A stretch of 64,000 nucleotides of DNA from an uncultured Bacteroidales bacterium (GTDB lineage: Bacteria > Bacteroidota > Bacteroidia > Bacteroidales > UBA932), in contig CAMHKQ010000009.1 of assembly GCA_946185745.1 (NCBI GenBank), forward strand, positions 1 to 64,000. Reading direction: 5' to 3'. The position numbers and the translations under genes were made by a program. Below, in pieces: positions 1-64,000 of the stretch; the stretch's first letter is position 1; every line of letters starts with the position of its first letter. The notes under the pieces are model-generated. The model saw only the letters and a program-made list of their open reading frames with translations, ran no database searches and was not told the DNA's origin.

Positions 1-1210
1 CGAGGTAGTCGTCCTTGTTCAGATAGACGTCGGCGCGGAAGCCGCTGATTACCGGCAGGCCGTAGCTCGGGTCGCCGGAGTTGACGTCGATTACCATCTG
101 CGCGAGCTCCTTGGCGGTTACCTCTATTACTACCGCATCGTTGGCGAAGGGATCGGTGCGGAGGACGTCGGCAAGGGTGACCAGGCCGGCGGCGTGCTCG
201 TCGGTGCGGATGCCGCCCATGTTGGAGATGGCGAAATCGACTCCGGCGGCTGTCCTCCATGCGTCGGTGACCATGTTGCCCATTTCCACGACGGTGGTGA
301 TGGGCTCCTCAAGGGTGGTGAGGGGAGTCCTGAGCTCGGGATTGTCGCTGAAATAGTCCACCATGTGCTGGACGAAGGCGTCTTTGGCGGGGAAGGTTCT
401 GACGTTGATGAGTTCGGCCTCTTTGCCCACTATCTTGCCGTCTTCGAGGTAATAGCGGATGAAGGAGGCGTAGCGGAGCTTGTTCTGGGTCTGGGTAATC
501 ATGACGCCGTTCTGCATGGTGCAGGGCACCATGGTGTGGCTGTGGCCGCCTATGATGCCGTCGAACTGCGGGAAGGCGTCGGCCATCTTGAGGTCTTCTT
601 CATAGCCGATGTGCGAGAGCAGGATGCAGACGTCGCTCTTTTCGCGCACTTCGGGGAGATACTTGCGGATGGCGTCTTCCGGATTTATGAAGGTGATGCC
701 CCTGGCCTTGTCGATGTGGCAGTCGGGGATGCCGCGTTCATTTACCTGCAGGACCCCCAGGACGCCCACGCGGACGCCGCACACGTCGAAAATCTCGTAC
801 GGACGGAGGTGGAGGGCCGTCTGCCCGTCCGGATCGACATTGGAGCAGAGATAGTGGAAGTGGCTGCGGTTGATGACGTTGGCAAGGGTAGCCTGCCCGC
901 CGTCGAAGGCGTGGTTGCCGAGGGTGCTGGCATTGAAGCCCACCGCGTTCATGAGCGCGGTCATGGGGTAGCAGGGCTCGGGATACAGGTCGCTGATGGG
1001 GTTGCCGGTGCGGTTGTCGCCCGCCGAGAAGACGAGCAGCTGCGGGTAGACGGCCCTGAGGCTGTCTGCGATGGCCGCGAGCCTGGGGAAGTGCTCGATT
1101 GCGGCGTGCATGTCGTTGACGGAAAGGATGGCGACGGTCTGCCTGTTCTGGGCGGATGCTGAAATGCCCATGACGAGGGCCAGCAGCGAAATAAGTATCG
1201 ATTTCTTCAT
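1..1210 (-). CDS. 5'-nucleotidase / UshA-like bifunctional metallophosphatase, partial (C-terminus beyond window start)
   Basis: Reverse-strand translation from ATG at 1210: MKKSILISLLALVMGISASAQNRQTVAILSVNDMHAAIEHFPRLAAIADSL...SAGDNRTGNP...TLGNHAFDGG...GGHSHT; signal peptide plus metallophosphatase and 5'-nucleotidase C motifs. Not in the ORF track because it runs off the window edge. Confidence 0.9.
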   Translation of the reverse strand, partial: MKKSILISLLALVMGISASAQNRQTVAILSVNDMHAAIEHFPRLAAIADSLRAVYPQLLVFSAGDNRTGNPISDLYPEPCYPMTALMNAVGFNASTLGNHAFDGGQATLANVINRSHFHYLCSNVDPDGQTALHLRPYEIFDVCGVRVGVLGVLQVNERGIPDCHIDKARGITFINPEDAIRKYLPEVREKSDVCILLSHIGYEEDLKMADAFPQFDGIIGGHSHTMVPCTMQNGVMITQTQNKLRYASFIRYYLEDGKIVGKEAELINVRTFPAKDAFVQHMVDYFSDNPELRTPLTTLEEPITTVVEMGNMVTDAWRTAAGVDFAISNMGGIRTDEHAAGLVTLADVLRTDPFANDAVVIEVTAKELAQMVIDVNSGDPSYGLPVISGFRADVYLNKDDYL

Positions 1211-1269
1211 ATCTGTCAAAGATAACACCTTTCCGGAATATTTGCAAAATTCGTATATTCGCAGTCGAT

Positions 1270-2184
1270 ATGACCACGCATGTAGTAATAATGGCAGGAG
1301 GGCAGGGGACTCGCCTGTTTCCGCTGAGCACTCCCGAAAAGCCCAAGCAGTTCCTTGACCTGGCGGACAAGGGGCGCAGTCTCATCCAGCTCACTTATGA
1401 CCGTTTCCTTCAGGTCGATCCGGCCGCCCGCTTCTGGGTGGTGACAGGTGCGGACTACGTTCCCATAGTGCGGGAGCAGCTTCCCGATATCCCGGAGGAG
1501 CAGATCCTCGCCGAACCGGTGCCGCGCAACACCGCGCCCTGCATCGCGCTGGCCTGTTGGAAGATAAAAAGCCGTTTTTCGGACGCTAACATAATTGTTA
1601 CACCTTCTGACGCTTTTGTTTCACGCCCTGATTTATACGCAATTACATTGAAGGAAGCGCTTCGCTTCACCGCGCGCCGAAAAGCCATCGTTACGGTGGG
1701 CATAGAGCCCTCCGAACCCCATACCGGCTACGGCTACATCCACCGCGGAGGCCTGGAAAAGGGCGGAATCTACAAGGTTCAGGCCTTCCGGGAGAAGCCT
1801 TCCCGCGAGGTGGCGGAACAGTATCTTGCCGAGGGCGGATACTACTGGAACGCCGGCATCTTCGTGTGGAATGTGAAGACCATCGAGAGCGAATTGCGCG
1901 CATTCGCGCCGCAGACGGCCGCCGTGATGGACGCCATCGCCCCGTCGTTCTACACCCCGTCGGAAGGGGAGGCGCTGGCCAGACTCTTCCCGACATGCGA
2001 GAAGATTTCCATCGACTACGCCGTAATGGAGAAATCCGCCGACGTGTACGTGATCGGCGCGGACTGGCCCTGGTCGGACCTCGGTAGTTTCGCGGCCATA
2101 GAGGCCGTCACTGGCAAGACGATCCCCCAGGAAATTAAGGACGCCCAGGACGCCTACCAGGCGGCCAAGAAGAAGGGCGAGTAG
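1270..2184 (+). CDS. manC: mannose-1-phosphate guanylyltransferase (short C-terminus)
   Basis: MTTHVVIMAGGQGTRLFPLSTPEKPKQFLDL nucleotidyltransferase signature; VTPSDAFV, EKPSREVAEQYLAEGGYYWNAGIF, ISIDYAVMEK, WSDLGS motifs. Confidence 0.9.
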   Translation: MTTHVVIMAGGQGTRLFPLSTPEKPKQFLDLADKGRSLIQLTYDRFLQVDPAARFWVVTGADYVPIVREQLPDIPEEQILAEPVPRNTAPCIALACWKIKSRFSDANIIVTPSDAFVSRPDLYAITLKEALRFTARRKAIVTVGIEPSEPHTGYGYIHRGGLEKGGIYKVQAFREKPSREVAEQYLAEGGYYWNAGIFVWNVKTIESELRAFAPQTAAVMDAIAPSFYTPSEGEALARLFPTCEKISIDYAVMEKSADVYVIGADWPWSDLGSFAAIEAVTGKTIPQEIKDAQDAYQAAKKKGE

Positions 2185-2187
2185 GCT

Positions 2188-3387
2188 TTAATCGTTGGCC
2201 AGGCGGTAAATCTCCAGCATCCTGGCGCGGTCCAGCACCAGGAAGTTCCCGACGGTAAAGGTGCCTCCGCGCGAGCAGCGCTCCGCCATCGTAACCATCT
2301 CTTCCTCAGTGGCTTTCCTGCCTATGAGCTCCGGTATGTTCGTGGGCATGCCTATGCGTTTGTAGAAGGCGCGCATGGCCTCTATTCCCATCAGGCCGAG
2401 TTCCCTGTCGGGAAGCCGCTTGCCGCCGGCGTCCAGCGGGCAGATGTCCATCACCTTCTCTGCAAAGCTGGCAAAGCGCGCGGGATTAACGTCGAATACG
2501 TATTTCGCCCAGTGGCACCAGAGCGCCGCCAGACCGGCCCCGTGGGCCACATCGTACATGGTGCTCAGTTCGTGCTCGAGGCGGTGGGTGCCGAAGTCGA
2601 ACCTGCCGCCGCATCCGGTGAGGCCGTTGTGGGCGAGGCTTCCGCTCCACATAATGGAGGCCCTAAGGTCGTAGTTATCAGGGTGTTGCAGCACCGCTTC
2701 GCCGTCGATGCGCACGGTGCGCATGAGGCCCTCGGCAACCGCGTCGGTGATGGACATGGGACTGTCGGGCGAAAAATAGCGCTCCATGGTGTGCATCATG
2801 ATGTCGGTGACGCCGCAGGCCGTCTGGAAGGCGGGGAGGGTGAAGCTGCGCTCCGGGTTCATGATGGCGAATTTCGGCCTGCAGAAATCGCTGTTGCAGC
2901 CGCGCTTCTGGCCCCTTTCGGTGTTTGTGATGACGCTGCTGTCGGACATTTCGCTGCCCGAGGCGGGGATGGTGAGCACCACTCCGACCGGGAAGGATGC
3001 CTTCGGGGCGGCCTTGGCATCGTAGAAATCCCATACGTCGCCTTCGTAGGCCAGGCCGTAGGCTATGGCCTTGGAAGAGTCGATTACGGAGCCTCCGCCG
3101 ACCGCCAGGATGAAGTCGACATGCTCTTTCCTGCAGAGCTCAATACCCTCGTAGACAAGGCTCAGGTGGGGATTGGGGACCACTCCGCCCAGTTTTACGA
3201 AGGGGATGCACGCTTCGGTAAGGGCAGACTCTATACTGGCGATGAGGCCGCTTCTGACTGCGCTTCCGCCGCCGTAGTGGATGAGCACCTTGTGGGCGCC
3301 GTACTTTTTGAGCAGGCCCGGCAGGGCTGCTTCCGATTCGCGGCCGAAGACCACTTCGGTCGGGGTGAAATATTTGAAATCTCTCAT
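2188..3387 (-). CDS. iron-containing alcohol dehydrogenase (BDH/YqhD-like)
   Basis: MRDFKYFTPTEVVFGRESEAALPGLLKKYGAHKVLIHYGGGSAVRSG...AVGGGSVIDSSKAIAYG...HRLEHELSTMYDVAHGAGLAALWCHWAKYV; Fe-ADH motifs. Confidence 0.92.
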   Translation of the reverse strand: MRDFKYFTPTEVVFGRESEAALPGLLKKYGAHKVLIHYGGGSAVRSGLIASIESALTEACIPFVKLGGVVPNPHLSLVYEGIELCRKEHVDFILAVGGGSVIDSSKAIAYGLAYEGDVWDFYDAKAAPKASFPVGVVLTIPASGSEMSDSSVITNTERGQKRGCNSDFCRPKFAIMNPERSFTLPAFQTACGVTDIMMHTMERYFSPDSPMSITDAVAEGLMRTVRIDGEAVLQHPDNYDLRASIMWSGSLAHNGLTGCGGRFDFGTHRLEHELSTMYDVAHGAGLAALWCHWAKYVFDVNPARFASFAEKVMDICPLDAGGKRLPDRELGLMGIEAMRAFYKRIGMPTNIPELIGRKATEEEMVTMAERCSRGGTFTVGNFLVLDRARMLEIYRLAND

Positions 3388-5672
3388 GGTCTGTGTATGG
3401 TTACTGCCGACGGATCTACGCCCGGGGCGGCCTCAAGCACCCTAAGGGAGGTTACGTGGCCGTCTTTCCAGGAAAATGCAAGGGTGAGACCGGCTCTGGT
3501 GCGGACGCCCTCGAGGGAGCCTTCATCCCAGCCGGAAGGGCAGGCAGGGAGGAGCCACACCTCGTCGGCGGAAGACTGGACCAGCATCTCCAGCACCCCG
3601 GCGCAGCCGCCGAAGTTGCCGTCTATCTGGAAGGGGCCGTGGGCGTCGAGCAGATTGGGGTAGGTGCCGCCGCCGTGCCGGGCTCCGGGGCCGTCGTAAG
3701 CGTCGGGGCTGACGTAGCGGAGCAGGCGGCGGAGAAGCCTGTGGGCACCTTCGGCATCGTGCAGGCGGGCGTAGAGGTTCACCCTCCAGCCGCAGCTCCA
3801 TCCGGTAGTTTCATATCCTCTGATTTCTAATGTTTTATGGCATGCGTCCGCAAGTTCTCCTTCAGGCTGTATCTGGTGCCCCGGGTAGAGCCCGAAGAGC
3901 TGGGACTGGTGCCTGTGCTGCGGTTCGAAGTCCTCCCAGTCGTGATACCATTCGGCGAGCTTGCCCTGGTAGTCCACGCGGTAGGGCAGCAGCTTCGCGA
4001 TGGCCTCGCGGGCTTCCCGCGCAAAGCCGGGATCCACCCCGAGCTCGGCCGCGGCCAGTGCAGCGTCGGCAAGGCATTCGCGTATCATGGCGATGTCCGC
4101 CGTGGCGCCGTAGAGGCTTGCCCCCACGAAACCCGAGGGGGTGCGGTACTTGTTTTCAGGCGAGGTGGAGGGGGAGGTGAGCAGGTAGCCGTCCTTTTCG
4201 ACGAGCCAGTCCAGGCAGAATTCCGCTGCGCCTTTCAGGACGGGGTAGTATTCGGCCAGGAAGGCCATGTCCCTGCCGAAGAGGTAGTGCTCCCAGATAT
4301 GGGTGGAAAGCCAGGCCCCGCTCATGTTCCAGTTCGCCCAGCAGGGATCGCCGGTTCCGAGGCCCACCGGAGTGGCCATCGCCCAGATGTCGCTGTTGTG
4401 TCCGGCCGCCCAGCCGCGGGTCGCCGCGTAAAAATCGCCGGCAACGGCCTTTCCGCGCTCGCTGAGCCCCTTGAGGAACGAAAACAAGACATTGTGCATC
4501 TCGGGCAGTGCGGCGCTCTCTGCGGCCCAGTAATTCTCTTCGAGGTTGATATTGACGGTATAGTTGCAGCTCCACGGCGGGTCGACGCTCTCGTTCCACA
4601 GGCCCTGCAGGTTCGCGGGCACCCCCGGAGTGCGGGACGAGCTGATTAGCAGATACCTGCCGTACTGGAAGTAGAGGACCTCCAGGCCGGGGTTGGGCGT
4701 GCCGGAATCGGTGTATTCCAGGAGCTGGACATCGGTGGGCCTGTCGTTCGGGTAGTCCCCGAGTGTCAGGCTCACACGGTCGAATAAACGTTTGTAATCG
4801 TTTACCGCACGGGTTTTCACCGCCTCGTAGGGCTGGCCCATGACTTCGGCCGACTGCCTCATGGCGGCGTTCCGGTATTCCTTCCGGGGAAGCTCCGAAA
4901 AGCCCGCGAAACTGGTGGCGTTGGTGATGTAAACAGTTGCCGCACAGGGGCTTTCATAGACCGTCCTGACTACTGTTCGGAAGTGGATGCCGCGCCCCGG
5001 GTCGTAGAGGAACTTCTCTTTGACCTCGTTGTAGTAGCCGGGAAGGGCGTGCCAGGCGGCGTAGCCGTCCACCATGAAGCCGTCGGCGAAACGGGTGATT
5101 TCGTGCGGCAGGGGGCAGTCGTAGTCGAGGGTGAAATGCACCCCGGCCGGATCTTCCACCCTTATGACTATAGCCGAGTCGGGGGAGGATGCGAAATAGC
5201 TCACCGTCCTTGAGCCGGATACAGCCGTGGCAACGGCGTCGGCAAGGTCGAGGCAGCGCCTGAAGCCTTCCCCGCCCGGACCGCCATAGTTTATGTACAA
5301 GGTGCCGAGCGGCTGGTAGCTCTCGCTGAAATGCCCCTGGAGGCCGCGCTGGGCCTTTTCGGCTGCGGGATAGTCCTCATTTTCAAGCAGTTCCCGTACC
5401 TTCTGCAAGGGGGCGGCGCCCTTTTCCCGGGAGAGCCGCTCCATGTCGGGATGGCTGTCTCCGGCGTCGGGCTCTCCGGTCCAGAGGGTTATGTCGTTGA
5501 GCGAGAGACGGTCAGCCTCCACGCCGGAATAAACGGCGGCGCCGAGGCGGCCGTTGCCTATCACCAGCGACTCCTCGAAAAATTCCGCCGGCTTGTCGTA
5601 CCAGAGGGTGAGGGGCCCCTGTGGAGGTGCTGCGAGGGCTGCGGCAAGTGCCAGGATGGATAATGCGGTCAT
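3384..5672 (-). CDS. glycoside hydrolase family 95-like alpha-L-fucosidase, secreted
   Basis: Signal peptide; PLTLWYDKPAEFFEESLVIGNGRLGAAVYSGVEADRLSLNDITLWTGEPD; NLQGLWNESVDPPWSCNYTVNINLEENYWAAE; FQIDGNFGGCAGVLEMLVQS: GH95 hallmarks. Confidence 0.92.
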   Translation of the reverse strand: MTALSILALAAALAAPPQGPLTLWYDKPAEFFEESLVIGNGRLGAAVYSGVEADRLSLNDITLWTGEPDAGDSHPDMERLSREKGAAPLQKVRELLENEDYPAAEKAQRGLQGHFSESYQPLGTLYINYGGPGGEGFRRCLDLADAVATAVSGSRTVSYFASSPDSAIVIRVEDPAGVHFTLDYDCPLPHEITRFADGFMVDGYAAWHALPGYYNEVKEKFLYDPGRGIHFRTVVRTVYESPCAATVYITNATSFAGFSELPRKEYRNAAMRQSAEVMGQPYEAVKTRAVNDYKRLFDRVSLTLGDYPNDRPTDVQLLEYTDSGTPNPGLEVLYFQYGRYLLISSSRTPGVPANLQGLWNESVDPPWSCNYTVNINLEENYWAAESAALPEMHNVLFSFLKGLSERGKAVAGDFYAATRGWAAGHNSDIWAMATPVGLGTGDPCWANWNMSGAWLSTHIWEHYLFGRDMAFLAEYYPVLKGAAEFCLDWLVEKDGYLLTSPSTSPENKYRTPSGFVGASLYGATADIAMIRECLADAALAAAELGVDPGFAREAREAIAKLLPYRVDYQGKLAEWYHDWEDFEPQHRHQSQLFGLYPGHQIQPEGELADACHKTLEIRGYETTGWSCGWRVNLYARLHDAEGAHRLLRRLLRYVSPDAYDGPGARHGGGTYPNLLDAHGPFQIDGNFGGCAGVLEMLVQSSADEVWLLPACPSGWDEGSLEGVRTRAGLTLAFSWKDGHVTSLRVLEAAPGVDPSAVTIHRP

Positions 5673-5685
5673 TTTCAGGCTATTG

Positions 5686-8600
5686 TCATTTCTTCTTTTG
5701 CGTGTTCTGTTGCGAGGCGAAGAAGGAAAGGCTCGCTCCCATTATCTTCTGCATCACGGCGGGATCCTCCACCGTCTCGAGCGGGAAGCCGAAGCATGCC
5801 GTGCAGTAGCCCTCGCCGGTGTAGAAGACTCCGGCGCCGAGGTTGCTGCTGCGGTATTTGAGCACCGTGCGGCCGTTCTTGTCGGCGGGCCTTATGCCGT
5901 CGGGATTCTCCACGGCGTAGACGTAGGGGTTCTTTTCGTTGCGGAAAGAGAAGCGCCCGACGGGGATGGATGAGCCTTTGGGGAGTACTACACCGTCGCG
6001 TGAGCCTCTGCTGCTTATCCACTTGAAACCCAGTGTGTTGAGTATAAAATACTTAGCTGCTTCTTGATATGAGGGGAAGTCGGGATCGGTGATTTGATAA
6101 ACGTCGTCCCAGCAGTCGGTGGCCATGTCGGCTCCCGAGATGAGGACGTGCACTCCGGCAGCCGTGAGGGTGCTGATCGCCTTGCGGAAGTTCTCCGGGA
6201 AGACGCTGAACCTGCGGCCGTTCAGGCCGGTGCCGACGGCGGTGGACACCTGCTTGCCGCAGATGACGTCGAGGGCGAAATAGTCGCCGCCCAGCACGTC
6301 GGCCAGGCTGTGGAGGGAGGCGGAGCTGCAGGAGGCAAAGGAATAGCCCAGGTCGAGGAGAGCCTTGCCGTGGACATAGGGGTAGTCGAGGCTGTTGCCG
6401 GCGTAGCTGCGTCCGGCGCTGCCGTAGTCGCAGGCGCCGAAACCGGGGGAGTCGTTGGTAACGTACTCTTTCTGCCGGCGGTATTCGTACATATCGCCGA
6501 TGAAGGATATCTCCTTCTTGTAGGGTACACCGCCGTCCATGGCATCGTCGAATCCGGCATAATCGGGAGTGTTGAAGGACGAGGGTGCGGCTACACGGGT
6601 GAAGTTATTGACTATAAGTACGTTGCGCGTGGAGCTCGGAGACCTTCCGACGCTCAGGATTTCGGAGGGGAAGCTGTATCCGCCCTCGTTGAAGGCGACC
6701 ACCTTGTAGGAGTAGACGTGCCCGGGGGCGATGGGCAGCTCCACGTGGTTTTCGGTGACGGTCTTGCCGTCGTCCCAGCCCATTCCGTCCACCCTGGTGT
6801 AGACCACGTAGCCGGAGGGAGTGGCGGTGGGCTCCTTCGGATCCCTTACGCCCGCCCAGGAGAGCATCACCTTGTCGTCGGCGGTGAACAGCGCCGAGAA
6901 GTTCTTCACCGGCAGGGGCTGGACCTCGTAGGACGCGTCGTAATAGCTGCTGAGGAACTTGAGCATGCCTTTGTAGACGGCACGGCACACGTCGAAGCGG
7001 AACTGCGGGTCGAGGCCGTAGCGCATGTCGGCGAAGTTCTGGTGGCTGAGCAGCTCCAGTATGATGCCGGGGACGTCGGTGGTGCGGCACTCCGAGTAGG
7101 AGCGGTCCCAGAGCTGGCGGCGCCGCCAGAGGGTGTCGTAATCGGCCCTGAGGTCGTTTACCAGCTGGGTCTGGATGCAGTCTCCGAGGAACCTGCAGGC
7201 CATCCTGTCCTGACTGTTGGTGAACGTGCGGGAGTTTTCGGCGCTGAGCGTGTAGATGGCCAGGGTGCCCACGATGCTGTCGTTGGGGGTGACCCCGGCG
7301 TCGGTGTGGAAGGCGAGGGAGAGGTCCACGGGGATGCCTTTCTCTCCTTTCATCCACTGCACCCATGCGCCGCGGCCGGCGTAGTCGCGGGTGTAGTCGC
7401 CGTCCCATTTCTCCCAGAGCTTGGCGGGCGCTCCGGCCCACTGCATCCAGTAGAGGGCGCCTTCGGTGTAGGAGGGCATTCCGGACGATACCGGCTCGGA
7501 GCCGCAGGCGACCTTGCCTATGCCGCCGCCGAAACGGACGGCGTCGGCGGTGACTATCCTGCCGCCCTCGTACCCCTTCGGGGTGCTGTTGTCGAGGGTG
7601 ACGCTGCCGGAGGAGCCGGCGTCGAATTCAAAGGTGCCGAGGTATATCCAGGTGCTGCCGCCCTTGGTCTGGTCTACCCTGAAATGGGTGTCGCCGCCGA
7701 GGTGGTGGACAGTGTAATGCGCTGCGCGGGTGCTGCCGGGCACGGTTTTGTAGGATACGTACACGGCGTATTCGCCGCGCTCCTTGAACACCGGCGTCCA
7801 TCGGGCCACGGCGCTGCCGTTGCCGCAGGGAGTCTGCCTGGCGGTGCCTTCGGTGAAGGGGTTGTCTTCCTGCAGGTAGATCTGCTTGGTGTCGGCGAAT
7901 CCCTCTCCTGCGCTGGTCCAGCTGCCTTTTTCGGAGTAATTGCCGTGGGTGCGTGCGGGAAGGGGCTCATCGAAGGCATCGGCCCAGATGCTCTTTTCAT
8001 AGGAGCTCGCCCGGGTGTAGTGGGGGTCGTTGTCGCACACCACCTCGAGCGTCTGGGTGTCCCTCTCGCGAGGGCAGATTATATAGGCGCCGGCGTTCTC
8101 CAGCATGGGCATCAGGAAGGGCAGCACGAAACTCTGGGTGAACACGTCTTCGTAAGTGCGGAAGATGGGTGTGCGCTGCCAGCTCCAGAGGCCGGGACCG
8201 CGGTCGTAATACAGGCCGTGGCTATGCCAGAGGGCGATGTTGCGGCCGTTCATGCCTTTCTTGAACTTTTTGGCGTCGAGGTTCTCCACGAAGGGCTTCT
8301 GGGTCACATGCTCCCTGAAGGAGAACTGGTACTCGAGCGGCTGGCCGTTGCTTTTTCCTATTCCGGGGGTGATCAGGTCTTCGACGGGAACGTTCCTGCA
8401 GTAGATGCTTCCCGGCCTGTAGCTGTCGGCTTCGCGGGGCCAGAACTCGCGTATCCGCTGCATGAGCCAGTTGTAGTCGTCGCGGCGCCAGGGGAAGTCG
8501 GCGAAGTTGCGCTCGAAGTAGATGTCCACTTCGTTGTCGCGCTTCATGGCGCGCCATACGGTCATGTCGGACTTGACGTTGAAGCGTTCACGGGCCCTGG

Positions 8601-8709
8601 CGGTGAGGGAGTCCCCGAAATTCTTGAAGGCCCTGGTCATTTCGCCCTGGGCGAGGGCGGCGGGGGCTGCAAGCAGCAGGACGGCAAGTACTTGGAGGAG
8701 TCTTTTCAT
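5686..8709 (-). CDS. large secreted protein with N-acetylmuramoyl-amidase-like, golvesin C-terminal-like and FN3-like domains (often annotated xanthan lyase)
   Basis: Signal peptide MKRLLQVLAVLLLAAPAALAQ; NIALWHSHG, AFHTDAG, GIILELLSHQNFADMRYGLDP (amidase-like); VYVSYKTVPGSTRAAHYTVHHLGGDTHFRVDQTKGGSTWIYLGTFEF (golvesin-like); FN3-like C-terminal part. Confidence 0.75.
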   Translation of the reverse strand: MKRLLQVLAVLLLAAPAALAQGEMTRAFKNFGDSLTARARERFNVKSDMTVWRAMKRDNEVDIYFERNFADFPWRRDDYNWLMQRIREFWPREADSYRPGSIYCRNVPVEDLITPGIGKSNGQPLEYQFSFREHVTQKPFVENLDAKKFKKGMNGRNIALWHSHGLYYDRGPGLWSWQRTPIFRTYEDVFTQSFVLPFLMPMLENAGAYIICPRERDTQTLEVVCDNDPHYTRASSYEKSIWADAFDEPLPARTHGNYSEKGSWTSAGEGFADTKQIYLQEDNPFTEGTARQTPCGNGSAVARWTPVFKERGEYAVYVSYKTVPGSTRAAHYTVHHLGGDTHFRVDQTKGGSTWIYLGTFEFDAGSSGSVTLDNSTPKGYEGGRIVTADAVRFGGGIGKVACGSEPVSSGMPSYTEGALYWMQWAGAPAKLWEKWDGDYTRDYAGRGAWVQWMKGEKGIPVDLSLAFHTDAGVTPNDSIVGTLAIYTLSAENSRTFTNSQDRMACRFLGDCIQTQLVNDLRADYDTLWRRRQLWDRSYSECRTTDVPGIILELLSHQNFADMRYGLDPQFRFDVCRAVYKGMLKFLSSYYDASYEVQPLPVKNFSALFTADDKVMLSWAGVRDPKEPTATPSGYVVYTRVDGMGWDDGKTVTENHVELPIAPGHVYSYKVVAFNEGGYSFPSEILSVGRSPSSTRNVLIVNNFTRVAAPSSFNTPDYAGFDDAMDGGVPYKKEISFIGDMYEYRRQKEYVTNDSPGFGACDYGSAGRSYAGNSLDYPYVHGKALLDLGYSFASCSSASLHSLADVLGGDYFALDVICGKQVSTAVGTGLNGRRFSVFPENFRKAISTLTAAGVHVLISGADMATDCWDDVYQITDPDFPSYQEAAKYFILNTLGFKWISSRGSRDGVVLPKGSSIPVGRFSFRNEKNPYVYAVENPDGIRPADKNGRTVLKYRSSNLGAGVFYTGEGYCTACFGFPLETVEDPAVMQKIMGASLSFFASQQNTQKKK

Positions 8710-8716
8710 GGTGAGG

Positions 8717-9121
8717 TCAGTTCCTGTTCCTGGTGTGGCAGATGTCTATGATGAAAACCAGCAGCGTGCTGATGCCTATGGCCAGCAGGTCGACCTTGAA
8801 GTCGCCCAGGTCGCGGCTGCGGTAGGGCAGAAGTCCCTGGATGTATTCGGTGAGGAGCGCTACGGCGGCGCCGCAAAGGAAGTTCATGACGGCGAACAGC
8901 ACGCATCTCCACGGCTTGTCGGTGACGTGGTCGTAGGCCAGGTAGGCCAGGATAGGGAAAGGCAGGAACATCAGGAAATGGGCCAGTTTGTCAGCCGGGA
9001 TGCCGAAGATAACACGCTGGATGTCAGGCAGTTTATCTACCTTCATGAAACACAGGAAGGCTATTGCCGCAAGATAGAGGAAGAAAAGGATTCTTGAAAG
9101 TATGGTCTTTGTGCTTGTCAT
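8717..9121 (-). CDS. VanZ family protein
   Basis: Small multi-TM protein with DKLAHFLMFLPFPILAYLAY...TEYIQGLLPYRSRDLGDFKVDLLAIG, typical VanZ-like motif. Confidence 0.8.
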   Translation of the reverse strand: MTSTKTILSRILFFLYLAAIAFLCFMKVDKLPDIQRVIFGIPADKLAHFLMFLPFPILAYLAYDHVTDKPWRCVLFAVMNFLCGAAVALLTEYIQGLLPYRSRDLGDFKVDLLAIGISTLLVFIIDICHTRNRN

Positions 9122-10953
9122 AGGACTTGCATTTCGTAAAGTTTCTTGTATTGTCCGCCGAGGGCGAGGAGCTCTTCATGCGAGCCCCTTTCCACTATGG
9201 CGCCGTCTTCGACCACGACTATTTCGTCGGCGTCCCTGACGGTGCTGAGCCGGTGGGCGATTACTATGGTGGTGCGCTGCGACATGATCCTGTCGAGCGC
9301 GTCCTGGACCAGCCGTTCGCTGCGGGTGTCGAGGGCCGCGGTGGCTTCGTCAAGAATGAGTATGGGCGGATTGCCCAGGATGGCCCTGGCTATGCCCAGG
9401 CGCTGCCTCTGGCCGCCCGAGAGCTTGACTCCGCGGTCGCCGATGTTGGTGTCGTAGCCCTGCTCCTTCTCCATTATGAACTCATGGGCGTTGGCGGTCT
9501 TGGCAGCGGCCACTACCTCCTCCATGGTGGCGCTTTCCTTGCCGAAGGCGATGTTGCCGAAGATGGTGTCGTTGAAGAGCACCGGCTCCTGGCCCACTAT
9601 GCCCATCAGGGAGCGGAGCGACCGGACGCTGAGCTTGCGTATGTCGGTGCCGTCGATGAGGATGGAGCCCTTGCAGACGTCGTAGAAGCGGGGGAGAAGG
9701 TCCGCGATGGTGGACTTGCCGCCTCCGGAAGTACCAACTATGGCAATCTTGCGTCCCTTGCCTATGCGCAGGTTTATGTCGTGGAGAATCTCCCTGCCGT
9801 CTTCGTACGAGAAGGAGACGTTCCGGTATTCTATGGCATCGGTGAAGTCTTTGATATCCACGGCGTCGGGGGCCTCCTGAAGGGTGTTCTGCGCGTTCAG
9901 GATGCGGTCTATGCGCTCCATGCTGGCCATGCCCTTGGGGATGTTGTAGGCGGCCTTCGCGAGGTCTTTTATGGGCTGTATGACGCTGTAGAGGATGACC
10001 ATGTAGAATATGAAGGTGGGGGCGTCTATGAAGGAACGTCCCGAAATGACAAGCGCCCCGCCGAAGCAGAGGACTATGCAGATCATTATGGTGCCGAGCA
10101 GCTCGCTCACGGGATGCGCTGAAGCCTGGCGGGTGAGCACCCTGGAGGTTTTTCGGCGCATGTCGCCGGTGACGCCCGCGAAGCGTGCGCTCATCTTCTT
10201 TTCGGCCAGGAAGGCCTTGATTACGCGCAGGCCGCCGAGGGTCTCGTCCACCTGGCTCATGGTGTCGCTCCAGAGGCTCTGCGCTTCGGATGACTGCCTT
10301 TTGAGGTTGCGGCCTATCGCCCCCATGAGCCACATCATGAGGGGCGCAAAGATCAGCACGAACAGCGTGAGCTGCCAAGAAATGAAGAAGAGCGTGCCCA
10401 CATAGAAGACTATGAGCACCGGGTTTTTCACGAGCATGTCGATGCTGCCGGTGACGGAGTTCTCCACCTCCTGCACATCGCCGCTCATGCGGGCGATTAT
10501 GTCGCCTTTGCGCTCGCTGGTGAAGAAACCCAGCGGGAGGCGCAGGATTTTGTCGTAGAGGTCCCTGCGGAGGTCCCTGGCCAGCCCGGTGCGTATGGGA
10601 ACCATGACGGCCGAGGCGCCGAAATAGCAGGCTGTCTTGAGTATGGTCATGCCTATCATGAACAACGCCAGGAAGATGAGCACCGTCACCGCCCCGTGCT
10701 GCCCGATGAGGCCGCTTACGTACCAGTAGGCGTTGTTGACGGCCTTTTCGCGGAGGCTGACGGAGGCGGTATCCCAGGGGATGAAGCTGTAGACCTTGTC
10801 GCTGAGCCCGAAAAGGATGTTCAGGATGGGGATGATGAGGCTGAAGGAGAAAATGTTGAAGATGGCCGAGAGGATGTTCAGGGCCAGTGAACCCGCGATG
10901 TATCCGTTGTATGGGCGCACGTAGCGCCTGAGCAGGTTCATAAACTCCTTCAT
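9118..10953 (-). CDS. ABC transporter, fused permease/ATPase (MsbA-like)
   Basis: Six-TM exporter N-terminus; IVGTSGGGKSTIADLLPRFYD Walker A, LSGGQRQRLGIARAI signature, LILDEATAALD Walker B. Confidence 0.93.
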   Translation of the reverse strand: MKEFMNLLRRYVRPYNGYIAGSLALNILSAIFNIFSFSLIIPILNILFGLSDKVYSFIPWDTASVSLREKAVNNAYWYVSGLIGQHGAVTVLIFLALFMIGMTILKTACYFGASAVMVPIRTGLARDLRRDLYDKILRLPLGFFTSERKGDIIARMSGDVQEVENSVTGSIDMLVKNPVLIVFYVGTLFFISWQLTLFVLIFAPLMMWLMGAIGRNLKRQSSEAQSLWSDTMSQVDETLGGLRVIKAFLAEKKMSARFAGVTGDMRRKTSRVLTRQASAHPVSELLGTIMICIVLCFGGALVISGRSFIDAPTFIFYMVILYSVIQPIKDLAKAAYNIPKGMASMERIDRILNAQNTLQEAPDAVDIKDFTDAIEYRNVSFSYEDGREILHDINLRIGKGRKIAIVGTSGGGKSTIADLLPRFYDVCKGSILIDGTDIRKLSVRSLRSLMGIVGQEPVLFNDTIFGNIAFGKESATMEEVVAAAKTANAHEFIMEKEQGYDTNIGDRGVKLSGGQRQRLGIARAILGNPPILILDEATAALDTRSERLVQDALDRIMSQRTTIVIAHRLSTVRDADEIVVVEDGAIVERGSHEELLALGGQYKKLYEMQVL

Positions 10954-11002
10954 AATTTACAAATATAGTAAAATTCGCTCAAATGAAGAAGCGCTGAAGC
11001 GT

Positions 11003-11803
11003 CTAAAGCTCATAGAAAACGCTCGTCGTGGTGCGGGGGAGGGCCGCCAGGCGGACGCCGGTGCCTGCAAGCACCGCGCCCACCGCCTCAAGGGCGGCTT
11101 CGGGTGTGTTGTTCTGGGCTGAAAGGTGGCAGAGGAACACGTTCCGGAGGCCTTCGTGCATGAAGGCCTTCACGGCGGCGGCGCACTCGTCGTTGGACAG
11201 GTGCCCATGGCCTCCGCAGATGCGGTCCTGGAGGTCTTTCGGATAGGGGCCGTGGCGCAGCATGTAGAGGTCGTAATTGGCCTCTATTACCACTGTGTCG
11301 GCTTGGCGGGCATAGGCCATGGCCTCTTCGGTGACGGCGCCGGTGTCGGTCATTATTACGAAACGGTGGCCTTTGATTTCGATGTTGAAGCCCACTGTCT
11401 GGGTGGCGTCGTGGGGCACGACAAAGGGTGTGGCGGAAAGCAGGCCGGGAATGATTTCGGCCGGGCCTTCGTCGGGAAAGAGCCTCACCACCGGGGGCAG
11501 GTGTTCGCCGGTCATCCAGCCTACTGCCGGGGCTTTGCGGAGCTCCTGCGTCATCCAGACCGGTTTGCCCAGCTTCTTGCAGTAGGAGCCGAGGGAGCGG
11601 ATATGGTCGAAATGGTCGTGGGTCACGAGCACGGCGGCGATGTCGTCGAAAGAGAGGCCCAGCCTCACCAGATTGGCCTTGAGTGTCCTGATTCCCACTC
11701 CGGCGTCTATGAGTATGCCGCCGCGGGGGGTGCCGAGGTAGTAGCAGTTGCCCGAACTGCCGCTACAGAACGACTGGAACCAAACTCCGCTATTGCTGGA
11801 CAT
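11003..11803 (-). CDS. MBL-fold metallo-hydrolase (YycJ/WalJ-like)
   Basis: FQSFCSGSSGNCYYLGTPRGGILIDAGVGIRTL...VTHDHFDHIRSLG...GHLSNDECAAAV. Confidence 0.88.
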   Translation of the reverse strand: MSSNSGVWFQSFCSGSSGNCYYLGTPRGGILIDAGVGIRTLKANLVRLGLSFDDIAAVLVTHDHFDHIRSLGSYCKKLGKPVWMTQELRKAPAVGWMTGEHLPPVVRLFPDEGPAEIIPGLLSATPFVVPHDATQTVGFNIEIKGHRFVIMTDTGAVTEEAMAYARQADTVVIEANYDLYMLRHGPYPKDLQDRICGGHGHLSNDECAAAVKAFMHEGLRNVFLCHLSAQNNTPEAALEAVGAVLAGTGVRLAALPRTTTSVFYEL

Positions 11804-13835
11804 CTTCTTCGCAGTATTTGGAGATTACACTGTAGGCGTCGGCCACGCCCAGCTCGCCGGCACGGGAGAGGTCAATGCAGCCTTTCTCCTTGTCTTTCAG
11901 GTAGATGAGCACCAGGCCGCGGTTGTAGTAGGCGTCTCCCATATGCGGGTAGATGCGGATGGCGCTGTCGTAATTGTCGATGGCCTCGACCATCTGGCCG
12001 GACAGGCAGTTGAGGTTGCCGAGATTGAAGTACAGGTAGGGGATGTCCGGAAGGATGGCGATTGCGTCCTGCATGTCGGCGATGGCCTCGGAGTAGTCGT
12101 AACTGCGGTCCACGCGGTCGCTCACCCTTGCCCTGGTGGCGCCCTGGTCGTCCATGGTGAGCGTCTGGACGTTGCTCTCGATGCTGGCTATGAAGTCTAT
12201 CATCTCGGCCCTGAGCACACCCCTGTTCATGAGGTAGAAGGCCTTGTAGAAGCGCTCGTAGCCGGCCCTGGAGGCCTCGTCGGACGCCTGGTTCACGGCG
12301 TCGTCGAACTTCTGCAGGGCGCTGCTGTACTGCTTGTTCTGCACGTCGTACACGCCCTTGAGGAAGGAGATTTCGGACGGGCTGAGGCCTGTCTTGCCCG
12401 CTCCGGAGGCGGTGTCGCCGGCCAGGATGCTGCCGAGGCTCCTGGTGGTGAGCATGAGGTTGCGGAGGGTGTCGGAATTGGAGATTACGACGGGCACCGG
12501 AACGGCCCTGCCGAAGCGGTCTATGAGCGGATTGTCGAACCTGCGGCTGAGGGCGGTACTGGCGTTCTCCTGCTCCTGGGCCAGGCGGAACTTGTAGAGG
12601 GGCTTCAGGCGGATGTCGACGTCGCGGTGCTGGAGGAGTTCGTTGTCGAAGTCTTTGCGGGCGAAATCGGCGTCGAGGGCCAGCAGGGCGGAGTATTTGC
12701 GGGTGGTGTCGGCGAAGGAGGCCTCGCCGCTGGCGTTCTTGATGCGGTATTCGGCCACCTTCTTGCGGGCGGTCTCGTAGTCGGCCTTGGAGGCGCGGGT
12801 GAGCCCCAGCATGTTCTCGACATAGGCCCTGTTCATGTAGGCCTTTGCGAAGTCGGGATAGAGCTCGATGGCCTTGTTGTAGTCGGCCAGGGCGTCCTGC
12901 CAGCGGTTCATCTCTATGAAATAGGAGGCGCGGTTGAAATAGGCCAGGACGTTGCCGGGGTTGATGTTGATGACTCGGTCCATGTCGTACAGCGCCGATT
13001 CGTAGTCCCCGACCTGGGCGCTGATAAGGCTCCTGTTGTAGAGGGTGAGGGCGTTGCCGGGCTCGTCCTTGAGAACCCGGTTGAGGTCGGCCATGGCGGC
13101 GTTGTAGTCTTTGGTGTCGTAGTAGAGGAGGGCGCGGTTGAAGAAGGCCAGGGTGTTGGTGCTGTCCAGCCCTATGGAGCGGTTCATGTCGGCGAGGGCG
13201 TCTTCGTATTTGCCCTGGGCGGCGTAGAGCCGGCTGCGGCGCATGTAGCCCTCGGGCTCGAAACGGTCGAGGGAAATGGCCTTGTTGTAGTCTTCCAGGG
13301 CCTTGGTGGTGTCGCCCAGGAACAGTTGAGAGGCGCCGCGGTTGAGGTAGGCGCCCGGGTCTTTCGGCTCCTTGCGTATGTAGTAGTCGAAGTCTTTCAC
13401 CGCGCCGTCGAAGCGCCTGGCGAGGAAATAGGTGACTCCGCGGCTGTAGTACAGGCCGCTGAAGCCGGGACGGAGCTTTATTGCAGTCTCGAGGTCTTCC
13501 AGAGCCTCGTCGTACTGGCCCTGGCGGCTTTTTGTGATGGCCCTGTAGTGGTAGCCGTTGGTGAAGACGGGATTGATGCGCACCGACCTGTCGAAGTCCT
13601 GCTGGGAGCCGCGGATGTCGCCGAGGTTGTATTTGGCAATTCCGCGGAAGAAATAGTTCCAGTAGTCGGTGGTGTCGAGGCTGGCAAGGATGTTGAAATT
13701 CTCGATTGCGAGGGCGTACTTGCCGTCCTGCAGGGCGGTGCGTCCCCTGATGAAGAAGACGTCGCGGTCGTACTGGGCCCGTGCGGCGATGCACAGGCTC
13801 AGGAAAAATAGTATTGCCGCAAGTGTTTTTTTCAC
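11790..13835 (-). CDS. secreted tetratricopeptide repeat protein
   Basis: Signal peptide and many TPR-like repeats (e.g. NYFFRGIAKYNLGDIRGSQQDFDRSVRINP, AYMNRAYVENMLGL). Confidence 0.9.
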   Translation of the reverse strand: MKKTLAAILFFLSLCIAARAQYDRDVFFIRGRTALQDGKYALAIENFNILASLDTTDYWNYFFRGIAKYNLGDIRGSQQDFDRSVRINPVFTNGYHYRAITKSRQGQYDEALEDLETAIKLRPGFSGLYYSRGVTYFLARRFDGAVKDFDYYIRKEPKDPGAYLNRGASQLFLGDTTKALEDYNKAISLDRFEPEGYMRRSRLYAAQGKYEDALADMNRSIGLDSTNTLAFFNRALLYYDTKDYNAAMADLNRVLKDEPGNALTLYNRSLISAQVGDYESALYDMDRVININPGNVLAYFNRASYFIEMNRWQDALADYNKAIELYPDFAKAYMNRAYVENMLGLTRASKADYETARKKVAEYRIKNASGEASFADTTRKYSALLALDADFARKDFDNELLQHRDVDIRLKPLYKFRLAQEQENASTALSRRFDNPLIDRFGRAVPVPVVISNSDTLRNLMLTTRSLGSILAGDTASGAGKTGLSPSEISFLKGVYDVQNKQYSSALQKFDDAVNQASDEASRAGYERFYKAFYLMNRGVLRAEMIDFIASIESNVQTLTMDDQGATRARVSDRVDRSYDYSEAIADMQDAIAILPDIPYLYFNLGNLNCLSGQMVEAIDNYDSAIRIYPHMGDAYYNRGLVLIYLKDKEKGCIDLSRAGELGVADAYSVISKYCEEDVQQ

Positions 13836-13882
13836 TAAATTTGCCTTCTGGACTTACAAAGATAGCATTAATTGTGCCCAAA

Positions 13883-14830
13883 ATGACGGCGCGCTTCAAA
13901 ATAATCTGCCTTTTTTTGTTTCTTGCCTGGCCCGCCGCGATGCATGCGTACATCCCGGTGATTGCCGAGGGGCAGGTGAAGGTGGACAAGGCCCTGCTCC
14001 GCAAGGACGTGGAGTTCCTTTCCGACAGCCTTTGCGGCGGGCGCGCTGCGGGTTCGCCGGCGGCGTTCGATGCGGCTTCATATATCTGCCGGAGGCTGCG
14101 TGACATGGGTTATGTATTTGATATCCAGTCGTTCAGCGCCGGTTCCGACAAGGTGGGGCACAACATAGTGGCAGTGACGGCCGAAGGGTTCCCGGCCGGG
14201 CCGCTTGGGATTTTGGGAGATGCGGCCCTTACCGGGAACCCTTCGGCCCGGAAACCGCTGATTCTGGTGATGGCGTACTACGACGGGCTTGGGGTGCTCG
14301 ACGGCACTCTCTATCCGGGGGCGGACAGCAACGCTTCCGGGGTGGCGGCTCTGCTGGCTCTGGCGGAACGGCTGAAGGGCCGCAGCGACGTGGTGCTGGC
14401 ATTCGTGGACGGGCATAATTCGGGCTTGTCCGGCTCCGCGGCGCTTCAGGAGTCCCTGCGCGGGCGCAAGCTCTCGCTGGTGGTGAATCTGGATATCCTC
14501 GGCGGTACCCTTGCTCCGGTAGACAAATACTGGCCGGATTACCTCATTGCGCTGGGGGCAGAGAGGTATTCGAAGGCTTTTGAAAAGTGCAACGAGGGCC
14601 TCATGCTGCACCTTTATTACGACTACTACCGCAGCCGTTCTTTCACCGACCTGTTTTACCGCAGGATAGGGGACCACAAGGGCTTCCTTTCCGGAGGTGT
14701 GCCGGTCATCCTCTTCACTTCCGGCATAACACTTAATACCAACCGGCCGGACGACACGGCTTCAACCCTCGACTACGAGGTGTTCTCGCGCCGGGTCGAG
14801 TTCATCGCCAGGTTCCTGGAGAGGCGTTAA
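13883..14830 (+). CDS. M28 family peptidase
   Basis: Start chosen at MTARFKIICLFLFLAWPAAMHA (signal peptide) inside longer ORF 13781..14830; HNIVAV, DGTLYPGADSNASGVAALLALAERL, FVDGHNSGLSGS. Confidence 0.82.
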   Translation: MTARFKIICLFLFLAWPAAMHAYIPVIAEGQVKVDKALLRKDVEFLSDSLCGGRAAGSPAAFDAASYICRRLRDMGYVFDIQSFSAGSDKVGHNIVAVTAEGFPAGPLGILGDAALTGNPSARKPLILVMAYYDGLGVLDGTLYPGADSNASGVAALLALAERLKGRSDVVLAFVDGHNSGLSGSAALQESLRGRKLSLVVNLDILGGTLAPVDKYWPDYLIALGAERYSKAFEKCNEGLMLHLYYDYYRSRSFTDLFYRRIGDHKGFLSGGVPVILFTSGITLNTNRPDDTASTLDYEVFSRRVEFIARFLERR

Positions 14831-15690
14831 TTCCTGAATTCCCTGTTGTCGAGGAGCTCGCGCAGAAGCATGGGCTCGTTGGTGGTGATTGCGTCCACCC
14901 CGAGCCCGATGAAGAAGCGGAGGTCCTTGGCTCCGTTCACTGTCCAAACGTTGACGCTCATTCCGAGAGTGTGGGCGCGGGCCACGATGGTGGGATCCCT
15001 GTAGAAGACCGACTGCTCGTAATCGAGGCCGTTGATGCCGTCGGCGGCGAGCTGCTCGGGGCTAAGGTCGCCGTTCAGGTACTGGTTGGTGAAGCCGGGG
15101 CATTCCCTGGCTATCAGGTCGCAGATGTGCTTGCTGAACGAGATGAAGGCTATCCTTTCGGGCAGATAGAGGCCCTGTTTGCGCAGTTCACTAAGGGTGA
15201 TCTCAACCAGCTTGTCTTCGCGGGCGGCGTTGTCCTGCGGCTTGAGTTCGATAACGAGGACGGTCTGTGCGCTTTCCTTCGTCTGGATGAGGTATTCTTC
15301 GAGCGTGGGCAGCGGTTCGCCGTTCTTGAGGCGGTACGGAGCGAAATCGTCAAGGGTGTTCTTGTGGATGCTGCGGCCGCGGATGGTGGCATCGTGGTGC
15401 ACTACGACTATGTCGTCTGACGTGAGATGGACGTCGCATTCGCTGCCCCAGAATTTCTCTGCCTGGGCTTCGCGCAGGGATCCCAGGCTGTTCTGGGCGA
15501 ATCCGGCGGCGGCGCAGTTCCAGTAGCCGCGGTGGGCCACTATGGCCGTCCTGCCTTCTTGTTTCAGTTCGGGGAAATCATGGGTGGGGGTGGCAGCAAC
15601 CGGTGACTGTGCGGTTTTGGCGGTGCCGCAGGCGGCAAGCAGCAGGGAAGCGGCCAGAATGGAGAAAAGATGTCCGGGTCTCATTGTCAA
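14827..15690 (-). CDS. glycerophosphodiester phosphodiesterase family lipoprotein
   Basis: Lipobox LLLAACG; IVAHRGYWNCAAAGFAQNSLGSLREAQ, SECDVHLTSDDIVVVHHDATIRG, VNVWTVNGAKDLRFFIGLGVDAITTNEP. Confidence 0.92.
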   Translation of the reverse strand: MTMRPGHLFSILAASLLLAACGTAKTAQSPVAATPTHDFPELKQEGRTAIVAHRGYWNCAAAGFAQNSLGSLREAQAEKFWGSECDVHLTSDDIVVVHHDATIRGRSIHKNTLDDFAPYRLKNGEPLPTLEEYLIQTKESAQTVLVIELKPQDNAAREDKLVEITLSELRKQGLYLPERIAFISFSKHICDLIARECPGFTNQYLNGDLSPEQLAADGINGLDYEQSVFYRDPTIVARAHTLGMSVNVWTVNGAKDLRFFIGLGVDAITTNEPMLLRELLDNREFRN

Positions 15691-15766
15691 AAGGCTTTAT
15701 CTCTTTGCAAATATAGCCAATTGAGCAAAAATTGTGTACATTTGTGACTGCAAAGTAATAATCGCT

Positions 15767-17089
15767 ATGGTAAAGATCAATCTGGGTGGCTGCAACCCCT
15801 TCGTGAAAGACGCAGACTACAAGGAATATTTGAAGAAAGCATTCGACGCTTTCGACACCCTTCAGGCCGAAAACGGCGCCGGAAATGATTTCCTCGGCTG
15901 GAAAGACCTCCCGACAACTACGCCTGAAAGCATGATAAAGGCCTGTGAGGACATCCGCGACGACTGGAAAGCCCGCGGGGTGAACCTCGTGGTGGTCCTT
16001 GGCATAGGCGGTTCCTATCTGGGCGCCCGCTGCGCCCTGGAGGCCCTTTCGCACCAGTTCCTTCCCAAGAAGGACGCTCCCAGGGTAGTCTTTGCCGGCA
16101 ACAACATGAGCGAGGATTATCTCGCCGAGCTGATGGACCTCATGGCTCTGTGCAACACCGCCTGCATCGTCATAAGCAAGAGCGGCACCACTACCGAGAC
16201 TGCCGTCGCCTTCCGCATCGTGAAGGAATACCTCGACAAGACATACACCGACTCGGCAAGCCGCATCGTGGCCGTAACCGACGCCAAGAGGGGTGCTCTC
16301 AAGACCCTCTCCGACCAGGAGGGTTACCGCACCTTCGTTATTCCCGACAACGTCGGGGGCCGTTTCAGCGTGCTCACTCCCGTCGGTCTCCTTCCCATCC
16401 TGGTGGCCGGCTACGACGTCCGCGCAATGCTTCGCGGCGCCGCTGACACCCGTGAACAGATGTTCGTAAAATCTGAGGATAATGCGGCTATACAGTATGC
16501 GGCAATGCGCAATCTGCTCTACTCCAAGCTCGGCAAGAAGGTCGAGGTGCTGGTGAGCTTCGACCCGCGCCTGCAGTACCTCGGCGAATGGTGGAAACAG
16601 CTTTACGGCGAGTCCGAGGGCAAGGAAGGGAAGGGTATCTTCCCTGCAAGCGTGGTGTTCACCACCGACCTCCATTCCATGGGGCAGTTCATCCAGGAGG
16701 GCGACCGCGTGATGTTCGAGACCACCGTGACGGTGGAGAATGCGAAGCGGAGCCTCACTATCGGCAGCGACGAGCAGAATCTGGACCAGCTCAACTTCCT
16801 GGCCGGCAAGCACGTGGAGTACTGCAACCGGATGGCCCAGCTCGGCACCAAGCTCGCCCATATCGACGGCGGCGTGCCCCAGCTGGAGCTCTGCATCGAA
16901 AAGGTGGACGAGTATAACCTCGGAGCCATCTTCTACTTCTTCGAGTTCGCCTGCGGCGTTTCGGCTTACCTGCTCGGCATCAATCCTTTCAACCAGCCCG
17001 GAGTGGAGGCGTACAAGAAGAACATGTTCGCCCTCCTCGACAAGCCCGGCTACGAGAAGCAGTCGGAAGAAATCCGCAAGAGGCTTTAG
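15767..17089 (+). CDS. pgi: glucose-6-phosphate isomerase
   Basis: Start chosen at MVKINLGG within ORF 15734..17089; VVVLGIGGSYLGARCALEAL, ISKSGTTTETAVAFRI, GIFPASVVFTTDLHSMGQFIQEG, FFEFACGVSAYLLGINPFNQPGVEAYK. Confidence 0.96.
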   Translation: MVKINLGGCNPFVKDADYKEYLKKAFDAFDTLQAENGAGNDFLGWKDLPTTTPESMIKACEDIRDDWKARGVNLVVVLGIGGSYLGARCALEALSHQFLPKKDAPRVVFAGNNMSEDYLAELMDLMALCNTACIVISKSGTTTETAVAFRIVKEYLDKTYTDSASRIVAVTDAKRGALKTLSDQEGYRTFVIPDNVGGRFSVLTPVGLLPILVAGYDVRAMLRGAADTREQMFVKSEDNAAIQYAAMRNLLYSKLGKKVEVLVSFDPRLQYLGEWWKQLYGESEGKEGKGIFPASVVFTTDLHSMGQFIQEGDRVMFETTVTVENAKRSLTIGSDEQNLDQLNFLAGKHVEYCNRMAQLGTKLAHIDGGVPQLELCIEKVDEYNLGAIFYFFEFACGVSAYLLGINPFNQPGVEAYKKNMFALLDKPGYEKQSEEIRKRL

Positions 17090-17119
17090 TTCAGCCGGAG
17101 CCTTGCATACCCGTTTCCT

Positions 17120-17168
17120 GTCATGCCCGGCTCCTCCAACTGCGTCATGCCCGGCTTTGACCGGGCAT
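17120..17168. repeat. REP-like doublet GTCATGCCCGGC with hairpin
   Basis: GTCATGCCCGGCT at 17120 and again at 17144; second copy forms ATGCCCGG-ctttga-CCGGGCAT (17147-17168). Confidence 0.65.
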
Positions 17169-17267
17169 CTACGGCCACGGTGTGGGCCTCCAGCGTATCC
17201 GGCGGGCATTTCATAATGGCATACGTGTTGCTTATGATCAAGGTCATTAACAGTAATCTATAAGTTT

Positions 17268-17801
17268 ATGATGAAAAAATTCTTTGCCGTTGTTACGCTA
17301 GCGTTAAGTCTTGCCACTGTCTCCTTTGCCCAGAACAGACCGTTTGATCATCTCTACATGTCTATGGGCTATAGTTTCGGAGGAGCCCCCCATGCCAATT
17401 TTACTACAAAGGATTTCGCGTACAGGTCTTTTGATTATTCCCTTGGATACCGGTTCAATGAGCATGTAGCTGTTTTCGTTCCCATTACAATGGATGTCAA
17501 CATGATGAATATGACGACAACCAAGAATTTCAATGAGACTGGAACGCTGGGACTGGGTGCCAGTTATACCTTCAATCTTGGCAGGAAGTCATTTTTGGAA
17601 CCGGTTTTATCGTGCAGCAGCACTATCTACAAGTCAGATTTGAGCTACCTGATTCCTAAGTTTGAAGTACGCTGGGGAGTAAAAATGAACAGGTTCGGGC
17701 CCTTTGTGGGCCTTGGCGTCCAGTATCTGCATCCATACGGCAACAGTACGGTTCCAAACATGACAATGATGTACGCCAAATTGGGTATAAGATTGTTCTG
17801 A
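17268..17801 (+). CDS. small outer-membrane beta-barrel-like protein
   Basis: Signal peptide MMKKFFAVVTLALSLATVSFAQ, then alternating hydrophobic strands ending in aromatic IRLF. Confidence 0.6.
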   Translation: MMKKFFAVVTLALSLATVSFAQNRPFDHLYMSMGYSFGGAPHANFTTKDFAYRSFDYSLGYRFNEHVAVFVPITMDVNMMNMTTTKNFNETGTLGLGASYTFNLGRKSFLEPVLSCSSTIYKSDLSYLIPKFEVRWGVKMNRFGPFVGLGVQYLHPYGNSTVPNMTMMYAKLGIRLF

Positions 17802-17810
17802 TGCAAGCGA

Positions 17811-17836
17811 AGCCATCCGGGAGGGTGGCTTTTTTT
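17811..17836 (+). terminator. Rho-independent terminator
   Basis: AGCCATCCGGGAGGGTGGCTTTTTTT just after stop at 17801. Confidence 0.75.
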
Positions 17837-17940
17837 ATGAGAGCAGTGCAAAAATGCACATAAATGTAATTGCCTGGCCGGAACCGGTGGACGAGTTCGT
17901 CCCGTGAGTATAAGTAATTGACTTGCTGTACTTTAACGAA

Positions 17941-17974
17941 AATGACCTCGGAGAATTTCCGAGGTCATTTTATC
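17941..17974. terminator. hairpin terminator (probably end of the minus-strand decarboxylase operon)
   Basis: AATGACCTCGG-agaattt-CCGAGGTCATT followed by TT; perfect 11-bp stem with A/T-rich flanks on both sides. Confidence 0.65.
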
Positions 17975-18067
17975 TAATTGCTTGATTATTAAATAGTTGC
18001 GTTCGCGCGGAAGCTGCACTCACGCGATGTGCTGGTCCCGGGAATCCTGGCTGGATACCGCTTCGTC

Positions 18068-19210
18068 CTACCCCAGGAACCCGAGGAGGATACCCGCGGC
18101 GACGGCGGAGCCGATGACGCCGGCGACGTTGGGGGCCATGGCGTGCATGAGCAGGTGGTTGCCGGGATCGGCCTCGAGGCCTACGGTTTCGGACACGCGG
18201 GCGCTGTCGGGAACGGCGGATACGCCGGCGTTGCCGATGAGCGGGTTGATCTTGTGGCCTTCCTTCAGGAAAAGGTTCATGAACTTGACGAAGAGCACGC
18301 CGCAGGTGGTGGCGATCACGAACGACAGCAGGCCGAGAAGGAAAATCTTCACAGAACGGGCGTTCAGGAACACGTCGGCCTGGGTGGAGGCACCCACGGT
18401 GAGACCGATGAGAGTGGTGGCGATGTCGATGATGGGACCGCGTGCATTCTCGGCCAGACGGCGGGTTACCGTGCTCTCCTTGAGGAGGTTGCCGAAGAAG
18501 AGCATACCCAGCAGCGGCAGGCCGCTCGGCACTATGAAAGCGGTGCAGAGGAAGCCCACGATGGGGAAAATGATCTTCTCGCGCTGGGAAACCTTGCGCG
18601 GGGCCGGCATGCGGATGATCCGCTCCTTCTTGGTGGTGAGCAGCAGCATGATGGGCTTCTGGATGACAGGCACCAGCGCCATGTACGAGTAGGCCGACAC
18701 GGCTATGGCTCCCATCAGATCCGGTGCCAGCTTGCCGCTGAGGAAGATGGCGGTGGGACCGTCGGCGCCGCCGATTATGCCGATTGCACCGGCCTCATTT
18801 GGCGTGAACCCGAGGGCGAGCGCGAGCAGGTAGGCTCCGAAGATGCCCATCTGCGCGGCTGCGCCTATCAGAATCAGGCGTGGCTGCGAAATGAGGGCGC
18901 TGAAGTCGGTCATTGCGCCTATGCCGAGGAAGATCAGCGGGGGATACCAGCCGTTCCGTACACCGTGATACAGGATGTTCAGAACCGAGCCTTCTTCATA
19001 AATGCTGACTTTCAGCCCCATGAGCACCGGAATGTTGCCGATGATCATGCCGAAGCCGATGGGCACGAGCAGCAGGGGCTCCCAGTGCTTGACGATGCCC
19101 AGGGTGATGAAAATCAACCCTATGACTATCATCGCAATGTGGCCCCAGGTGGCGTTCGCGAAGCCGGTGAAGGACCAGAACTGCTGCAGGCTTTCTACGA
19201 TGCTGTCCAT
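18068..19210 (-). CDS. sodium ion-translocating decarboxylase beta subunit (OadB/MmdB family)
   Basis: GIGAMTDFSALISQPRLILIGAAAQMGIFGAYLLALALGF, IGIIGGADGPTAIFLSGKLAPDLMGAIAVSAYSYMALVPVIQKPIM. Confidence 0.95.
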   Translation of the reverse strand: MDSIVESLQQFWSFTGFANATWGHIAMIVIGLIFITLGIVKHWEPLLLVPIGFGMIIGNIPVLMGLKVSIYEEGSVLNILYHGVRNGWYPPLIFLGIGAMTDFSALISQPRLILIGAAAQMGIFGAYLLALALGFTPNEAGAIGIIGGADGPTAIFLSGKLAPDLMGAIAVSAYSYMALVPVIQKPIMLLLTTKKERIIRMPAPRKVSQREKIIFPIVGFLCTAFIVPSGLPLLGMLFFGNLLKESTVTRRLAENARGPIIDIATTLIGLTVGASTQADVFLNARSVKIFLLGLLSFVIATTCGVLFVKFMNLFLKEGHKINPLIGNAGVSAVPDSARVSETVGLEADPGNHLLMHAMAPNVAGVIGSAVAAGILLGFLG

Positions 19211-19630
19211 TTATGCTATGGTGGCTATGTCGGCTCCTTCGAGCACGGAGTCGCCCTTCTTTACGAAAATCTTTGTGACGGTGCCGTCGGATTCGGAGAG
19301 GATCTCGTTCTCCATCTTCATGGCCTCGAGGACGGCGAGCTTCTGGCCGCGCTTGACGGCCTCGCCTTCCTTGACGCATACGTCGATGACGACGCCCGGA
19401 AGCGGGGATGCTACCATCTTGCCGCCGGCAGGGGCTGCCGCAGCAGCGGGTGCGGCGGGAGCTGCGCTTGCAGCCGGAGCCGGGGCCGGAGCGGTGACCG
19501 CAGCGGGGGCGTTTTCGATTTCAACAGAATAGTTTACACCGTTTACAGTGACGTCCGCGGTGCCGTCGGCTATGCCGTTTACGGAAACCTCATAGGGCTT
19601 GCCGTTGATTTTGAACTTATAGTTTGTCAT
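19211..19630 (-). CDS. biotin/lipoyl carrier subunit of decarboxylase
   Basis: Start chosen at [19 protein letters not shown]; Ala/Pro-rich linker then MVASPLPGVVIDVCVKEGEAVKRGQKLAVLEAMKMENEI biotinylation motif. Confidence 0.93.
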   Translation of the reverse strand: MTNYKFKINGKPYEVSVNGIADGTADVTVNGVNYSVEIENAPAAVTAPAPAPAASAAPAAPAAAAAPAGGKMVASPLPGVVIDVCVKEGEAVKRGQKLAVLEAMKMENEILSESDGTVTKIFVKKGDSVLEGADIATIA

Positions 19631-20082
19631 TTGTTCGGATTTTTCCTGAAGTTGAGGGCGGGATTCCTCCATGCGGAAGGAGCGCGGTTGATTGTGATTA
19701 CGAAGGGTTCGCTGTCGTGCACGGATGTGCCGAGGTGCAGGGCGAGGGCCGTGGCGATCGCAACGGGGACATCTCCGCCGTTTTCGGCGTCGAGCGCCAG
19801 AGCGATGGCGACAGCCACTTCGGCGTCGGGAGCGCTCCCGACAGCCTTTTTAGGCTTCTTCGCCGGTTTGGCGGGTTTTGCGGGCGCGGCGTTCCGGGCA
19901 TCCATCCTCATTGAAATCTTGCCGACTATGGTGAAGATGGCGAAGAGGATGACGAGGGCCGAGAACACGGTTGTGACGGCGATGAGCGTGAGCGTCCAGC
20001 CGTGCGGGTCGGTGGCCGCCATGCGCTTCGCGCCTTCGGTGAGCTCGGATGTCTGCAGAAGTATGAAAAGAGGGTTCATCAC
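19627..20082 (-). CDS. OadG-like small membrane subunit of sodium-pumping decarboxylase
   Basis: Single TM segment ([27 protein letters not shown]), Ala/Pro/Lys linker, position between alpha and biotin-carrier subunits. Confidence 0.82.
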
Positions 20083-21641
20083 AGCGGCAGGTTATCGTGT
20101 TTCTTGGCGGGGACGTCCTGTCTCTTGCCTTCCAGAGTGCAGAGGGCGCGGATTACGCGGAAACGCGTGTTGCGCGGCTCGATGACGTCTTCGATATAGC
20201 CCTTCTGGGCTGCCTGGTAAGGATTGTTGAAGAGTTCTTCGTATTCCGCCTTCTTCTCGGCGCGGATCTGCTCCTGCTTTGCAGGGTCGGTCTCTGCGTT
20301 TACGGCCTTGCTGTACAGCACGTTGACTGCGCCGTCGGCACCCATGACCGCGATCTGGGCGGTGGGCCAGGCGTAGTTGACGTCGCCGCGCAGCTGCTTG
20401 CAGCTCATGACTATGTGCGCGCCGCCGTAGGCCTTGCGGAGGGTGACGGTGACCTTGGGAACCGTGGCCTCGCCGTAGGCGTAGAGCAGCTTGGCGCCGT
20501 TCTGGATAACCGCGCCGTACTCCTGCTGGGTGCCGGGGAGGAAGCCGGGAACGTCCACCAGGGTGACCAGGGGGATGTTGAAGGCGTCGCAGAAGCGCAC
20601 GAAGCGGGCTGCCTTGCGGCTGGCGTTGATGTCGAGCACGCCGGCCAGCATCTTGGGCTGGTTGGCTACGATGCCGACACCGCGGCCGCCCATGTGGGCG
20701 AAGCCGACTATTATGTTGCGGGCGAAGTCCCTGTGGATTTCGAAGAAGTCGCGGTCGTCCACGATCTCGGCGATCACGTCGTACATGTCGTACGACTTGT
20801 TGGGATTGTCGGGGATGATGGAGTTGAGGACGTCGGAAACGCGGGAAACCGGATCGGAGGTCTCACGCTCCGGGGCGGTCTCCATGTTGTTCTGGGGCAG
20901 GTAGCTGAAGAGCTTCTTTATAGTCTCGATGCCTTCCTGCTCGTTTTCGGCCGCGAAATCGGCCACGCCGCTCTTGGTGGCGTGCACCGCGGCCCCGCCG
21001 AGCTCTTCACTCGTGACGTCTTCGCCGGTGACGCTCTTGACCACGGCGGGACCGGTAAGGAACATGTAGGAGGTGTTCTTTACCATGAGGGTGAAGTCGG
21101 TGAGGGCGGGGGAGTAGACCGCTCCGCCTGCGCAGGGGCCGAAGATGCCGGAAATCTGCGGGACGACGCCGCTCGCAAGGATGTTGCGCTCGAAGATCTC
21201 GCCGTAGCCGGCCAGGGCGTCGATGCCCTCCTGGATGCGGGCTCCGCCGGAGTCGTTGAGACCGATGACGGGAGCGCCGGCGCGCACGGCCATGTCCATG
21301 ACCTTGCATATCTTTTCACTCATGGTCTTGCTGAGGGAGCCGCCGCTTACTGTGAAGTCCTGGGCGTATACGAACACCGGCCTGCCGCCGATGGTGCCGT
21401 GACCGGTCACGACGCCGTCGCCGTCGGGATGGGTGGCCTCCATGCCGAAATTGGTGCAGCGGTGCTGCACGAACATGTCGAATTCCTCGAAGGAATCCTT
21501 GTCGAGAAGCAGCTCGAGCCTTTCGCGGGCGGTGAGCTTGTTCTTGGCATGCTGTGCCTCAATCCGCTTGGGGCCGCCTCCGAGGCGCGCCGCCGCGCGG
21601 CGGTCCACAAGTTTCGCGATTTTATCTTCCTGTATACTCAT
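20079..21641 (-). CDS. acyl-CoA carboxylase / methylmalonyl-CoA decarboxylase alpha (carboxyltransferase) subunit
   Basis: [110 protein letters not shown]. Confidence 0.94.
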
Positions 21642-21683
21642 ATTTCTTGTTGATTACAGAGTGCAAATATAACTAAAAATACT

Positions 21684-21713
21684 TTGACTTCAACATTCAA
21701 ATAGCTATCTTTG
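21684..21713 (+). promoter_or_regulatory. Bacteroidota-type promoter upstream of recF
   Basis: TTG (21684-21686), 19-nt spacer, TATCTTTG (21706-21713). Confidence 0.65.
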
Positions 21714-21730
21714 CATGATTGAGATTACAT

Positions 21731-22819
21731 ATGCCAGTACTCCGCAAAATAGTGGTCAAGGATTTCAGGAACATCGAGCTTCAGGAGCTCGAGTTTTCTG
21801 AAAAGCTGAACTGCATTTCCGGGGGCAACGGCGAGGGTAAGACCAACCTGCTCGATGCCATATGGTACCTTTCCATGACCAAGAGCGCGTTTACGGCAGA
21901 CCGCTTCAACTTCCGCTACGGCACCGGCTCTTTCGCCATCTCGGGCTGCTATTCCATGCCCTCGGGGCCCGATACCCGCATCGCCATCCAGGTGGGGGAG
22001 GAAAAGAAATTGCGGAGGGACGACAAACCCTGTCCCCGCATCTCCTCCCACATCGGCCTCATTCCCATCGTAATGGTTTCTCCGGCCGACGTTTCCATGG
22101 TGAGCGACTCCGGGGACGAACGCCGCCGTTTCGTGAATTCGGTGCTTTCGCAGATGGACGCGGCCTATCTCGACGGCCTGCAGCAGTACAACCGCTGCCT
22201 TTCGCAGCGCAACAGCCTCCTCAAGGCCGAGCATCCCGATCTTTCGCTTCTGGATATCCTGGACGAAAAGATGGAGGCGCTGGCAAGGCCTCTCTGCGAG
22301 CGCAGGGAAGAGTTCGCCAAGGGCCTGAATCCCCTCGTAAAGCGTTATTATTCACAGATTTCCGGGGGCAGGGAGAACGTGTCGGTGAGCTACCGGTCCG
22401 AGCTCCTCAAGAGCCGCTTCACCGAGCTGGCGTCCGCCCGCCGCGAACGCGACATGGCGCTGGGATACACCGTTTCCGGCCTCCAGCGCGACGACTTCAG
22501 CTTCGAGCTCGACGGCCACGCAATCCGCAACTGCGGCAGCCAGGGCCAGCAGAAGTCCTTCCTGGTGGCGCTCAAGTTCGCGCAGTACGAAATCATGAAG
22601 GAAAGGGCCGGCTATCCGCCCATCCTGCTCCTTGACGACCTCTTTGACAAGCTGGATCTGGGCCGCGTGCAGAACCTGCTCGAGATGGTGGCGGGGGAGG
22701 CCTTCGGCCAGATTTTCCTGACAGACAGCAACAAACTGAGGCTCAACGGCATAGTGGATTCCATCACGGCCGACCGCAGCTATTATGAGGCGAAGGGAGG
22801 CGTCTTTACCAGGCTATGA
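21731..22819 (+). CDS. recF: DNA replication/repair protein RecF
   Basis: MPVLRKIVVKDFRNIELQELEFSEKLNCISGGNGEGKTNLLDAIWYLSMTKS; RRRFVNSVLSQMD; GSQGQQKSFLVALKFAQY; LLLDDLFDKLD. The ORF-track start at 21719 is a TTG; first ATG is 21731. Confidence 0.95.
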   Translation: MPVLRKIVVKDFRNIELQELEFSEKLNCISGGNGEGKTNLLDAIWYLSMTKSAFTADRFNFRYGTGSFAISGCYSMPSGPDTRIAIQVGEEKKLRRDDKPCPRISSHIGLIPIVMVSPADVSMVSDSGDERRRFVNSVLSQMDAAYLDGLQQYNRCLSQRNSLLKAEHPDLSLLDILDEKMEALARPLCERREEFAKGLNPLVKRYYSQISGGRENVSVSYRSELLKSRFTELASARRERDMALGYTVSGLQRDDFSFELDGHAIRNCGSQGQQKSFLVALKFAQYEIMKERAGYPPILLLDDLFDKLDLGRVQNLLEMVAGEAFGQIFLTDSNKLRLNGIVDSITADRSYYEAKGGVFTRL

Positions 22820-23142
22820 GCCGCATCGCCCGCAAGCAGGCCATCACCGTTGCCGAGGCCCTGAAGGAGATGTTCCGGAGCGAGCGTCTCGGCGCCACGC
22901 TGAACACCCGCCGGGTTTTCCTCGCGTGGGAAGAGGCCAGCGGGGCGGGGGATTTCACGATCCGCAAGTTCTTCCGCGACGGGGTGCTGTACGTCACCCT
23001 GAACTCCTCGGTGCTTGCAACGCAGCTCGGGATGCAGAAGGCCTCGCTGCTTGAAAAGATAAACGCCATCCTCGCCGACGACCCTCTCATGATCCGCGAA
23101 GGAGAGCTTGAACAGACAGTTAAAGAATTAAGGATTAAATAG
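22816..23142 (+). CDS. DUF721 (DciA-like) protein
   Basis: Small protein after recF, overlapping its stop: TVAEALKEMFRSERLGATLNTRRVFLAWEEASG...LYVTLNSSVLATQLGMQKASLLEKIN. Confidence 0.8.
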   Translation: MSRIARKQAITVAEALKEMFRSERLGATLNTRRVFLAWEEASGAGDFTIRKFFRDGVLYVTLNSSVLATQLGMQKASLLEKINAILADDPLMIREGELEQTVKELRIK

Positions 23143-23144
23143 AT

Positions 23145-24179
23145 ATGAAGATTGTTGCAGATTCCTCCGTTCCGTTTCTGGAAGGTGTTTTCGAGCCTTA
23201 CGCCACTGTGGTTTACAAGCCCGGGGCGGAAATCCGCCGCGAAGACCTTCTGGACGCCGACGCCCTCATTATCCGCACCCGTACCCGCTGCAACTCCTAT
23301 CTGCTGGAAGGCACGCCGGTCAAGATAATCGCCACGGCGAACATCGGCACCGACCACATCGACCTTCCCTGGTGCAGGGCGCACAGCATCTTCGTCCAGA
23401 ACGCTCCCGGCTGCAATTCCGGGGGAGTGATGGACTATGTGCTGTCCGCCCTCTACGGGGCCGCGTCCCGCAAGAGCATCCCCCTCACGGGCTCCACGCT
23501 CGGCATCATAGGAGTGGGCTCCGTAGGGTCCAGGGTGGAGCAGGCCGCGCGCCATCTCGGTTTCAAGGTGCTGCTGAACGACCCGCCCCGCGAAGCGGCT
23601 GAAGGACCCACACAGTTCTGCAGCCTCGACTACCTGCTCGAGAATTCGGACATCGTCACCTTGCACGTGCCCCTTACCGACGAGACCCGCCGCATGGCGA
23701 ACGCCGCCTTCTTCGACAAGATGAAACTGGGCGCTTTCTTCATCAACACGTCCAGGGGAGAGGTGATGGTGGACGACGCCCTCATGAACGCAATCCCCAA
23801 ACTGGGGCCGGTGATAATCGATACCTGGAATCACGAACCCGATATAAACCAGACACTTATGAGCATGGTGGACATAGCCACGCCCCACATCGCGGGCTAT
23901 TCCTACCAGGGCAAGCAGAGGGGTACGGCCATGGCCGTCCGCGCCGTAGCCCGCTTCTTCGAAATCAGTCAGCTGTACGATTTCTTCCCGCCTACCGAAA
24001 TGGACGAGCTGGCGGCCGTGAAACTGACCCTTACCGGAATGACGCAGGGGCAGATAGCCGCTCTCTTCCAGTATAATTATCCCATTTTCACCGACGACTT
24101 CATCTTCCGCGCAAATCCCGGAGAGTTCGAAAACCTGCGCATCCAGTATCGCTACAGAAAAGAGTTTTATATTTACTAG
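23145..24179 (+). CDS. pdxB: 4-phosphoerythronate dehydrogenase
   Basis: MKIVADSSVPFLEGVFEPYATVVYKPGAEIRREDLLDADALIIRTRTRCNSYLLEGTPVKIIATANIGTDHID; GIIGVGSVGSRVEQAARHLGFKV; NTSRGEVMVDDAL. Confidence 0.93.
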   Translation: MKIVADSSVPFLEGVFEPYATVVYKPGAEIRREDLLDADALIIRTRTRCNSYLLEGTPVKIIATANIGTDHIDLPWCRAHSIFVQNAPGCNSGGVMDYVLSALYGAASRKSIPLTGSTLGIIGVGSVGSRVEQAARHLGFKVLLNDPPREAAEGPTQFCSLDYLLENSDIVTLHVPLTDETRRMANAAFFDKMKLGAFFINTSRGEVMVDDALMNAIPKLGPVIIDTWNHEPDINQTLMSMVDIATPHIAGYSYQGKQRGTAMAVRAVARFFEISQLYDFFPPTEMDELAAVKLTLTGMTQGQIAALFQYNYPIFTDDFIFRANPGEFENLRIQYRYRKEFYIY

Positions 24180-24183
24180 AATC

Positions 24184-25605
24184 ATGACCATAGAAGAACA
24201 GATCAACTATTTCAAGCAGGGATTTCCCTGGCTCGAAGTGACCGCTCCCGCCCGCCCGGACAGGGGGATAGAGGTGATGGACGAAGCGGCCCGTGACGCT
24301 GCGGTGGCTTATTCCGAAAGCGCCAGCGTCGGGGGCAGGCTCAAGTTCGTGCCCGCTTCGGGCGCCGCATCCCGAATGTTCAAGGATATCTTCGCAGGGA
24401 TGGAGCGTCCCAACGACGCCGTCCGCCGTCTCACCGCAGAGCTCGGCCGTTTCGCATTCTACGATCCCGCACTGTTTGGCACGCCTGGCGCCGGAAACGA
24501 CGCGGAGTGCATGCGTACCGCCCGCCTTCTGCTCACCGGCGAGGGACTCGGTTACGGCAGCAAGCCGAAGGGGGTGCTGGAGTTCCACCGCTATCCCGGG
24601 GAGACCCGCACCGCGTTTGCGGAGCACCTCGTCGAAGGGCAGGAGTATATGCGCAATGCCGACGGCAGCGTAAACCTCTGTGTCACAATCTCTCCCGAGC
24701 ATAAAGAGCTGTTCACGGCCGCCCTTGAAAAGGTGCGTGCCGAATATGAAAAGCGCTACGACGTCCGTTACAACGTGGAGTTCACCTTCCAGGATCCCGC
24801 CACGAACACCATCGCCGTCGACATGAATGACGAGCCTTTCCTCTGCGACGACGGTTCGCGCCTGTTCCGCCCCGCCGGCCACGGCGCCCTGATTTACAAT
24901 CTGAACAAGGTCGAGGCGGAGCTGGTGAGCATCAAGAACATCGACAACGTGGCGGTGGAGCGTCTGCTTCCCGTCACCTCGCTCTACAAGAAGGTGCTGA
25001 TGGGCAGGGCCCTGCAGCTGCGCGACACCATCTTCGGCTATCTGCGCCGCCTCGACGAGGAAATCACCCCCGCCCTTCTCGACGAAATCCAGAAATGGCT
25101 GGACGATACCCTCTGCATCCATTTCGATTCGCTTCCGTACGGGCTCGAGACCAGGGCTAAAATCCTGAGAGCCAAGCTGGACCGTCCCATCCGCGTGTGT
25201 GGCATGGTGCGCAACCAGGGCGAGCCGGGCGGCGGTCCGTTCATCGTCAAAGGCGCCGACGGCTCCACGTCGCTCCAGATTCTCGAGAGCGTCCAGATCA
25301 ACAAGGACAATCCCGTGGCTGCAGCCGCGCTTGCCGGCGCCACGCATTTCAACCCGGTCGATCTGGTCTGCTGCCTGCGTGACTACAAGGGCAGGCGTTT
25401 CGACCTGCTCAAGCATGTGGACCGCAATACCGGCTTCATCTCCTACAAGAGCTATCAGGGCCGCGAGCTCAAGGCTCTGGAGCTTCCGGGCCTGTGGAAC
25501 GGCAGTATGAGCGATTGGAACACCCTGTTCGTGGAGGTGCCGGTGGAGACTTTCAATCCGGTGAAGGTCGTGCTTGACCTGCTTCGCCCGGCGCATCAGA
25601 ACTAA
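24184..25605 (+). CDS. DUF4301 family protein
   Basis: LKFVPASGAASRMFKDIF, GKPKGVLEFHRYPGETRTAFAEHLVEG-type motifs, DGSRLFRPAGHGALIYNLN, VCGMVRNQGEPGGGPF. Confidence 0.85.
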   Translation: MTIEEQINYFKQGFPWLEVTAPARPDRGIEVMDEAARDAAVAYSESASVGGRLKFVPASGAASRMFKDIFAGMERPNDAVRRLTAELGRFAFYDPALFGTPGAGNDAECMRTARLLLTGEGLGYGSKPKGVLEFHRYPGETRTAFAEHLVEGQEYMRNADGSVNLCVTISPEHKELFTAALEKVRAEYEKRYDVRYNVEFTFQDPATNTIAVDMNDEPFLCDDGSRLFRPAGHGALIYNLNKVEAELVSIKNIDNVAVERLLPVTSLYKKVLMGRALQLRDTIFGYLRRLDEEITPALLDEIQKWLDDTLCIHFDSLPYGLETRAKILRAKLDRPIRVCGMVRNQGEPGGGPFIVKGADGSTSLQILESVQINKDNPVAAAALAGATHFNPVDLVCCLRDYKGRRFDLLKHVDRNTGFISYKSYQGRELKALELPGLWNGSMSDWNTLFVEVPVETFNPVKVVLDLLRPAHQN

Positions 25606-25608
25606 CTG

Positions 25609-25639
25609 TTGCTTTTTTACATTTATTTATCTATTTTTG
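25609..25639 (+). promoter_or_regulatory. Bacteroidota-type promoter upstream of TPR protein gene
   Basis: TTG (25609-25611), 20-nt spacer, TATTTTTG (25632-25639). Confidence 0.6.
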
Positions 25640-25671
25640 CAGGCTTTTTTGAATAAATAAAATACCTGGAT

Positions 25672-26346
25672 ATGGCTACTCAGCAAAAGACAAAGCAGGA
25701 AATCCGTCAGGAGAACACTGCAGAACAGCTTTCTCGTACCGAACAGTTCTACGAGAAGAACAAGAAATGGATTTGGGGCATCATCATCGGCATCCTCGTC
25801 ATCTGGCTTGCCTCCCTCGCCTATAACCGCTTCATCTACATGCCCAAGTGTGCAGAGGCTCAGGAGCAGATGTTCCCTGCGGAGAACAACTTCCGCGCAG
25901 GCGAATATGAGCTCGCCCTCAATGGCGACGGCAACGTGCTCGGCTTCTCCCAGATTATCGACGACTACGGCAACAAGGCCGGCAAGGCCGTCTATCTGTA
26001 CGCCGGCATCTGCCAGCTCCAGCTCGGCAACTTCCAGGATGCGATAGACTACCTCAGGAAATACAATGGCAAGGAGCCCATCCTTAAGGCCCGTGCGCTT
26101 GCCTGCCAGGGCGACGCCTACGTAGGCCTGGAGCAGTACGAGAACGCCATCGCTGCCTACAAGAAGGCAGTTGCCGTAAACGACAACGTGTTCAACGCCG
26201 GCTACCTGTTCAAGGAAGGCCTCGCATACAAGGCTCTCGGCGACAACGCTGCAGCCCTCAAGTGCTTCGAGAACATCAGGGACAATTATCCCCAGAGCGT
26301 CGAAGCCGCTGAAATCGCCCGTTACATCACCGAAGTGAGCGAGTAA
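25672..26346 (+). CDS. membrane-anchored tetratricopeptide repeat protein (YfgM-like)
   Basis: Single N-terminal TM (WIWGIIIGILVIWLASLAY) followed by TPR-like helices. Confidence 0.85.
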   Translation: MATQQKTKQEIRQENTAEQLSRTEQFYEKNKKWIWGIIIGILVIWLASLAYNRFIYMPKCAEAQEQMFPAENNFRAGEYELALNGDGNVLGFSQIIDDYGNKAGKAVYLYAGICQLQLGNFQDAIDYLRKYNGKEPILKARALACQGDAYVGLEQYENAIAAYKKAVAVNDNVFNAGYLFKEGLAYKALGDNAAALKCFENIRDNYPQSVEAAEIARYITEVSE

Positions 26347-26347
26347 T

Positions 26348-27103
26348 ATGGGACGCGCATTTGAATTCCGCAAGGAGCGCAAGATGAAGCGCTGGGGCCA
26401 CATGGCCCGTACTTTCACCAAGCTGGGCAAGGAGATCACCGTCGCAGTCAAGCAGGGCGGTCCCGACGTAACCGGCAATCCCCGTCTGCGTGCACTCATG
26501 GCCGAGGCCCGTTCCGAGCAGATGCCCAAGGAGAACATCGAGCGCGCCATCAAGAAGGCCACCGAGAGCAAATCCGGCGACTTCAAGGAGGTTGTCTACG
26601 AAGGCTACGGCCCGTTCGGCATCGCCATCCTGGTAGAGACAGCAACCGACAACACTACCCGCACCGTCGCCAATGTCCGCAGCTATTTCAACAAGTGCGG
26701 CGGCACCCTCGGCACCAGCGGCAGCGTCGGCTTCATGTTTGACCACAAGTGCGTTTTCCGCATCAAGGAAACCGAAGGCATGGATCTGGAAGAGCTTGAG
26801 CTCGAACTGATCGACTTCGGCGCCGAAGAGCTCTTCGACGAAGAGGTGGAAGACAAGGACGGAAACGTCAGCAAGGAAGTTGTCATCTACGGTGACTATC
26901 CCTCCTACGGCTCCATCCAGAAGTACATAGAAGACAAGGGTTACGAACTCGTTTCCGGCGGCTTCGAGCGCATTCCGAATGCCGAGCTCAAGGATGTCAC
27001 TCCCGAGCAGCGTTCCACCATCGACAAGCTTGTAGGCCTTCTGGAAGACGATGAAGACGTCACCAACGTCTACACCACCATGAAGCCCGGCGAAGACGCC
27101 TGA
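26348..27103 (+). CDS. YebC/PmpR family DNA-binding regulatory protein
   Basis: MGRAFEFRKERKMKRWGHMARTFTKLGKEITVAVKQGGPDVTGNPRLRALMAEARSEQMPKENIERAIKKA; YEGYGPFGIAILVETATDN. Confidence 0.96.
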   Translation: MGRAFEFRKERKMKRWGHMARTFTKLGKEITVAVKQGGPDVTGNPRLRALMAEARSEQMPKENIERAIKKATESKSGDFKEVVYEGYGPFGIAILVETATDNTTRTVANVRSYFNKCGGTLGTSGSVGFMFDHKCVFRIKETEGMDLEELELELIDFGAEELFDEEVEDKDGNVSKEVVIYGDYPSYGSIQKYIEDKGYELVSGGFERIPNAELKDVTPEQRSTIDKLVGLLEDDEDVTNVYTTMKPGEDA

Positions 27104-27119
27104 AGCTCGTTTATCCGCT

Positions 27120-27150
27120 AAAAACGGCACCTCATCGAGGCGCCGTTTTT
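27120..27150. terminator. bidirectional hairpin terminator
   Basis: AAAAACGGC-acctcatcgaggc-GCCGTTTTT with T-run on both strands, between convergent genes. Confidence 0.8.
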
Positions 27151-27151
27151 T

Positions 27152-28822
27152 TTATTGCTCCAGCCAGGCGATGTTGAAGCGGTAGTGGAGTCGGCTGGAG
27201 AGGAGGTGGATGACGCCGTCGGGGGTCTGGGTGCAGGCGAGGTAGCCCTTGGGCTCGGCGTGGCCGGGGTCCATGGTGAAGGAGCCGGTCCAGGCTCCGC
27301 CGTCGTAGGTGCGGCCGCTGCCGTCGGTGAGCAGCTTGCGGACGGGCCAGGTTTCGCCTTCGTCGTAGGACAGGGCTGCGAACATGCCGTTCTCGCCGAA
27401 TGAAATCAGCATGATGGGGCCTTCGTTCAGCCGCCTCAAAACCAGCCTCTGGCCGCTGTCTATGGGCGGGAAGGCGCTGGCTGAATACTCCCATGTATAT
27501 CCTCCGTCAGTGGAGACGCTTTTCGGCATGCGGCCGTCTATGGGCATGCCGCGGCCAAAGGCGAGGAGGGTGCCGTCGGACAGTTCCACGACGCTCGCAT
27601 GGATGCCGCGGATGGTGCCGCCGGTATCCTGCCAGCTGAGGCCGTCGTCGGTGCTGATGTGGACTGCCGTGCCGTCCTGGCCGCCCGCTCCGGCATCGCA
27701 GCATTGCAGGAGGGTACCGTCGCGGAGCACAAGGGTGCCCGCGATAACCTGATGCCTGACTTCGTGCCGGGGCTCCACCAGCTGCGGGAGGCTCCAGGTC
27801 TTGCCGTTGTCGCTGCTTCTGCGCATGCAGAGGGCCAGGTTCTGCCAGTCTCCGGAGTTGGCGACGCCGTTCATGTGCAGCAGGGTGCCGTCGGGGAGAT
27901 GCGCCAGCGCGCTGCCGGTCACGTTCCTTGAGGGCACGGAGAAGAAAAGGCTGGCTGGAGCCCATCTGCCTTTGCGGAAACGGGAGCTCAGCACCACCAT
28001 TTCGCGGCCGCTCTCCTGTTCGCAGGTGAACCAGATGGCCAGGAGGTCGCCGTTGTCGCACCAGGTGACGGCGGGCTGGTGGTTGTGGCTGTAGAAGGGG
28101 GTTTCAGGACTGTCGGGGGCGATGACGAAGGGTATCGGTTCGAGCCACAGGGCTGCCTTGGAAGGACGTTTCCAAATGCCTTTAGACTGCTTTACGCGAG
28201 GGGGCCTGCCTGTATGGAACCATGCCTTTTCCGCGGGTAGTGGAGAAGGGTCGCACTCGATTACCCTGAAACCTATCTGCGTATGCCTGTCCGTGGGGAT
28301 TGCGGCCATCCTGGCCTCCCTGCGGACATATTCCATCGGGGTGTTGTGGCTGCCGCCCCTGGTCGCCGCGAATCCCTCCGCATAGAGGTCCGCGCACCAT
28401 TCTTCCACATTTCCGAGCATGTCGTAGAGGCCGTAGGCGTTGGGGCTGCCCGTCGCTACGGTAAGTGGCATGGCGACCAGGTTGCGCTCGGTCTGCTGGT
28501 GCCTGTACAGGGCGGGGGAGAGGGTGTCGGGGCCGCAGGCGAATTCCCATTGCTCTTCGGTGGGGAGAGTGTAGTGCTTCCCCGTCTGCCGGGACAGCCA
28601 GTCGCAGTAGGCGAGGGCGTCATGCCAGCTTACGTTCACCACGGCCTCGTCGTCGGCGACGGAAAAGCCGCCGTCTCCGCGAAGGGCTCTGTGCGAAGGG
28701 TCGAATGCTTCGTACTGGGCGTTGGTGATTTCCGTGGCGCTCATGCGGAAGGGCGCGCCGGGGAAGGGAACCTCCACCATTGAAGGAAATAATGTGAGCA
28801 ATAGGAAAAACAGCTTCGACAT
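27152..28822 (-). CDS. secreted fusion: formylglycine-generating-enzyme (SUMF1)-like domain + sialidase/BNR-repeat domain
   Basis: Start chosen at MSKLFFLLLTLFPSMVEV. N-half: MSATEITNAQYEAFD, VVNVSWHDALAYCDWLSRQTGKHYTLPTEEQWEFAC, YGLYDMLGNVEEWCAD, TRGGSHN..IGFRVI. C-half Asp boxes: SSDNGKTW, STDDGLSW, STDGGYTW, SYDEGETW. Confidence 0.85.
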   Translation of the reverse strand: MSKLFFLLLTLFPSMVEVPFPGAPFRMSATEITNAQYEAFDPSHRALRGDGGFSVADDEAVVNVSWHDALAYCDWLSRQTGKHYTLPTEEQWEFACGPDTLSPALYRHQQTERNLVAMPLTVATGSPNAYGLYDMLGNVEEWCADLYAEGFAATRGGSHNTPMEYVRREARMAAIPTDRHTQIGFRVIECDPSPLPAEKAWFHTGRPPRVKQSKGIWKRPSKAALWLEPIPFVIAPDSPETPFYSHNHQPAVTWCDNGDLLAIWFTCEQESGREMVVLSSRFRKGRWAPASLFFSVPSRNVTGSALAHLPDGTLLHMNGVANSGDWQNLALCMRRSSDNGKTWSLPQLVEPRHEVRHQVIAGTLVLRDGTLLQCCDAGAGGQDGTAVHISTDDGLSWQDTGGTIRGIHASVVELSDGTLLAFGRGMPIDGRMPKSVSTDGGYTWEYSASAFPPIDSGQRLVLRRLNEGPIMLISFGENGMFAALSYDEGETWPVRKLLTDGSGRTYDGGAWTGSFTMDPGHAEPKGYLACTQTPDGVIHLLSSRLHYRFNIAWLEQ

Positions 28823-28877
28823 ATCTGCAAATTTACGAAAAAAGACTATCTTTGCGAATAACCAAATCAATATCAAG

Positions 28878-29704
28878 ATGAATCTGGAAGGAAGAAGAAC
28901 CAGCAGCAACGTGGACGACCGCAGGTCTCTCGGCGGCGGCAAGGTTGCAGGAATGGGCATCGGCGGCATAGCCGTCATCGCCCTCATTACTTGGCTTCTC
29001 GGCGGCAATCCGCTCAGTGTCATTTCCCAGGCCGATCTGGGCGGCATGATTACCACCCAGACCGAGGGCAACCGCGAATTCACCCAGGAGGAGCAGGAAC
29101 TCGCCCAGTTCGCCAGCCAGATCCTGGCCAGCACCGAGGACGTGTGGACCAAGGTCTTCAAGTCGATGAACCGGACTTACAATCCGCCCACCATGGTGCT
29201 CTTCACCGGTGCGGTGCAGTCGGGCTGCGGCAATGCCACTTCGCAGACCGGTCCTTTCTACTGTTCCGCGGACAAATGCCTGTATATCGACCTGAGTTTC
29301 TTCTCGCAGATGAAGAACCAGATGAAGGCCGGGGGAGATTTCGCGTACGCCTATGTGATCGCGCATGAAGTCGGCCACCATGTCCAGAACGAACTCGGTA
29401 TCCTGCAGCAGGTCAACAATATACGCGCGCGTTCCAATGAAGTGACCGCCAACGAATACAGCGTCCGCCTGGAGCTCCAGGCGGATTTCCTGGCAGCCTC
29501 GAAAAGGGCGACCTCGAAGAGGCGGTGAACTGCGCCGGCAAAATCGGCGACGACTTCCTCCAGAAGCAGGCCTATGGCCGCTCCGCTCCCGACACCTTCA
29601 CCCACGGCACCTCCGAGCAGCGTACCAGGTGGCTCTACAAGGGCCTCTCCACCGGCGACATGAACCAGATGGATACCTTCAGCATCGCTTACAACAGTCT
29701 GTAG
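28878..29704 (+). pseudogene. neutral zinc metallopeptidase (YpfJ family), disrupted by small deletion/frameshift near 29490-29502
   Basis: Frame 1: MNLEGRRTSSNVDDRRSLGGGK...VIAHEVGHHVQNELGI...RLELQADFLAA then SKRATSKRR*. Shifted frame continues the family C-terminus: LEKGDLEEAVNCAGKIGDDFLQKQAYGRSAPDTFTHGTSEQRTRWLYKGLSTGDMNQMDTFSIAYNSL* (stop 29702-29704). Confidence 0.8.
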
Positions 29705-29742
29705 TGTTTTTTCGTAAAGCGTTAATAATCAATCTTATACGT

Positions 29743-29776
29743 AAATCCTCCTATGTGAAAGTGCATAGGAGGATTT
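29743..29776. terminator. hairpin, likely terminator
   Basis: AAATCCTCCTATG-tgaaagtg-CATAGGAGGATTT, perfect 13-bp stem. Confidence 0.7.
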
Positions 29777-29837
29777 GTGTAATATGTTGCTAATCAGCAA
29801 GTTGCAGAAAACGTTTTTTTTCCGGATGCCGCGCGCG

Positions 29838-30011
29838 GCGGCGGAGTCTTCCAGACGGGCGGCCGGACCTCCGAGGGGGCTCTGCCCCCTTATCCGCTAC
29901 TCTACCCCCGCCCCTCCCGGCCTACCGACATCGCTTGCGTCGCAAGCTCCGTCCCGGCCTCCGGGGGGCGCGTTGAGACGCGCCACCAATTTCCGCTCCG
30001 CTGTCCGCCGC
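29838..30011. repeat. dispersed hairpin-rich intergenic element, copy A
   Basis: Shares GCGGAGTCTTCCAGACGGGCGGCCGG (29841-29866) and TTTCCGCTCCGCTGTCCGCCGC (29990-30011) with the inverted copy at 49108-49207; bounded by GCGGCGGA...TCCGCCGC. Confidence 0.7.
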
Positions 30012-30131
30012 TCCCGAACCGGCAGTCGCCTCAGGGTAGTGCAGCCCGCCAGCCTGTACTGCCGCGGAGGCGAGTTGCCGTGGCCGGCGGCAGGCTTTGC
30101 GTGATTATCAGCAAAAAAAGTTCAAAAAAAT

Positions 30132-30161
30132 TTGGAGGTTTAAAAATTTGTTGTACCTTTG
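30132..30161 (+). promoter_or_regulatory. Bacteroidota-type promoter of ABC/GntR operon
   Basis: TTG (30132-30134), 19-nt spacer, TACCTTTG (30154-30161), 25 nt before ATG. Confidence 0.75.
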
Positions 30162-30186
30162 CAGTGCACTAATGAACTAACACACT

Positions 30187-31017
30187 ATGATAAAAGTCAA
30201 TAACCTTTGTTTCAGCTACGGTCAGACACCGTGCCTGGAGAATATCTCCCTCTCTCTGGAGGAGGGGAAGATCTACGGACTCCTGGGGGAGAACGGAGTG
30301 GGCAAAACCACTCTGCTGACCCTTCTCTGCGGCCTCAAGAAGCCCCTTAAGGGCTCTATCGAGGTCGACGGCGACGTTCCTTTCAACCGTCATCCTTCTT
30401 TCTTGCAGGACTTGTATTACCTTCCGGACGAAGTGTCCGCAGTGAATGAAGTGGCCGTCCGATGGGCTGCCAATACCGGCAAGTTCTGGCCGAATTATTC
30501 GCAGGACAGGTTCATGGAGGCCATGAACATCTTCGAAACGAATGCCGAAATGAAGATGAACCACATGAGCGCCGGCCAGATCAAGAAGACCTATATTTCA
30601 TTCGCGCTCGCGTGCGGAGTGAAGTATCTCTTCCTCGATGAGCCCACGAATGGTCTGGATATCCCCTCCAAGGCGCAGTTCCGCAAGGTTATCATGTCGC
30701 TTACTCCGGAGGACAGCACCATAGTCATCTCCACCCATCAGGTGAAGGACCTCGAGAACATCATCGACCCCATTGTCATTCTGGACAAGTGCGATGTGCT
30801 CCTGAACGCTTCGGTGGCCGAAATCACCGACAAGCTGTATTTCGACTACGGCACCACCTTCAATACGGCTTCGCTCTACAGCGAACAGCTGCCCGGCGGT
30901 TTCATCCAGGTGTATCCGAATACCGAAGCCAGGGAAAGCAAGGTTAACGTGGAGGCTCTCTTCAATACCGTACACAAGCATAAGGATCTCATTAAAGGAA
31001 TGTTCAGCCATGAATAA
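30187..31017 (+). CDS. ABC transporter ATP-binding protein
   Basis: LGENGVGKTTLLTLLCGLKKP Walker A; MSAGQIKKTYISFALACGVKYLFLDEPTNGLD. Confidence 0.93.
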   Translation: MIKVNNLCFSYGQTPCLENISLSLEEGKIYGLLGENGVGKTTLLTLLCGLKKPLKGSIEVDGDVPFNRHPSFLQDLYYLPDEVSAVNEVAVRWAANTGKFWPNYSQDRFMEAMNIFETNAEMKMNHMSAGQIKKTYISFALACGVKYLFLDEPTNGLDIPSKAQFRKVIMSLTPEDSTIVISTHQVKDLENIIDPIVILDKCDVLLNASVAEITDKLYFDYGTTFNTASLYSEQLPGGFIQVYPNTEARESKVNVEALFNTVHKHKDLIKGMFSHE

Positions 31018-31831
31018 TACATTTGATATCAAGAGGTTCTGGAAGTATTTCGTCTACGACCTCACCAATGCGAAGAACAACTGCGGGCTCACCCTGCTCA
31101 TCCTCGGCGGCATGCCCGTGTTTATGTTCTTCTTCTATGAACTCTTTTCCTTCATAGGCGCCGGCTCTTTCTCTCCTGTGCACTTGGGAGCTAAGATTCC
31201 TTCCATAATCACTGCTTTTGCAGTGGCCGCGCTTTACTTCCCGGCCAAGCATTATGGCCTCATTACCGACAAGAAGGCAGGCTCGTCGTGGATACTTCTG
31301 CCCGCATCCAAGCTCGAGAAGTGGTTTTCCATGCTCCTTGTGACATGCGTGGTGGTGCCTGCTTTCATGCTGGCCGAGACTGCTGCCTGCGAAGGTTTGC
31401 TTGGTCTCATCTTCCCGAATACATACGGTGAAATGACTATCGCCGGCATGGCCGGAGGCCTGAACACTGCCTGGAACGAGCTGTCGATCGACGGCGGTAT
31501 CACTCTGCTCATGAGCTGGCCGTACACCCTGTATCTGGCCTGGTGTTTTACCATCCTCGTCTTCACCCTCGGCTCCATCTGCTTCAAGAAGAGCAAGATA
31601 GGAAAGACTTTCCTGGCCCTCTTCCTGCTCAGCCTCGCGCTTTCGATAATCGTGGCTGCGGGTGTCAGGATTTTCGCCGGTGCGGGCTTCGAGATGCATA
31701 TTGATGTGGATGAAATCAGCGATGAAGGATTCTTACGCATATTAAAGACTGTGCAGTATGCCATGTATGTGATCGAATTCGCTCTCGTGGATTTCCTCCT
31801 CTATCACAGAATCAAGACTATAAAGCAGTAA
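31010..31831 (+). CDS. ABC-2-type membrane protein (permease component)
   Basis: Multi-TM protein overlapping the upstream ATPase gene; operon context. Confidence 0.75.
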   Translation: MNNTFDIKRFWKYFVYDLTNAKNNCGLTLLILGGMPVFMFFFYELFSFIGAGSFSPVHLGAKIPSIITAFAVAALYFPAKHYGLITDKKAGSSWILLPASKLEKWFSMLLVTCVVVPAFMLAETAACEGLLGLIFPNTYGEMTIAGMAGGLNTAWNELSIDGGITLLMSWPYTLYLAWCFTILVFTLGSICFKKSKIGKTFLALFLLSLALSIIVAAGVRIFAGAGFEMHIDVDEISDEGFLRILKTVQYAMYVIEFALVDFLLYHRIKTIKQ

Positions 31832-31834
31832 GCC

Positions 31835-32182
31835 ATGGAATTCGACAACAACAGGCCAATCTATCTCCAGATTGCAGACGCCTTCTGCGACAGGGTCCTC
31901 TCGGGAGAGATAAAGGCGGAGGACCGTATCCCTTCGGTGCGCGAATACGGCGCATCCATAGGGGTGAATCCCAATACCGTGGCGCGCTCCTATGAGAGGC
32001 TCACGTCGCTTGGTGTAATCTACCAGCAGCGTGGAATCGGCTTTTTCGTATCGATCGATGCCAAGGACATAATCCTCAAGGATGCGCGCGAGCGCTTCTT
32101 CAGCGAGGAACTCCCGAAGTTTGCCGAAAGGGCGAAGCTCCTGGGAATCACGCCGAAAGAATTGTGTGAAAAGATTAGTTAA
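31835..32182 (+). CDS. GntR family transcriptional regulator (YtrA-like)
   Basis: RPIYLQIADAFCDRVLSGEIKAEDRIPSVREYGASIGVNPNTVARSYERLTSLGVIYQQRGIGFFV; short C-terminus typical of YtrA subfamily. Confidence 0.92.
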   Translation: MEFDNNRPIYLQIADAFCDRVLSGEIKAEDRIPSVREYGASIGVNPNTVARSYERLTSLGVIYQQRGIGFFVSIDAKDIILKDARERFFSEELPKFAERAKLLGITPKELCEKIS

Positions 32183-32185
32183 ACT

Positions 32186-33037
32186 TTATACCTGGTGAAT
32201 GGGGCGGTGCGCTGAACGGCGCGCCGCCTTTTCGTTCAGGAGCACCTGAGGCAGATCGGCGCTTTCAACCGCGCATTCGAGGAAACGCTGCCAGATGATG
32301 TCCTCGGCCAGCCTGGAGGGATGCACGAGGTCGTCGGCGTAGTAGCGGTAGTCGCGCAACTCGTCGAGCAGGATCTCATAGGCCGGGAAATAATCGGCCT
32401 GGACCTTGGCCAGCGAAAGCTGGAGGGTGGCTTTGCTGAGCGTGTTGGCATGAGCCCCGTCGCCCAGGTGGCGGATGGGGGAGACGGTGAAGATGAACTG
32501 CTTACCGGGATGGCTGCTTACCAGCAGTTGCAGGAGGGCGAAGATGTGGGTGACCCCCAGCATTTCATGGGAGAATTCCGATGCCGGGCGCTTCAGGCAG
32601 TTGGACACCACATCGCCGTTTTTTCCCCTTTTCCAGACCATTGCGGTGCCCAGGGTGACGATGACCTTGCTGCAGCTTTTCCAGAATGCGGAAGCCTCTG
32701 AAAGCGAGGCGTTTGCGTTCGCGAGGAACTCTTCCTGCGTGGCCCTTGCAAAGGAAGTGTGGTGGGAGAAGGAGCAGATGAGCCCCGCTCCGGCGCCCAT
32801 CTCCACGCAGTCCGCGTCCCTGAAGGGCTGTCCGTTTTCGAGCCTGGCGACGGCGTTGCAGATGGAAACGGGGTTGTACAGCGTGCCGAAGGGGTTGACG
32901 CACACGTCGAAACCGCCGTCCGTGAGCCTCGAGCCCATGCTGTCTGCAAAACAGCTTCCAAGAACCATTATCTTGTCTTCCAGGCTGATGCGCGCGTCCA
33001 TCGGGCCGGCGGATACGGGGGTGCTGAGTTTTATCAT
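32186..33037 (-). CDS. GSCFA domain-containing protein
   Basis: [78 protein letters not shown]. Confidence 0.92.
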   Translation of the reverse strand: MIKLSTPVSAGPMDARISLEDKIMVLGSCFADSMGSRLTDGGFDVCVNPFGTLYNPVSICNAVARLENGQPFRDADCVEMGAGAGLICSFSHHTSFARATQEEFLANANASLSEASAFWKSCSKVIVTLGTAMVWKRGKNGDVVSNCLKRPASEFSHEMLGVTHIFALLQLLVSSHPGKQFIFTVSPIRHLGDGAHANTLSKATLQLSLAKVQADYFPAYEILLDELRDYRYYADDLVHPSRLAEDIIWQRFLECAVESADLPQVLLNEKAARRSAHRPIHQV

Positions 33038-33078
33038 AATGCAAATTTAATTATCTTTGTAAAATAAACTCCCGTTAA

Positions 33079-34194
33079 ATGAGAAAACTCCTGTTCGCCG
33101 CGGCCGTACTGCTTTTCCTGCCACTGCATTTGCAGGGCCAGTCCGCGTCGTTCAGGTACGGCACCGACTTCGACTATTTCTTCGAGAACAGGGAGTTCGA
33201 CGCTATCCGAAACACATATTATGGCCAGGATGGGCTGCTTCCGGTCGAATCCTGTACTTTCAACTCGCTGGTGCTTACTCCGAGCATCGGGCTCAGCATG
33301 CCCCAGAGCCCCACGGTCCGGCACAGGTTGACGCTGGGAATCGACATCCGGCGGGACATGGGTTCCGGGGCGGTCAGCCGGAAGACTCTCGACGAACTTG
33401 TAGTGTATTACGACGCCCGCGCGAAACTCGGCGACGGGAGCTCTTTCAAGGCCGTGCTGGGAACGTTCCCTGCCCGTTTCCGGGAAGGGGAGTACGGGAC
33501 CGCCTTTTTCTCCCGCAACACCCTGTTTAACGACAGGAACATGGACGGGCTCCTGCTCAAATACAGGACACCTCGTTTCTATGGCGAACTGGGCGCCGAC
33601 TGGATAGGCATGAAGACCCAGACCGGCCGCGAACGTTTCATGATAGTGAGCGCCGGAAACTGGAAGCCCCTGGACTGGCTGGACGCCGGCTGGTCGGGCA
33701 CCTTCTACCATTATGCAAGCAGCGAAACCGTGCACGGGGTGGTGGACAACAATCTGGTCGGCCTTTACGTGAGGGCCAATTTCGCGCAGAGGACCGGCCT
33801 GCAGGAGCTTTCTCTCAAGCTGAGCGGCCTCTTCACCTACCAGTGGGACAGGAAGTTCGAGCCTTCGCAGAGTTTCCCCATGGGTTTCGAGTCCATGGCT
33901 GTAGTGCGCAAATGGAACGTGTACCTGTCAAACTGCAGCTATGTCGGCGACAATCTCCAGTATCTCTACAGCCACACCGACGCCGGAGGCTTCCAGTACG
34001 GAAGCGCCCTTTACTTCGGCGATCCGTTCTACCAGTGCCCCTTCTGGGACAAGGTGGAGCTCGGCTGGGAGCCCCGTATCAGCGACCTCATCTCGCTCAA
34101 GATAGATTTCCAGTTCCATTTCAGCGACGGGGGCTTCCTTGGCTGGATGCAGCATCTCGGCTTCAGCTTCAATCTCGACAAAAAACGCTTATGA
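33079..34194 (+). CDS. putative outer-membrane beta-barrel protein
   Basis: Signal peptide MRKLLFAAAVLLFLPLHLQGQ; repeated amphipathic strand pattern; C-terminal aromatic strand GWMQHLGFSFNLDKKRL. Confidence 0.6.
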   Translation: MRKLLFAAAVLLFLPLHLQGQSASFRYGTDFDYFFENREFDAIRNTYYGQDGLLPVESCTFNSLVLTPSIGLSMPQSPTVRHRLTLGIDIRRDMGSGAVSRKTLDELVVYYDARAKLGDGSSFKAVLGTFPARFREGEYGTAFFSRNTLFNDRNMDGLLLKYRTPRFYGELGADWIGMKTQTGRERFMIVSAGNWKPLDWLDAGWSGTFYHYASSETVHGVVDNNLVGLYVRANFAQRTGLQELSLKLSGLFTYQWDRKFEPSQSFPMGFESMAVVRKWNVYLSNCSYVGDNLQYLYSHTDAGGFQYGSALYFGDPFYQCPFWDKVELGWEPRISDLISLKIDFQFHFSDGGFLGWMQHLGFSFNLDKKRL

Positions 34195-35906
34195 AAATCA
34201 GATATATACTGTCTCTGCTGCTGCTTGCCGCAGCCTGTTCTCCGAAATCCGGCAGACTTACCGTGCTTACCACCGACGACGTCCACGGGGTCTGGTTCGA
34301 TTCCACATACGTGAGCAACCGCACCCGTCCCAGCCTCATGGCCATCAACTGGTACGTGGACAGCGTCCGTAAGGCCGACGGCGCGAAAAACGTGCTTCTC
34401 CTCGATGCCGGCGACTGCCTCCAGGGCGACAACGCCGCATATTACTACAATTATGTCGACACCGTGAGCGAGCACCTTTTCAGCCGTCTGATGGCATACA
34501 TGAAGTATGACGCGGTGACCGTCGGGAACCACGACGTCGAAGCGGGACACGCGGTTTATGACAGGGTGGGCTCTGAGCTCAAACGCCACGGGATTCCTTT
34601 CCTGGGCGGAAACGCGATCCGCAACGACAACGGCAAGCCGTATTTCCCCCTCTACAAGGTTTTCCGGCGGGGCGGACTGAAGGTGCTGGTTCTGGGTTAT
34701 ACCAATCCCAACATGGCCGCGTGGCTCGACGAGAGCCTGTGGAGCGGCATGACGTTCAAGGACCTCATCCCCCTTGTGCAGGAGGACGTGGACCGGGTGA
34801 AGGCCAGGGTGAAACCCGACGTGACCATAATCAGCATCCATTCGGGCACCGGCGACGGCGACGGATCCATACTCGAAAGCCAGGCTCTCGACCTTTACAA
34901 GACCCTCAGGGGAGTGGATTTCGTGGTGTGCGCGCACGATCACAGGCAGGTTGCCTTCCACAACGACACCATAGGCCTCATAAACACCGGTAGCCGGGCT
35001 TCTTATCTTGGAGTGGGCAAAATCAGCGTTTCCCCCGACGGAAGCAAAATTATCGAAACCGGGCTCGTCAAAATCGACAAGGCCAGGACGGATACTGTCA
35101 TGAGGGCCGCTTTCCGGAAGGAATATGATGCCGTGAAGGCATTCACCACCCGGAAGGTCGGGATGCTCACGGTAGACATGTTCACACGCGACGCTTATAC
35201 CGGAATGTGTCCGTACATCAACCTGGTGCACCTGGTGCAGCTGGAAGCCAGCAAGGCCGATGTGTCCTTTGCTGCTCCGCTTACATATAACGGCTCCGTT
35301 CGGGCGGGAGTGCTGGTCTTCAATGACATGTTTACCATCTATCCCTATGAGAATCAGCTCTATAAGCTCGAGCTCAGCGGCCGTGAAATCAAAGATTACA
35401 TGGAGTATGCCTACAATCTGTGGCTTGCCGAACCCGGCGGGGAGCATATTCTCCGTATCTCACCCTCGCCCAATCCGCGCACCGGCTCGCTGCGCTGGTC
35501 TTTCGACAGAAGGTCTTATAATTTCGACTCCGCCGCAGGCCTTATTTATAGCGTGGACGTCACGAAACCTTACGGAGAGAGGGTCAGGATAGAGTCTTTG
35601 GCCGGAGGCGGGGCTTTCGATCCGGACGCAAGGTATACGGTGGCAATGACTTCGTACCGTGCCAACGGAGGAGGGGACATCCTCATAGAAGGTGCGGGAA
35701 TCCCTAAGACCGAAATTGCCGGGCGTGTAGTGGCGAGGTACCCCGAAATACGCGAACTGGTTTACCGCTTCATCCTGAAGAATGCCATTCTCGACGAACA
35801 GAACCTGAACGACAGGTCCGTCCTGGGCGGATGGAAATTCGTCCCCGAAGGCGAGTCGGCCGACCGCCTCGATGAAGACATGGCGCTTCTGTTCGGGAAT
35901 AACTAG
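34191..35906 (+). CDS. 5'-nucleotidase / bifunctional metallophosphatase lipoprotein
   Basis: Start chosen at MKIRYILSLLLLAAACSPKSG (lipobox); LTVLTTDDVHGVWFD, LLLDAGDCLQGDNAAYY, VTVGNHDVEAGH, VCAHDHRQ. Confidence 0.9.
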   Translation: MKIRYILSLLLLAAACSPKSGRLTVLTTDDVHGVWFDSTYVSNRTRPSLMAINWYVDSVRKADGAKNVLLLDAGDCLQGDNAAYYYNYVDTVSEHLFSRLMAYMKYDAVTVGNHDVEAGHAVYDRVGSELKRHGIPFLGGNAIRNDNGKPYFPLYKVFRRGGLKVLVLGYTNPNMAAWLDESLWSGMTFKDLIPLVQEDVDRVKARVKPDVTIISIHSGTGDGDGSILESQALDLYKTLRGVDFVVCAHDHRQVAFHNDTIGLINTGSRASYLGVGKISVSPDGSKIIETGLVKIDKARTDTVMRAAFRKEYDAVKAFTTRKVGMLTVDMFTRDAYTGMCPYINLVHLVQLEASKADVSFAAPLTYNGSVRAGVLVFNDMFTIYPYENQLYKLELSGREIKDYMEYAYNLWLAEPGGEHILRISPSPNPRTGSLRWSFDRRSYNFDSAAGLIYSVDVTKPYGERVRIESLAGGGAFDPDARYTVAMTSYRANGGGDILIEGAGIPKTEIAGRVVARYPEIRELVYRFILKNAILDEQNLNDRSVLGGWKFVPEGESADRLDEDMALLFGNN

Positions 35907-37225
35907 CCGCGGAAGTTCTTCAGGCGCTCGCGCAGGGAGCCGTCCACGGCCATCTTCATCATTTTGCGCGAGTTTTCGAACTGCTTGAGCAGTTTGTTCA
36001 CTTCGGGCACCGAGGTGCCTGAGCCGTCGGCTATGCGCTTGCGGCGGCTGCCGTTGATGGCTTCGGGGTGCTCGCGCTCATAGGGAGTCATGGAATGGTA
36101 GATGGCCTCGGTGGTCTTGAATGCCGAGTCGTTGTCGATGTCGAGGTCTTTTATCTGTTTGCCCACTCCCGGGAGCATCCCGGCCAGGTCCTTGATGTCG
36201 CCCATCTTGCGGACCTGCTGGATCTGGTTGTAGAAGTCGTTGAGCGTGAACTGGTTCCTGGCGAGTTTCTTGCGGGTTTCGCGCGCCTCCTTCTCGTCGA
36301 TGGCCTCCTGGGCCTTTTCAACGAGCGAGACCACATCTCCCATGCCCAGGATCCTGTCGGCCGCACGCGCGGGATAGAAGATGTCCAGGGCTTCCATCTT
36401 TTCGCCGGTGGAGACGAACTTGATGGGCTTGCCGGTGACGGCCTTGATGCTGAGCGCGGCGCCGCCGCGGGTGTCGCCGTCGAGCTTGGTGAGCACCACG
36501 CCGTCGTAATCGATGGCGTCGTTGAAAGCAAGGGCCGAGGCGACGGCGTCCTGGCCGGTCATGGCATCGACCACGAACAGGCTCTCTGTGGGCTTTACGG
36601 CCGCGTGCATGGCGCGGATTTCGTCCATGAGCTCCTGGTCTACCGCAAGGCGGCCGGCGGTGTCGACTATTATCGCGGAATAGCCTTCCTGGCCCCCTTT
36701 GAGGATGGCGGCCTTTGCTACCTTTATCGGGTCTTTTTCGCCGTCGATGCTGAAGACGGGAACATCTATGCCTTCGGCAAGGGTCTTGAGCTGTTCGATG
36801 GCCGCTGGACGGAAGGTGTCGCAGGCGGCAAGCATCACTTTAATGCCCTTTTTCTTGAGGCGGAGCGCAAGCTTTCCGCTGAAGGTGGTCTTACCCGAAC
36901 CGTTGAGGCCCGCCACCAGGATGACGGCGGGGTTGCCCTTGAGGTTGATGTCGGAATTCTCGCTCCCCATGAAGTCGGCAAGCTCGTCGTGGACGATCTT
37001 GACCATCATCTGCTGCGGTTTTACAGCGGTGAGCACCCCAGTGCCTATGGCTTTGGTCTTGACGCGGTCGCAGAACTCCTTGGCCACCTTGTAGCTCACG
37101 TCTGCGTCGAGCAGGGCCCTGCGGATTTCCTTTACGGTTTCCGCGACGTTTATTTCGGTGATCCTGCCTTCTCCCTTGAGGATCTTGAAGGATTTCTCCA
37201 GTCTTTCGGTTAATGCTTCGAACAT
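35903..37225 (-). CDS. ffh: signal recognition particle protein Ffh
   Basis: MFEALTERLEKSFKILKGEGRITEINVAETVKEIRRALLDADVSYKVAKEF; AGLNGSGKTTFSGKLALRLKKKG; DTAGRLAVDQELMDE; SRRKRIADGSGTSVPEVNKLLKQFE. Confidence 0.97.
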   Translation of the reverse strand: MFEALTERLEKSFKILKGEGRITEINVAETVKEIRRALLDADVSYKVAKEFCDRVKTKAIGTGVLTAVKPQQMMVKIVHDELADFMGSENSDINLKGNPAVILVAGLNGSGKTTFSGKLALRLKKKGIKVMLAACDTFRPAAIEQLKTLAEGIDVPVFSIDGEKDPIKVAKAAILKGGQEGYSAIIVDTAGRLAVDQELMDEIRAMHAAVKPTESLFVVDAMTGQDAVASALAFNDAIDYDGVVLTKLDGDTRGGAALSIKAVTGKPIKFVSTGEKMEALDIFYPARAADRILGMGDVVSLVEKAQEAIDEKEARETRKKLARNQFTLNDFYNQIQQVRKMGDIKDLAGMLPGVGKQIKDLDIDNDSAFKTTEAIYHSMTPYEREHPEAINGSRRKRIADGSGTSVPEVNKLLKQFENSRKMMKMAVDGSLRERLKNFRG

Positions 37226-37265
37226 AGCGGTTGCAAAAATACTAAAAATTACCTATTAATTTGGA

Positions 37266-37706
37266 ATGAAGCATTTATTTGTAAAACTTGCCGTACGACT
37301 TCGTCAGCGGGTCTCCTTCGGCAGGGGAGCAGGCCGCTGGCTAAACGAAGATGTGGTCGCCAGTATGGACAAGTGGTTCAAGGACAAGGGCTATTGCCAG
37401 TCCGACCAGAGCATGGGCGACGTAGCCGAGAAATTCGGCATTTCCAAGGACGAGCTGTCCTGGTACTGTCATTCAACCTACGGATGCGGATTCCTGTCGA
37501 TCAGGAAGGAGCTGCGCATCTACGAGGCTAAACGTATCATAGAAGAGAACCCGTTCCTTCCGCTCAACACCATAGGGGAGATGGTGGGCATCTCCGACAA
37601 GACCAATTTCCGCCGCCAGTTCTTCGAGGTGACGGGAGAAACCCCGCAGGAATACCGCGACCGGATAAAGGCCGGCAGAGGAAGAAGGAGGCGTATCATG
37701 CAATAA
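37266..37706 (+). CDS. AraC-type helix-turn-helix protein (DNA-binding domain only)
   Basis: ELRIYEAKRIIEENPFLPLNTIGEMVGISDKTNFRRQFFEVTGETPQEYRDR. Confidence 0.83.
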   Translation: MKHLFVKLAVRLRQRVSFGRGAGRWLNEDVVASMDKWFKDKGYCQSDQSMGDVAEKFGISKDELSWYCHSTYGCGFLSIRKELRIYEAKRIIEENPFLPLNTIGEMVGISDKTNFRRQFFEVTGETPQEYRDRIKAGRGRRRRIMQ

Positions 37707-37727
37707 TTTGCTATCTTTGCAGATTGT

Positions 37728-38789
37728 ATGGGTACGACTGTCTTTCTGCTTGTTCTTGACCTTATTCTAACGGTGGGCATCTCCTTCCTCTGTTCAATTC
37801 TGGAGGCGGTGCTCATGTCCACTCCAATCTCCTTCATTACCCTGAAGGAGCAGGAAGGCTACAGGCCTGCCGCGAGGTTCAAGAAATACAAGACGGATAT
37901 CGACCGCCCGATAGCGGCCATTCTGTCCATGAACACCATTGCCAACACTTTCGGCGCCGCAATGGTGGGGGTCCTCACTGCGAAGATCTGGTCCGGAGGA
38001 GTGGGGTGGATGTCCGCGATTGTCACCATCCTCATCCTCATTTGCTCGGAAATCATTCCCAAGACCATAGGCACCGCCAGATACAAGTCTCTCATGGGCT
38101 TCACCACTTCGTGGATAAGCATCCTGCTGGTGCTTATGTGGCCTTTCGTCGAGCTCATCCAGTTCATCCAGAAGTCTTTCAAGCATCACGATCCCTCCGT
38201 GAGCCGGGAGGAAGTTAGCGCCATGGCCAACGCCGGTGTCGAGGAAGGTGTGATAGACCGCGACGAGAACAAGGTCATCCAGAACATCATCAGGCTCGAC
38301 AACATCAAGGCCTACGACGCCATGACCCCTCGCGTGGTGTGTTCAGTAGCCCCCGAGAGCATGACCCTGCGGGAATACTTCGAGAACGACGACTTCGAGC
38401 ACCATTCCAGGATTCCGGTGTACGCCGAAACTCCCGAATACATAACGGGTTACATTCTCAGGGACGACGCCCTGGAAGACCTCGCGGAAGACAAGTTCAA
38501 CAAGACTCTCCGCGACATCAAGAGGGACATCTCGTATTTCAACGAAGAGACCGACCTCGACAAGATCTGGGACAGCATGCTCAAGACCAAGGAGCAGATT
38601 GCACTGATCATAGACGATTACGGCTCTTTCCAGGGGGTCCTGACCCTGGAAGACATAATCGAGACCGTCTTCGGGCTCGAAATCATGGACGAGATGGACG
38701 AGGTAAGCGACATGCAGCAGTATGCAAAGGAACGCTGGCAGAAGAGGATGAAGCGCTACAAGAAGGTGAATATCCCGAGGCCGGAATAG
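37728..38789 (+). CDS. CNNM/HlyC-CorC family protein (DUF21 + CBS pair)
   Basis: N-terminal TM DUF21-like region; MTPRVVCSVAPESMTLREYFENDDFEHHSRIPVYAETPEYITGYILRDDAL; IALIIDDYGSFQGVLTLEDIIETVFGLEIMDE. Confidence 0.93.
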   Translation: MGTTVFLLVLDLILTVGISFLCSILEAVLMSTPISFITLKEQEGYRPAARFKKYKTDIDRPIAAILSMNTIANTFGAAMVGVLTAKIWSGGVGWMSAIVTILILICSEIIPKTIGTARYKSLMGFTTSWISILLVLMWPFVELIQFIQKSFKHHDPSVSREEVSAMANAGVEEGVIDRDENKVIQNIIRLDNIKAYDAMTPRVVCSVAPESMTLREYFENDDFEHHSRIPVYAETPEYITGYILRDDALEDLAEDKFNKTLRDIKRDISYFNEETDLDKIWDSMLKTKEQIALIIDDYGSFQGVLTLEDIIETVFGLEIMDEMDEVSDMQQYAKERWQKRMKRYKKVNIPRPE

Positions 38790-38847
38790 TTTTCTTTGCG
38801 TTTTTGCAAACATTTACATATATTTGTAGTTGGATTAATACGGCCCC

Positions 38848-39114
38848 ATGCTTGAGATAGAACAGAAAATCACCAAGCTGATAGAGCTTTACGAAGGGGA
38901 AAGGCAGCGTGCCGATTCGCTCTCCCTCGAGCTTTCGCAGAGCCGACAAACCGTGTTGGACCAGCAAAAGCAGATTGCTGAACTGAAAACCAAGATAGAT
39001 TCCGTGCAGTTGCAGAGTGCGTTCGGCGCAGGGGGTGGCCCCGAAGCGAAAGCCCGTCTGACTGCACTGATCAGGGAAATAGACAAGTGCATAGCCCTGT
39101 TGGAGGAAGACTGA
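38848..39114 (+). CDS. small coiled-coil protein preceding zapA
   Basis: MLEIEQKITKLIELYEGERQRADSLSLELSQSRQTVLDQQKQIAELKTKID heptad-like pattern; TGATG overlap with zapA. Confidence 0.75.
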   Translation: MLEIEQKITKLIELYEGERQRADSLSLELSQSRQTVLDQQKQIAELKTKIDSVQLQSAFGAGGGPEAKARLTALIREIDKCIALLEED

Positions 39115-39410
39115 TGGATGGTCAGAGCATAACGTTGAAAATCGCCGGGAGGGAATACCCTCTCAAGGCAAAAACCCCTGAGGCAGAGCAGGTTATGCGC
39201 CTTGCCGCAGAGGACGTCAACGCCATGTTCTCGCATTATACATCGCTCTATCCCGACAAGTCCGAGATGGACAAGCTGGCTTTCGTCACCCTGAGCCAGG
39301 CAGTAGGGAAAATTACCGCACAGCGGGCGGCCGCGAAGCTCGCTTCGGAACAGGAAGCCCTCGACGACAAACTCGGAGCCTATCTTGCAGGAGTAGATAA
39401 AAACCGTTAG
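39114..39410 (+). CDS. zapA: cell division protein ZapA
   Basis: MDGQSITLKIAGREYPLKAKTPEAEQVMRLAAEDVNAMFSHYTSLYPDKSEMDKLAFVTLSQAVGKI; context with rny. Confidence 0.88.
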   Translation: MDGQSITLKIAGREYPLKAKTPEAEQVMRLAAEDVNAMFSHYTSLYPDKSEMDKLAFVTLSQAVGKITAQRAAAKLASEQEALDDKLGAYLAGVDKNR

Positions 39411-39595
39411 TCCGTCCCAGCGAAACAAACAAGTTCCTCGGAACCGGGCGTACTCGAGTGACTACGGCAGGCCCTTTAGTGGGAAACCGGAAGCACCACG
39501 GAACCCAAAACGTACAGAAATTATTTTCTGCTCAGGGACTAACGGTCATTTACGGGCAGCGTCTGATTTGCAGGCGCTGCCTTTGTTTTGACATA
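39406..39595 (+). ncRNA. ssrS: probable 6S-like RNA with downstream terminator
   Basis: Non-coding gap between zapA and rny; closing stem GTTAGTCC (39406-39413)/GGACTAAC (39536-39543); terminator GGCAGCGtctgatttgcagGCGCTGCC + T-rich run. 6S identity inferred from location and long closed-stem architecture. Confidence 0.6.
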
Positions 39596-39611
39596 CTAAA
39601 ACTATATATAT

Positions 39612-41156
39612 TTGATTATGTGGTATTTATATTTATTGGCATTTTTGTGCGGAGCAATAGCCGCCCTTGCCGTTTACATAATTGTACGCCGCCTCGTACT
39701 CAAGGGCCGCAAGGAGGCCATAATTGAAAAGGCGGAACTCGAAGGAGAAAAAATCAAGCAGCAGAAGATCCTGCAGGCCAAGGAGAAGTTCATCCAGCTC
39801 AAGAGCGACCACGAATCCTACATCGCCGAGAAGAACTCCAAGCTTCAGGAGACGGAGCACCGCCTTCACCAGAGGGAAAGCCAGCTCGGGCAGCAGGCTT
39901 CCGAACTGGGCAGGCGTCAGCACGAGCTGGACACCGCCAAGGCGCAGCTGAACGCCCGTGCCGAGGCTCTCGAACACAAGGAAGAGGAATGCGCCGCGCT
40001 TACCGCGCAGGTGAACAGGCAGCTTGAGGCCGTGGCAGGAATGTCCGCCCAGGATGCCAGGAACATGCTTGTGGACAACATGAAGGCAGAGGCCCGCAGC
40101 GAGGCCCAGGCCTATATCAACGATACCATCGACGAGGCCCGCCTGAATGCGGCCAAGGAGGCCAAGCGCATAGTCATAAACACCATCCAGCGCACCGCCA
40201 CCGAAACCGCCATCGAAAATGCGGTTACCACCTTCCCCATCGAGAACGACGAGATCAAGGGCCGCATCATCGGCCGCGAGGGCCGCAACATCCGTGCGCT
40301 CGAAGCCGCAACCGGCGTTGAAATCGTGGTGGACGACACCCCCGACGCCATCCTCATCAGCGGTTTCGACCCTGTCCGCCGCGAAGTGGCCCGCCTGGCC
40401 CTGCATCAGCTCGTGATCGACGGCCGCATCCATCCCGCCCGCATCGAGGAGGTCGTGGCCAAGGTGAGCGCCCAGCTCGAAGACGAAATGCTCGAGACCG
40501 GAAAGCGCACCTGCATCGATCTCGGCGTGCATGGTTTGAGCATCGAGCTGGTCAAGCTCATCGGCCGCATGAAGTACCGTTCTTCATATGGCCAGAATCT
40601 GCTTCAGCACAGCCGCGAAGTGGCCAATATCGCCGCCACGATGGCTTCTGAGCTCGGTCTCAATGCCAAGCTGGCAAAGCGTGCCGGCCTGCTGCACGAC
40701 ATAGGCAAGGTGTCCGACGCCGATCCCGAGCTTCCGCACGCCCTTCTGGGCGCCAAGCTGGCCGAGCAGTACAAGGAAAAGCCCGAAATCGTGAATGCGA
40801 TCGGCTCGCACCACGAAGAGATGGAGATGAACTCCATCATCTCTCCCATAGTGCTGGTGGCCGATGCCATCTCCGGCGCCCGTCCCGGTGCCCGCAGGGA
40901 GGTTATCGAAAGCTATATCAAGCGTCTGAAGGGCATGGAAGACCTCGCCGCCGCATATCCTGGCGTCACCAAGAGTTACGCCATCCAGGCCGGCCGCGAA
41001 CTCCGTGTCATCGTGGGTGCCGAGCAGGTTACCGACGAGCAGGCATCCAGGCTCTCAGGCGATATCGCCCAGAAGATCCAGGACGAAATGACCTACCCGG
41101 GCCAGGTCAAGATCACGGTAATCCGTGAGACCCGCTCGGTGGCATACGCCAAGTAA
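39612..41156 (+). CDS. rny: ribonuclease Y
   Basis: N-terminal TM and long coiled coil; [66 protein letters not shown] (KH); HDIGKV (HD). Confidence 0.97.
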
Positions 41157-41170
41157 GCTTTTTTAATCTT

Positions 41171-41986
41171 TTAGAGAGATTCAATCAGGCGCGAAAACAG
41201 CCGTTCCATCTTGTGGGCGGCTGCATCGGCCTGGCGTACTATCTCGTTTTCATCCGTTACATAGCCGTCAGTGGCTTCGTGTGCGATGTCGGTCACTACC
41301 GACATGCCGAGCACGCGGATGCCGCTGTGACGGGCCGCGATGACTTCGGGGGTGACGCTCATGCCCACGGTGTCGCCGCCTATCTTGCGGAAGAACTTGT
41401 ATTCGGCGGGGGTTTCGTAGCACGGCCCCGAGGTGGAGACGTATACGCCTCGCCTGATGGGAATGCCTTCCTTTTCGGAAATCTTTACCATACGCTCCTG
41501 AAGCTCAAGGTCGTAGGGAGCCGTCATGTCGGGGAACCGGGGGCCGTATTCTTCGATATTCGGGCCTATCAGCGAGTTGGGGAGCATGTTGATATGGTCT
41601 TTGATGAGCACGAGGTCGCCGATGTGATACGACGTGTTCATGCTTCCCACTGCGTTTGAAACGAAGAGGTATTCCACTCCGAGTGATGCCATTACCCGTA
41701 TGGGCCTGATAACCACGTCCATGCCGTAACCCTCGTAGAAGTGGTATCGCCCCTGCATGGCGAGCACCTGCTTTCCGCCCAGCTTTCCGGAGATGAAGTT
41801 GCCCTTGTGCCCCAGTGCGGTGGCGGCCGGGAAGCCCGGGATGCTGACGTAGGGGATGACTATCTGGTCTTCGATGGAGTTCACCAGATTGCCCAGGCCG
41901 CTGCCGAGTATGATGCCCGCAACGGGCTGTCTCCCATGAAGTTTACCCTTCATGAATTCGACCGCGAGATTGATGTCGGGATCCAT
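41171..41986 (-). CDS. purine-nucleoside phosphorylase (paralog 1)
   Basis: [88 protein letters not shown]. Confidence 0.94.
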   Translation of the reverse strand: MDPDINLAVEFMKGKLHGRQPVAGIILGSGLGNLVNSIEDQIVIPYVSIPGFPAATALGHKGNFISGKLGGKQVLAMQGRYHFYEGYGMDVVIRPIRVMASLGVEYLFVSNAVGSMNTSYHIGDLVLIKDHINMLPNSLIGPNIEEYGPRFPDMTAPYDLELQERMVKISEKEGIPIRRGVYVSTSGPCYETPAEYKFFRKIGGDTVGMSVTPEVIAARHSGIRVLGMSVVTDIAHEATDGYVTDENEIVRQADAAAHKMERLFSRLIESL

Positions 41987-41989
41987 GGC

Positions 41990-42817
41990 CTAGAGGGTGT
42001 CTATGAGTTTTGCAAAGAGTTCTGACATGAGCATGGCGGCCTTGTTCGCCTGCTCCACAACGTCTTCGCCGTCGTTGAGGTCGCGTGCGGTGTTGCGGGT
42101 GTTGGCGACGTTGGTGACGCAGGACATGCCGAATACCCTCATGCCGCAGTGACGGGCCACGATCACCTCGGGGATGGTGCTCATGCCGAGGAGGTCGGCG
42201 CCGATTTCGCGGTAGTAGCGCACTTCGGCCGGAGTCTCATAAGTGGGACCGGTGCTGCCGAGGTACACGCCCTTCTTGAGCTCTATGCCCATTTCGGAAG
42301 CGATTTCGAGGGCCTTTTTCTGGAGTTCGAGGTCGTAGGCGCAGGTCATGTCGGGGAAACGGGGACCGAATTCGTCCATGTTCGGGCCTATGAGCGGGTT
42401 GGGGAAGAGGCTGATATGGTCGCGGATGATGATGAGGTCTCCGACTTTATAGTCCTGGTTGGCGGCGCCTGCGGCGTTGGAGACGAAAAGGAATTCGATG
42501 CCCAGCACCTTGAACACCCTTACTCCGATCGTGACCGTTTCCATGTGATACCCTTCGTAGTAATGGAAGCGTCCCTGCATTGCAATGACATCCTTGCCGC
42601 CCAGCTTGCCGCAGATGAAATTGCCCTTGTGGCCTATTGCGGTGGATACCGGGAATCCGGGGATCTCTTTGTAGGGGATGACGATCTTGTCTTCGAGCAT
42701 ATCCCCTATGGGACCGAGCCCGCTGCCGAGGATTATGGCTGCCTTGGGCTGGCGGCCTTCGAGCCTGCCGCGCACGTAATCGGCTGCGATGTGAATGCGT
42801 TCAATTCTTTCGTCCAT
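41990..42817 (-). CDS. purine-nucleoside phosphorylase (paralog 2)
   Basis: [88 protein letters not shown]. Confidence 0.94.
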
Positions 42818-42826
42818 ATCAAAATG

Positions 42827-44110
42827 TCAGTATGATTTAATCTTGGCAAGGGCCTGCCTGGCTTCGTGCAGGATCTCCCTTTCACCGGGAATCTCGCGGT
42901 TCCGCATGACGAACCTGCCGTTGGCTATAACGGAATCGATGCAGTCGGAATGGGCGGAATAAACGAGATTGGCCAGGAACGGGCCGGGGGAGAGGAAGTA
43001 TGAGGAGTCGGTCTCCACTATGGATATGTCTGCCAGGCAGCCTTCCTCGAGCCTGCCGGAGTCGAGCCTGAGGGCTTTGGCGCCGTTTACGGTGGCCATG
43101 TCCAGGAGCTCGTTGAGCGGGAGCGCCTTCGGGTCGTTCCTCCATGCCTTCTGGAACAGGGCGGAGGTCTTCATGGCTTCCAGGATGTCCAGGTTGTTGG
43201 AGGATGCGCAGCCGTCGGTGCCGATGCAGATGTTCACACCGGCGTCGCGCAGCTCGTTGTAGAGGAACTTGTAGCCCGATGAAAGCTTGGTGTTGGAGTT
43301 GATGTTATGGATGCAGTGCACCCCGTATTTGGCGAGGAGCTCGACGTCGTGCGGACTGAGCCACAGGCAGTGGGCGGCGAGCAGGTTGGGACCCAGCACC
43401 CCTATGGTTTCGAGGTATTCCACCGGGGTGAGCCCGCCGTGCTCCGCCTTGCAGTCCTCCACCTCCTTGAGCGTTTCACAGAGGTGGATGTGGAGCGGGA
43501 TGTCGTGCTTGCGCGCGAAATCGGCGGCCCACATCATCATGGGCTCGCTGACGGAATAAATGGCGTGGAAAGCCAGTTCGTAGATGGCGCCCTCCTTGTT
43601 CCAGAGGTCCTGCACTTCGTCGTATTTCTTCTGACACTGGTCCATCTGGCGTTTGGCCTCTTCGGGGTCGCCATGGTCTATTATGTCGTAGCCCACGGCG
43701 GGGCGTATGCCCATTTCGGACGCCGCCTTCTGGCAGGCCTGGAAGAACCAGTACTGGTCGTTGAAGGTGGTGGTGCCGGTGCGGATCATCTCGATGCAGG
43801 CGACCTTGGCGGCCCAGTAGACGTAGTCGTGGTCGAAACCGCTTTCTATCTTCCAGATTTTCTGCAGCCAGTCCTGGAAAATCATGTCTTCCCCTATGCC
43901 GCGCATGAGGGCCATGCCGGCATGGGTATGCATGTTGATGAAACCAGGAATGGCGACCTTGTCGGTGCAGTCCATCACTTCGCAGTTGCCGGCGATGTCC
44001 CAGTCGACGCATGAACCGGCGGGGCGGATAAGGATTATCCTGCCTTTGTCTATGAAGATGTCTTTGCGATCATCCGCAACGGTGATGTTCTTGAGCAGTA
44101 TGGACGCCAT
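42827..44110 (-). CDS. amidohydrolase, SAH/MTA deaminase-like
   Basis: VAIPGFINMHTHAGMALMRGIGEDMIFQDWLQ; IPLHIHLCETLKEVEDCKAEHG; LLAAHCLWLSPHDVELLAKYGVHCIHNINSNTKLSSG; CIGTDGCASSNNLDILEAMKTS. Confidence 0.88.
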   Translation of the reverse strand: MASILLKNITVADDRKDIFIDKGRIILIRPAGSCVDWDIAGNCEVMDCTDKVAIPGFINMHTHAGMALMRGIGEDMIFQDWLQKIWKIESGFDHDYVYWAAKVACIEMIRTGTTTFNDQYWFFQACQKAASEMGIRPAVGYDIIDHGDPEEAKRQMDQCQKKYDEVQDLWNKEGAIYELAFHAIYSVSEPMMMWAADFARKHDIPLHIHLCETLKEVEDCKAEHGGLTPVEYLETIGVLGPNLLAAHCLWLSPHDVELLAKYGVHCIHNINSNTKLSSGYKFLYNELRDAGVNICIGTDGCASSNNLDILEAMKTSALFQKAWRNDPKALPLNELLDMATVNGAKALRLDSGRLEEGCLADISIVETDSSYFLSPGPFLANLVYSAHSDCIDSVIANGRFVMRNREIPGEREILHEARQALAKIKSY

Positions 44111-44121
44111 AGGGAAGGAGG

Positions 44122-44493
44122 CTACAGGTCTTCGAACTCGCCGCCCGAGAACTTCCTGCCGCCTTCTTCTTCAAACTCTTCTTCGGGCCTGGTGGGGATT
44201 TCGCCGCCGAAGCATTGCACGCGGATGTATTCGATTACCTCGTCGAGCCCTTCCTTGAACTTTTCGAAGTCTTCTTTGTAAAGGAAAATCTTGTGTTTGT
44301 CGAACGTGAAGGAGCCGTCCTGGTTGTTGCGGCGCTTGCTCTCGGTGATGGTGAGGTAGAAGTCGTTGTTGCCCCTGGTGGACTTGACGTCGAAAAAATA
44401 TGTACGCTTTCCGGCCCGCACAGGTTTGGAATAGACGTCCTCAGAATTCCGGTCCGAATAATTGACCTGTTCTCTGTCTTCTCTGTTGTACAT
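44122..44493 (-). CDS. DUF3276 / PUR-alpha-like protein
   Basis: VRAGKRTYFFDVKSTRGNNDFYLTITESKRR...FDKHKIFLYKEDFEKFKEGLDEVIEYI. Confidence 0.87.
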   Translation of the reverse strand: MYNREDREQVNYSDRNSEDVYSKPVRAGKRTYFFDVKSTRGNNDFYLTITESKRRNNQDGSFTFDKHKIFLYKEDFEKFKEGLDEVIEYIRVQCFGGEIPTRPEEEFEEEGGRKFSGGEFEDL

Positions 44494-44580
44494 AAATCAA
44501 AAATTAAAAGTTTATTTAGGCAAATTTAGCTTTTTTTTCCGACTAAGTGCTATATTTGCGTAAATATTGTCCCAAAAAAG

Positions 44581-45492
44581 ATGCTCAACCGTAGAATTCT
44601 GCGAATCAAGGCGTTCAAGGTCATTTATTCCCGTACGGAAAACCCGTCCATGACCGTCGGTGAAGGCGAAGCCCAGCTGGAGCTTTCCTGCGAGGCCACC
44701 AGAACGCTCTGGCTCTTTCTCCTTGCCGTCGTTTCGGCCCTTACCGAAGAGGCCGGAAGGCGTATCGAGGCCGCCAGAAGCAAGTTCAACCCCAGCGACG
44801 AGGAACGTAATCCCAACATGAAGTTCGTCTCGAACCGCATCGCTCCGCTGCTTGCCGGCGATCCCGATTTCTGCAAGGCGGTTTCGCGCCGCAAACTGTC
44901 GTGGGAGCAGTTCGACGTGTTCCTGAGGCATCTGTACGAGAATCTCCGCACCCGCGACTACTACCTCCGCTACATGGAATCCGGCGAGAGCAGCCTCAAG
45001 GAAGACGCCGCCCTGTGGGCGTCCATATTCGAGAACGAGTTCGAAGACAACGCGGAGCTGGAGGAAATCCTCGAGGACCTCGGCATGTGGTGGAACGACG
45101 ACCTTTCCTATGCCCTCATCTGGTGCTGCCGCACCATGGATGAGTTCGGCAAGGGCAAGCCCTGGAACCTGCTTCCGCTATACATGAGCGATCTTTCCGA
45201 CAAAGGCGAGAGCGACAAGGCCTTCGTGGTCAAGGTGGTACGCGCCGCCTTCGTCCATTACGACGAATTCGTGTCGCGCATCTCGGAAATCACCCCCAAG
45301 TGGGACCACAGCCGCATCTGCTCGACCGACCTCGCCCTGATTATCTCGGGCCTGGCCGAAAAGACCGCGTTCCCCGAACTCGCATCGGGCATCATAATCA
45401 ACGAATACGTGGAAATCTCCAAGTATTACTCCACGCCCGAAAGCCGCTCCTTCGTGAACGGAATACTCGATAAATTAATCAATTCCAAATAG
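44581..45492 (+). CDS. nusB: transcription antitermination factor NusB (long Bacteroidota form)
   Basis: MLNRRILRIKAFKVIYSRTE...; C-terminal VKVVRAAFVHYDEFVSRISEITPKWDHSRICSTDLALIISGLAE...IIINEYVEISKYYSTPESRSFVNGILDKL. Confidence 0.9.
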   Translation: MLNRRILRIKAFKVIYSRTENPSMTVGEGEAQLELSCEATRTLWLFLLAVVSALTEEAGRRIEAARSKFNPSDEERNPNMKFVSNRIAPLLAGDPDFCKAVSRRKLSWEQFDVFLRHLYENLRTRDYYLRYMESGESSLKEDAALWASIFENEFEDNAELEEILEDLGMWWNDDLSYALIWCCRTMDEFGKGKPWNLLPLYMSDLSDKGESDKAFVVKVVRAAFVHYDEFVSRISEITPKWDHSRICSTDLALIISGLAEKTAFPELASGIIINEYVEISKYYSTPESRSFVNGILDKLINSK

Positions 45493-45494
45493 TT

Positions 45495-45890
45495 ATGAAT
45501 TTGCTTTACATCATTCTCCAAGCCCAGGGCGGCGCCGCTTCCGCTGCAGGCCAGCCCGCAGGCGGCGGACTCGGTTTCTGGGTCATGATAATCCTCATGT
45601 TTGTAGTAATGTGGCTCTTCATGATCCGTCCGCAGCGCAAACAGCAGAAGGAACTCGAGAATTTCCGCAACTCCCTCAAGAAGGGAGACAAAGTCGTCAC
45701 CGCCGGAGGCATCTACGGAACCATCCAGGAAATCCAGGACAGGACCGTCCTCATCAAGGTGGACGGCGAGGTGAAGCTTCGCGTAGACAAGAACTCCATC
45801 CAGCGCGACTACTCCGAGTCTTCCATCCAGAACGGCCAGCAGAACGGCCAGGGCAACGACAATACCCCTAAAAAACAGGAAAAGTATTAG
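45495..45890 (+). CDS. yajC: preprotein translocase subunit YajC
   Basis: FWVMIILMFVVMWLFMIRPQRKQQKELENFRNSLKKGDKVVTAGGIYGTIQEIQDRTVLIKVDGEVKLRVDKNSIQRD. Confidence 0.95.
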   Translation: MNLLYIILQAQGGAASAAGQPAGGGLGFWVMIILMFVVMWLFMIRPQRKQQKELENFRNSLKKGDKVVTAGGIYGTIQEIQDRTVLIKVDGEVKLRVDKNSIQRDYSESSIQNGQQNGQGNDNTPKKQEKY

Positions 45891-45902
45891 TCCCGGGCAG
45901 CC

Positions 45903-46823
45903 ATGAAGAAGTGGACCGCCTTTCTTCTGTGCCTCCTGCTTTCCGTGGCCGTCTGGCTCACCTATAACCTCTCACAGTCCCATACCGACATAGTGAGCAT
46001 GGAGGTCGTGGCGGAGAGCAATATAGAAGGCAGGGCCGCGCGCTCCAGCGACGCGGTCATCATGGCTGCGCGCTGCACGGCGTCCGGATTCAGGCTCATG
46101 GGCATCTCCCTGAGGAGGGGGGTGCGCGTGGTGCGTTTCTCCGAAGAGGACATGGTTCACAGGGAGGGGGATTACTACAGCATTTCGGCATCCCAGCTCC
46201 TGCGCTATGGGCCGGATATTTACGGCGACGGCGTGAAGGTGGAGGCCTTCCTGTTTGACAGGGCCTCCTTCCGTTTCATCTCCGAGACCAACAAGCGGGT
46301 TCCGGTAAGGCCGGTGAACCTGCTCGGGTTCCACTCCCAATACATGCAGCGCTCGCCGCTTGCGGTTTCTCCCGATTCCGTGACGGTGTACGGTCCCGCC
46401 GAAATCCTGGCCAGGGTGAACGAAATCTACACTTCCACCATTTCCCTCAGCGATATCCGCAGCAACATGCACGGGGAGGCCAGGCTTGACGTCCCGTCGG
46501 GCGTGAGGCTTTCGGTCGACAAGGTGGAGTATTCCCTCGAGGTCACGAGGTACGTGGAGATGAAGACGACGCTTCCGATAACAGTCCGCAATCTGCCCGC
46601 GGGGGTGACTCTGGGTGTTTTCCCGTCGGTGGCGAACGTGTCGTACCGCTGTGTCTTCCCGCTCGTCAGCGATCCCACCGGAGTGGTCGGCTGCTATGTC
46701 GACTACGAGGAATTCACCGGCAGCATCAACGGACGCTGCGTGGTGCGCCACGACGTCCTTCCGAACGGGGTTATCAGCTGCACGGTGAGTCCGAAGGTGG
46801 TAGACTGCGTTGAAAGGATGTAA
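45903..46823 (+). CDS. YbbR-like domain-containing protein
   Basis: N-terminal TM then YbbR-like repeats (SVTVYGPAEILARVNEIYTSTISLSDIRSNMHGEARLDVPSGVRLSVDKVEYSLEVTRYVEMK); yajC/coaE context. Confidence 0.82.
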   Translation: MKKWTAFLLCLLLSVAVWLTYNLSQSHTDIVSMEVVAESNIEGRAARSSDAVIMAARCTASGFRLMGISLRRGVRVVRFSEEDMVHREGDYYSISASQLLRYGPDIYGDGVKVEAFLFDRASFRFISETNKRVPVRPVNLLGFHSQYMQRSPLAVSPDSVTVYGPAEILARVNEIYTSTISLSDIRSNMHGEARLDVPSGVRLSVDKVEYSLEVTRYVEMKTTLPITVRNLPAGVTLGVFPSVANVSYRCVFPLVSDPTGVVGCYVDYEEFTGSINGRCVVRHDVLPNGVISCTVSPKVVDCVERM

Positions 46824-46826
46824 GAC

Positions 46827-47786
46827 ATGGACAAGCCCGTACTCATAACCGGGGCCATAGGCAGCGGCAAGACCGAAGTCAGCAAATACCTCCGGTCGAA
46901 GGGCTTCCCCGTGTATGACAGCGACTCCCGCGCCAAGGCGCTCTACACTGAGGTGCCGGGCCTTGCCGAAAGCGTGGAAAAGGCGCTGGGCGTGCCCCTG
47001 TCGGGGCTGTCGGTCATCTTTTCCGACCACGCAAAGCGCGAAAGGCTCGAGGCTCTGGTGTATCCGCATCTGCTTGCCGACATGAACGGATGGGTGGCCG
47101 CCCAGGATGCGCCCCAAGTGTTCATAGAGTCGGCCATAGCCCTTGAGAAACCGGCTTTCGACAACGTGTACGGCAAGGTATGGCTGGTCGAGGCGCCGCT
47201 TCAGGTTCGCATGGAGAGGAATCCCAAGGTCGCCGAACGCGCCGCTTCACAGGCGCCGGCCGACCGCTCCCGCGCCGATGTAGTGATAGAGAACGATTCC
47301 ACAATTGAAGAACTTCACAGGAAAATAGACAAAATATTGAACTATACCATGAAAACAGATCTCAGCAAAATCATTTCCGTGGCGGGTCAGCACGGCCTCT
47401 TCCGTTTCCTGGCCCTGTCCCGCAACAATTCAGTAATCGCAGAGGCACTTGCGGACGGTCATCGCACCGTTTTCGATTCCCGCAGCCGCGTAACCACCCT
47501 CTCCGACATAGCCATCTACACTTCCGAAGGCGAACTCAAGCTGAAGGAGGTGTTCCTCGCCCTCGACAAGGCCCTGGCCGGCAAGGAAGCCCCTGCAAGC
47601 AAGGGTGACGACGCCGCGGTCAAGGCCCTCTTCGAAAAGGCCGTTCCCAACTACGACGCCGACCGCTTCTATGTCTCCCACATGCGCAAGATCCTCGACT
47701 GGTTCAAGGAAATCGTGAAGCATGCCTCCCTCGACTTCGTGGAAGAGGAGGAGAATGCCGGGGAAGAAGCGCCCAAGGCCGAATAG
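46827..47786 (+). CDS. coaE: fusion ORF: dephospho-CoA kinase (CoaE) + DUF5606-like domain
   Basis: VLITGAIGSGKTEVSKYLRSKGFPVYDSDSRAKALY...(CoaE) then, without a stop, MKTDLSKIISVAGQHGLFRFLALSRNNSVIAEALADGHRTVFDSRSRVTTLSDIAIYT (DUF5606-like). Confidence 0.85.
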   Translation: MDKPVLITGAIGSGKTEVSKYLRSKGFPVYDSDSRAKALYTEVPGLAESVEKALGVPLSGLSVIFSDHAKRERLEALVYPHLLADMNGWVAAQDAPQVFIESAIALEKPAFDNVYGKVWLVEAPLQVRMERNPKVAERAASQAPADRSRADVVIENDSTIEELHRKIDKILNYTMKTDLSKIISVAGQHGLFRFLALSRNNSVIAEALADGHRTVFDSRSRVTTLSDIAIYTSEGELKLKEVFLALDKALAGKEAPASKGDDAAVKALFEKAVPNYDADRFYVSHMRKILDWFKEIVKHASLDFVEEEENAGEEAPKAE

Positions 47787-47787
47787 G

Positions 47788-49092
47788 ATGAAGAGCGTAC
47801 AGGTCCTCACCCTCGGCTGTTCCAAGAATACCGTAGACACCGAGCATCTGCTTGCGCAGCTGCCCGGGGACAGCTATGAGGTGCTGCCCGAAGACTGGGA
47901 CGGGCCTGTGGATTACGTGCTCGTAAACACCTGCGGTTTCATCGGCGACGCCAAGGAAGAGAGCGTGAACGTGCTGCTGGAACAGGCCGGAAGGCGCCGT
48001 TCCGGCGAGGCGGGGCATCTCTTCGCATTCGGCTGCCTGTCGCAGCGCTACTCGTCGGAACTGCCCGGGCTGGTGCCCGAAGTGGACGGATGGTTCGGGG
48101 CCCGCGACCTCGACCCGGTCGTGAAGGCTCTCGGCGCGGTGCCTTCCGAGTCGCTCCGTACCGCCAGGTATTTCCCGTCCGACGGCAGGGCGTGCGCGTA
48201 TCTGAAGATATCCGAAGGCTGCGACCGCCGTTGTTCGTACTGCGCCATTCCGCATATCCGCGGTGCGCACCGTTCGGTCCCGATCGAAAAGATTACAGAA
48301 GAGGCCCGCGCCCTGGCCGCGAAGGGAGTGAAGGAGCTGCTTGTCATCGCCCAGGATACCACTTATTACGGGCTCGACCTCTATGGCCGCAGAAGGCTGG
48401 CCGACGTGCTCCGCGCCCTTTCCGAAATCCCTGAAATAGAGTGGATCCGCATCCACTATTCCTATCCGGAAGGCTTTCCCGACGATGTTCTCCGCGAGAT
48501 GGCGGACAATCCAAAGGTATGCCGTTACATGGATATTCCGCTTCAGCACATTTCCGACAGGGTGCTTTCCTGTATGCACCGGGGCGTGGACGGTGCTAGG
48601 ACGCGCAATCTCATAAAAAGGCTGCGCAGCGAGGTACCTGGAGTGGTGCTGCGTACCACGCTGATTGTGGGGCATCCCGGGGAGGGGGAGCGCGAATTCC
48701 AGGAGCTTCTCGATTTCGTGAAGGAAGCCCGTTTCGAACGCCTCGGGGCTTTCAAATACTCCGAAGAGGAAGGCACCTGGGGCGCCTCGCACCTGAAAGA
48801 CGAGGTGAGCGATGAGGAGAAGCAGCGCCGCTACGATGCTCTCATGACGCTCCAGCAGGGCATCTCGGCCGATTTCAACGCCTCCCGGGTGGGAAGCGTC
48901 TGCCGCGTGCTGGTCGATTCCGTAATGGACGGAAAACTGATAGCCCGCAGCGAGTTCGAAAGCCCCGAGGTGGACGGCGAAATAATCGTGTCCTGTCCGG
49001 AGGGAACCGACCTCGACTCCATGGTGGGGCGCTTCGTGGACGTCCGCATCACCGAAGCCCTTGACTACGACCTGCTGGGGGTGCTGATATAA
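47788..49092 (+). CDS. rimO: ribosomal protein S12 methylthiotransferase RimO
   Basis: MKSVQVLTLGCSKNTVDTEHLLAQL; ISEGCDRRCSYCAIPHIRGAHRS radical-SAM motif; TLIVGHPGEGEREFQELLDFV. Confidence 0.96.
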   Translation: MKSVQVLTLGCSKNTVDTEHLLAQLPGDSYEVLPEDWDGPVDYVLVNTCGFIGDAKEESVNVLLEQAGRRRSGEAGHLFAFGCLSQRYSSELPGLVPEVDGWFGARDLDPVVKALGAVPSESLRTARYFPSDGRACAYLKISEGCDRRCSYCAIPHIRGAHRSVPIEKITEEARALAAKGVKELLVIAQDTTYYGLDLYGRRRLADVLRALSEIPEIEWIRIHYSYPEGFPDDVLREMADNPKVCRYMDIPLQHISDRVLSCMHRGVDGARTRNLIKRLRSEVPGVVLRTTLIVGHPGEGEREFQELLDFVKEARFERLGAFKYSEEEGTWGASHLKDEVSDEEKQRRYDALMTLQQGISADFNASRVGSVCRVLVDSVMDGKLIARSEFESPEVDGEIIVSCPEGTDLDSMVGRFVDVRITEALDYDLLGVLI

Positions 49093-49107
49093 ATAATTGG
49101 CTACGCA

Positions 49108-49207
49108 AGGCCGCCGCGGCGGACAGCGGAGCGGAAAATGGTTTTTCGGAAAGCCTTCCGAAAAATATTTTCCGGCCGCCCGTCTGGAAGACTCCGCGAG
49201 GCGGCCT
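49108..49207. repeat. dispersed hairpin-rich intergenic element, copy B (long imperfect palindrome)
   Basis: AGGCCGCC...GGCGGCCT ends; nested CGGAAAAT-gg-TTTTTCGGAA-agcc-TTCCGAAAAA-t-ATTTTCCG; exact reverse-complement blocks shared with 29838-30011. Confidence 0.72.
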
Positions 49208-49248
49208 GAAAATTTTAAAGTGAGCCAATTAATTTTTATCTTTGTGAC

Positions 49249-50064
49249 ATGGAAGAAAGGTATCCGGAACTTGCGATTGATATAGATAAGATAATCGCCA
49301 ACAAGTTTCCAGGCAAGAAAATCCCTAAGTGGTTCGTGTCCTGGCTCAAGCGTTTCATCCATCAGGACTTCATCAACGAGTATCTTACCCGGGGTTATGA
49401 GGGCGTGGAATTCTGCACCAAGGGCTTGGAGTACATCGATGTGAAGGTGGAGGTGGAAGGCCTCGAAAGGGTTAAGGTCCCCGAGGGAGCAAGGCTCACT
49501 TTCGCATCCAACCACCCGCTGGGAGGCATCGACGGCATCAGCCTGGCCGGCGTGGTGGGCACTGAATTCGGTCCAGGCCTGCGTATTCTGGTGAACGATT
49601 TCCTCATGGCGCTCAAGGGGCTCGCCCCCTTCTGCAGGGGAGTCAGCAAAACCGGCGCGCAGTCGCGCAATCTTCCTGCCGCGGTACAGGAAATCTACGA
49701 ATCCGACAACAACATAGTTATCTTCCCGGCCGGCCTCTGCTCCCGTAAAATCAATGGTAAAATCCAGGATCTTCCCTGGACCAAGAACTTCATAAAGATG
49801 AGCAGCCGTACCGGCCGCTACGTGGTGCCTGTGCACTTCATCGGGCAGAACAGCAAGCGTTTCTACAGAATCGCCAATCTCTGCAAGTTCCTGAAACTCA
49901 AATTCAATTTCGCCATGCTGCTGCTGCCGGACGAGATGTACCGGGCCCGGCACGGCAAGTTCAAGGTTATTTTCGGAGATCCTATCCCGCCGGAGACATT
50001 CGATTCGTCCAAGACGCATCTGGAATGGGCCCAGTGGGTGAGGGAAAAGGTATATAAGCTTTAG
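49249..50064 (+). CDS. lysophospholipid-type acyltransferase (GlsA/OlsA-like)
   Basis: RLTFASNHPLGGIDGISLAGVVG; NIVIFPAGLCSRKINGKIQDLPWTKNFIKMS; PlsC-like HxxxxD-variant motif. Confidence 0.8.
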   Translation: MEERYPELAIDIDKIIANKFPGKKIPKWFVSWLKRFIHQDFINEYLTRGYEGVEFCTKGLEYIDVKVEVEGLERVKVPEGARLTFASNHPLGGIDGISLAGVVGTEFGPGLRILVNDFLMALKGLAPFCRGVSKTGAQSRNLPAAVQEIYESDNNIVIFPAGLCSRKINGKIQDLPWTKNFIKMSSRTGRYVVPVHFIGQNSKRFYRIANLCKFLKLKFNFAMLLLPDEMYRARHGKFKVIFGDPIPPETFDSSKTHLEWAQWVREKVYKL

Positions 50065-50067
50065 TCC

Positions 50068-51129
50068 ATGGAAAAGATTATCGACCCGGTGAGCGTGGAA
50101 CTGCTCGAAGCCGAGCTCACGCCAGACAAGAAACTGCGCAATACCAACAAGGGAGGCAACGTCATCTATGTGACCGATGCCCACAAGTCCCCGAACGTGA
50201 TGCGGGAGATTGGCCGTATCCGCGAGCTCGCCTTCCGCGAAGCCGGCGGCAGCAGCGGCCTCAGCGCCGACATCGACGAGTTCGACACCATGGCCGTGCC
50301 GTACAGGCAGCTCGTCGTGTGGGATCCCGACGCCCGCGCCATACTCGGCGGCTACCGTTACATCCTGGGCCCCGACGTGGTCATCAAGGAGGACGGGCAG
50401 CCCCATCTCGCCACCGCCCATATGTTCCGCTTCAGCGAGGTTTTCATAAAGGAATACCTGCCGCACGTGATGGAGCTGGGGCGCAGTTTCGTGGCGCCCG
50501 AATACCAGAGCTCCAAGGCCGGGGCGAAGGCTCTTTTCGCGCTCGACAACCTCTGGGACGGTATCGCATCGGTCATTGCAGAGCATCCGCAGATAATCTA
50601 TTTCTTCGGCAAGATGACCATGTACCCCAGCTACGACCGCACGGCGAAGGACCTCATCCTCCACTTCCTGTGGAAGCATTTCCCGGATCCCGAGGAACTG
50701 GTGCGCCCGTACAAGCCCTATCCCATCCTGTCGAATCCGCGCCTGATGGACCTTATCCTGAGGGACGAGAGCTACAAGGACGACTACAAGAACCTCAAGG
50801 AAGCGGTGCGCAAGCTCGGCACCAACATCCCGCCTCTCGTGAATTCCTACATGGGCGTTTCACCGTCCATGAAGATGCTGGGCACTGCCATAAACGACGA
50901 GTTCTCGGACGTCGACGAAACCGCCATCCTGATATGCTACGACGAGATGTACCCCGAAAAACGCGACCGTCATGCCTTCTCCGGCGTGCTCGAGTGGATG
51001 GAAAAGGTGCGCGCCCGTTTCCCGCATCTCCGCTCCGAGGACGTGGAGGAGCTCGGTGCACGGCGTCAGAAACGTCGCATGCGCATTCTCGAGAAGTTCA
51101 GAAACAGGAAGAAAAAGCAGAAAAAATAA
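50068..51129 (+). CDS. GNAT-fold N-acyltransferase (GlsB/OlsB-like, hemolysin-like)
   Basis: NVMREIGRIRELAFREAGGSSGLSADIDEFDTMAVPYRQLVVWDPDARAILGGYRYILG...ELGRSFVAPEYQSSKAGAKALFALDNLWDGI. Confidence 0.8.
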   Translation: MEKIIDPVSVELLEAELTPDKKLRNTNKGGNVIYVTDAHKSPNVMREIGRIRELAFREAGGSSGLSADIDEFDTMAVPYRQLVVWDPDARAILGGYRYILGPDVVIKEDGQPHLATAHMFRFSEVFIKEYLPHVMELGRSFVAPEYQSSKAGAKALFALDNLWDGIASVIAEHPQIIYFFGKMTMYPSYDRTAKDLILHFLWKHFPDPEELVRPYKPYPILSNPRLMDLILRDESYKDDYKNLKEAVRKLGTNIPPLVNSYMGVSPSMKMLGTAINDEFSDVDETAILICYDEMYPEKRDRHAFSGVLEWMEKVRARFPHLRSEDVEELGARRQKRRMRILEKFRNRKKKQKK

Positions 51130-51471
51130 AAGGTGAAGCCGTAAGCCGGTTTCTGTTTTTAAATCTGTCATTTATCTTCGCGACCTACCCCCCGGAAAAG
51201 AGCGGGCAACTCTTTGAAACAACCACAGGGGCGTTTCTTTCCGGTATATTTGGTTTTGCAGGCCCCGGTGCCGTACCCCAAGGACATCGCTGCCGATGGT
51301 CGTGGGCTCTTACCCCGCGTTTTCACCCTTGCCAAATAATGTTATCTGGCGGTTATTCTCTGTTACGGCCTCCAAAAGATTGCTCCCTTCTGCGCTTTCC
51401 GCAGCGGGGTGCCCTGTCCTGTCCGGACTTTCCTCACAGTTTTGGCTGCGCGACAGATCGCTTCACCTTTT
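51129..51471 (-). ncRNA. rnpB: RNase P RNA (bacterial type A-like)
   Basis: Minus strand: AGGTGAAGCGATCTGTCGCGC...TGAGGAAAGTCCGGACAGGACAGGGCACC...ACAGAAACCGGCTTACGGCTTCACCT; conserved GAGGAAAGTCCGGAC core and P1 pairing. Confidence 0.93.
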
Positions 51472-51523
51472 ATTCGCCGCAAAGGTAGCAATTTTCCGGA
51501 AAATGAGTAATTTTGCGCACATT

Positions 51524-52276
51524 ATGAAACTGAGACTGACAGCCGTTCTGGGCCTTCTGGCCTGCATCGTGTCCTGTGCGGCAGGTGTGAAGGACTATAA
51601 AGTGTCCGTGGTGGCCTCCTATCCCCACGACACCGGAGCGTATACCCAGGGGCTGTTCTTCCACGGAGACACCCTCTATGAAAGCACCGGGCAGTACGGC
51701 GAGTCCTGCTTCCGCATGGTCGATTATCAGACGGGAGCCGTGCTCAGGAACATCGCCTTCTCCGACAAATATTTCGGCGAGGGCTCCTGCATGCTGGACG
51801 GCAAGCTTTACATCCTTACCTGGACCAACAAGGTGGCCTTCGTCTACGACGCCGCAACGCTCAAGTACGAACGTACCTGGAGCTATCCCCGCGAAGGCTG
51901 GGGCCTCACCACCGACGGAAAGCGGCTCTATGCTTCGGACGGCACCAACCGGATATACGTGCTCACTCCCGATTTCAAGCTCGAGCGCACCATCTTCGTA
52001 AAGCTGGACGGGGCGCCACTGCGCTATCTCAACGAGCTCGAGTGGGTCGACGGCAAAATCTGGGCTAACGTCTATACTACCGACATGATAGTGGTGATAG
52101 ACCCGAAGGACGGCAAGGTGGAATCCCGCATCGACTGCAGCGGGTTGTGGCCGCACAAGCTCCGCACGCCCGATGCTGACGTGCTCAACGGAATCGCCGT
52201 CAATTCCAGGGGTGAAATCTTCCTTACCGGGAAAAACTGGCCCAGGATGTACCAGGTAAGGCTCGAGAAAATCTAG
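51524..52276 (+). CDS. glutaminyl-peptide cyclotransferase
   Basis: Start chosen at MKLRLTAVLGLLACIVSCA (lipobox); YPHDTGAYTQGLFFHGDTLYESTGQYGES, FGEGSCMLDGKLYILTW, LNELEWVDGKIWANVYTTDMIVVIDP. Confidence 0.9.
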   Translation: MKLRLTAVLGLLACIVSCAAGVKDYKVSVVASYPHDTGAYTQGLFFHGDTLYESTGQYGESCFRMVDYQTGAVLRNIAFSDKYFGEGSCMLDGKLYILTWTNKVAFVYDAATLKYERTWSYPREGWGLTTDGKRLYASDGTNRIYVLTPDFKLERTIFVKLDGAPLRYLNELEWVDGKIWANVYTTDMIVVIDPKDGKVESRIDCSGLWPHKLRTPDADVLNGIAVNSRGEIFLTGKNWPRMYQVRLEKI

Positions 52277-53739
52277 GCTTTGCGCTTTACCGGGTCGCAG
52301 GTAAGGCCCACTCCCAGCTTGTTGAACACCTTCATGTCCACTTCGCTCAGCATCGAGGTGGAATGAACCTGGCATCCTTTGAAGTCGGGCAGCATCTGGA
52401 GGGCCTTCATGCAGTTTTCGTCGCTTATGCTCAGCATCGACAGGGCAACCAGTACTTCGTCGGTGTGCAGGCGCGGATTATGGCCGTGCAGCAGGGTAAC
52501 CTTGGTCTTCTGGATGGGCTCTATCATCTCCTGCGGGATGAGTTTCACCGGGTGCGGAATGCCGGCCATGTGCTTTGAAGCGTTTAGGATGAGAGCAGCG
52601 CTCTGGCCCAGCAGCTCGCTGGTTTCGGAGGTAATGATGGTGCCGTCGTGCAGCTCTATTGCGGCGCAGTCCTGCCCGGATATCTCCTTCCTGGACTTTG
52701 CGGCGACAGTCACCCTGCGGTAGTCGGTGGACAGGCCGGCCTGCTTCATCAGGAGCCGGATCTTGCCCACTTCCGCCTCGCTGCCCTTGTCGGTGGCGAG
52801 GTCGCAGAGGGCCTTGTAGTAGCGGCGGATGATTTCTTCGCGCGAGGCGCTGCAGCACACGTCGTCGTCGCTTATGCAGAAGCCCACCATGTTGACGCCC
52901 ATGTCGGTGGGGGATTTGTAGGGGTTGGTGCCGTAAATCCCCTCGAAGAGCGCATTCAGAACCGGGAAAATCTCTATGTCCCTGTTGTAGTTGACCGCCG
53001 TCTCGCCGTAGGCCTCGAGATGGAAGGGGTCTATCATGTTGACGTCGTTCAGGTCGGCCGTGGCGGCCTCGTAAGCCATGTTGACGGGGTGTTTGAGGGG
53101 CAGGTTCCAGATGGGGAAAGTCTCGAACTTGGCGTATCCCGCCTTGACCCCGCGCTGGAATTCCTGGTAGATCTGGCTCAGGCAGACGGCCATCTTGCCG
53201 CTTCCCGGACCGGGTGCCGTGACGACCACCAGGGGCTTGGTGGTGACCACGTAATCGTTTTTGCCGAATCCCTGCTCGGAATCTATCAGGGCCACGTTTT
53301 CGGGATAGCCCTCTATGGTGTGGTGATAATATACTTTGATGCCCTTCTTCTCGAGTTTCTCCTTGTACAGGTCGGCGCTGGACTGGCCGTTCACATGGGT
53401 GATGACAACGGAATTCACGTCAAGGCCCCTTTTGATGAACTCGTCCCTGAGGCGCAGCACGTCGGTGTCGTAGGTGATGCCGAGGTCGCTGCGTACCTTG
53501 TTCTTTTCGATGTCGAGGGCGCTTATGACGATGATGATCTCGGCGTCGTCCTTCATCTGCATGAGCATGCGGAGCTTGCTGTCCGGCTGGAAACCGGGGA
53601 GGACGCGGCTCGCGTGGAAATCGTCGAAAAGTTTGCCGCCGAATTCCATGTAGAGCTTGTCCCCGAACTTGGCTATGCGCTCCTTGATGTGCTCGGACTG
53701 GATTTTAAGGTATTTTTCGTTGTCGAACCCGTATTTCAT
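52273..53739 (-). CDS. DUF1846 family protein
   Basis: MKYGFDNEKYLKIQSEHIKERIAKFGDKLYMEFGGKLFDDFHASRVLPGFQPDSKLRMLMQ; VTAPGPGSGKMAVCLSQIYQ. ORF-track extension to 55446 is read-through of antisense frame. Confidence 0.93.
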   Translation of the reverse strand: MKYGFDNEKYLKIQSEHIKERIAKFGDKLYMEFGGKLFDDFHASRVLPGFQPDSKLRMLMQMKDDAEIIIVISALDIEKNKVRSDLGITYDTDVLRLRDEFIKRGLDVNSVVITHVNGQSSADLYKEKLEKKGIKVYYHHTIEGYPENVALIDSEQGFGKNDYVVTTKPLVVVTAPGPGSGKMAVCLSQIYQEFQRGVKAGYAKFETFPIWNLPLKHPVNMAYEAATADLNDVNMIDPFHLEAYGETAVNYNRDIEIFPVLNALFEGIYGTNPYKSPTDMGVNMVGFCISDDDVCCSASREEIIRRYYKALCDLATDKGSEAEVGKIRLLMKQAGLSTDYRRVTVAAKSRKEISGQDCAAIELHDGTIITSETSELLGQSAALILNASKHMAGIPHPVKLIPQEMIEPIQKTKVTLLHGHNPRLHTDEVLVALSMLSISDENCMKALQMLPDFKGCQVHSTSMLSEVDMKVFNKLGVGLTCDPVKRKA

Positions 53740-53787
53740 GATAGAGAGAAGTGTTTCAATACGGGTTGCAAATTTAAGAACATCCTG

Positions 53788-53817
53788 TTGAATTTGCAAA
53801 AATATGTAGTATCTTTG
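53788..53817 (+). promoter_or_regulatory. Bacteroidota-type promoter of TPP-riboswitch transcript
   Basis: TTG (53788-53790), 19-nt spacer, TATCTTTG (53810-53817). Confidence 0.7.
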
Positions 53818-53827
53818 CGTACGTATT

Positions 53828-53902
53828 TGCGGGGGTGCCGGAGTGCCGGCTGAGATCAAACCCTTTGAACCTGATGAGGCCTGTACCTCCGGAGGGAAGC
53901 AA
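53828..53902 (+). promoter_or_regulatory. TPP riboswitch (thi-box)
   Basis: GCGGGGGTGCCggagtgccgGCTGAGATcaaACCCTTTGAACCTGATgaggcctgtacctccggAGGGAAGC: CTGAGA and ACCC..GAACCTGAT signatures and terminal GGGAAGC. Confidence 0.95.
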
Positions 53903-53928
53903 AAAAGACCCCGCATGACTGTAATACT

Positions 53929-56277
53929 ATGCGAGGTTTTGTTTTTTCTGCAGTTGCAGTGATTCTCTTCCTTTCGGGCGTTTCCGCCGCAAACGCCCAG
54001 GACTCCACCAGGGTGGAGGAACTCTCGGAATCGGTAGTGCTGGGCGTTCGCGCCCGCAAGAACGCCCCCTATGCGGTGGCGAACGTCAGCAAAGGGGAGC
54101 TGGAGGATTTTACCTCCACCGGCAGGGAACTGCCCATGCTCTTTTCCAGGACTCCCGGCGTGCTCGGATGGGGTGAAAACGGTCTCGGTACCGGTACCGC
54201 GCATCTGCGTATCCGCGGAGCGGGGGATTCCAGGATAAACGTCACCCTCGACGGCGTGCCGCTCAATTCTCCGGAAGACCAGTGCGTGTTCTGGGCGAAC
54301 ATGAACAGCTACGGGGCGCTTCTTGGCAGCGCCCAGATCCAGAGGGGAGTGGGCACTTCCACCAACGGCGACGGGGCCTTCGGCGGCACAGTCTCCCTTG
54401 CCTCCAAGGCTCCTTCGTACGTTCCGAAAGGCGAGGTGCGCATGGGATACGGCAGCTACAACACCATGAACGTGGGCGGCTTCCTGACCACCGGCCTGCT
54501 GTGGAATCATCTCGTCACCGACATGTCCTATTACCAGACCACCACGGACGGTTTCATGCACGGCACGGCCGGCCGTTCCGGCAATTTCTACGGTGGAGTG
54601 AGCTGGATAGGGAACGACTACATGATACGCTACTACAACATCCTCAACTTCGAGCATACAGGGCAGGCGTGGAACGGCGTTACCGCAGGGAATGACGACG
54701 CTTCCCTGATGGGCGGCGATATCCGCAGCTACAAGGACCTGTACGAGCGTGGGCTGGGGCAGTACAACTCGCTGTACGAGAGGCTGCTGTTCGATTACGA
54801 CAACTGGGAGTTCCCGAAAGACGCGCAGGGGAATTTCATGACTGAGCGCTACCGGATGCGCGACGGCACCCTGTGGGACAGGACGGTGGACCATTTCACC
54901 CAGGACCATCACATCCTGTCGTTCAGCGGGCGTCTCGGAAACCGCCTGAAGGGCAGCGCGGCCCTGCATTACACTGCCGGAAACGGCTATTACGAGGAGT
55001 TCCGTCCGGACAACAAGCTCAAGAAGTTCGGCCTCGTGTCCCCGGACATCTCGCGCACCGACTTCGTCCGCAAGAAAGGGCTCGACCAGCAGACTTACGG
55101 CCTGGTGGCGAGTCTGGATTACAGGGGCGAGGCGCTCGAACTGACCGGGGGGCTGTCCCTGCAGAACTTCAAGGGCGGGCACTACGGCTATCTGACCTAT
55201 ATCGCCGACGAGGCGCTCGACATGCAGGTGCGTGGCGGCAAGGACTACCAGTATTACGATTCCGACGCCTTCAAGGGCGATTACAGTGCTTTCGTGAAGG
55301 CCGTATGGCACCTTGGGGCGCACTGGGACGCCTTCGGAGACCTGCAGTACAGGCACGTGGACTACCGCACCGACGGCATCAACGACAAGTTCTACAAGAA
55401 TGCCGACGGCAGCTACCGGAATCAGGTGCTGGATGTCGACGAGCATTACGATTTCTTCAACCCCAAGGGGGGCGTGAGCTATGTTTCAGGCTCCCACAAG
55501 GCATATGCCAGCGTGGCGGTGAGCCACAGGGAGCCCGAACGCAACAACTTCACCGACAACGGCGGTTATCCGGCCCCGAAACCGGAGAGCCTTGTGGACT
55601 GGGAAGCCGGCTATCAGTATGCGGGAGACGCGCTGAGGTTCGGGGCGAACTTCTACTACATGGACTACACCGACCAGTTTGTGCAGACCGGGGCGCTGAG
55701 CGACATCGGGGAGGCGCTTACCGCCAACATCAAGGATTCGTACCGTCTGGGCGTGGAGCTTTCCGCAGGGGTGGATATCTGCCGCTGGCTTTCGCTGGAG
55801 GCGAATGCGGCCCTCAGCCGCAACCGTATCCTCGACTTCGACGAATGGGTGGAGGACTGGGAAGACGATGCCGGAAGGACAGTCCATTACGACAACTCGA
55901 CTCTGGCGTTTTCGCCTTCGGCGATCCTCAACGGCTTTATCGACGTGCATGCCGGGGCTTTCAAGGCGGTATGGCATACCGGTTACGTGAGCCGCCAGTT
56001 CCTGGACAATACTGCGAATGAGGAGCGTTCCCTGCCGGGATATTCGGTGTCGGACCTGAACCTCTCCTACAGCCTGAAGTTCCCGAGAATACTCAACGAG
56101 GTGGTCTTCGGAATCAACCTGGGCAATGTGTTCAACGCGCATTACGCCGCCGGCGGATGGGTGTATTCGGCCGTTTCCGAAAGCTATGGCTACACCCTCG
56201 ACAATCGTTATTACCAGATAGGATTCATGCCCATGGCGGGCTTTACCGCAACCGGCAGCCTGACGGTAAGGTTCTGA
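53929..56277 (+). CDS. TonB-dependent receptor, probable thiamin outer-membrane transporter
   Basis: Signal peptide MRGFVFSAVAVILFLSGVSAANAQ; plug domain RELPMLFSRTPGVLGWGENGLGTGTAHLRIRGAGDSRINVTLDGVPLNSPEDQ; C-terminal barrel strand ending TVRF; downstream of TPP riboswitch. Confidence 0.92.
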   Translation: MRGFVFSAVAVILFLSGVSAANAQDSTRVEELSESVVLGVRARKNAPYAVANVSKGELEDFTSTGRELPMLFSRTPGVLGWGENGLGTGTAHLRIRGAGDSRINVTLDGVPLNSPEDQCVFWANMNSYGALLGSAQIQRGVGTSTNGDGAFGGTVSLASKAPSYVPKGEVRMGYGSYNTMNVGGFLTTGLLWNHLVTDMSYYQTTTDGFMHGTAGRSGNFYGGVSWIGNDYMIRYYNILNFEHTGQAWNGVTAGNDDASLMGGDIRSYKDLYERGLGQYNSLYERLLFDYDNWEFPKDAQGNFMTERYRMRDGTLWDRTVDHFTQDHHILSFSGRLGNRLKGSAALHYTAGNGYYEEFRPDNKLKKFGLVSPDISRTDFVRKKGLDQQTYGLVASLDYRGEALELTGGLSLQNFKGGHYGYLTYIADEALDMQVRGGKDYQYYDSDAFKGDYSAFVKAVWHLGAHWDAFGDLQYRHVDYRTDGINDKFYKNADGSYRNQVLDVDEHYDFFNPKGGVSYVSGSHKAYASVAVSHREPERNNFTDNGGYPAPKPESLVDWEAGYQYAGDALRFGANFYYMDYTDQFVQTGALSDIGEALTANIKDSYRLGVELSAGVDICRWLSLEANAALSRNRILDFDEWVEDWEDDAGRTVHYDNSTLAFSPSAILNGFIDVHAGAFKAVWHTGYVSRQFLDNTANEERSLPGYSVSDLNLSYSLKFPRILNEVVFGINLGNVFNAHYAAGGWVYSAVSESYGYTLDNRYYQIGFMPMAGFTATGSLTVRF

Positions 56278-56303
56278 CACGGCATCTGAAAACAATAAAC
56301 GAT

Positions 56304-56329
56304 CGATGCCCGCATCACTGCGGGCATCG
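56304..56329. terminator. strong hairpin after TonB receptor (no immediate U-tract)
   Basis: CGATGCCCGCA-tcac-TGCGGGCATCG, perfect 11-bp stem. Confidence 0.5.
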
Positions 56330-56497
56330 TCGGTTAGTTAGTAGTGTATTGCCTATATAGAAGGTTAATTGTTGCGGTTAGAAGAGCTTGTTTTATTTAA
56401 CTGACTGCAAATATACTCCAAGTTTTTCAACTTCCAAATAAAAAATCAAAAATTTGCCATTAATTTTTTTTGTTTTTAAAAAATCTTAAAAACTTCA

Positions 56498-57175
56498 CTA
56501 TTTCTCAAGCATTCCGGGACGGAGCAACCTGGTGCGCTCCAGCGCCTTTTCGTCCTGCCATTCTTTGATGAGCCTGGGGTTGCCGCTGAGCAGCACATCG
56601 GGCACTTTCCAGCCGTTGAATTCCGCGGGGCGGGTATAGACGGGAGGGGAGAGCAGCCCGTCCTGGAAGGAGTCGCTGAGTGCGCTGGTCTCGTCGGTAA
56701 GAGCCCCGGGAATGAGCCTGACTATGCTGTCCGCCACGATTGCCGCGGGAATCTCCCCTCCGCTCACCACATAATCGCCGACGGAGATCTCGCGCGTTAC
56801 AAGATGTTCCCTGATGCGCTGGTCGACGCCTTTGTAGTGGCCGCAGAGGATGATAATGTTCTGCATGAGGGAGAGCTCGTTGGAAATAGACTGATTGAGG
56901 ATTTCGCCGTCGGGGGCCATGTAGATGACCTCGTCGTAGTCGCGCTCTTTCTTAAGGTCCGAAATGAGGTTGAAGACGGGCTCGACCATCATCACCATGC
57001 CGGCGTCTCCGCCGTATGAATAATCGTCCACGTTCCTTCTGGGACCAAGGCCGTATTCGCGTAGATTCCTGACGTGAATCTCCACCAGACCCTTTTTGAT
57101 TGCCCGTCCTACAATAGAATGGCTGAGCGGGCTGTCAAGGAGTTCGGGGACAACGGTGATTATATCTATTCTCAT
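56498..57175 (-). CDS. trmD: tRNA (guanine-N1)-methyltransferase TrmD
   Basis: [94 protein letters not shown]. Confidence 0.96.
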
Positions 57176-57244
57176 GCTGATTGGTTTTCGCAAATTTAAT
57201 CAAAAAATACTTATATTTGTAAGCTTAATCAAAATGTACTCACT

Positions 57245-59035
57245 ATGAGCGAAGAAATCAAATTATCTGAACAGCAGACAGTGGAGCAGCAGCCGGTCGA
57301 GCAGCCTGCACCCGCGGTAGAAGCTGCTGCGGCAGAATCTCTCGATCAGGAAGTTGAAAAGGAAGAACCCGTAAAGGCCGATGCCGCATCCCTTGTCGGC
57401 AAGACCATAGCCGAGCTCAGCGCAATCTTCAAAGACCTTATGGACAGCGAAGACCGCATGACCCGCAGCAAGGAAGCCGAAAACATCAAATCGGCCTTCT
57501 ACCGCACCCTCGGCGAGGTCCGCAGCAAGACCGGAAGCGTAGTCGACGACACCCTCGATGCCGTCGAAGAGAACTTCAAGGCCCTTTATGCAGACTACAA
57601 GCGCCAGCGCGCCGAATACAACAGGGTTCAGGATGCCCAGAAGGGAGAGAATCTGGAAAAGAAGAAAGCCATAGTGGAGGAACTCAAGGCACTCGTGGAC
57701 AGCCAGGAGGACGTAAGCGCCCTGTTCCCGGCGTTCCGCGCCCTTCAGGACCGCTGGAGAAGCGTCGGCCCCGTTCCGGCCAGCGATTTCCGCGATCTCA
57801 ACAACAACTACCAGTTCAACGTGGAGCGCTTCTACGACAAGGTGAAGATCTCCCACGAGCTGCGCGACCTCGACTTCCAGAAGAACCTCGAGGCCAAGGT
57901 CAAGTTCTGCGAGGCTGCCGAAAAGCTGTCGGAGAACGAGAACGTGGTCGCCGCTTTCAACGACCTGCAGAAACTCCACGAGCAGTGGAAGGAGTTCGGC
58001 CCCGTGGCAAAGGAATTCCGCGAGAGCATCTGGGAGCGCTTCCAGGCCGCCACTGCCGTCATCAACAAGAAATACCAGGCCCATTTCGAGGAGCTGAAGG
58101 GCCAGCAGAAGGAAAACCTCGAGGCCAAGACCAAACTCTGCGAACAGATAGAGGAAATAGTCGCCCGTGAGTTCAAGAGCGGTGCCGAATGGTCCGCCGC
58201 CAGCAAGGAAATCCTGGATCTCCAGGCGCAGTGGCGCAAGATAGGTTTCGCCACCCGCAAGGACAACCAGAAGATATACGAGCGCTTCCGCGCGGGATGC
58301 GACGCCTTCTTCGCCAAGAAGAGGGAGTTCTACAGCGCCTTCAAGGGCGAGATGGACGAGAATCTGGGCAAGAAGGAAGAGCTCATCCAGAAGGCCGAGG
58401 CCCTCAAGACCAGCACAGACTGGAAGAAGACCACCGAGGCGTTCATCGAGCTCCAGAAGGAGTGGAAGTCCATCGGCGCGGTGTCACGCAAGAAGAGCGA
58501 GGCCCTCTGGACCCGCTTCCGTGCCGCATGCGACGAGTTCTTCGACGCGCGCGACAAGAATGCCGGCGCCGGCGGCAACAACTTCTACGCGAACCTCAAG
58601 GCCAAGAAGCAGATAATCGACGACATCAAGGACTATACTCCCTCCGAGAATCCCGAAGAGAACGCGAAGGCCGCCGCAAGGTTCGCTTCCGACTGGGCCG
58701 CTGCCGGCTTCGTGCCCTTCAAGGAGAAGGATGCCGTCAACGCCGCTTACGTCGAGGCCATGAAGGACAAGTTCCCCGACTGGCACGAACAGCGCGGAGG
58801 CAGGGGAGCCGCCCGTGGCGGCGAGAAGCCCGTCAGCGCCAAGGACCAGCTCATCCGTAAGTACAACACCCTCCAGCAGGAAATCGAAACCTACGAGAAC
58901 AACATCGGTTTCTTCTCCGCATCCAGCAAGTCCGAAGACATCATCAAGCAGATGCGCAAGAAGATAGAAAAGCTGAAGGAAGAACTTGCCGCCCTCAAGG
59001 AGCAGATCCGCGGGAGCGAGGAAGGTAACGAATAA
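57245..59035 (+). CDS. DUF349 domain-containing protein (multiple repeats)
   Basis: Repeated LQ..WK.IG......-..LW.RF......F motifs (e.g. WKEFGPVAKEFRESIWERFQAATAVIN, WKSIGAVSRKKSEALWTRFRAACDEFF). Confidence 0.92.
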   Translation: MSEEIKLSEQQTVEQQPVEQPAPAVEAAAAESLDQEVEKEEPVKADAASLVGKTIAELSAIFKDLMDSEDRMTRSKEAENIKSAFYRTLGEVRSKTGSVVDDTLDAVEENFKALYADYKRQRAEYNRVQDAQKGENLEKKKAIVEELKALVDSQEDVSALFPAFRALQDRWRSVGPVPASDFRDLNNNYQFNVERFYDKVKISHELRDLDFQKNLEAKVKFCEAAEKLSENENVVAAFNDLQKLHEQWKEFGPVAKEFRESIWERFQAATAVINKKYQAHFEELKGQQKENLEAKTKLCEQIEEIVAREFKSGAEWSAASKEILDLQAQWRKIGFATRKDNQKIYERFRAGCDAFFAKKREFYSAFKGEMDENLGKKEELIQKAEALKTSTDWKKTTEAFIELQKEWKSIGAVSRKKSEALWTRFRAACDEFFDARDKNAGAGGNNFYANLKAKKQIIDDIKDYTPSENPEENAKAAARFASDWAAAGFVPFKEKDAVNAAYVEAMKDKFPDWHEQRGGRGAARGGEKPVSAKDQLIRKYNTLQQEIETYENNIGFFSASSKSEDIIKQMRKKIEKLKEELAALKEQIRGSEEGNE

Positions 59036-59044
59036 GATATCCAC

Positions 59045-60901
59045 ATGGACAAGAATACAGTAACAGGGTTCATCCTTATTGCTTTAATTCTCTTCGGCTT
59101 CACGTTCTACCAGAGCCGTCAGGCGCGCAAACAGGCCGAATGGCAGGCTCAGCAGGATTCCATCGCGTTTGTCCAGAGGCAGATAGCCGATTCCATCGCC
59201 GCAGCCAATGCTCCCGCCGTCGCGGATGCCCCGGCAGCCGTTCCTGCCGCATCGGCTCCCGAGACGATATATAAAGACAGCACCCTCAACCTCCTTCATG
59301 GCGGAGAGGGCAGCATCGTGACCCTCGAAAACGACAAGATCGTGCTCGAGCTCACCACCAGGGGGGCGCAGCCGTACAGCGTGAAAGTCAAGGACTACTA
59401 CAATCACGATTCAACCGACCTCTACATCCTCAAGCCGGGCGGGAGCGACTATTCGATATCCGTATATACCGGCGAATATATCCGCACCCGGGACTTCAAC
59501 TTCCAGGTGGCCGAGAAGACCGACACCAGCGTGGCCTTCCGTCTTCCCTTCACGGGGGGCGGCTACATAGAGCAGCGCTACTCCCTGGCGGAAGGTGAAT
59601 ATATGGTCGATAACGTGCTGAGTTTCAAAGGTATGGACCAGGTGATCCCGCGAAATGTGTATTCCGTGGACCTCGACTGGGACGTGATCATCCCGCGCAT
59701 GGAGAAGAACTACAAGAACGAGAGCCAGTACTCCAAGCTCGACTTCTACCAGCCCGGGGACAAGAAGCCGGTCGAAATCGGCCGTGGCCGCAGCGGCGCC
59801 AAGAACGTCGCCAGCAGCGTGAGCTGGTTCGCTTTCCAGCAGCAGTTCTTCAGTGCCATCATGCGCAGCAAGAACGGCTTCCAGAGCGGAAACTTCGCAG
59901 TCACTTTCATCGACCAGGACGATCCCGAACGCAATCTGATGGCCTGCAAGGCCCAGATGAGGCAAGAGTTCACCCCTGGCGCTGACATCGAAATCCCCAA
60001 CGAGTTCTATTTCGGCCCCAGCCACTTCAGCACCCTCAAGAGCTACGACCAAAAGTACGAGAAGATAATCCCGCTCGGCGGCTGGCTTGTGGGCTGGTTC
60101 ACCCGTTTCGTGATCATCCCGCTCTTCAACTGGCTTCACAGGTTCATCTCGAATTACGGCCTTATCATCCTCATTATGACCTTCATCATCAAGATCGTGG
60201 TGCTGCCGTTCACTTACAAGAGCTTCGCTTCTTCCGCCAAGATGCAGGCCCTCCAGCCCGAAATAGCGAAGATCAACGAGCGCTATCCCAAGGAGGAGGA
60301 TGCCATGAAGAAGCAGCAGGCCACCATGAACCTGTACAAGAGGGCCGGGGTGAGTCCGATGGGAGGATGCCTTCCCACGCTGCTCACCTTCCCGATCCTG
60401 TGGGCGATGTTCCGCTTCTTCCCGGCGTCCATCGAGCTGCGACAGCAGCCCTTCCTGTGGGCCACCGACCTCTCGGCTCCCGACAGCATCATCGATTTCG
60501 GCACCAGGGTTCCGCTGCTCGGCGACCACCTGTCGCTGTTCGCGCTCCTGATGGCCGTGACCATGTGGGCGTACAGCAAGCTCACCGTGAGCAACACCAC
60601 CGCTTCCAACGATCCCAGCGCCAAGAGCATGCAGTTCATGAGCGTGTGGATGATGCCCATCATGATGTTCTTCATCTGTAACAACCTGTCTTCCGCACTC
60701 TCATATTACTACCTCATTTCCCAGCTTATCAGCATGGTGGAGATCTTCATAATCCGGAAGTTCTTCGTGCATCCAGAGGAAGTGCTTGCGAAGGTCAAGG
60801 CCAGCGAAGGCAAGCCGCTCCCCAAGAGCAAATGGCAGCAGAGGCTGGAAGAGGCGCAGAAGATGCAGCAACAGCAGATGAAGAATCAGCGCCGCAGATA
60901 A
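59045..60901 (+). CDS. yidC: membrane protein insertase YidC
   Basis: N-terminal TM and periplasmic domain; NYGLIILIMTFIIKIVVLPFTYKSFASSAKMQALQPEIAKINERYPKE; GVSPMGGCLPTLLTFPILWAMFRFFPASIELRQQPFLWATDLSAPDS. Confidence 0.96.
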   Translation: MDKNTVTGFILIALILFGFTFYQSRQARKQAEWQAQQDSIAFVQRQIADSIAAANAPAVADAPAAVPAASAPETIYKDSTLNLLHGGEGSIVTLENDKIVLELTTRGAQPYSVKVKDYYNHDSTDLYILKPGGSDYSISVYTGEYIRTRDFNFQVAEKTDTSVAFRLPFTGGGYIEQRYSLAEGEYMVDNVLSFKGMDQVIPRNVYSVDLDWDVIIPRMEKNYKNESQYSKLDFYQPGDKKPVEIGRGRSGAKNVASSVSWFAFQQQFFSAIMRSKNGFQSGNFAVTFIDQDDPERNLMACKAQMRQEFTPGADIEIPNEFYFGPSHFSTLKSYDQKYEKIIPLGGWLVGWFTRFVIIPLFNWLHRFISNYGLIILIMTFIIKIVVLPFTYKSFASSAKMQALQPEIAKINERYPKEEDAMKKQQATMNLYKRAGVSPMGGCLPTLLTFPILWAMFRFFPASIELRQQPFLWATDLSAPDSIIDFGTRVPLLGDHLSLFALLMAVTMWAYSKLTVSNTTASNDPSAKSMQFMSVWMMPIMMFFICNNLSSALSYYYLISQLISMVEIFIIRKFFVHPEEVLAKVKASEGKPLPKSKWQQRLEEAQKMQQQQMKNQRRR

Positions 60902-61680
60902 TGATCGCACAGAATTTAGAGAGTTTACTGAATGAACTGCCACAGGGTGTAAAACTTGTGGCAGTTTCAAAATTCCACCCGCTCGAGGCTCTTCTGGAGG
61001 CCTATGCCATGGGGCAGAGGTGCTTCGGGGAGAACCGTCCGCAGGAGTTCGCGGCGAAGGCCGTGCAGATGCCGCAGGACGTGGAATGGCATTTCATCGG
61101 GCATCTGCAGACAAACAAGCTCAAGCTGGTGCTGCCGTATGCCGCCATTGTGGAGAGCATTGATACCGTTCATCTACTTGAGGCGGTGAACAACTGGGGC
61201 GAACTGCATGACAAGGTCATAAACGTGCTGCTGGAGGTGCATATCGGCGCCGAAGAGACCAAGCAGGGCTTTACGCCCGATGAAGTGCTGGATTTACTGA
61301 ACAGCATTTGCAGCAGCCGGCAGCTCCCCCCGTCAGAAGCGATTGCTGCGCAATCGTCCCTCCCAAACCAGGGGTTTGGGCCCCTCCCTCTAATCCGCCG
61401 AGGGTGGCAGCCTTCTGAGGGAGGACATGCCGGCTGCTACCCGTTCATCAATTTCTGCGGGCTGATGGGCATGGCGAGCCATGTGGACGACGAGGAGGCG
61501 ATAGCCGCTGATTTTGAGCGGATTAAGAATCTGTTCGATGAATGCCGGGAGTGTTTCCCGCAGCTGAGGGACTTTTCTCAGCTATCCATAGGGATGTCGG
61601 GGGACTGGAGGATTGCCGTACGGCACGGTTCCACCGAAGTGCGCATCGGAACTGCCATATTCGGCGCCAGGCAGTATTAA
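60901..61680 (+). CDS. YggS-family PLP homeostasis protein carrying an in-frame element-derived insertion
   Basis: Start chosen at MIAQNLESLLNELPQGVKLVAVSKFHP; FGENRPQEF, EWHFIGHLQTNKLKLVLPYAAIVESID, FCGLMGMASHVDDEE, LSIGMSGDWRIAVRHGSTEVRIGTAIFG. Atypical segment SSRQLPPSEAIAAQSSLPNQGFGPLPLIRRGWQPSEGGHAG interrupts the family pattern. Confidence 0.88.
   Translation: MIAQNLESLLNELPQGVKLVAVSKFHPLEALLEAYAMGQRCFGENRPQEFAAKAVQMPQDVEWHFIGHLQTNKLKLVLPYAAIVESIDTVHLLEAVNNWGELHDKVINVLLEVHIGAEETKQGFTPDEVLDLLNSICSSRQLPPSEAIAAQSSLPNQGFGPLPLIRRGWQPSEGGHAGCYPFINFCGLMGMASHVDDEEAIAADFERIKNLFDECRECFPQLRDFSQLSIGMSGDWRIAVRHGSTEVRIGTAIFGARQY
61312..61438. mobile_element. MITE/REP-like inverted-repeat element inside YggS gene
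   Basis: Imperfect terminal inverted repeats AGCAGCCGGCAGCTCCCCCCGTCAGAAG ... CTTCTGAGGGAGGACATGCCGGCTGCT; internal hairpins GATTGCtgcGCAATC and CCCAAACCaggGGTTTGGG. Confidence 0.7.
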
Positions 61681-62804
61681 GCCTCAGGTTTCAGGGCATC
61701 GACCATGGCGCGGGCTATTGCCTGCGAGGCGCCGCTCCCTCCGAGTCTGGCGCGGATTTCAGAATAATCGGACAGCATCTGCCGCCTGTATGGGTGGTCT
61801 TCCATGAGGCGGAGGATTTCACTCGTGGCCGCCTCGGGGGTGAAGTCGTTCTGGATAAGCTCCCTGAAGGCGCATCTGTCGAGTATCAGGTTGCCCAGGG
61901 AAATGTATTTGATATGGGCGAAAGGCCGGCCGATCGCGTTCATCAGGAATGCCGTAAGCGGAGTGGTGCTCCAGCATACGACCTGGGGGGTGCCGATCAG
62001 GGCCGCTTCCAGCGAGGCGGTGCCGGAATTGACAAGCGCGGCGTCGGCATATTTCAGGATGTCGTAGGTGCGGCCGAAGAGCAGCTTGACATATGGCCTT
62101 TCCGCCATGTAGGCCTCATAATCGGCCTGTGTGCGGCCCGGGGCGCCCGCTATGAGGAACTGGCAGCCGGCGTGGCGGGGGAGCAAGTGAATGGCGTCAG
62201 CCATCTCCATGGCCGCCGGCATGGTATGGGAGATCTCGCTTTTGCGGGAGCCGGGCAGTATTGCAATGCAGGGCCCTTCAGCCGGTCTGGAGTAGCTGTG
62301 CGAATCCACCTCGTCCACCAGGGGGTTGCCCCTGTAGACCGCAGCTATCCCGCGGCTTTCGAAATACGGTTCTTCGAAGGGAAAGATTATGAACAGCCTG
62401 TCTACCAAGGCTTTGAGCTTGCGGTTGCGGCCGTCGCGGGACGCCCAGGTCTTGGGGGCGATGTAATAGAATACTTTTATGCCCCGTTCATGGCAGAACC
62501 GGGCTACCTTCAGGTTGAAACCGGGATAGTCGATAGGAATGACCACGTCGGGTTTCCAGCGGAGGATATCGGACTTGCATTCCTTCAGTCTCCGGATAAT
62601 CTTGCCGAGGCTTCCAAGTACGTCGCCGATTCCCATCACGGCTGTGTCCCTGTAATCGCCGGCCTTGCTGCCTCCAGCGGCCTCCATGGATGCGCCGCCC
62701 CAGAAACGGAATTCCGCCCCTGGGTCGGCGGCAAGCAGCCCCTTCATGAGGTTGCCGCCGTGAAGGTCGCCGGACGCTTCGCCGGCTATCAGGTAGTATT
62801 TCAT
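61677..62804 (-). CDS. lpxB: lipid-A-disaccharide synthase
   Basis: MKYYLIAGEASGDLHGGNLMKGLLAADPGAEFRFWGGASMEAAGG; IDYPGFNLKVARFCHERGIKVFYYIAPKTWAS; ILPGSRKSEI; VNSGTASLEAALIGTPQVVCW. Confidence 0.97.
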   Translation of the reverse strand: MKYYLIAGEASGDLHGGNLMKGLLAADPGAEFRFWGGASMEAAGGSKAGDYRDTAVMGIGDVLGSLGKIIRRLKECKSDILRWKPDVVIPIDYPGFNLKVARFCHERGIKVFYYIAPKTWASRDGRNRKLKALVDRLFIIFPFEEPYFESRGIAAVYRGNPLVDEVDSHSYSRPAEGPCIAILPGSRKSEISHTMPAAMEMADAIHLLPRHAGCQFLIAGAPGRTQADYEAYMAERPYVKLLFGRTYDILKYADAALVNSGTASLEAALIGTPQVVCWSTTPLTAFLMNAIGRPFAHIKYISLGNLILDRCAFRELIQNDFTPEAATSEILRLMEDHPYRRQMLSDYSEIRARLGGSGASQAIARAMVDALKPEA

Positions 62805-62805
62805 G

Positions 62806-63651
62806 CTAGAAGTCGGTCTCGAAACCCAGCATCCTGAGCCTTTCCTTCTCGGCCGGGTCGGTGTCGTCGAGGTTTTCGGGGGTTATCGTAATGTATCCCT
62901 GCTTGAGCAGGATCTGGTCGGAGTCGGCGGGGGTGTCATGGTCGTTGATCATGTCGCCCACCATTGCGAACACTTCCTCTCCCGGTTCGGGTTGGGGAAG
63001 CCAGGTGACGCCCAGGTCTTCGAGGGGACGTACGCCGGTCTTGTCATAGAATGCGGGGTCGAAGGGCATGAATTCCCGTTCCCAGTGCATCCTGCCGAGA
63101 TGGCAGACCCTGACGCCCTTTATCTCGTCTGCGGGAAGGTCGGGGAAATTGATGTTGTAGAATAATCCGAAACGCGTTTCCATATTGTCGAGCAGCGGTT
63201 CGAGAATGGACGGAAGAAGCTTTTCCACGGCGCTGAAGTCGGCGTCTTTCCTGAAGGAGTCAAGGGATACCGCAATGGAAGGAATCCTGCCCAGGGCGGC
63301 TTCCTTCGCCGCTCCCATGGTTCCGGAGTACGGCGAGCACATCGCGGCGTTCAGACCGTGGTTTATTCCGCTGAAGACGATGTCGGGCTTGTCGGGATAA
63401 AAGATGTTGTCTATGCCGTATTTCACGCATGAGGACGGGGTGGCGTCCATGTAGTACCAGCGCTCTCCGGGCTCTTCGCTCAGTTTTTTGACCGCCATGG
63501 GCTTATAACCGAGGTTGACCGCCATGGACATGCCGCTTTGATGATACTTCGGTCCTACGACGGTGATGTCGCCGTAGGGCTTCAGGATATTCACCAGCGT
63601 TCTGATACCGGTCGAGTTGTATCCGTCGTCGTTGGTAACGAGTATTTTCAT
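62806..63651 (-). CDS. surE: 5'/3'-nucleotidase SurE
   Basis: MKILVTNDDGYNSTGIRTLVNILKPYGDITVVGPKYHQSGMSMAV; DIVFSGINHGLNAAMCSPYSGTMGAAKEAAL. Confidence 0.97.
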   Translation of the reverse strand: MKILVTNDDGYNSTGIRTLVNILKPYGDITVVGPKYHQSGMSMAVNLGYKPMAVKKLSEEPGERWYYMDATPSSCVKYGIDNIFYPDKPDIVFSGINHGLNAAMCSPYSGTMGAAKEAALGRIPSIAVSLDSFRKDADFSAVEKLLPSILEPLLDNMETRFGLFYNINFPDLPADEIKGVRVCHLGRMHWEREFMPFDPAFYDKTGVRPLEDLGVTWLPQPEPGEEVFAMVGDMINDHDTPADSDQILLKQGYITITPENLDDTDPAEKERLRMLGFETDF

Positions 63652-63676
63652 GTCTTTTATTAATTTTACAAATATA

Positions 63677-63707
63677 TTGAATTTCAGCCGAATTTTTATT
63701 ATTTTTG
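63677..63707 (+). promoter_or_regulatory. Bacteroidota-type promoter of gap
   Basis: TTG (63677-63679), 20-nt spacer, TATTTTTG (63700-63707). Confidence 0.65.
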
Positions 63708-63736
63708 CGACCCTGAAAAGTTAATTCATCCATTAA

Positions 63737-64000
<264 letters not shown>

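Follow-up and report, generated by a model that had tools for sequence, protein, structure and literature searches.

How a YggS-family protein came to hold some 40 residues that its relatives lack is the question raised by one gene near the end of the window, the whole 64,000-nucleotide stretch of Bacteroidales DNA that was analyzed. A sequence-only reading of the window had proposed that the residues are encoded by a small mobile repeat, bounded by imperfect inverted repeats, which entered the gene in frame and extended its product. The features of the locus are as follows.

60901..61680, + strand: yggS, coding for a PLP-binding YggS-family (PLP homeostasis) protein with an in-frame insert (open reading frame; TIGR00044 above cut-off; PDB YggS homologs)
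61312..61438, + strand: probable palindromic mobile element, 127 nt, in frame, ~41 residues extra relative to empty-site orthologs (inverted repeats, fold, genome copies, empty sites)
61312..61339, + strand: left arm of the outer stem (inverted repeats and fold; compensating change relative to the sister species G113)
61340..61356, + strand: hairpin 1, CGATTGC TGC GCAATCG (fold; other copies)
61362..61380, + strand: hairpin 2, CCCAAACC AGG GGTTTGGG (fold; covariation counts)
61383..61407, + strand: hairpin 3, which holds the most conserved core, CCTCCCTCTAATCCGCCGAGGGTGG (fold; alignment; search pattern; model matches)
61412..61438, + strand: right arm of the outer stem (inverted repeats and fold)

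Assignment of the open reading frame to the YggS family was borne out by NCBIfam model TIGR00044, which its product matched with 153 bits (cut-off, 106) in two separate stretches. The frame had been called intact, and its start at 60901 and end at 61680 hold, with the minor correction that the ATG overlaps the stop codon of a yidC-like reading frame upstream. On re-reading of the sequence, the DNA of the element and the foreign peptide SSRQLPPSEAIAAQSSLPNQGFGPLPLIRRGWQPSEGGHAG were both exact. Compared with PDB chain 7ygf, residues 129 to 181 of the query take the place of chain residues 140 to 151, an excess of 41 residues, and the list of open reading frames gave no stop codon in the yggS frame from 61312 to 61438, in keeping with a foreign in-frame stretch of about 40 residues. 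A repeat search returned the two arms (61312-61339 and 61412-61438) as 85%-complementary inverted repeats, as claimed. Folded as RNA, the 127-nt element reached -72.6 kcal/mol, whereas its shuffled versions averaged -51.3 (z = -5.7), and none of 200 shuffles was as good. Two further hairpins had been described within the repeats; hairpins are indeed present, and the fold places three of them, one more than described, inside one long outer stem. No Rfam 15 covariance model matched positions 61000 to 61800 at any value up to E = 1.

YggS orthologs were drawn from 151 genomes of the genus. The same yggS insert was present in the sister species G113, which is 90% identical, and the loop was free of it in the ortholog alignment for G119, G009, G057, G129, G083, and G116. 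The distance between the same two yggS motifs was 111 nt in the empty state and 234 nt in the filled state. This alignment, which the sequence-only reading had recommended, defined the empty site: 41 residues are absent at precisely this place from the nearer outgroups. The insertion in yggS is a derived state, with the G000 and G113 pair (95/92 support) nested inside the empty sequences in a YggS protein tree built free of the insert. Empty-site alignments also showed that the inserted unit includes both arms (123/127 nt in yggS; ~120/130 nt for L214 compared with L101). A target duplication, which might have marked the insertion, did not materialize, since direct repeats among 205 elements were at about chance level.

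At least four state changes are forced on the YggS tree, although that in G032 reflects Gly-Ala expansion unrelated to the element. The element family also occupies this YggS loop in another, distant clade of roughly a dozen species, where the core is sometimes in the other orientation. Given this second clade and the forced state changes, two or more separate entries into the loop are most likely, the second clade having been invaded on its own. In G032 (L048), the same loop of yggS contains a Gly-Ala low-complexity expansion and the element is absent, which marks the loop as a general insertion hotspot. The yggS loops at L058 (G050) and L072 (G040) keep stretches that resemble the right arm and have no core; they are possibly remnants of the element.

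A plain DNA search located partial relatives of the element at three further places in the genome. In the loci that were read, they had in common a core of the form CCCTCCCA-hairpin-TGGGCCCCTCCCTCTWA-N(3-8)-CCGAGGGTGG, and the sequence of the outer stem differed. The genome-wide search that had been called for was made with a covariance model, R1, derived from an alignment of twenty copies; it gave nine copies, that in yggS included, in the 1.9-Mb source genome. Other genomes of the genus had 37 (a near-complete assembly of eight contigs), 36, 16, 13, and 11 copies, and 125 of the 151 genomes had at least one at E <= 1e-6. When 393 genomes of the order were scanned, just four bearers lay outside the genus, in four further genera, and in a sample of 297 genomes from the phylum, R1 found none in the other 296. 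A pattern scan of GTDB contigs matched at least 120 stretches; the matches listed were Bacteroidales or Bacteroidia metagenome-assembled genomes (MAGs), mostly from rumen and gut, with Candidatus Coprenecus among them. Viral contigs gave no pattern match, and carriage by phage was rejected on that ground. The element family is almost wholly confined to one Bacteroidales genus in these genomes, most of which are MAGs. Relatives in DNA at other places in the genome and in most genomes of the genus agree with the proposal of a small mobile repeat. An insert conserved as protein sequence among orthologs, with no DNA copies elsewhere, would have pointed the other way; here, dispersed copies exist and close orthologs are empty.

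Several variants of the family were encountered. Two copies in opposite orientation lie close together at each of five loci (L109:3017-3249, L099:4578-4845, L132, L125, and L111), and in L109 both are in frame within one flavoprotein-like gene. A subfamily in G014 (L222-L224) has CGTTTTT/AAAAACG as its inner arm in place of GAAACC/GGTTTC, and the main type occurs in the same genome. In G016 (L247-L261), the second hairpin is longer in many near-identical copies, whose contexts share repeated flanks spaced at multiples of ~74 nt; this appears to be a tandem-repeat family. Between L032 and L206, identity is 100% over the element and ~100 nt of flank and only ~87% over the wider flanks, a pattern that suggests recent transfer or conversion.

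The arms behave differently from the core. Copies within one genome whose cores were similar or near-identical (mean identity, 0.75 to 0.98) had left arms that were just 0.30 to 0.42 identical, and the arm pairs of the same copies were 0.93 to 0.97 complementary over ~28 pairs. A weak consensus, roughly GGAGRAGGGTATNCCTTCCGGAAACC, is common to the arms and ends ~25 nt from the core, so the arms are not host sequence. An origin of locus-specific arms by inverted duplication of host flanks was rejected because empty sites place both arms in the insert, and it is also contradicted by left arms with a weak consensus ending ~25 nt out. Insertion into a pre-existing palindrome was likewise discarded, none being seen in the empty orthologs.

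Among 24 orthologous element pairs, identity was 92% in the core, 85% in the flanks, and 83% in the arms (P = 2e-7 for core over flank). In arm pairs, 71 double changes of all sorts were counted, compared with 23 expected if the two arms changed independently, and 56 of them retained Watson-Crick pairing. One such change distinguishes G000 (AGCCGGC/GCCGGCT) from G113 (AGCGGGC/GCCCGCT). Hairpin 1 differs in sequence between subfamilies and is usually still paired in the other copies compared. Hairpins 2 and 3 covary, hairpin 2 the most, with strong covariation at two variable pairs among 74 distinct copies. The compensating arm changes, the higher conservation of the core than of the flanks, and the covariation in the hairpins together demonstrate that the fold is maintained in place after insertion, through either selection or template-switch correction of quasi-palindromes. 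An attempt to read the functional strand from G.U-type mismatches was dropped, as the signals were contradictory: the arms favored A.C on the + strand (175 G.T and 254 A.C), whereas hairpin 2 favored G.T, one fixed position aside. A further reading, which we regard as somewhat unlikely, is that the element is a structured unit maintained as such, either by fold-back copying that remakes an arm at each transposition or by a host or element factor that selects the folded strand. If true, the mobile palindrome would renew its stem by itself, and protein extension would be a by-product.

Genes for Y1_Tnp (HuH) transposases were present in 103 of the 125 element-bearing genomes and in 7 of the 26 element-free genomes (P = 7e-8), and their presence climbed with element copy number from 27% to 95%; these statistics are raw genome counts that ignore shared ancestry. 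Reverse transcriptase genes, which served as a control, occurred in 31/125 bearing and 10/26 element-free genomes. Reverse transcriptase was consequently rejected as the mobilizer, there being no enrichment in element-bearing genomes. Our best guess for the mobilizer is a Y1 enzyme that works on the folded single-stranded form, and we tentatively suggest that an HuH/Y1-type single-strand transposase could move the element in trans.

The same co-occurrence, which depends on copy dose, would also be expected of a BIME/REPIN-type element, that is, a member of the REP family moved by its own RAYT transposase. Such an origin gains some plausibility from the Bacteroidetes TnpAREP subclass 2.6, which is reported to have atypical flanking structures that also occur at other sites in the genome (PMC6006769). 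We nevertheless consider it doubtful. In the six Y1 loci inspected, no element was found beside the Y1 gene, and the Y1 proteins fall into at least two distinct groups, several of which have short palindromes of their own. The element moreover exceeds a REP in length and lacks a conserved foot motif. The Y1 genes in L273 (G017), L275 (G006), and L276 (G005) are flanked by short palindromes of their own, such as GCATGGTAGATTCTACCATGC in L273; they make typical RAYT/REP pairs and are separate from the element.

Origin as a miniature inverted-repeat element (MITE) from a DDE transposon bearing terminal inverted repeats is improbable. Such an element would be small, dispersed, free of a transposase gene, and bordered by inverted repeats at both flanks, all of which apply here. 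End recognition by a transposase would, however, need conserved terminal repeats, and the arms are only 0.30 to 0.42 identical despite cores that are up to 0.98 identical. Target-site duplications are absent, and the ends of 205 elements had not one conserved base and no terminal motif. No autonomous relative with the same terminal repeats was seen among the loci read.

Seven of the nine copies in the source genome lie in frame in genes, namely, yggS, recG, polA, gcvPB (glycine dehydrogenase GcvPB), rnr (RNase R), rsgA, and a histidine kinase gene; the other two are between genes. The copy in polA separates the 5'-3' exonuclease part of DNA polymerase I from the 3'-5' exonuclease part, and that in the sensor kinase gene is at the gene start, in the N-terminal region. 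NCBIfam equivalogs above cut-off backed nearly all host assignments, with the YggS, RecG, and RNase R matches split in two. In related genomes, in-frame hosts included RibF, TruB, MtaB, TsaB, TrmB, RsmH, TruA, YgiQ, CutC, AroB, an ArgD-like protein, and others. This presence in many unrelated conserved genes strengthens the case for protein extension by a mobile repeat. In ribF (L102:2920-3900) and in another gene (L195:5156-6487), a second in-frame repeat lies beside the element and encodes CHSERS(P/E)-type peptides. We take it to be a different, widespread intergenic repeat.

From the GTDB scan, 119 copies, picked without regard to coding context, were classified by a codon-usage score trained here. 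Intergenic or unclear copies numbered 77, copies that were open and preserved the frame in genes 34, and apparently disrupting copies 8; these counts are approximate, as some rows are mutually orthologous. Without selection, one third of copies would be expected to preserve the frame, and the observed excess over this share is clear. Of the 34 open in-gene copies, 17 lay in each orientation with respect to the gene. As the element core is GC-rich and has few stop codons, both orientations and all three phases of each were found open. The peptides read in frame are rich in Pro, Gly, Ser, and Arg, which is what a flexible linker would show.

In YggS, the insert is positioned between an alpha helix and the next beta strand (FCGLMGMAS). 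The structure prediction that had been proposed did draw the insert as a coil that links H125-137 to E182-191; the AlphaFold model is of low confidence here (mean pLDDT, 47; three-sequence alignment) and at most hints at a looped-out insert. In RecG, residues 430 to 476 of the query take the place of 2 residues of PDB 1gm5, at a two-residue turn between helicase motifs DEQHRFG and MTATPIPRT. Judged by these alignments, both insertion points fall between structural elements. The insert would be translated, tolerated at the protein level, and compatible with function of the lengthened proteins.

The extra residues would be missing from the protein if the element acted in RNA, as a bypassing element or an intervening sequence that is cut out of the mRNA. 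A strong conserved fold with covariation and a core that outlasts its flanks in place would suit such a role, which we nonetheless hold to be quite improbable. An element that is removed needs neither to be open nor to keep the frame, and in-gene copies that do both number 34 against 8 that disrupt. With orientations at 17:17, the transcript strand differs between copies, and the wobble mismatches (A.C in the arms, G.T in hairpin 2) single out no RNA strand. The placement of insertion points between structural elements also speaks for residues that stay in the protein. Ordinary loop growth by slippage or low-complexity expansion, for which the Gly-Ala expansion in G032 shows that the YggS loop tolerates growth with no element involved, is scarcely credible, being already contradicted by relatives of the inserted DNA at unrelated loci, in both orientations, in all frames, and between genes.

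Taken as a whole, the evidence argues strongly that the yggS insert is a copy of a ~125-nt nonautonomous mobile palindrome family whose in-frame insertions into loops survive as linkers of ~40 residues. The unit consists of a conserved ~75-nt core of three hairpins flanked by two self-complementary arms of ~25 nt and inserts entire, both arms included, possibly through an HuH/Y1-type single-strand transposase supplied in trans. Insertions that keep the frame and land in a loop between secondary-structure elements would be the survivors, and the surviving insert would then be read as a linker of ~40 residues. The element is apparently a selfish repeat that lengthens ordinary proteins by ~40 residues.

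Insertion in frame by selfish palindromes is known mainly from Rickettsiales and, in some cases, from archaea and enterobacteria, and we found no description of it in Bacteroidota in the literature. An abundant gut and rumen genus with elements in recG, polA, rsgA, truB, trmB, ribF, and others offers many natural pairs of filled and empty orthologs, through which the acceptance of random 40-residue insertions by proteins becomes testable. The paired change of the arms provides natural data on the upkeep of complementarity in long palindromes. The case also cautions against treating such inserts as conserved protein sequence in annotation and structure prediction.

Among known systems, REP/BIME sequences with RAYT (TnpAREP) (PMC6006769) are similarly palindromic and dispersed, with Y1/HuH genes that co-occur with copy number. 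The Bacteroidales element differs in that it does not adjoin a Y1 gene (0/6 loci), is longer, is common inside genes, and lacks a conserved tetranucleotide foot at the base of the stem. ERIC and the Correia/NEMIS MITEs are 100 to 200 nt long, form stem-loops, and include some in-frame fusions with open reading frames (PMC2229807). Size class, stem-loop, and in-frame cases are thus alike, whereas the element described here has neither target duplication nor TA ends, and its terminal repeats are not conserved. In coding palindromes of nematomorph mitochondria, arms stay complementary while changing, for which template switching has been offered as an explanation (PMC6649704). In-gene inverted-repeat arms that change yet remain complementary are found here too, but the nematomorph repeats are described as specific to a locus in coding sequence and not as a mobile, dispersed family, and the Bacteroidales core recurs at many loci. 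The accounts in PMC2229807 of Wolbachia protein-coding palindromic repeats and of gene-fused repeats in archaea (Ogata 2005; Suyama 2005) also concern small in-gene repeats, which are translated in those systems and predicted to be so here; the hosts are unrelated, and the comparison is one of descriptions.

The closest parallel is the Rickettsia palindromic element (RPE). As presented in PMC2229807 and PMC10969869 from Ogata et al. (2000, 2002), RPEs are palindromes of ~105 to 150 nt that occur in and between genes and in frame in many housekeeping genes; host proteins tolerate them, as an RPE-containing Gmk is active (PMC2229807), and their repeat identity is described as eroding with time (PMC6649704). 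The element reported here resembles them in length (127 nt, within a 100- to 150-nt range), in its long stem-loop (z = -5.7), and in having many copies that are intergenic or in frame in unrelated conserved genes (7/9 in the source genome). It is unlike them in belonging to another phylum, in its three-hairpin core, in arms that differ between copies yet are complementary, and in a structure that is kept in orthologous copies. The Bacteroidales family is set apart from RPEs by published descriptions and by its confinement, in the searches made here, to Bacteroidales; membership is not claimed. On this comparison, the element appears to work like an RPE but would represent a separate family in another phylum, in which the arms are maintained and re-paired.
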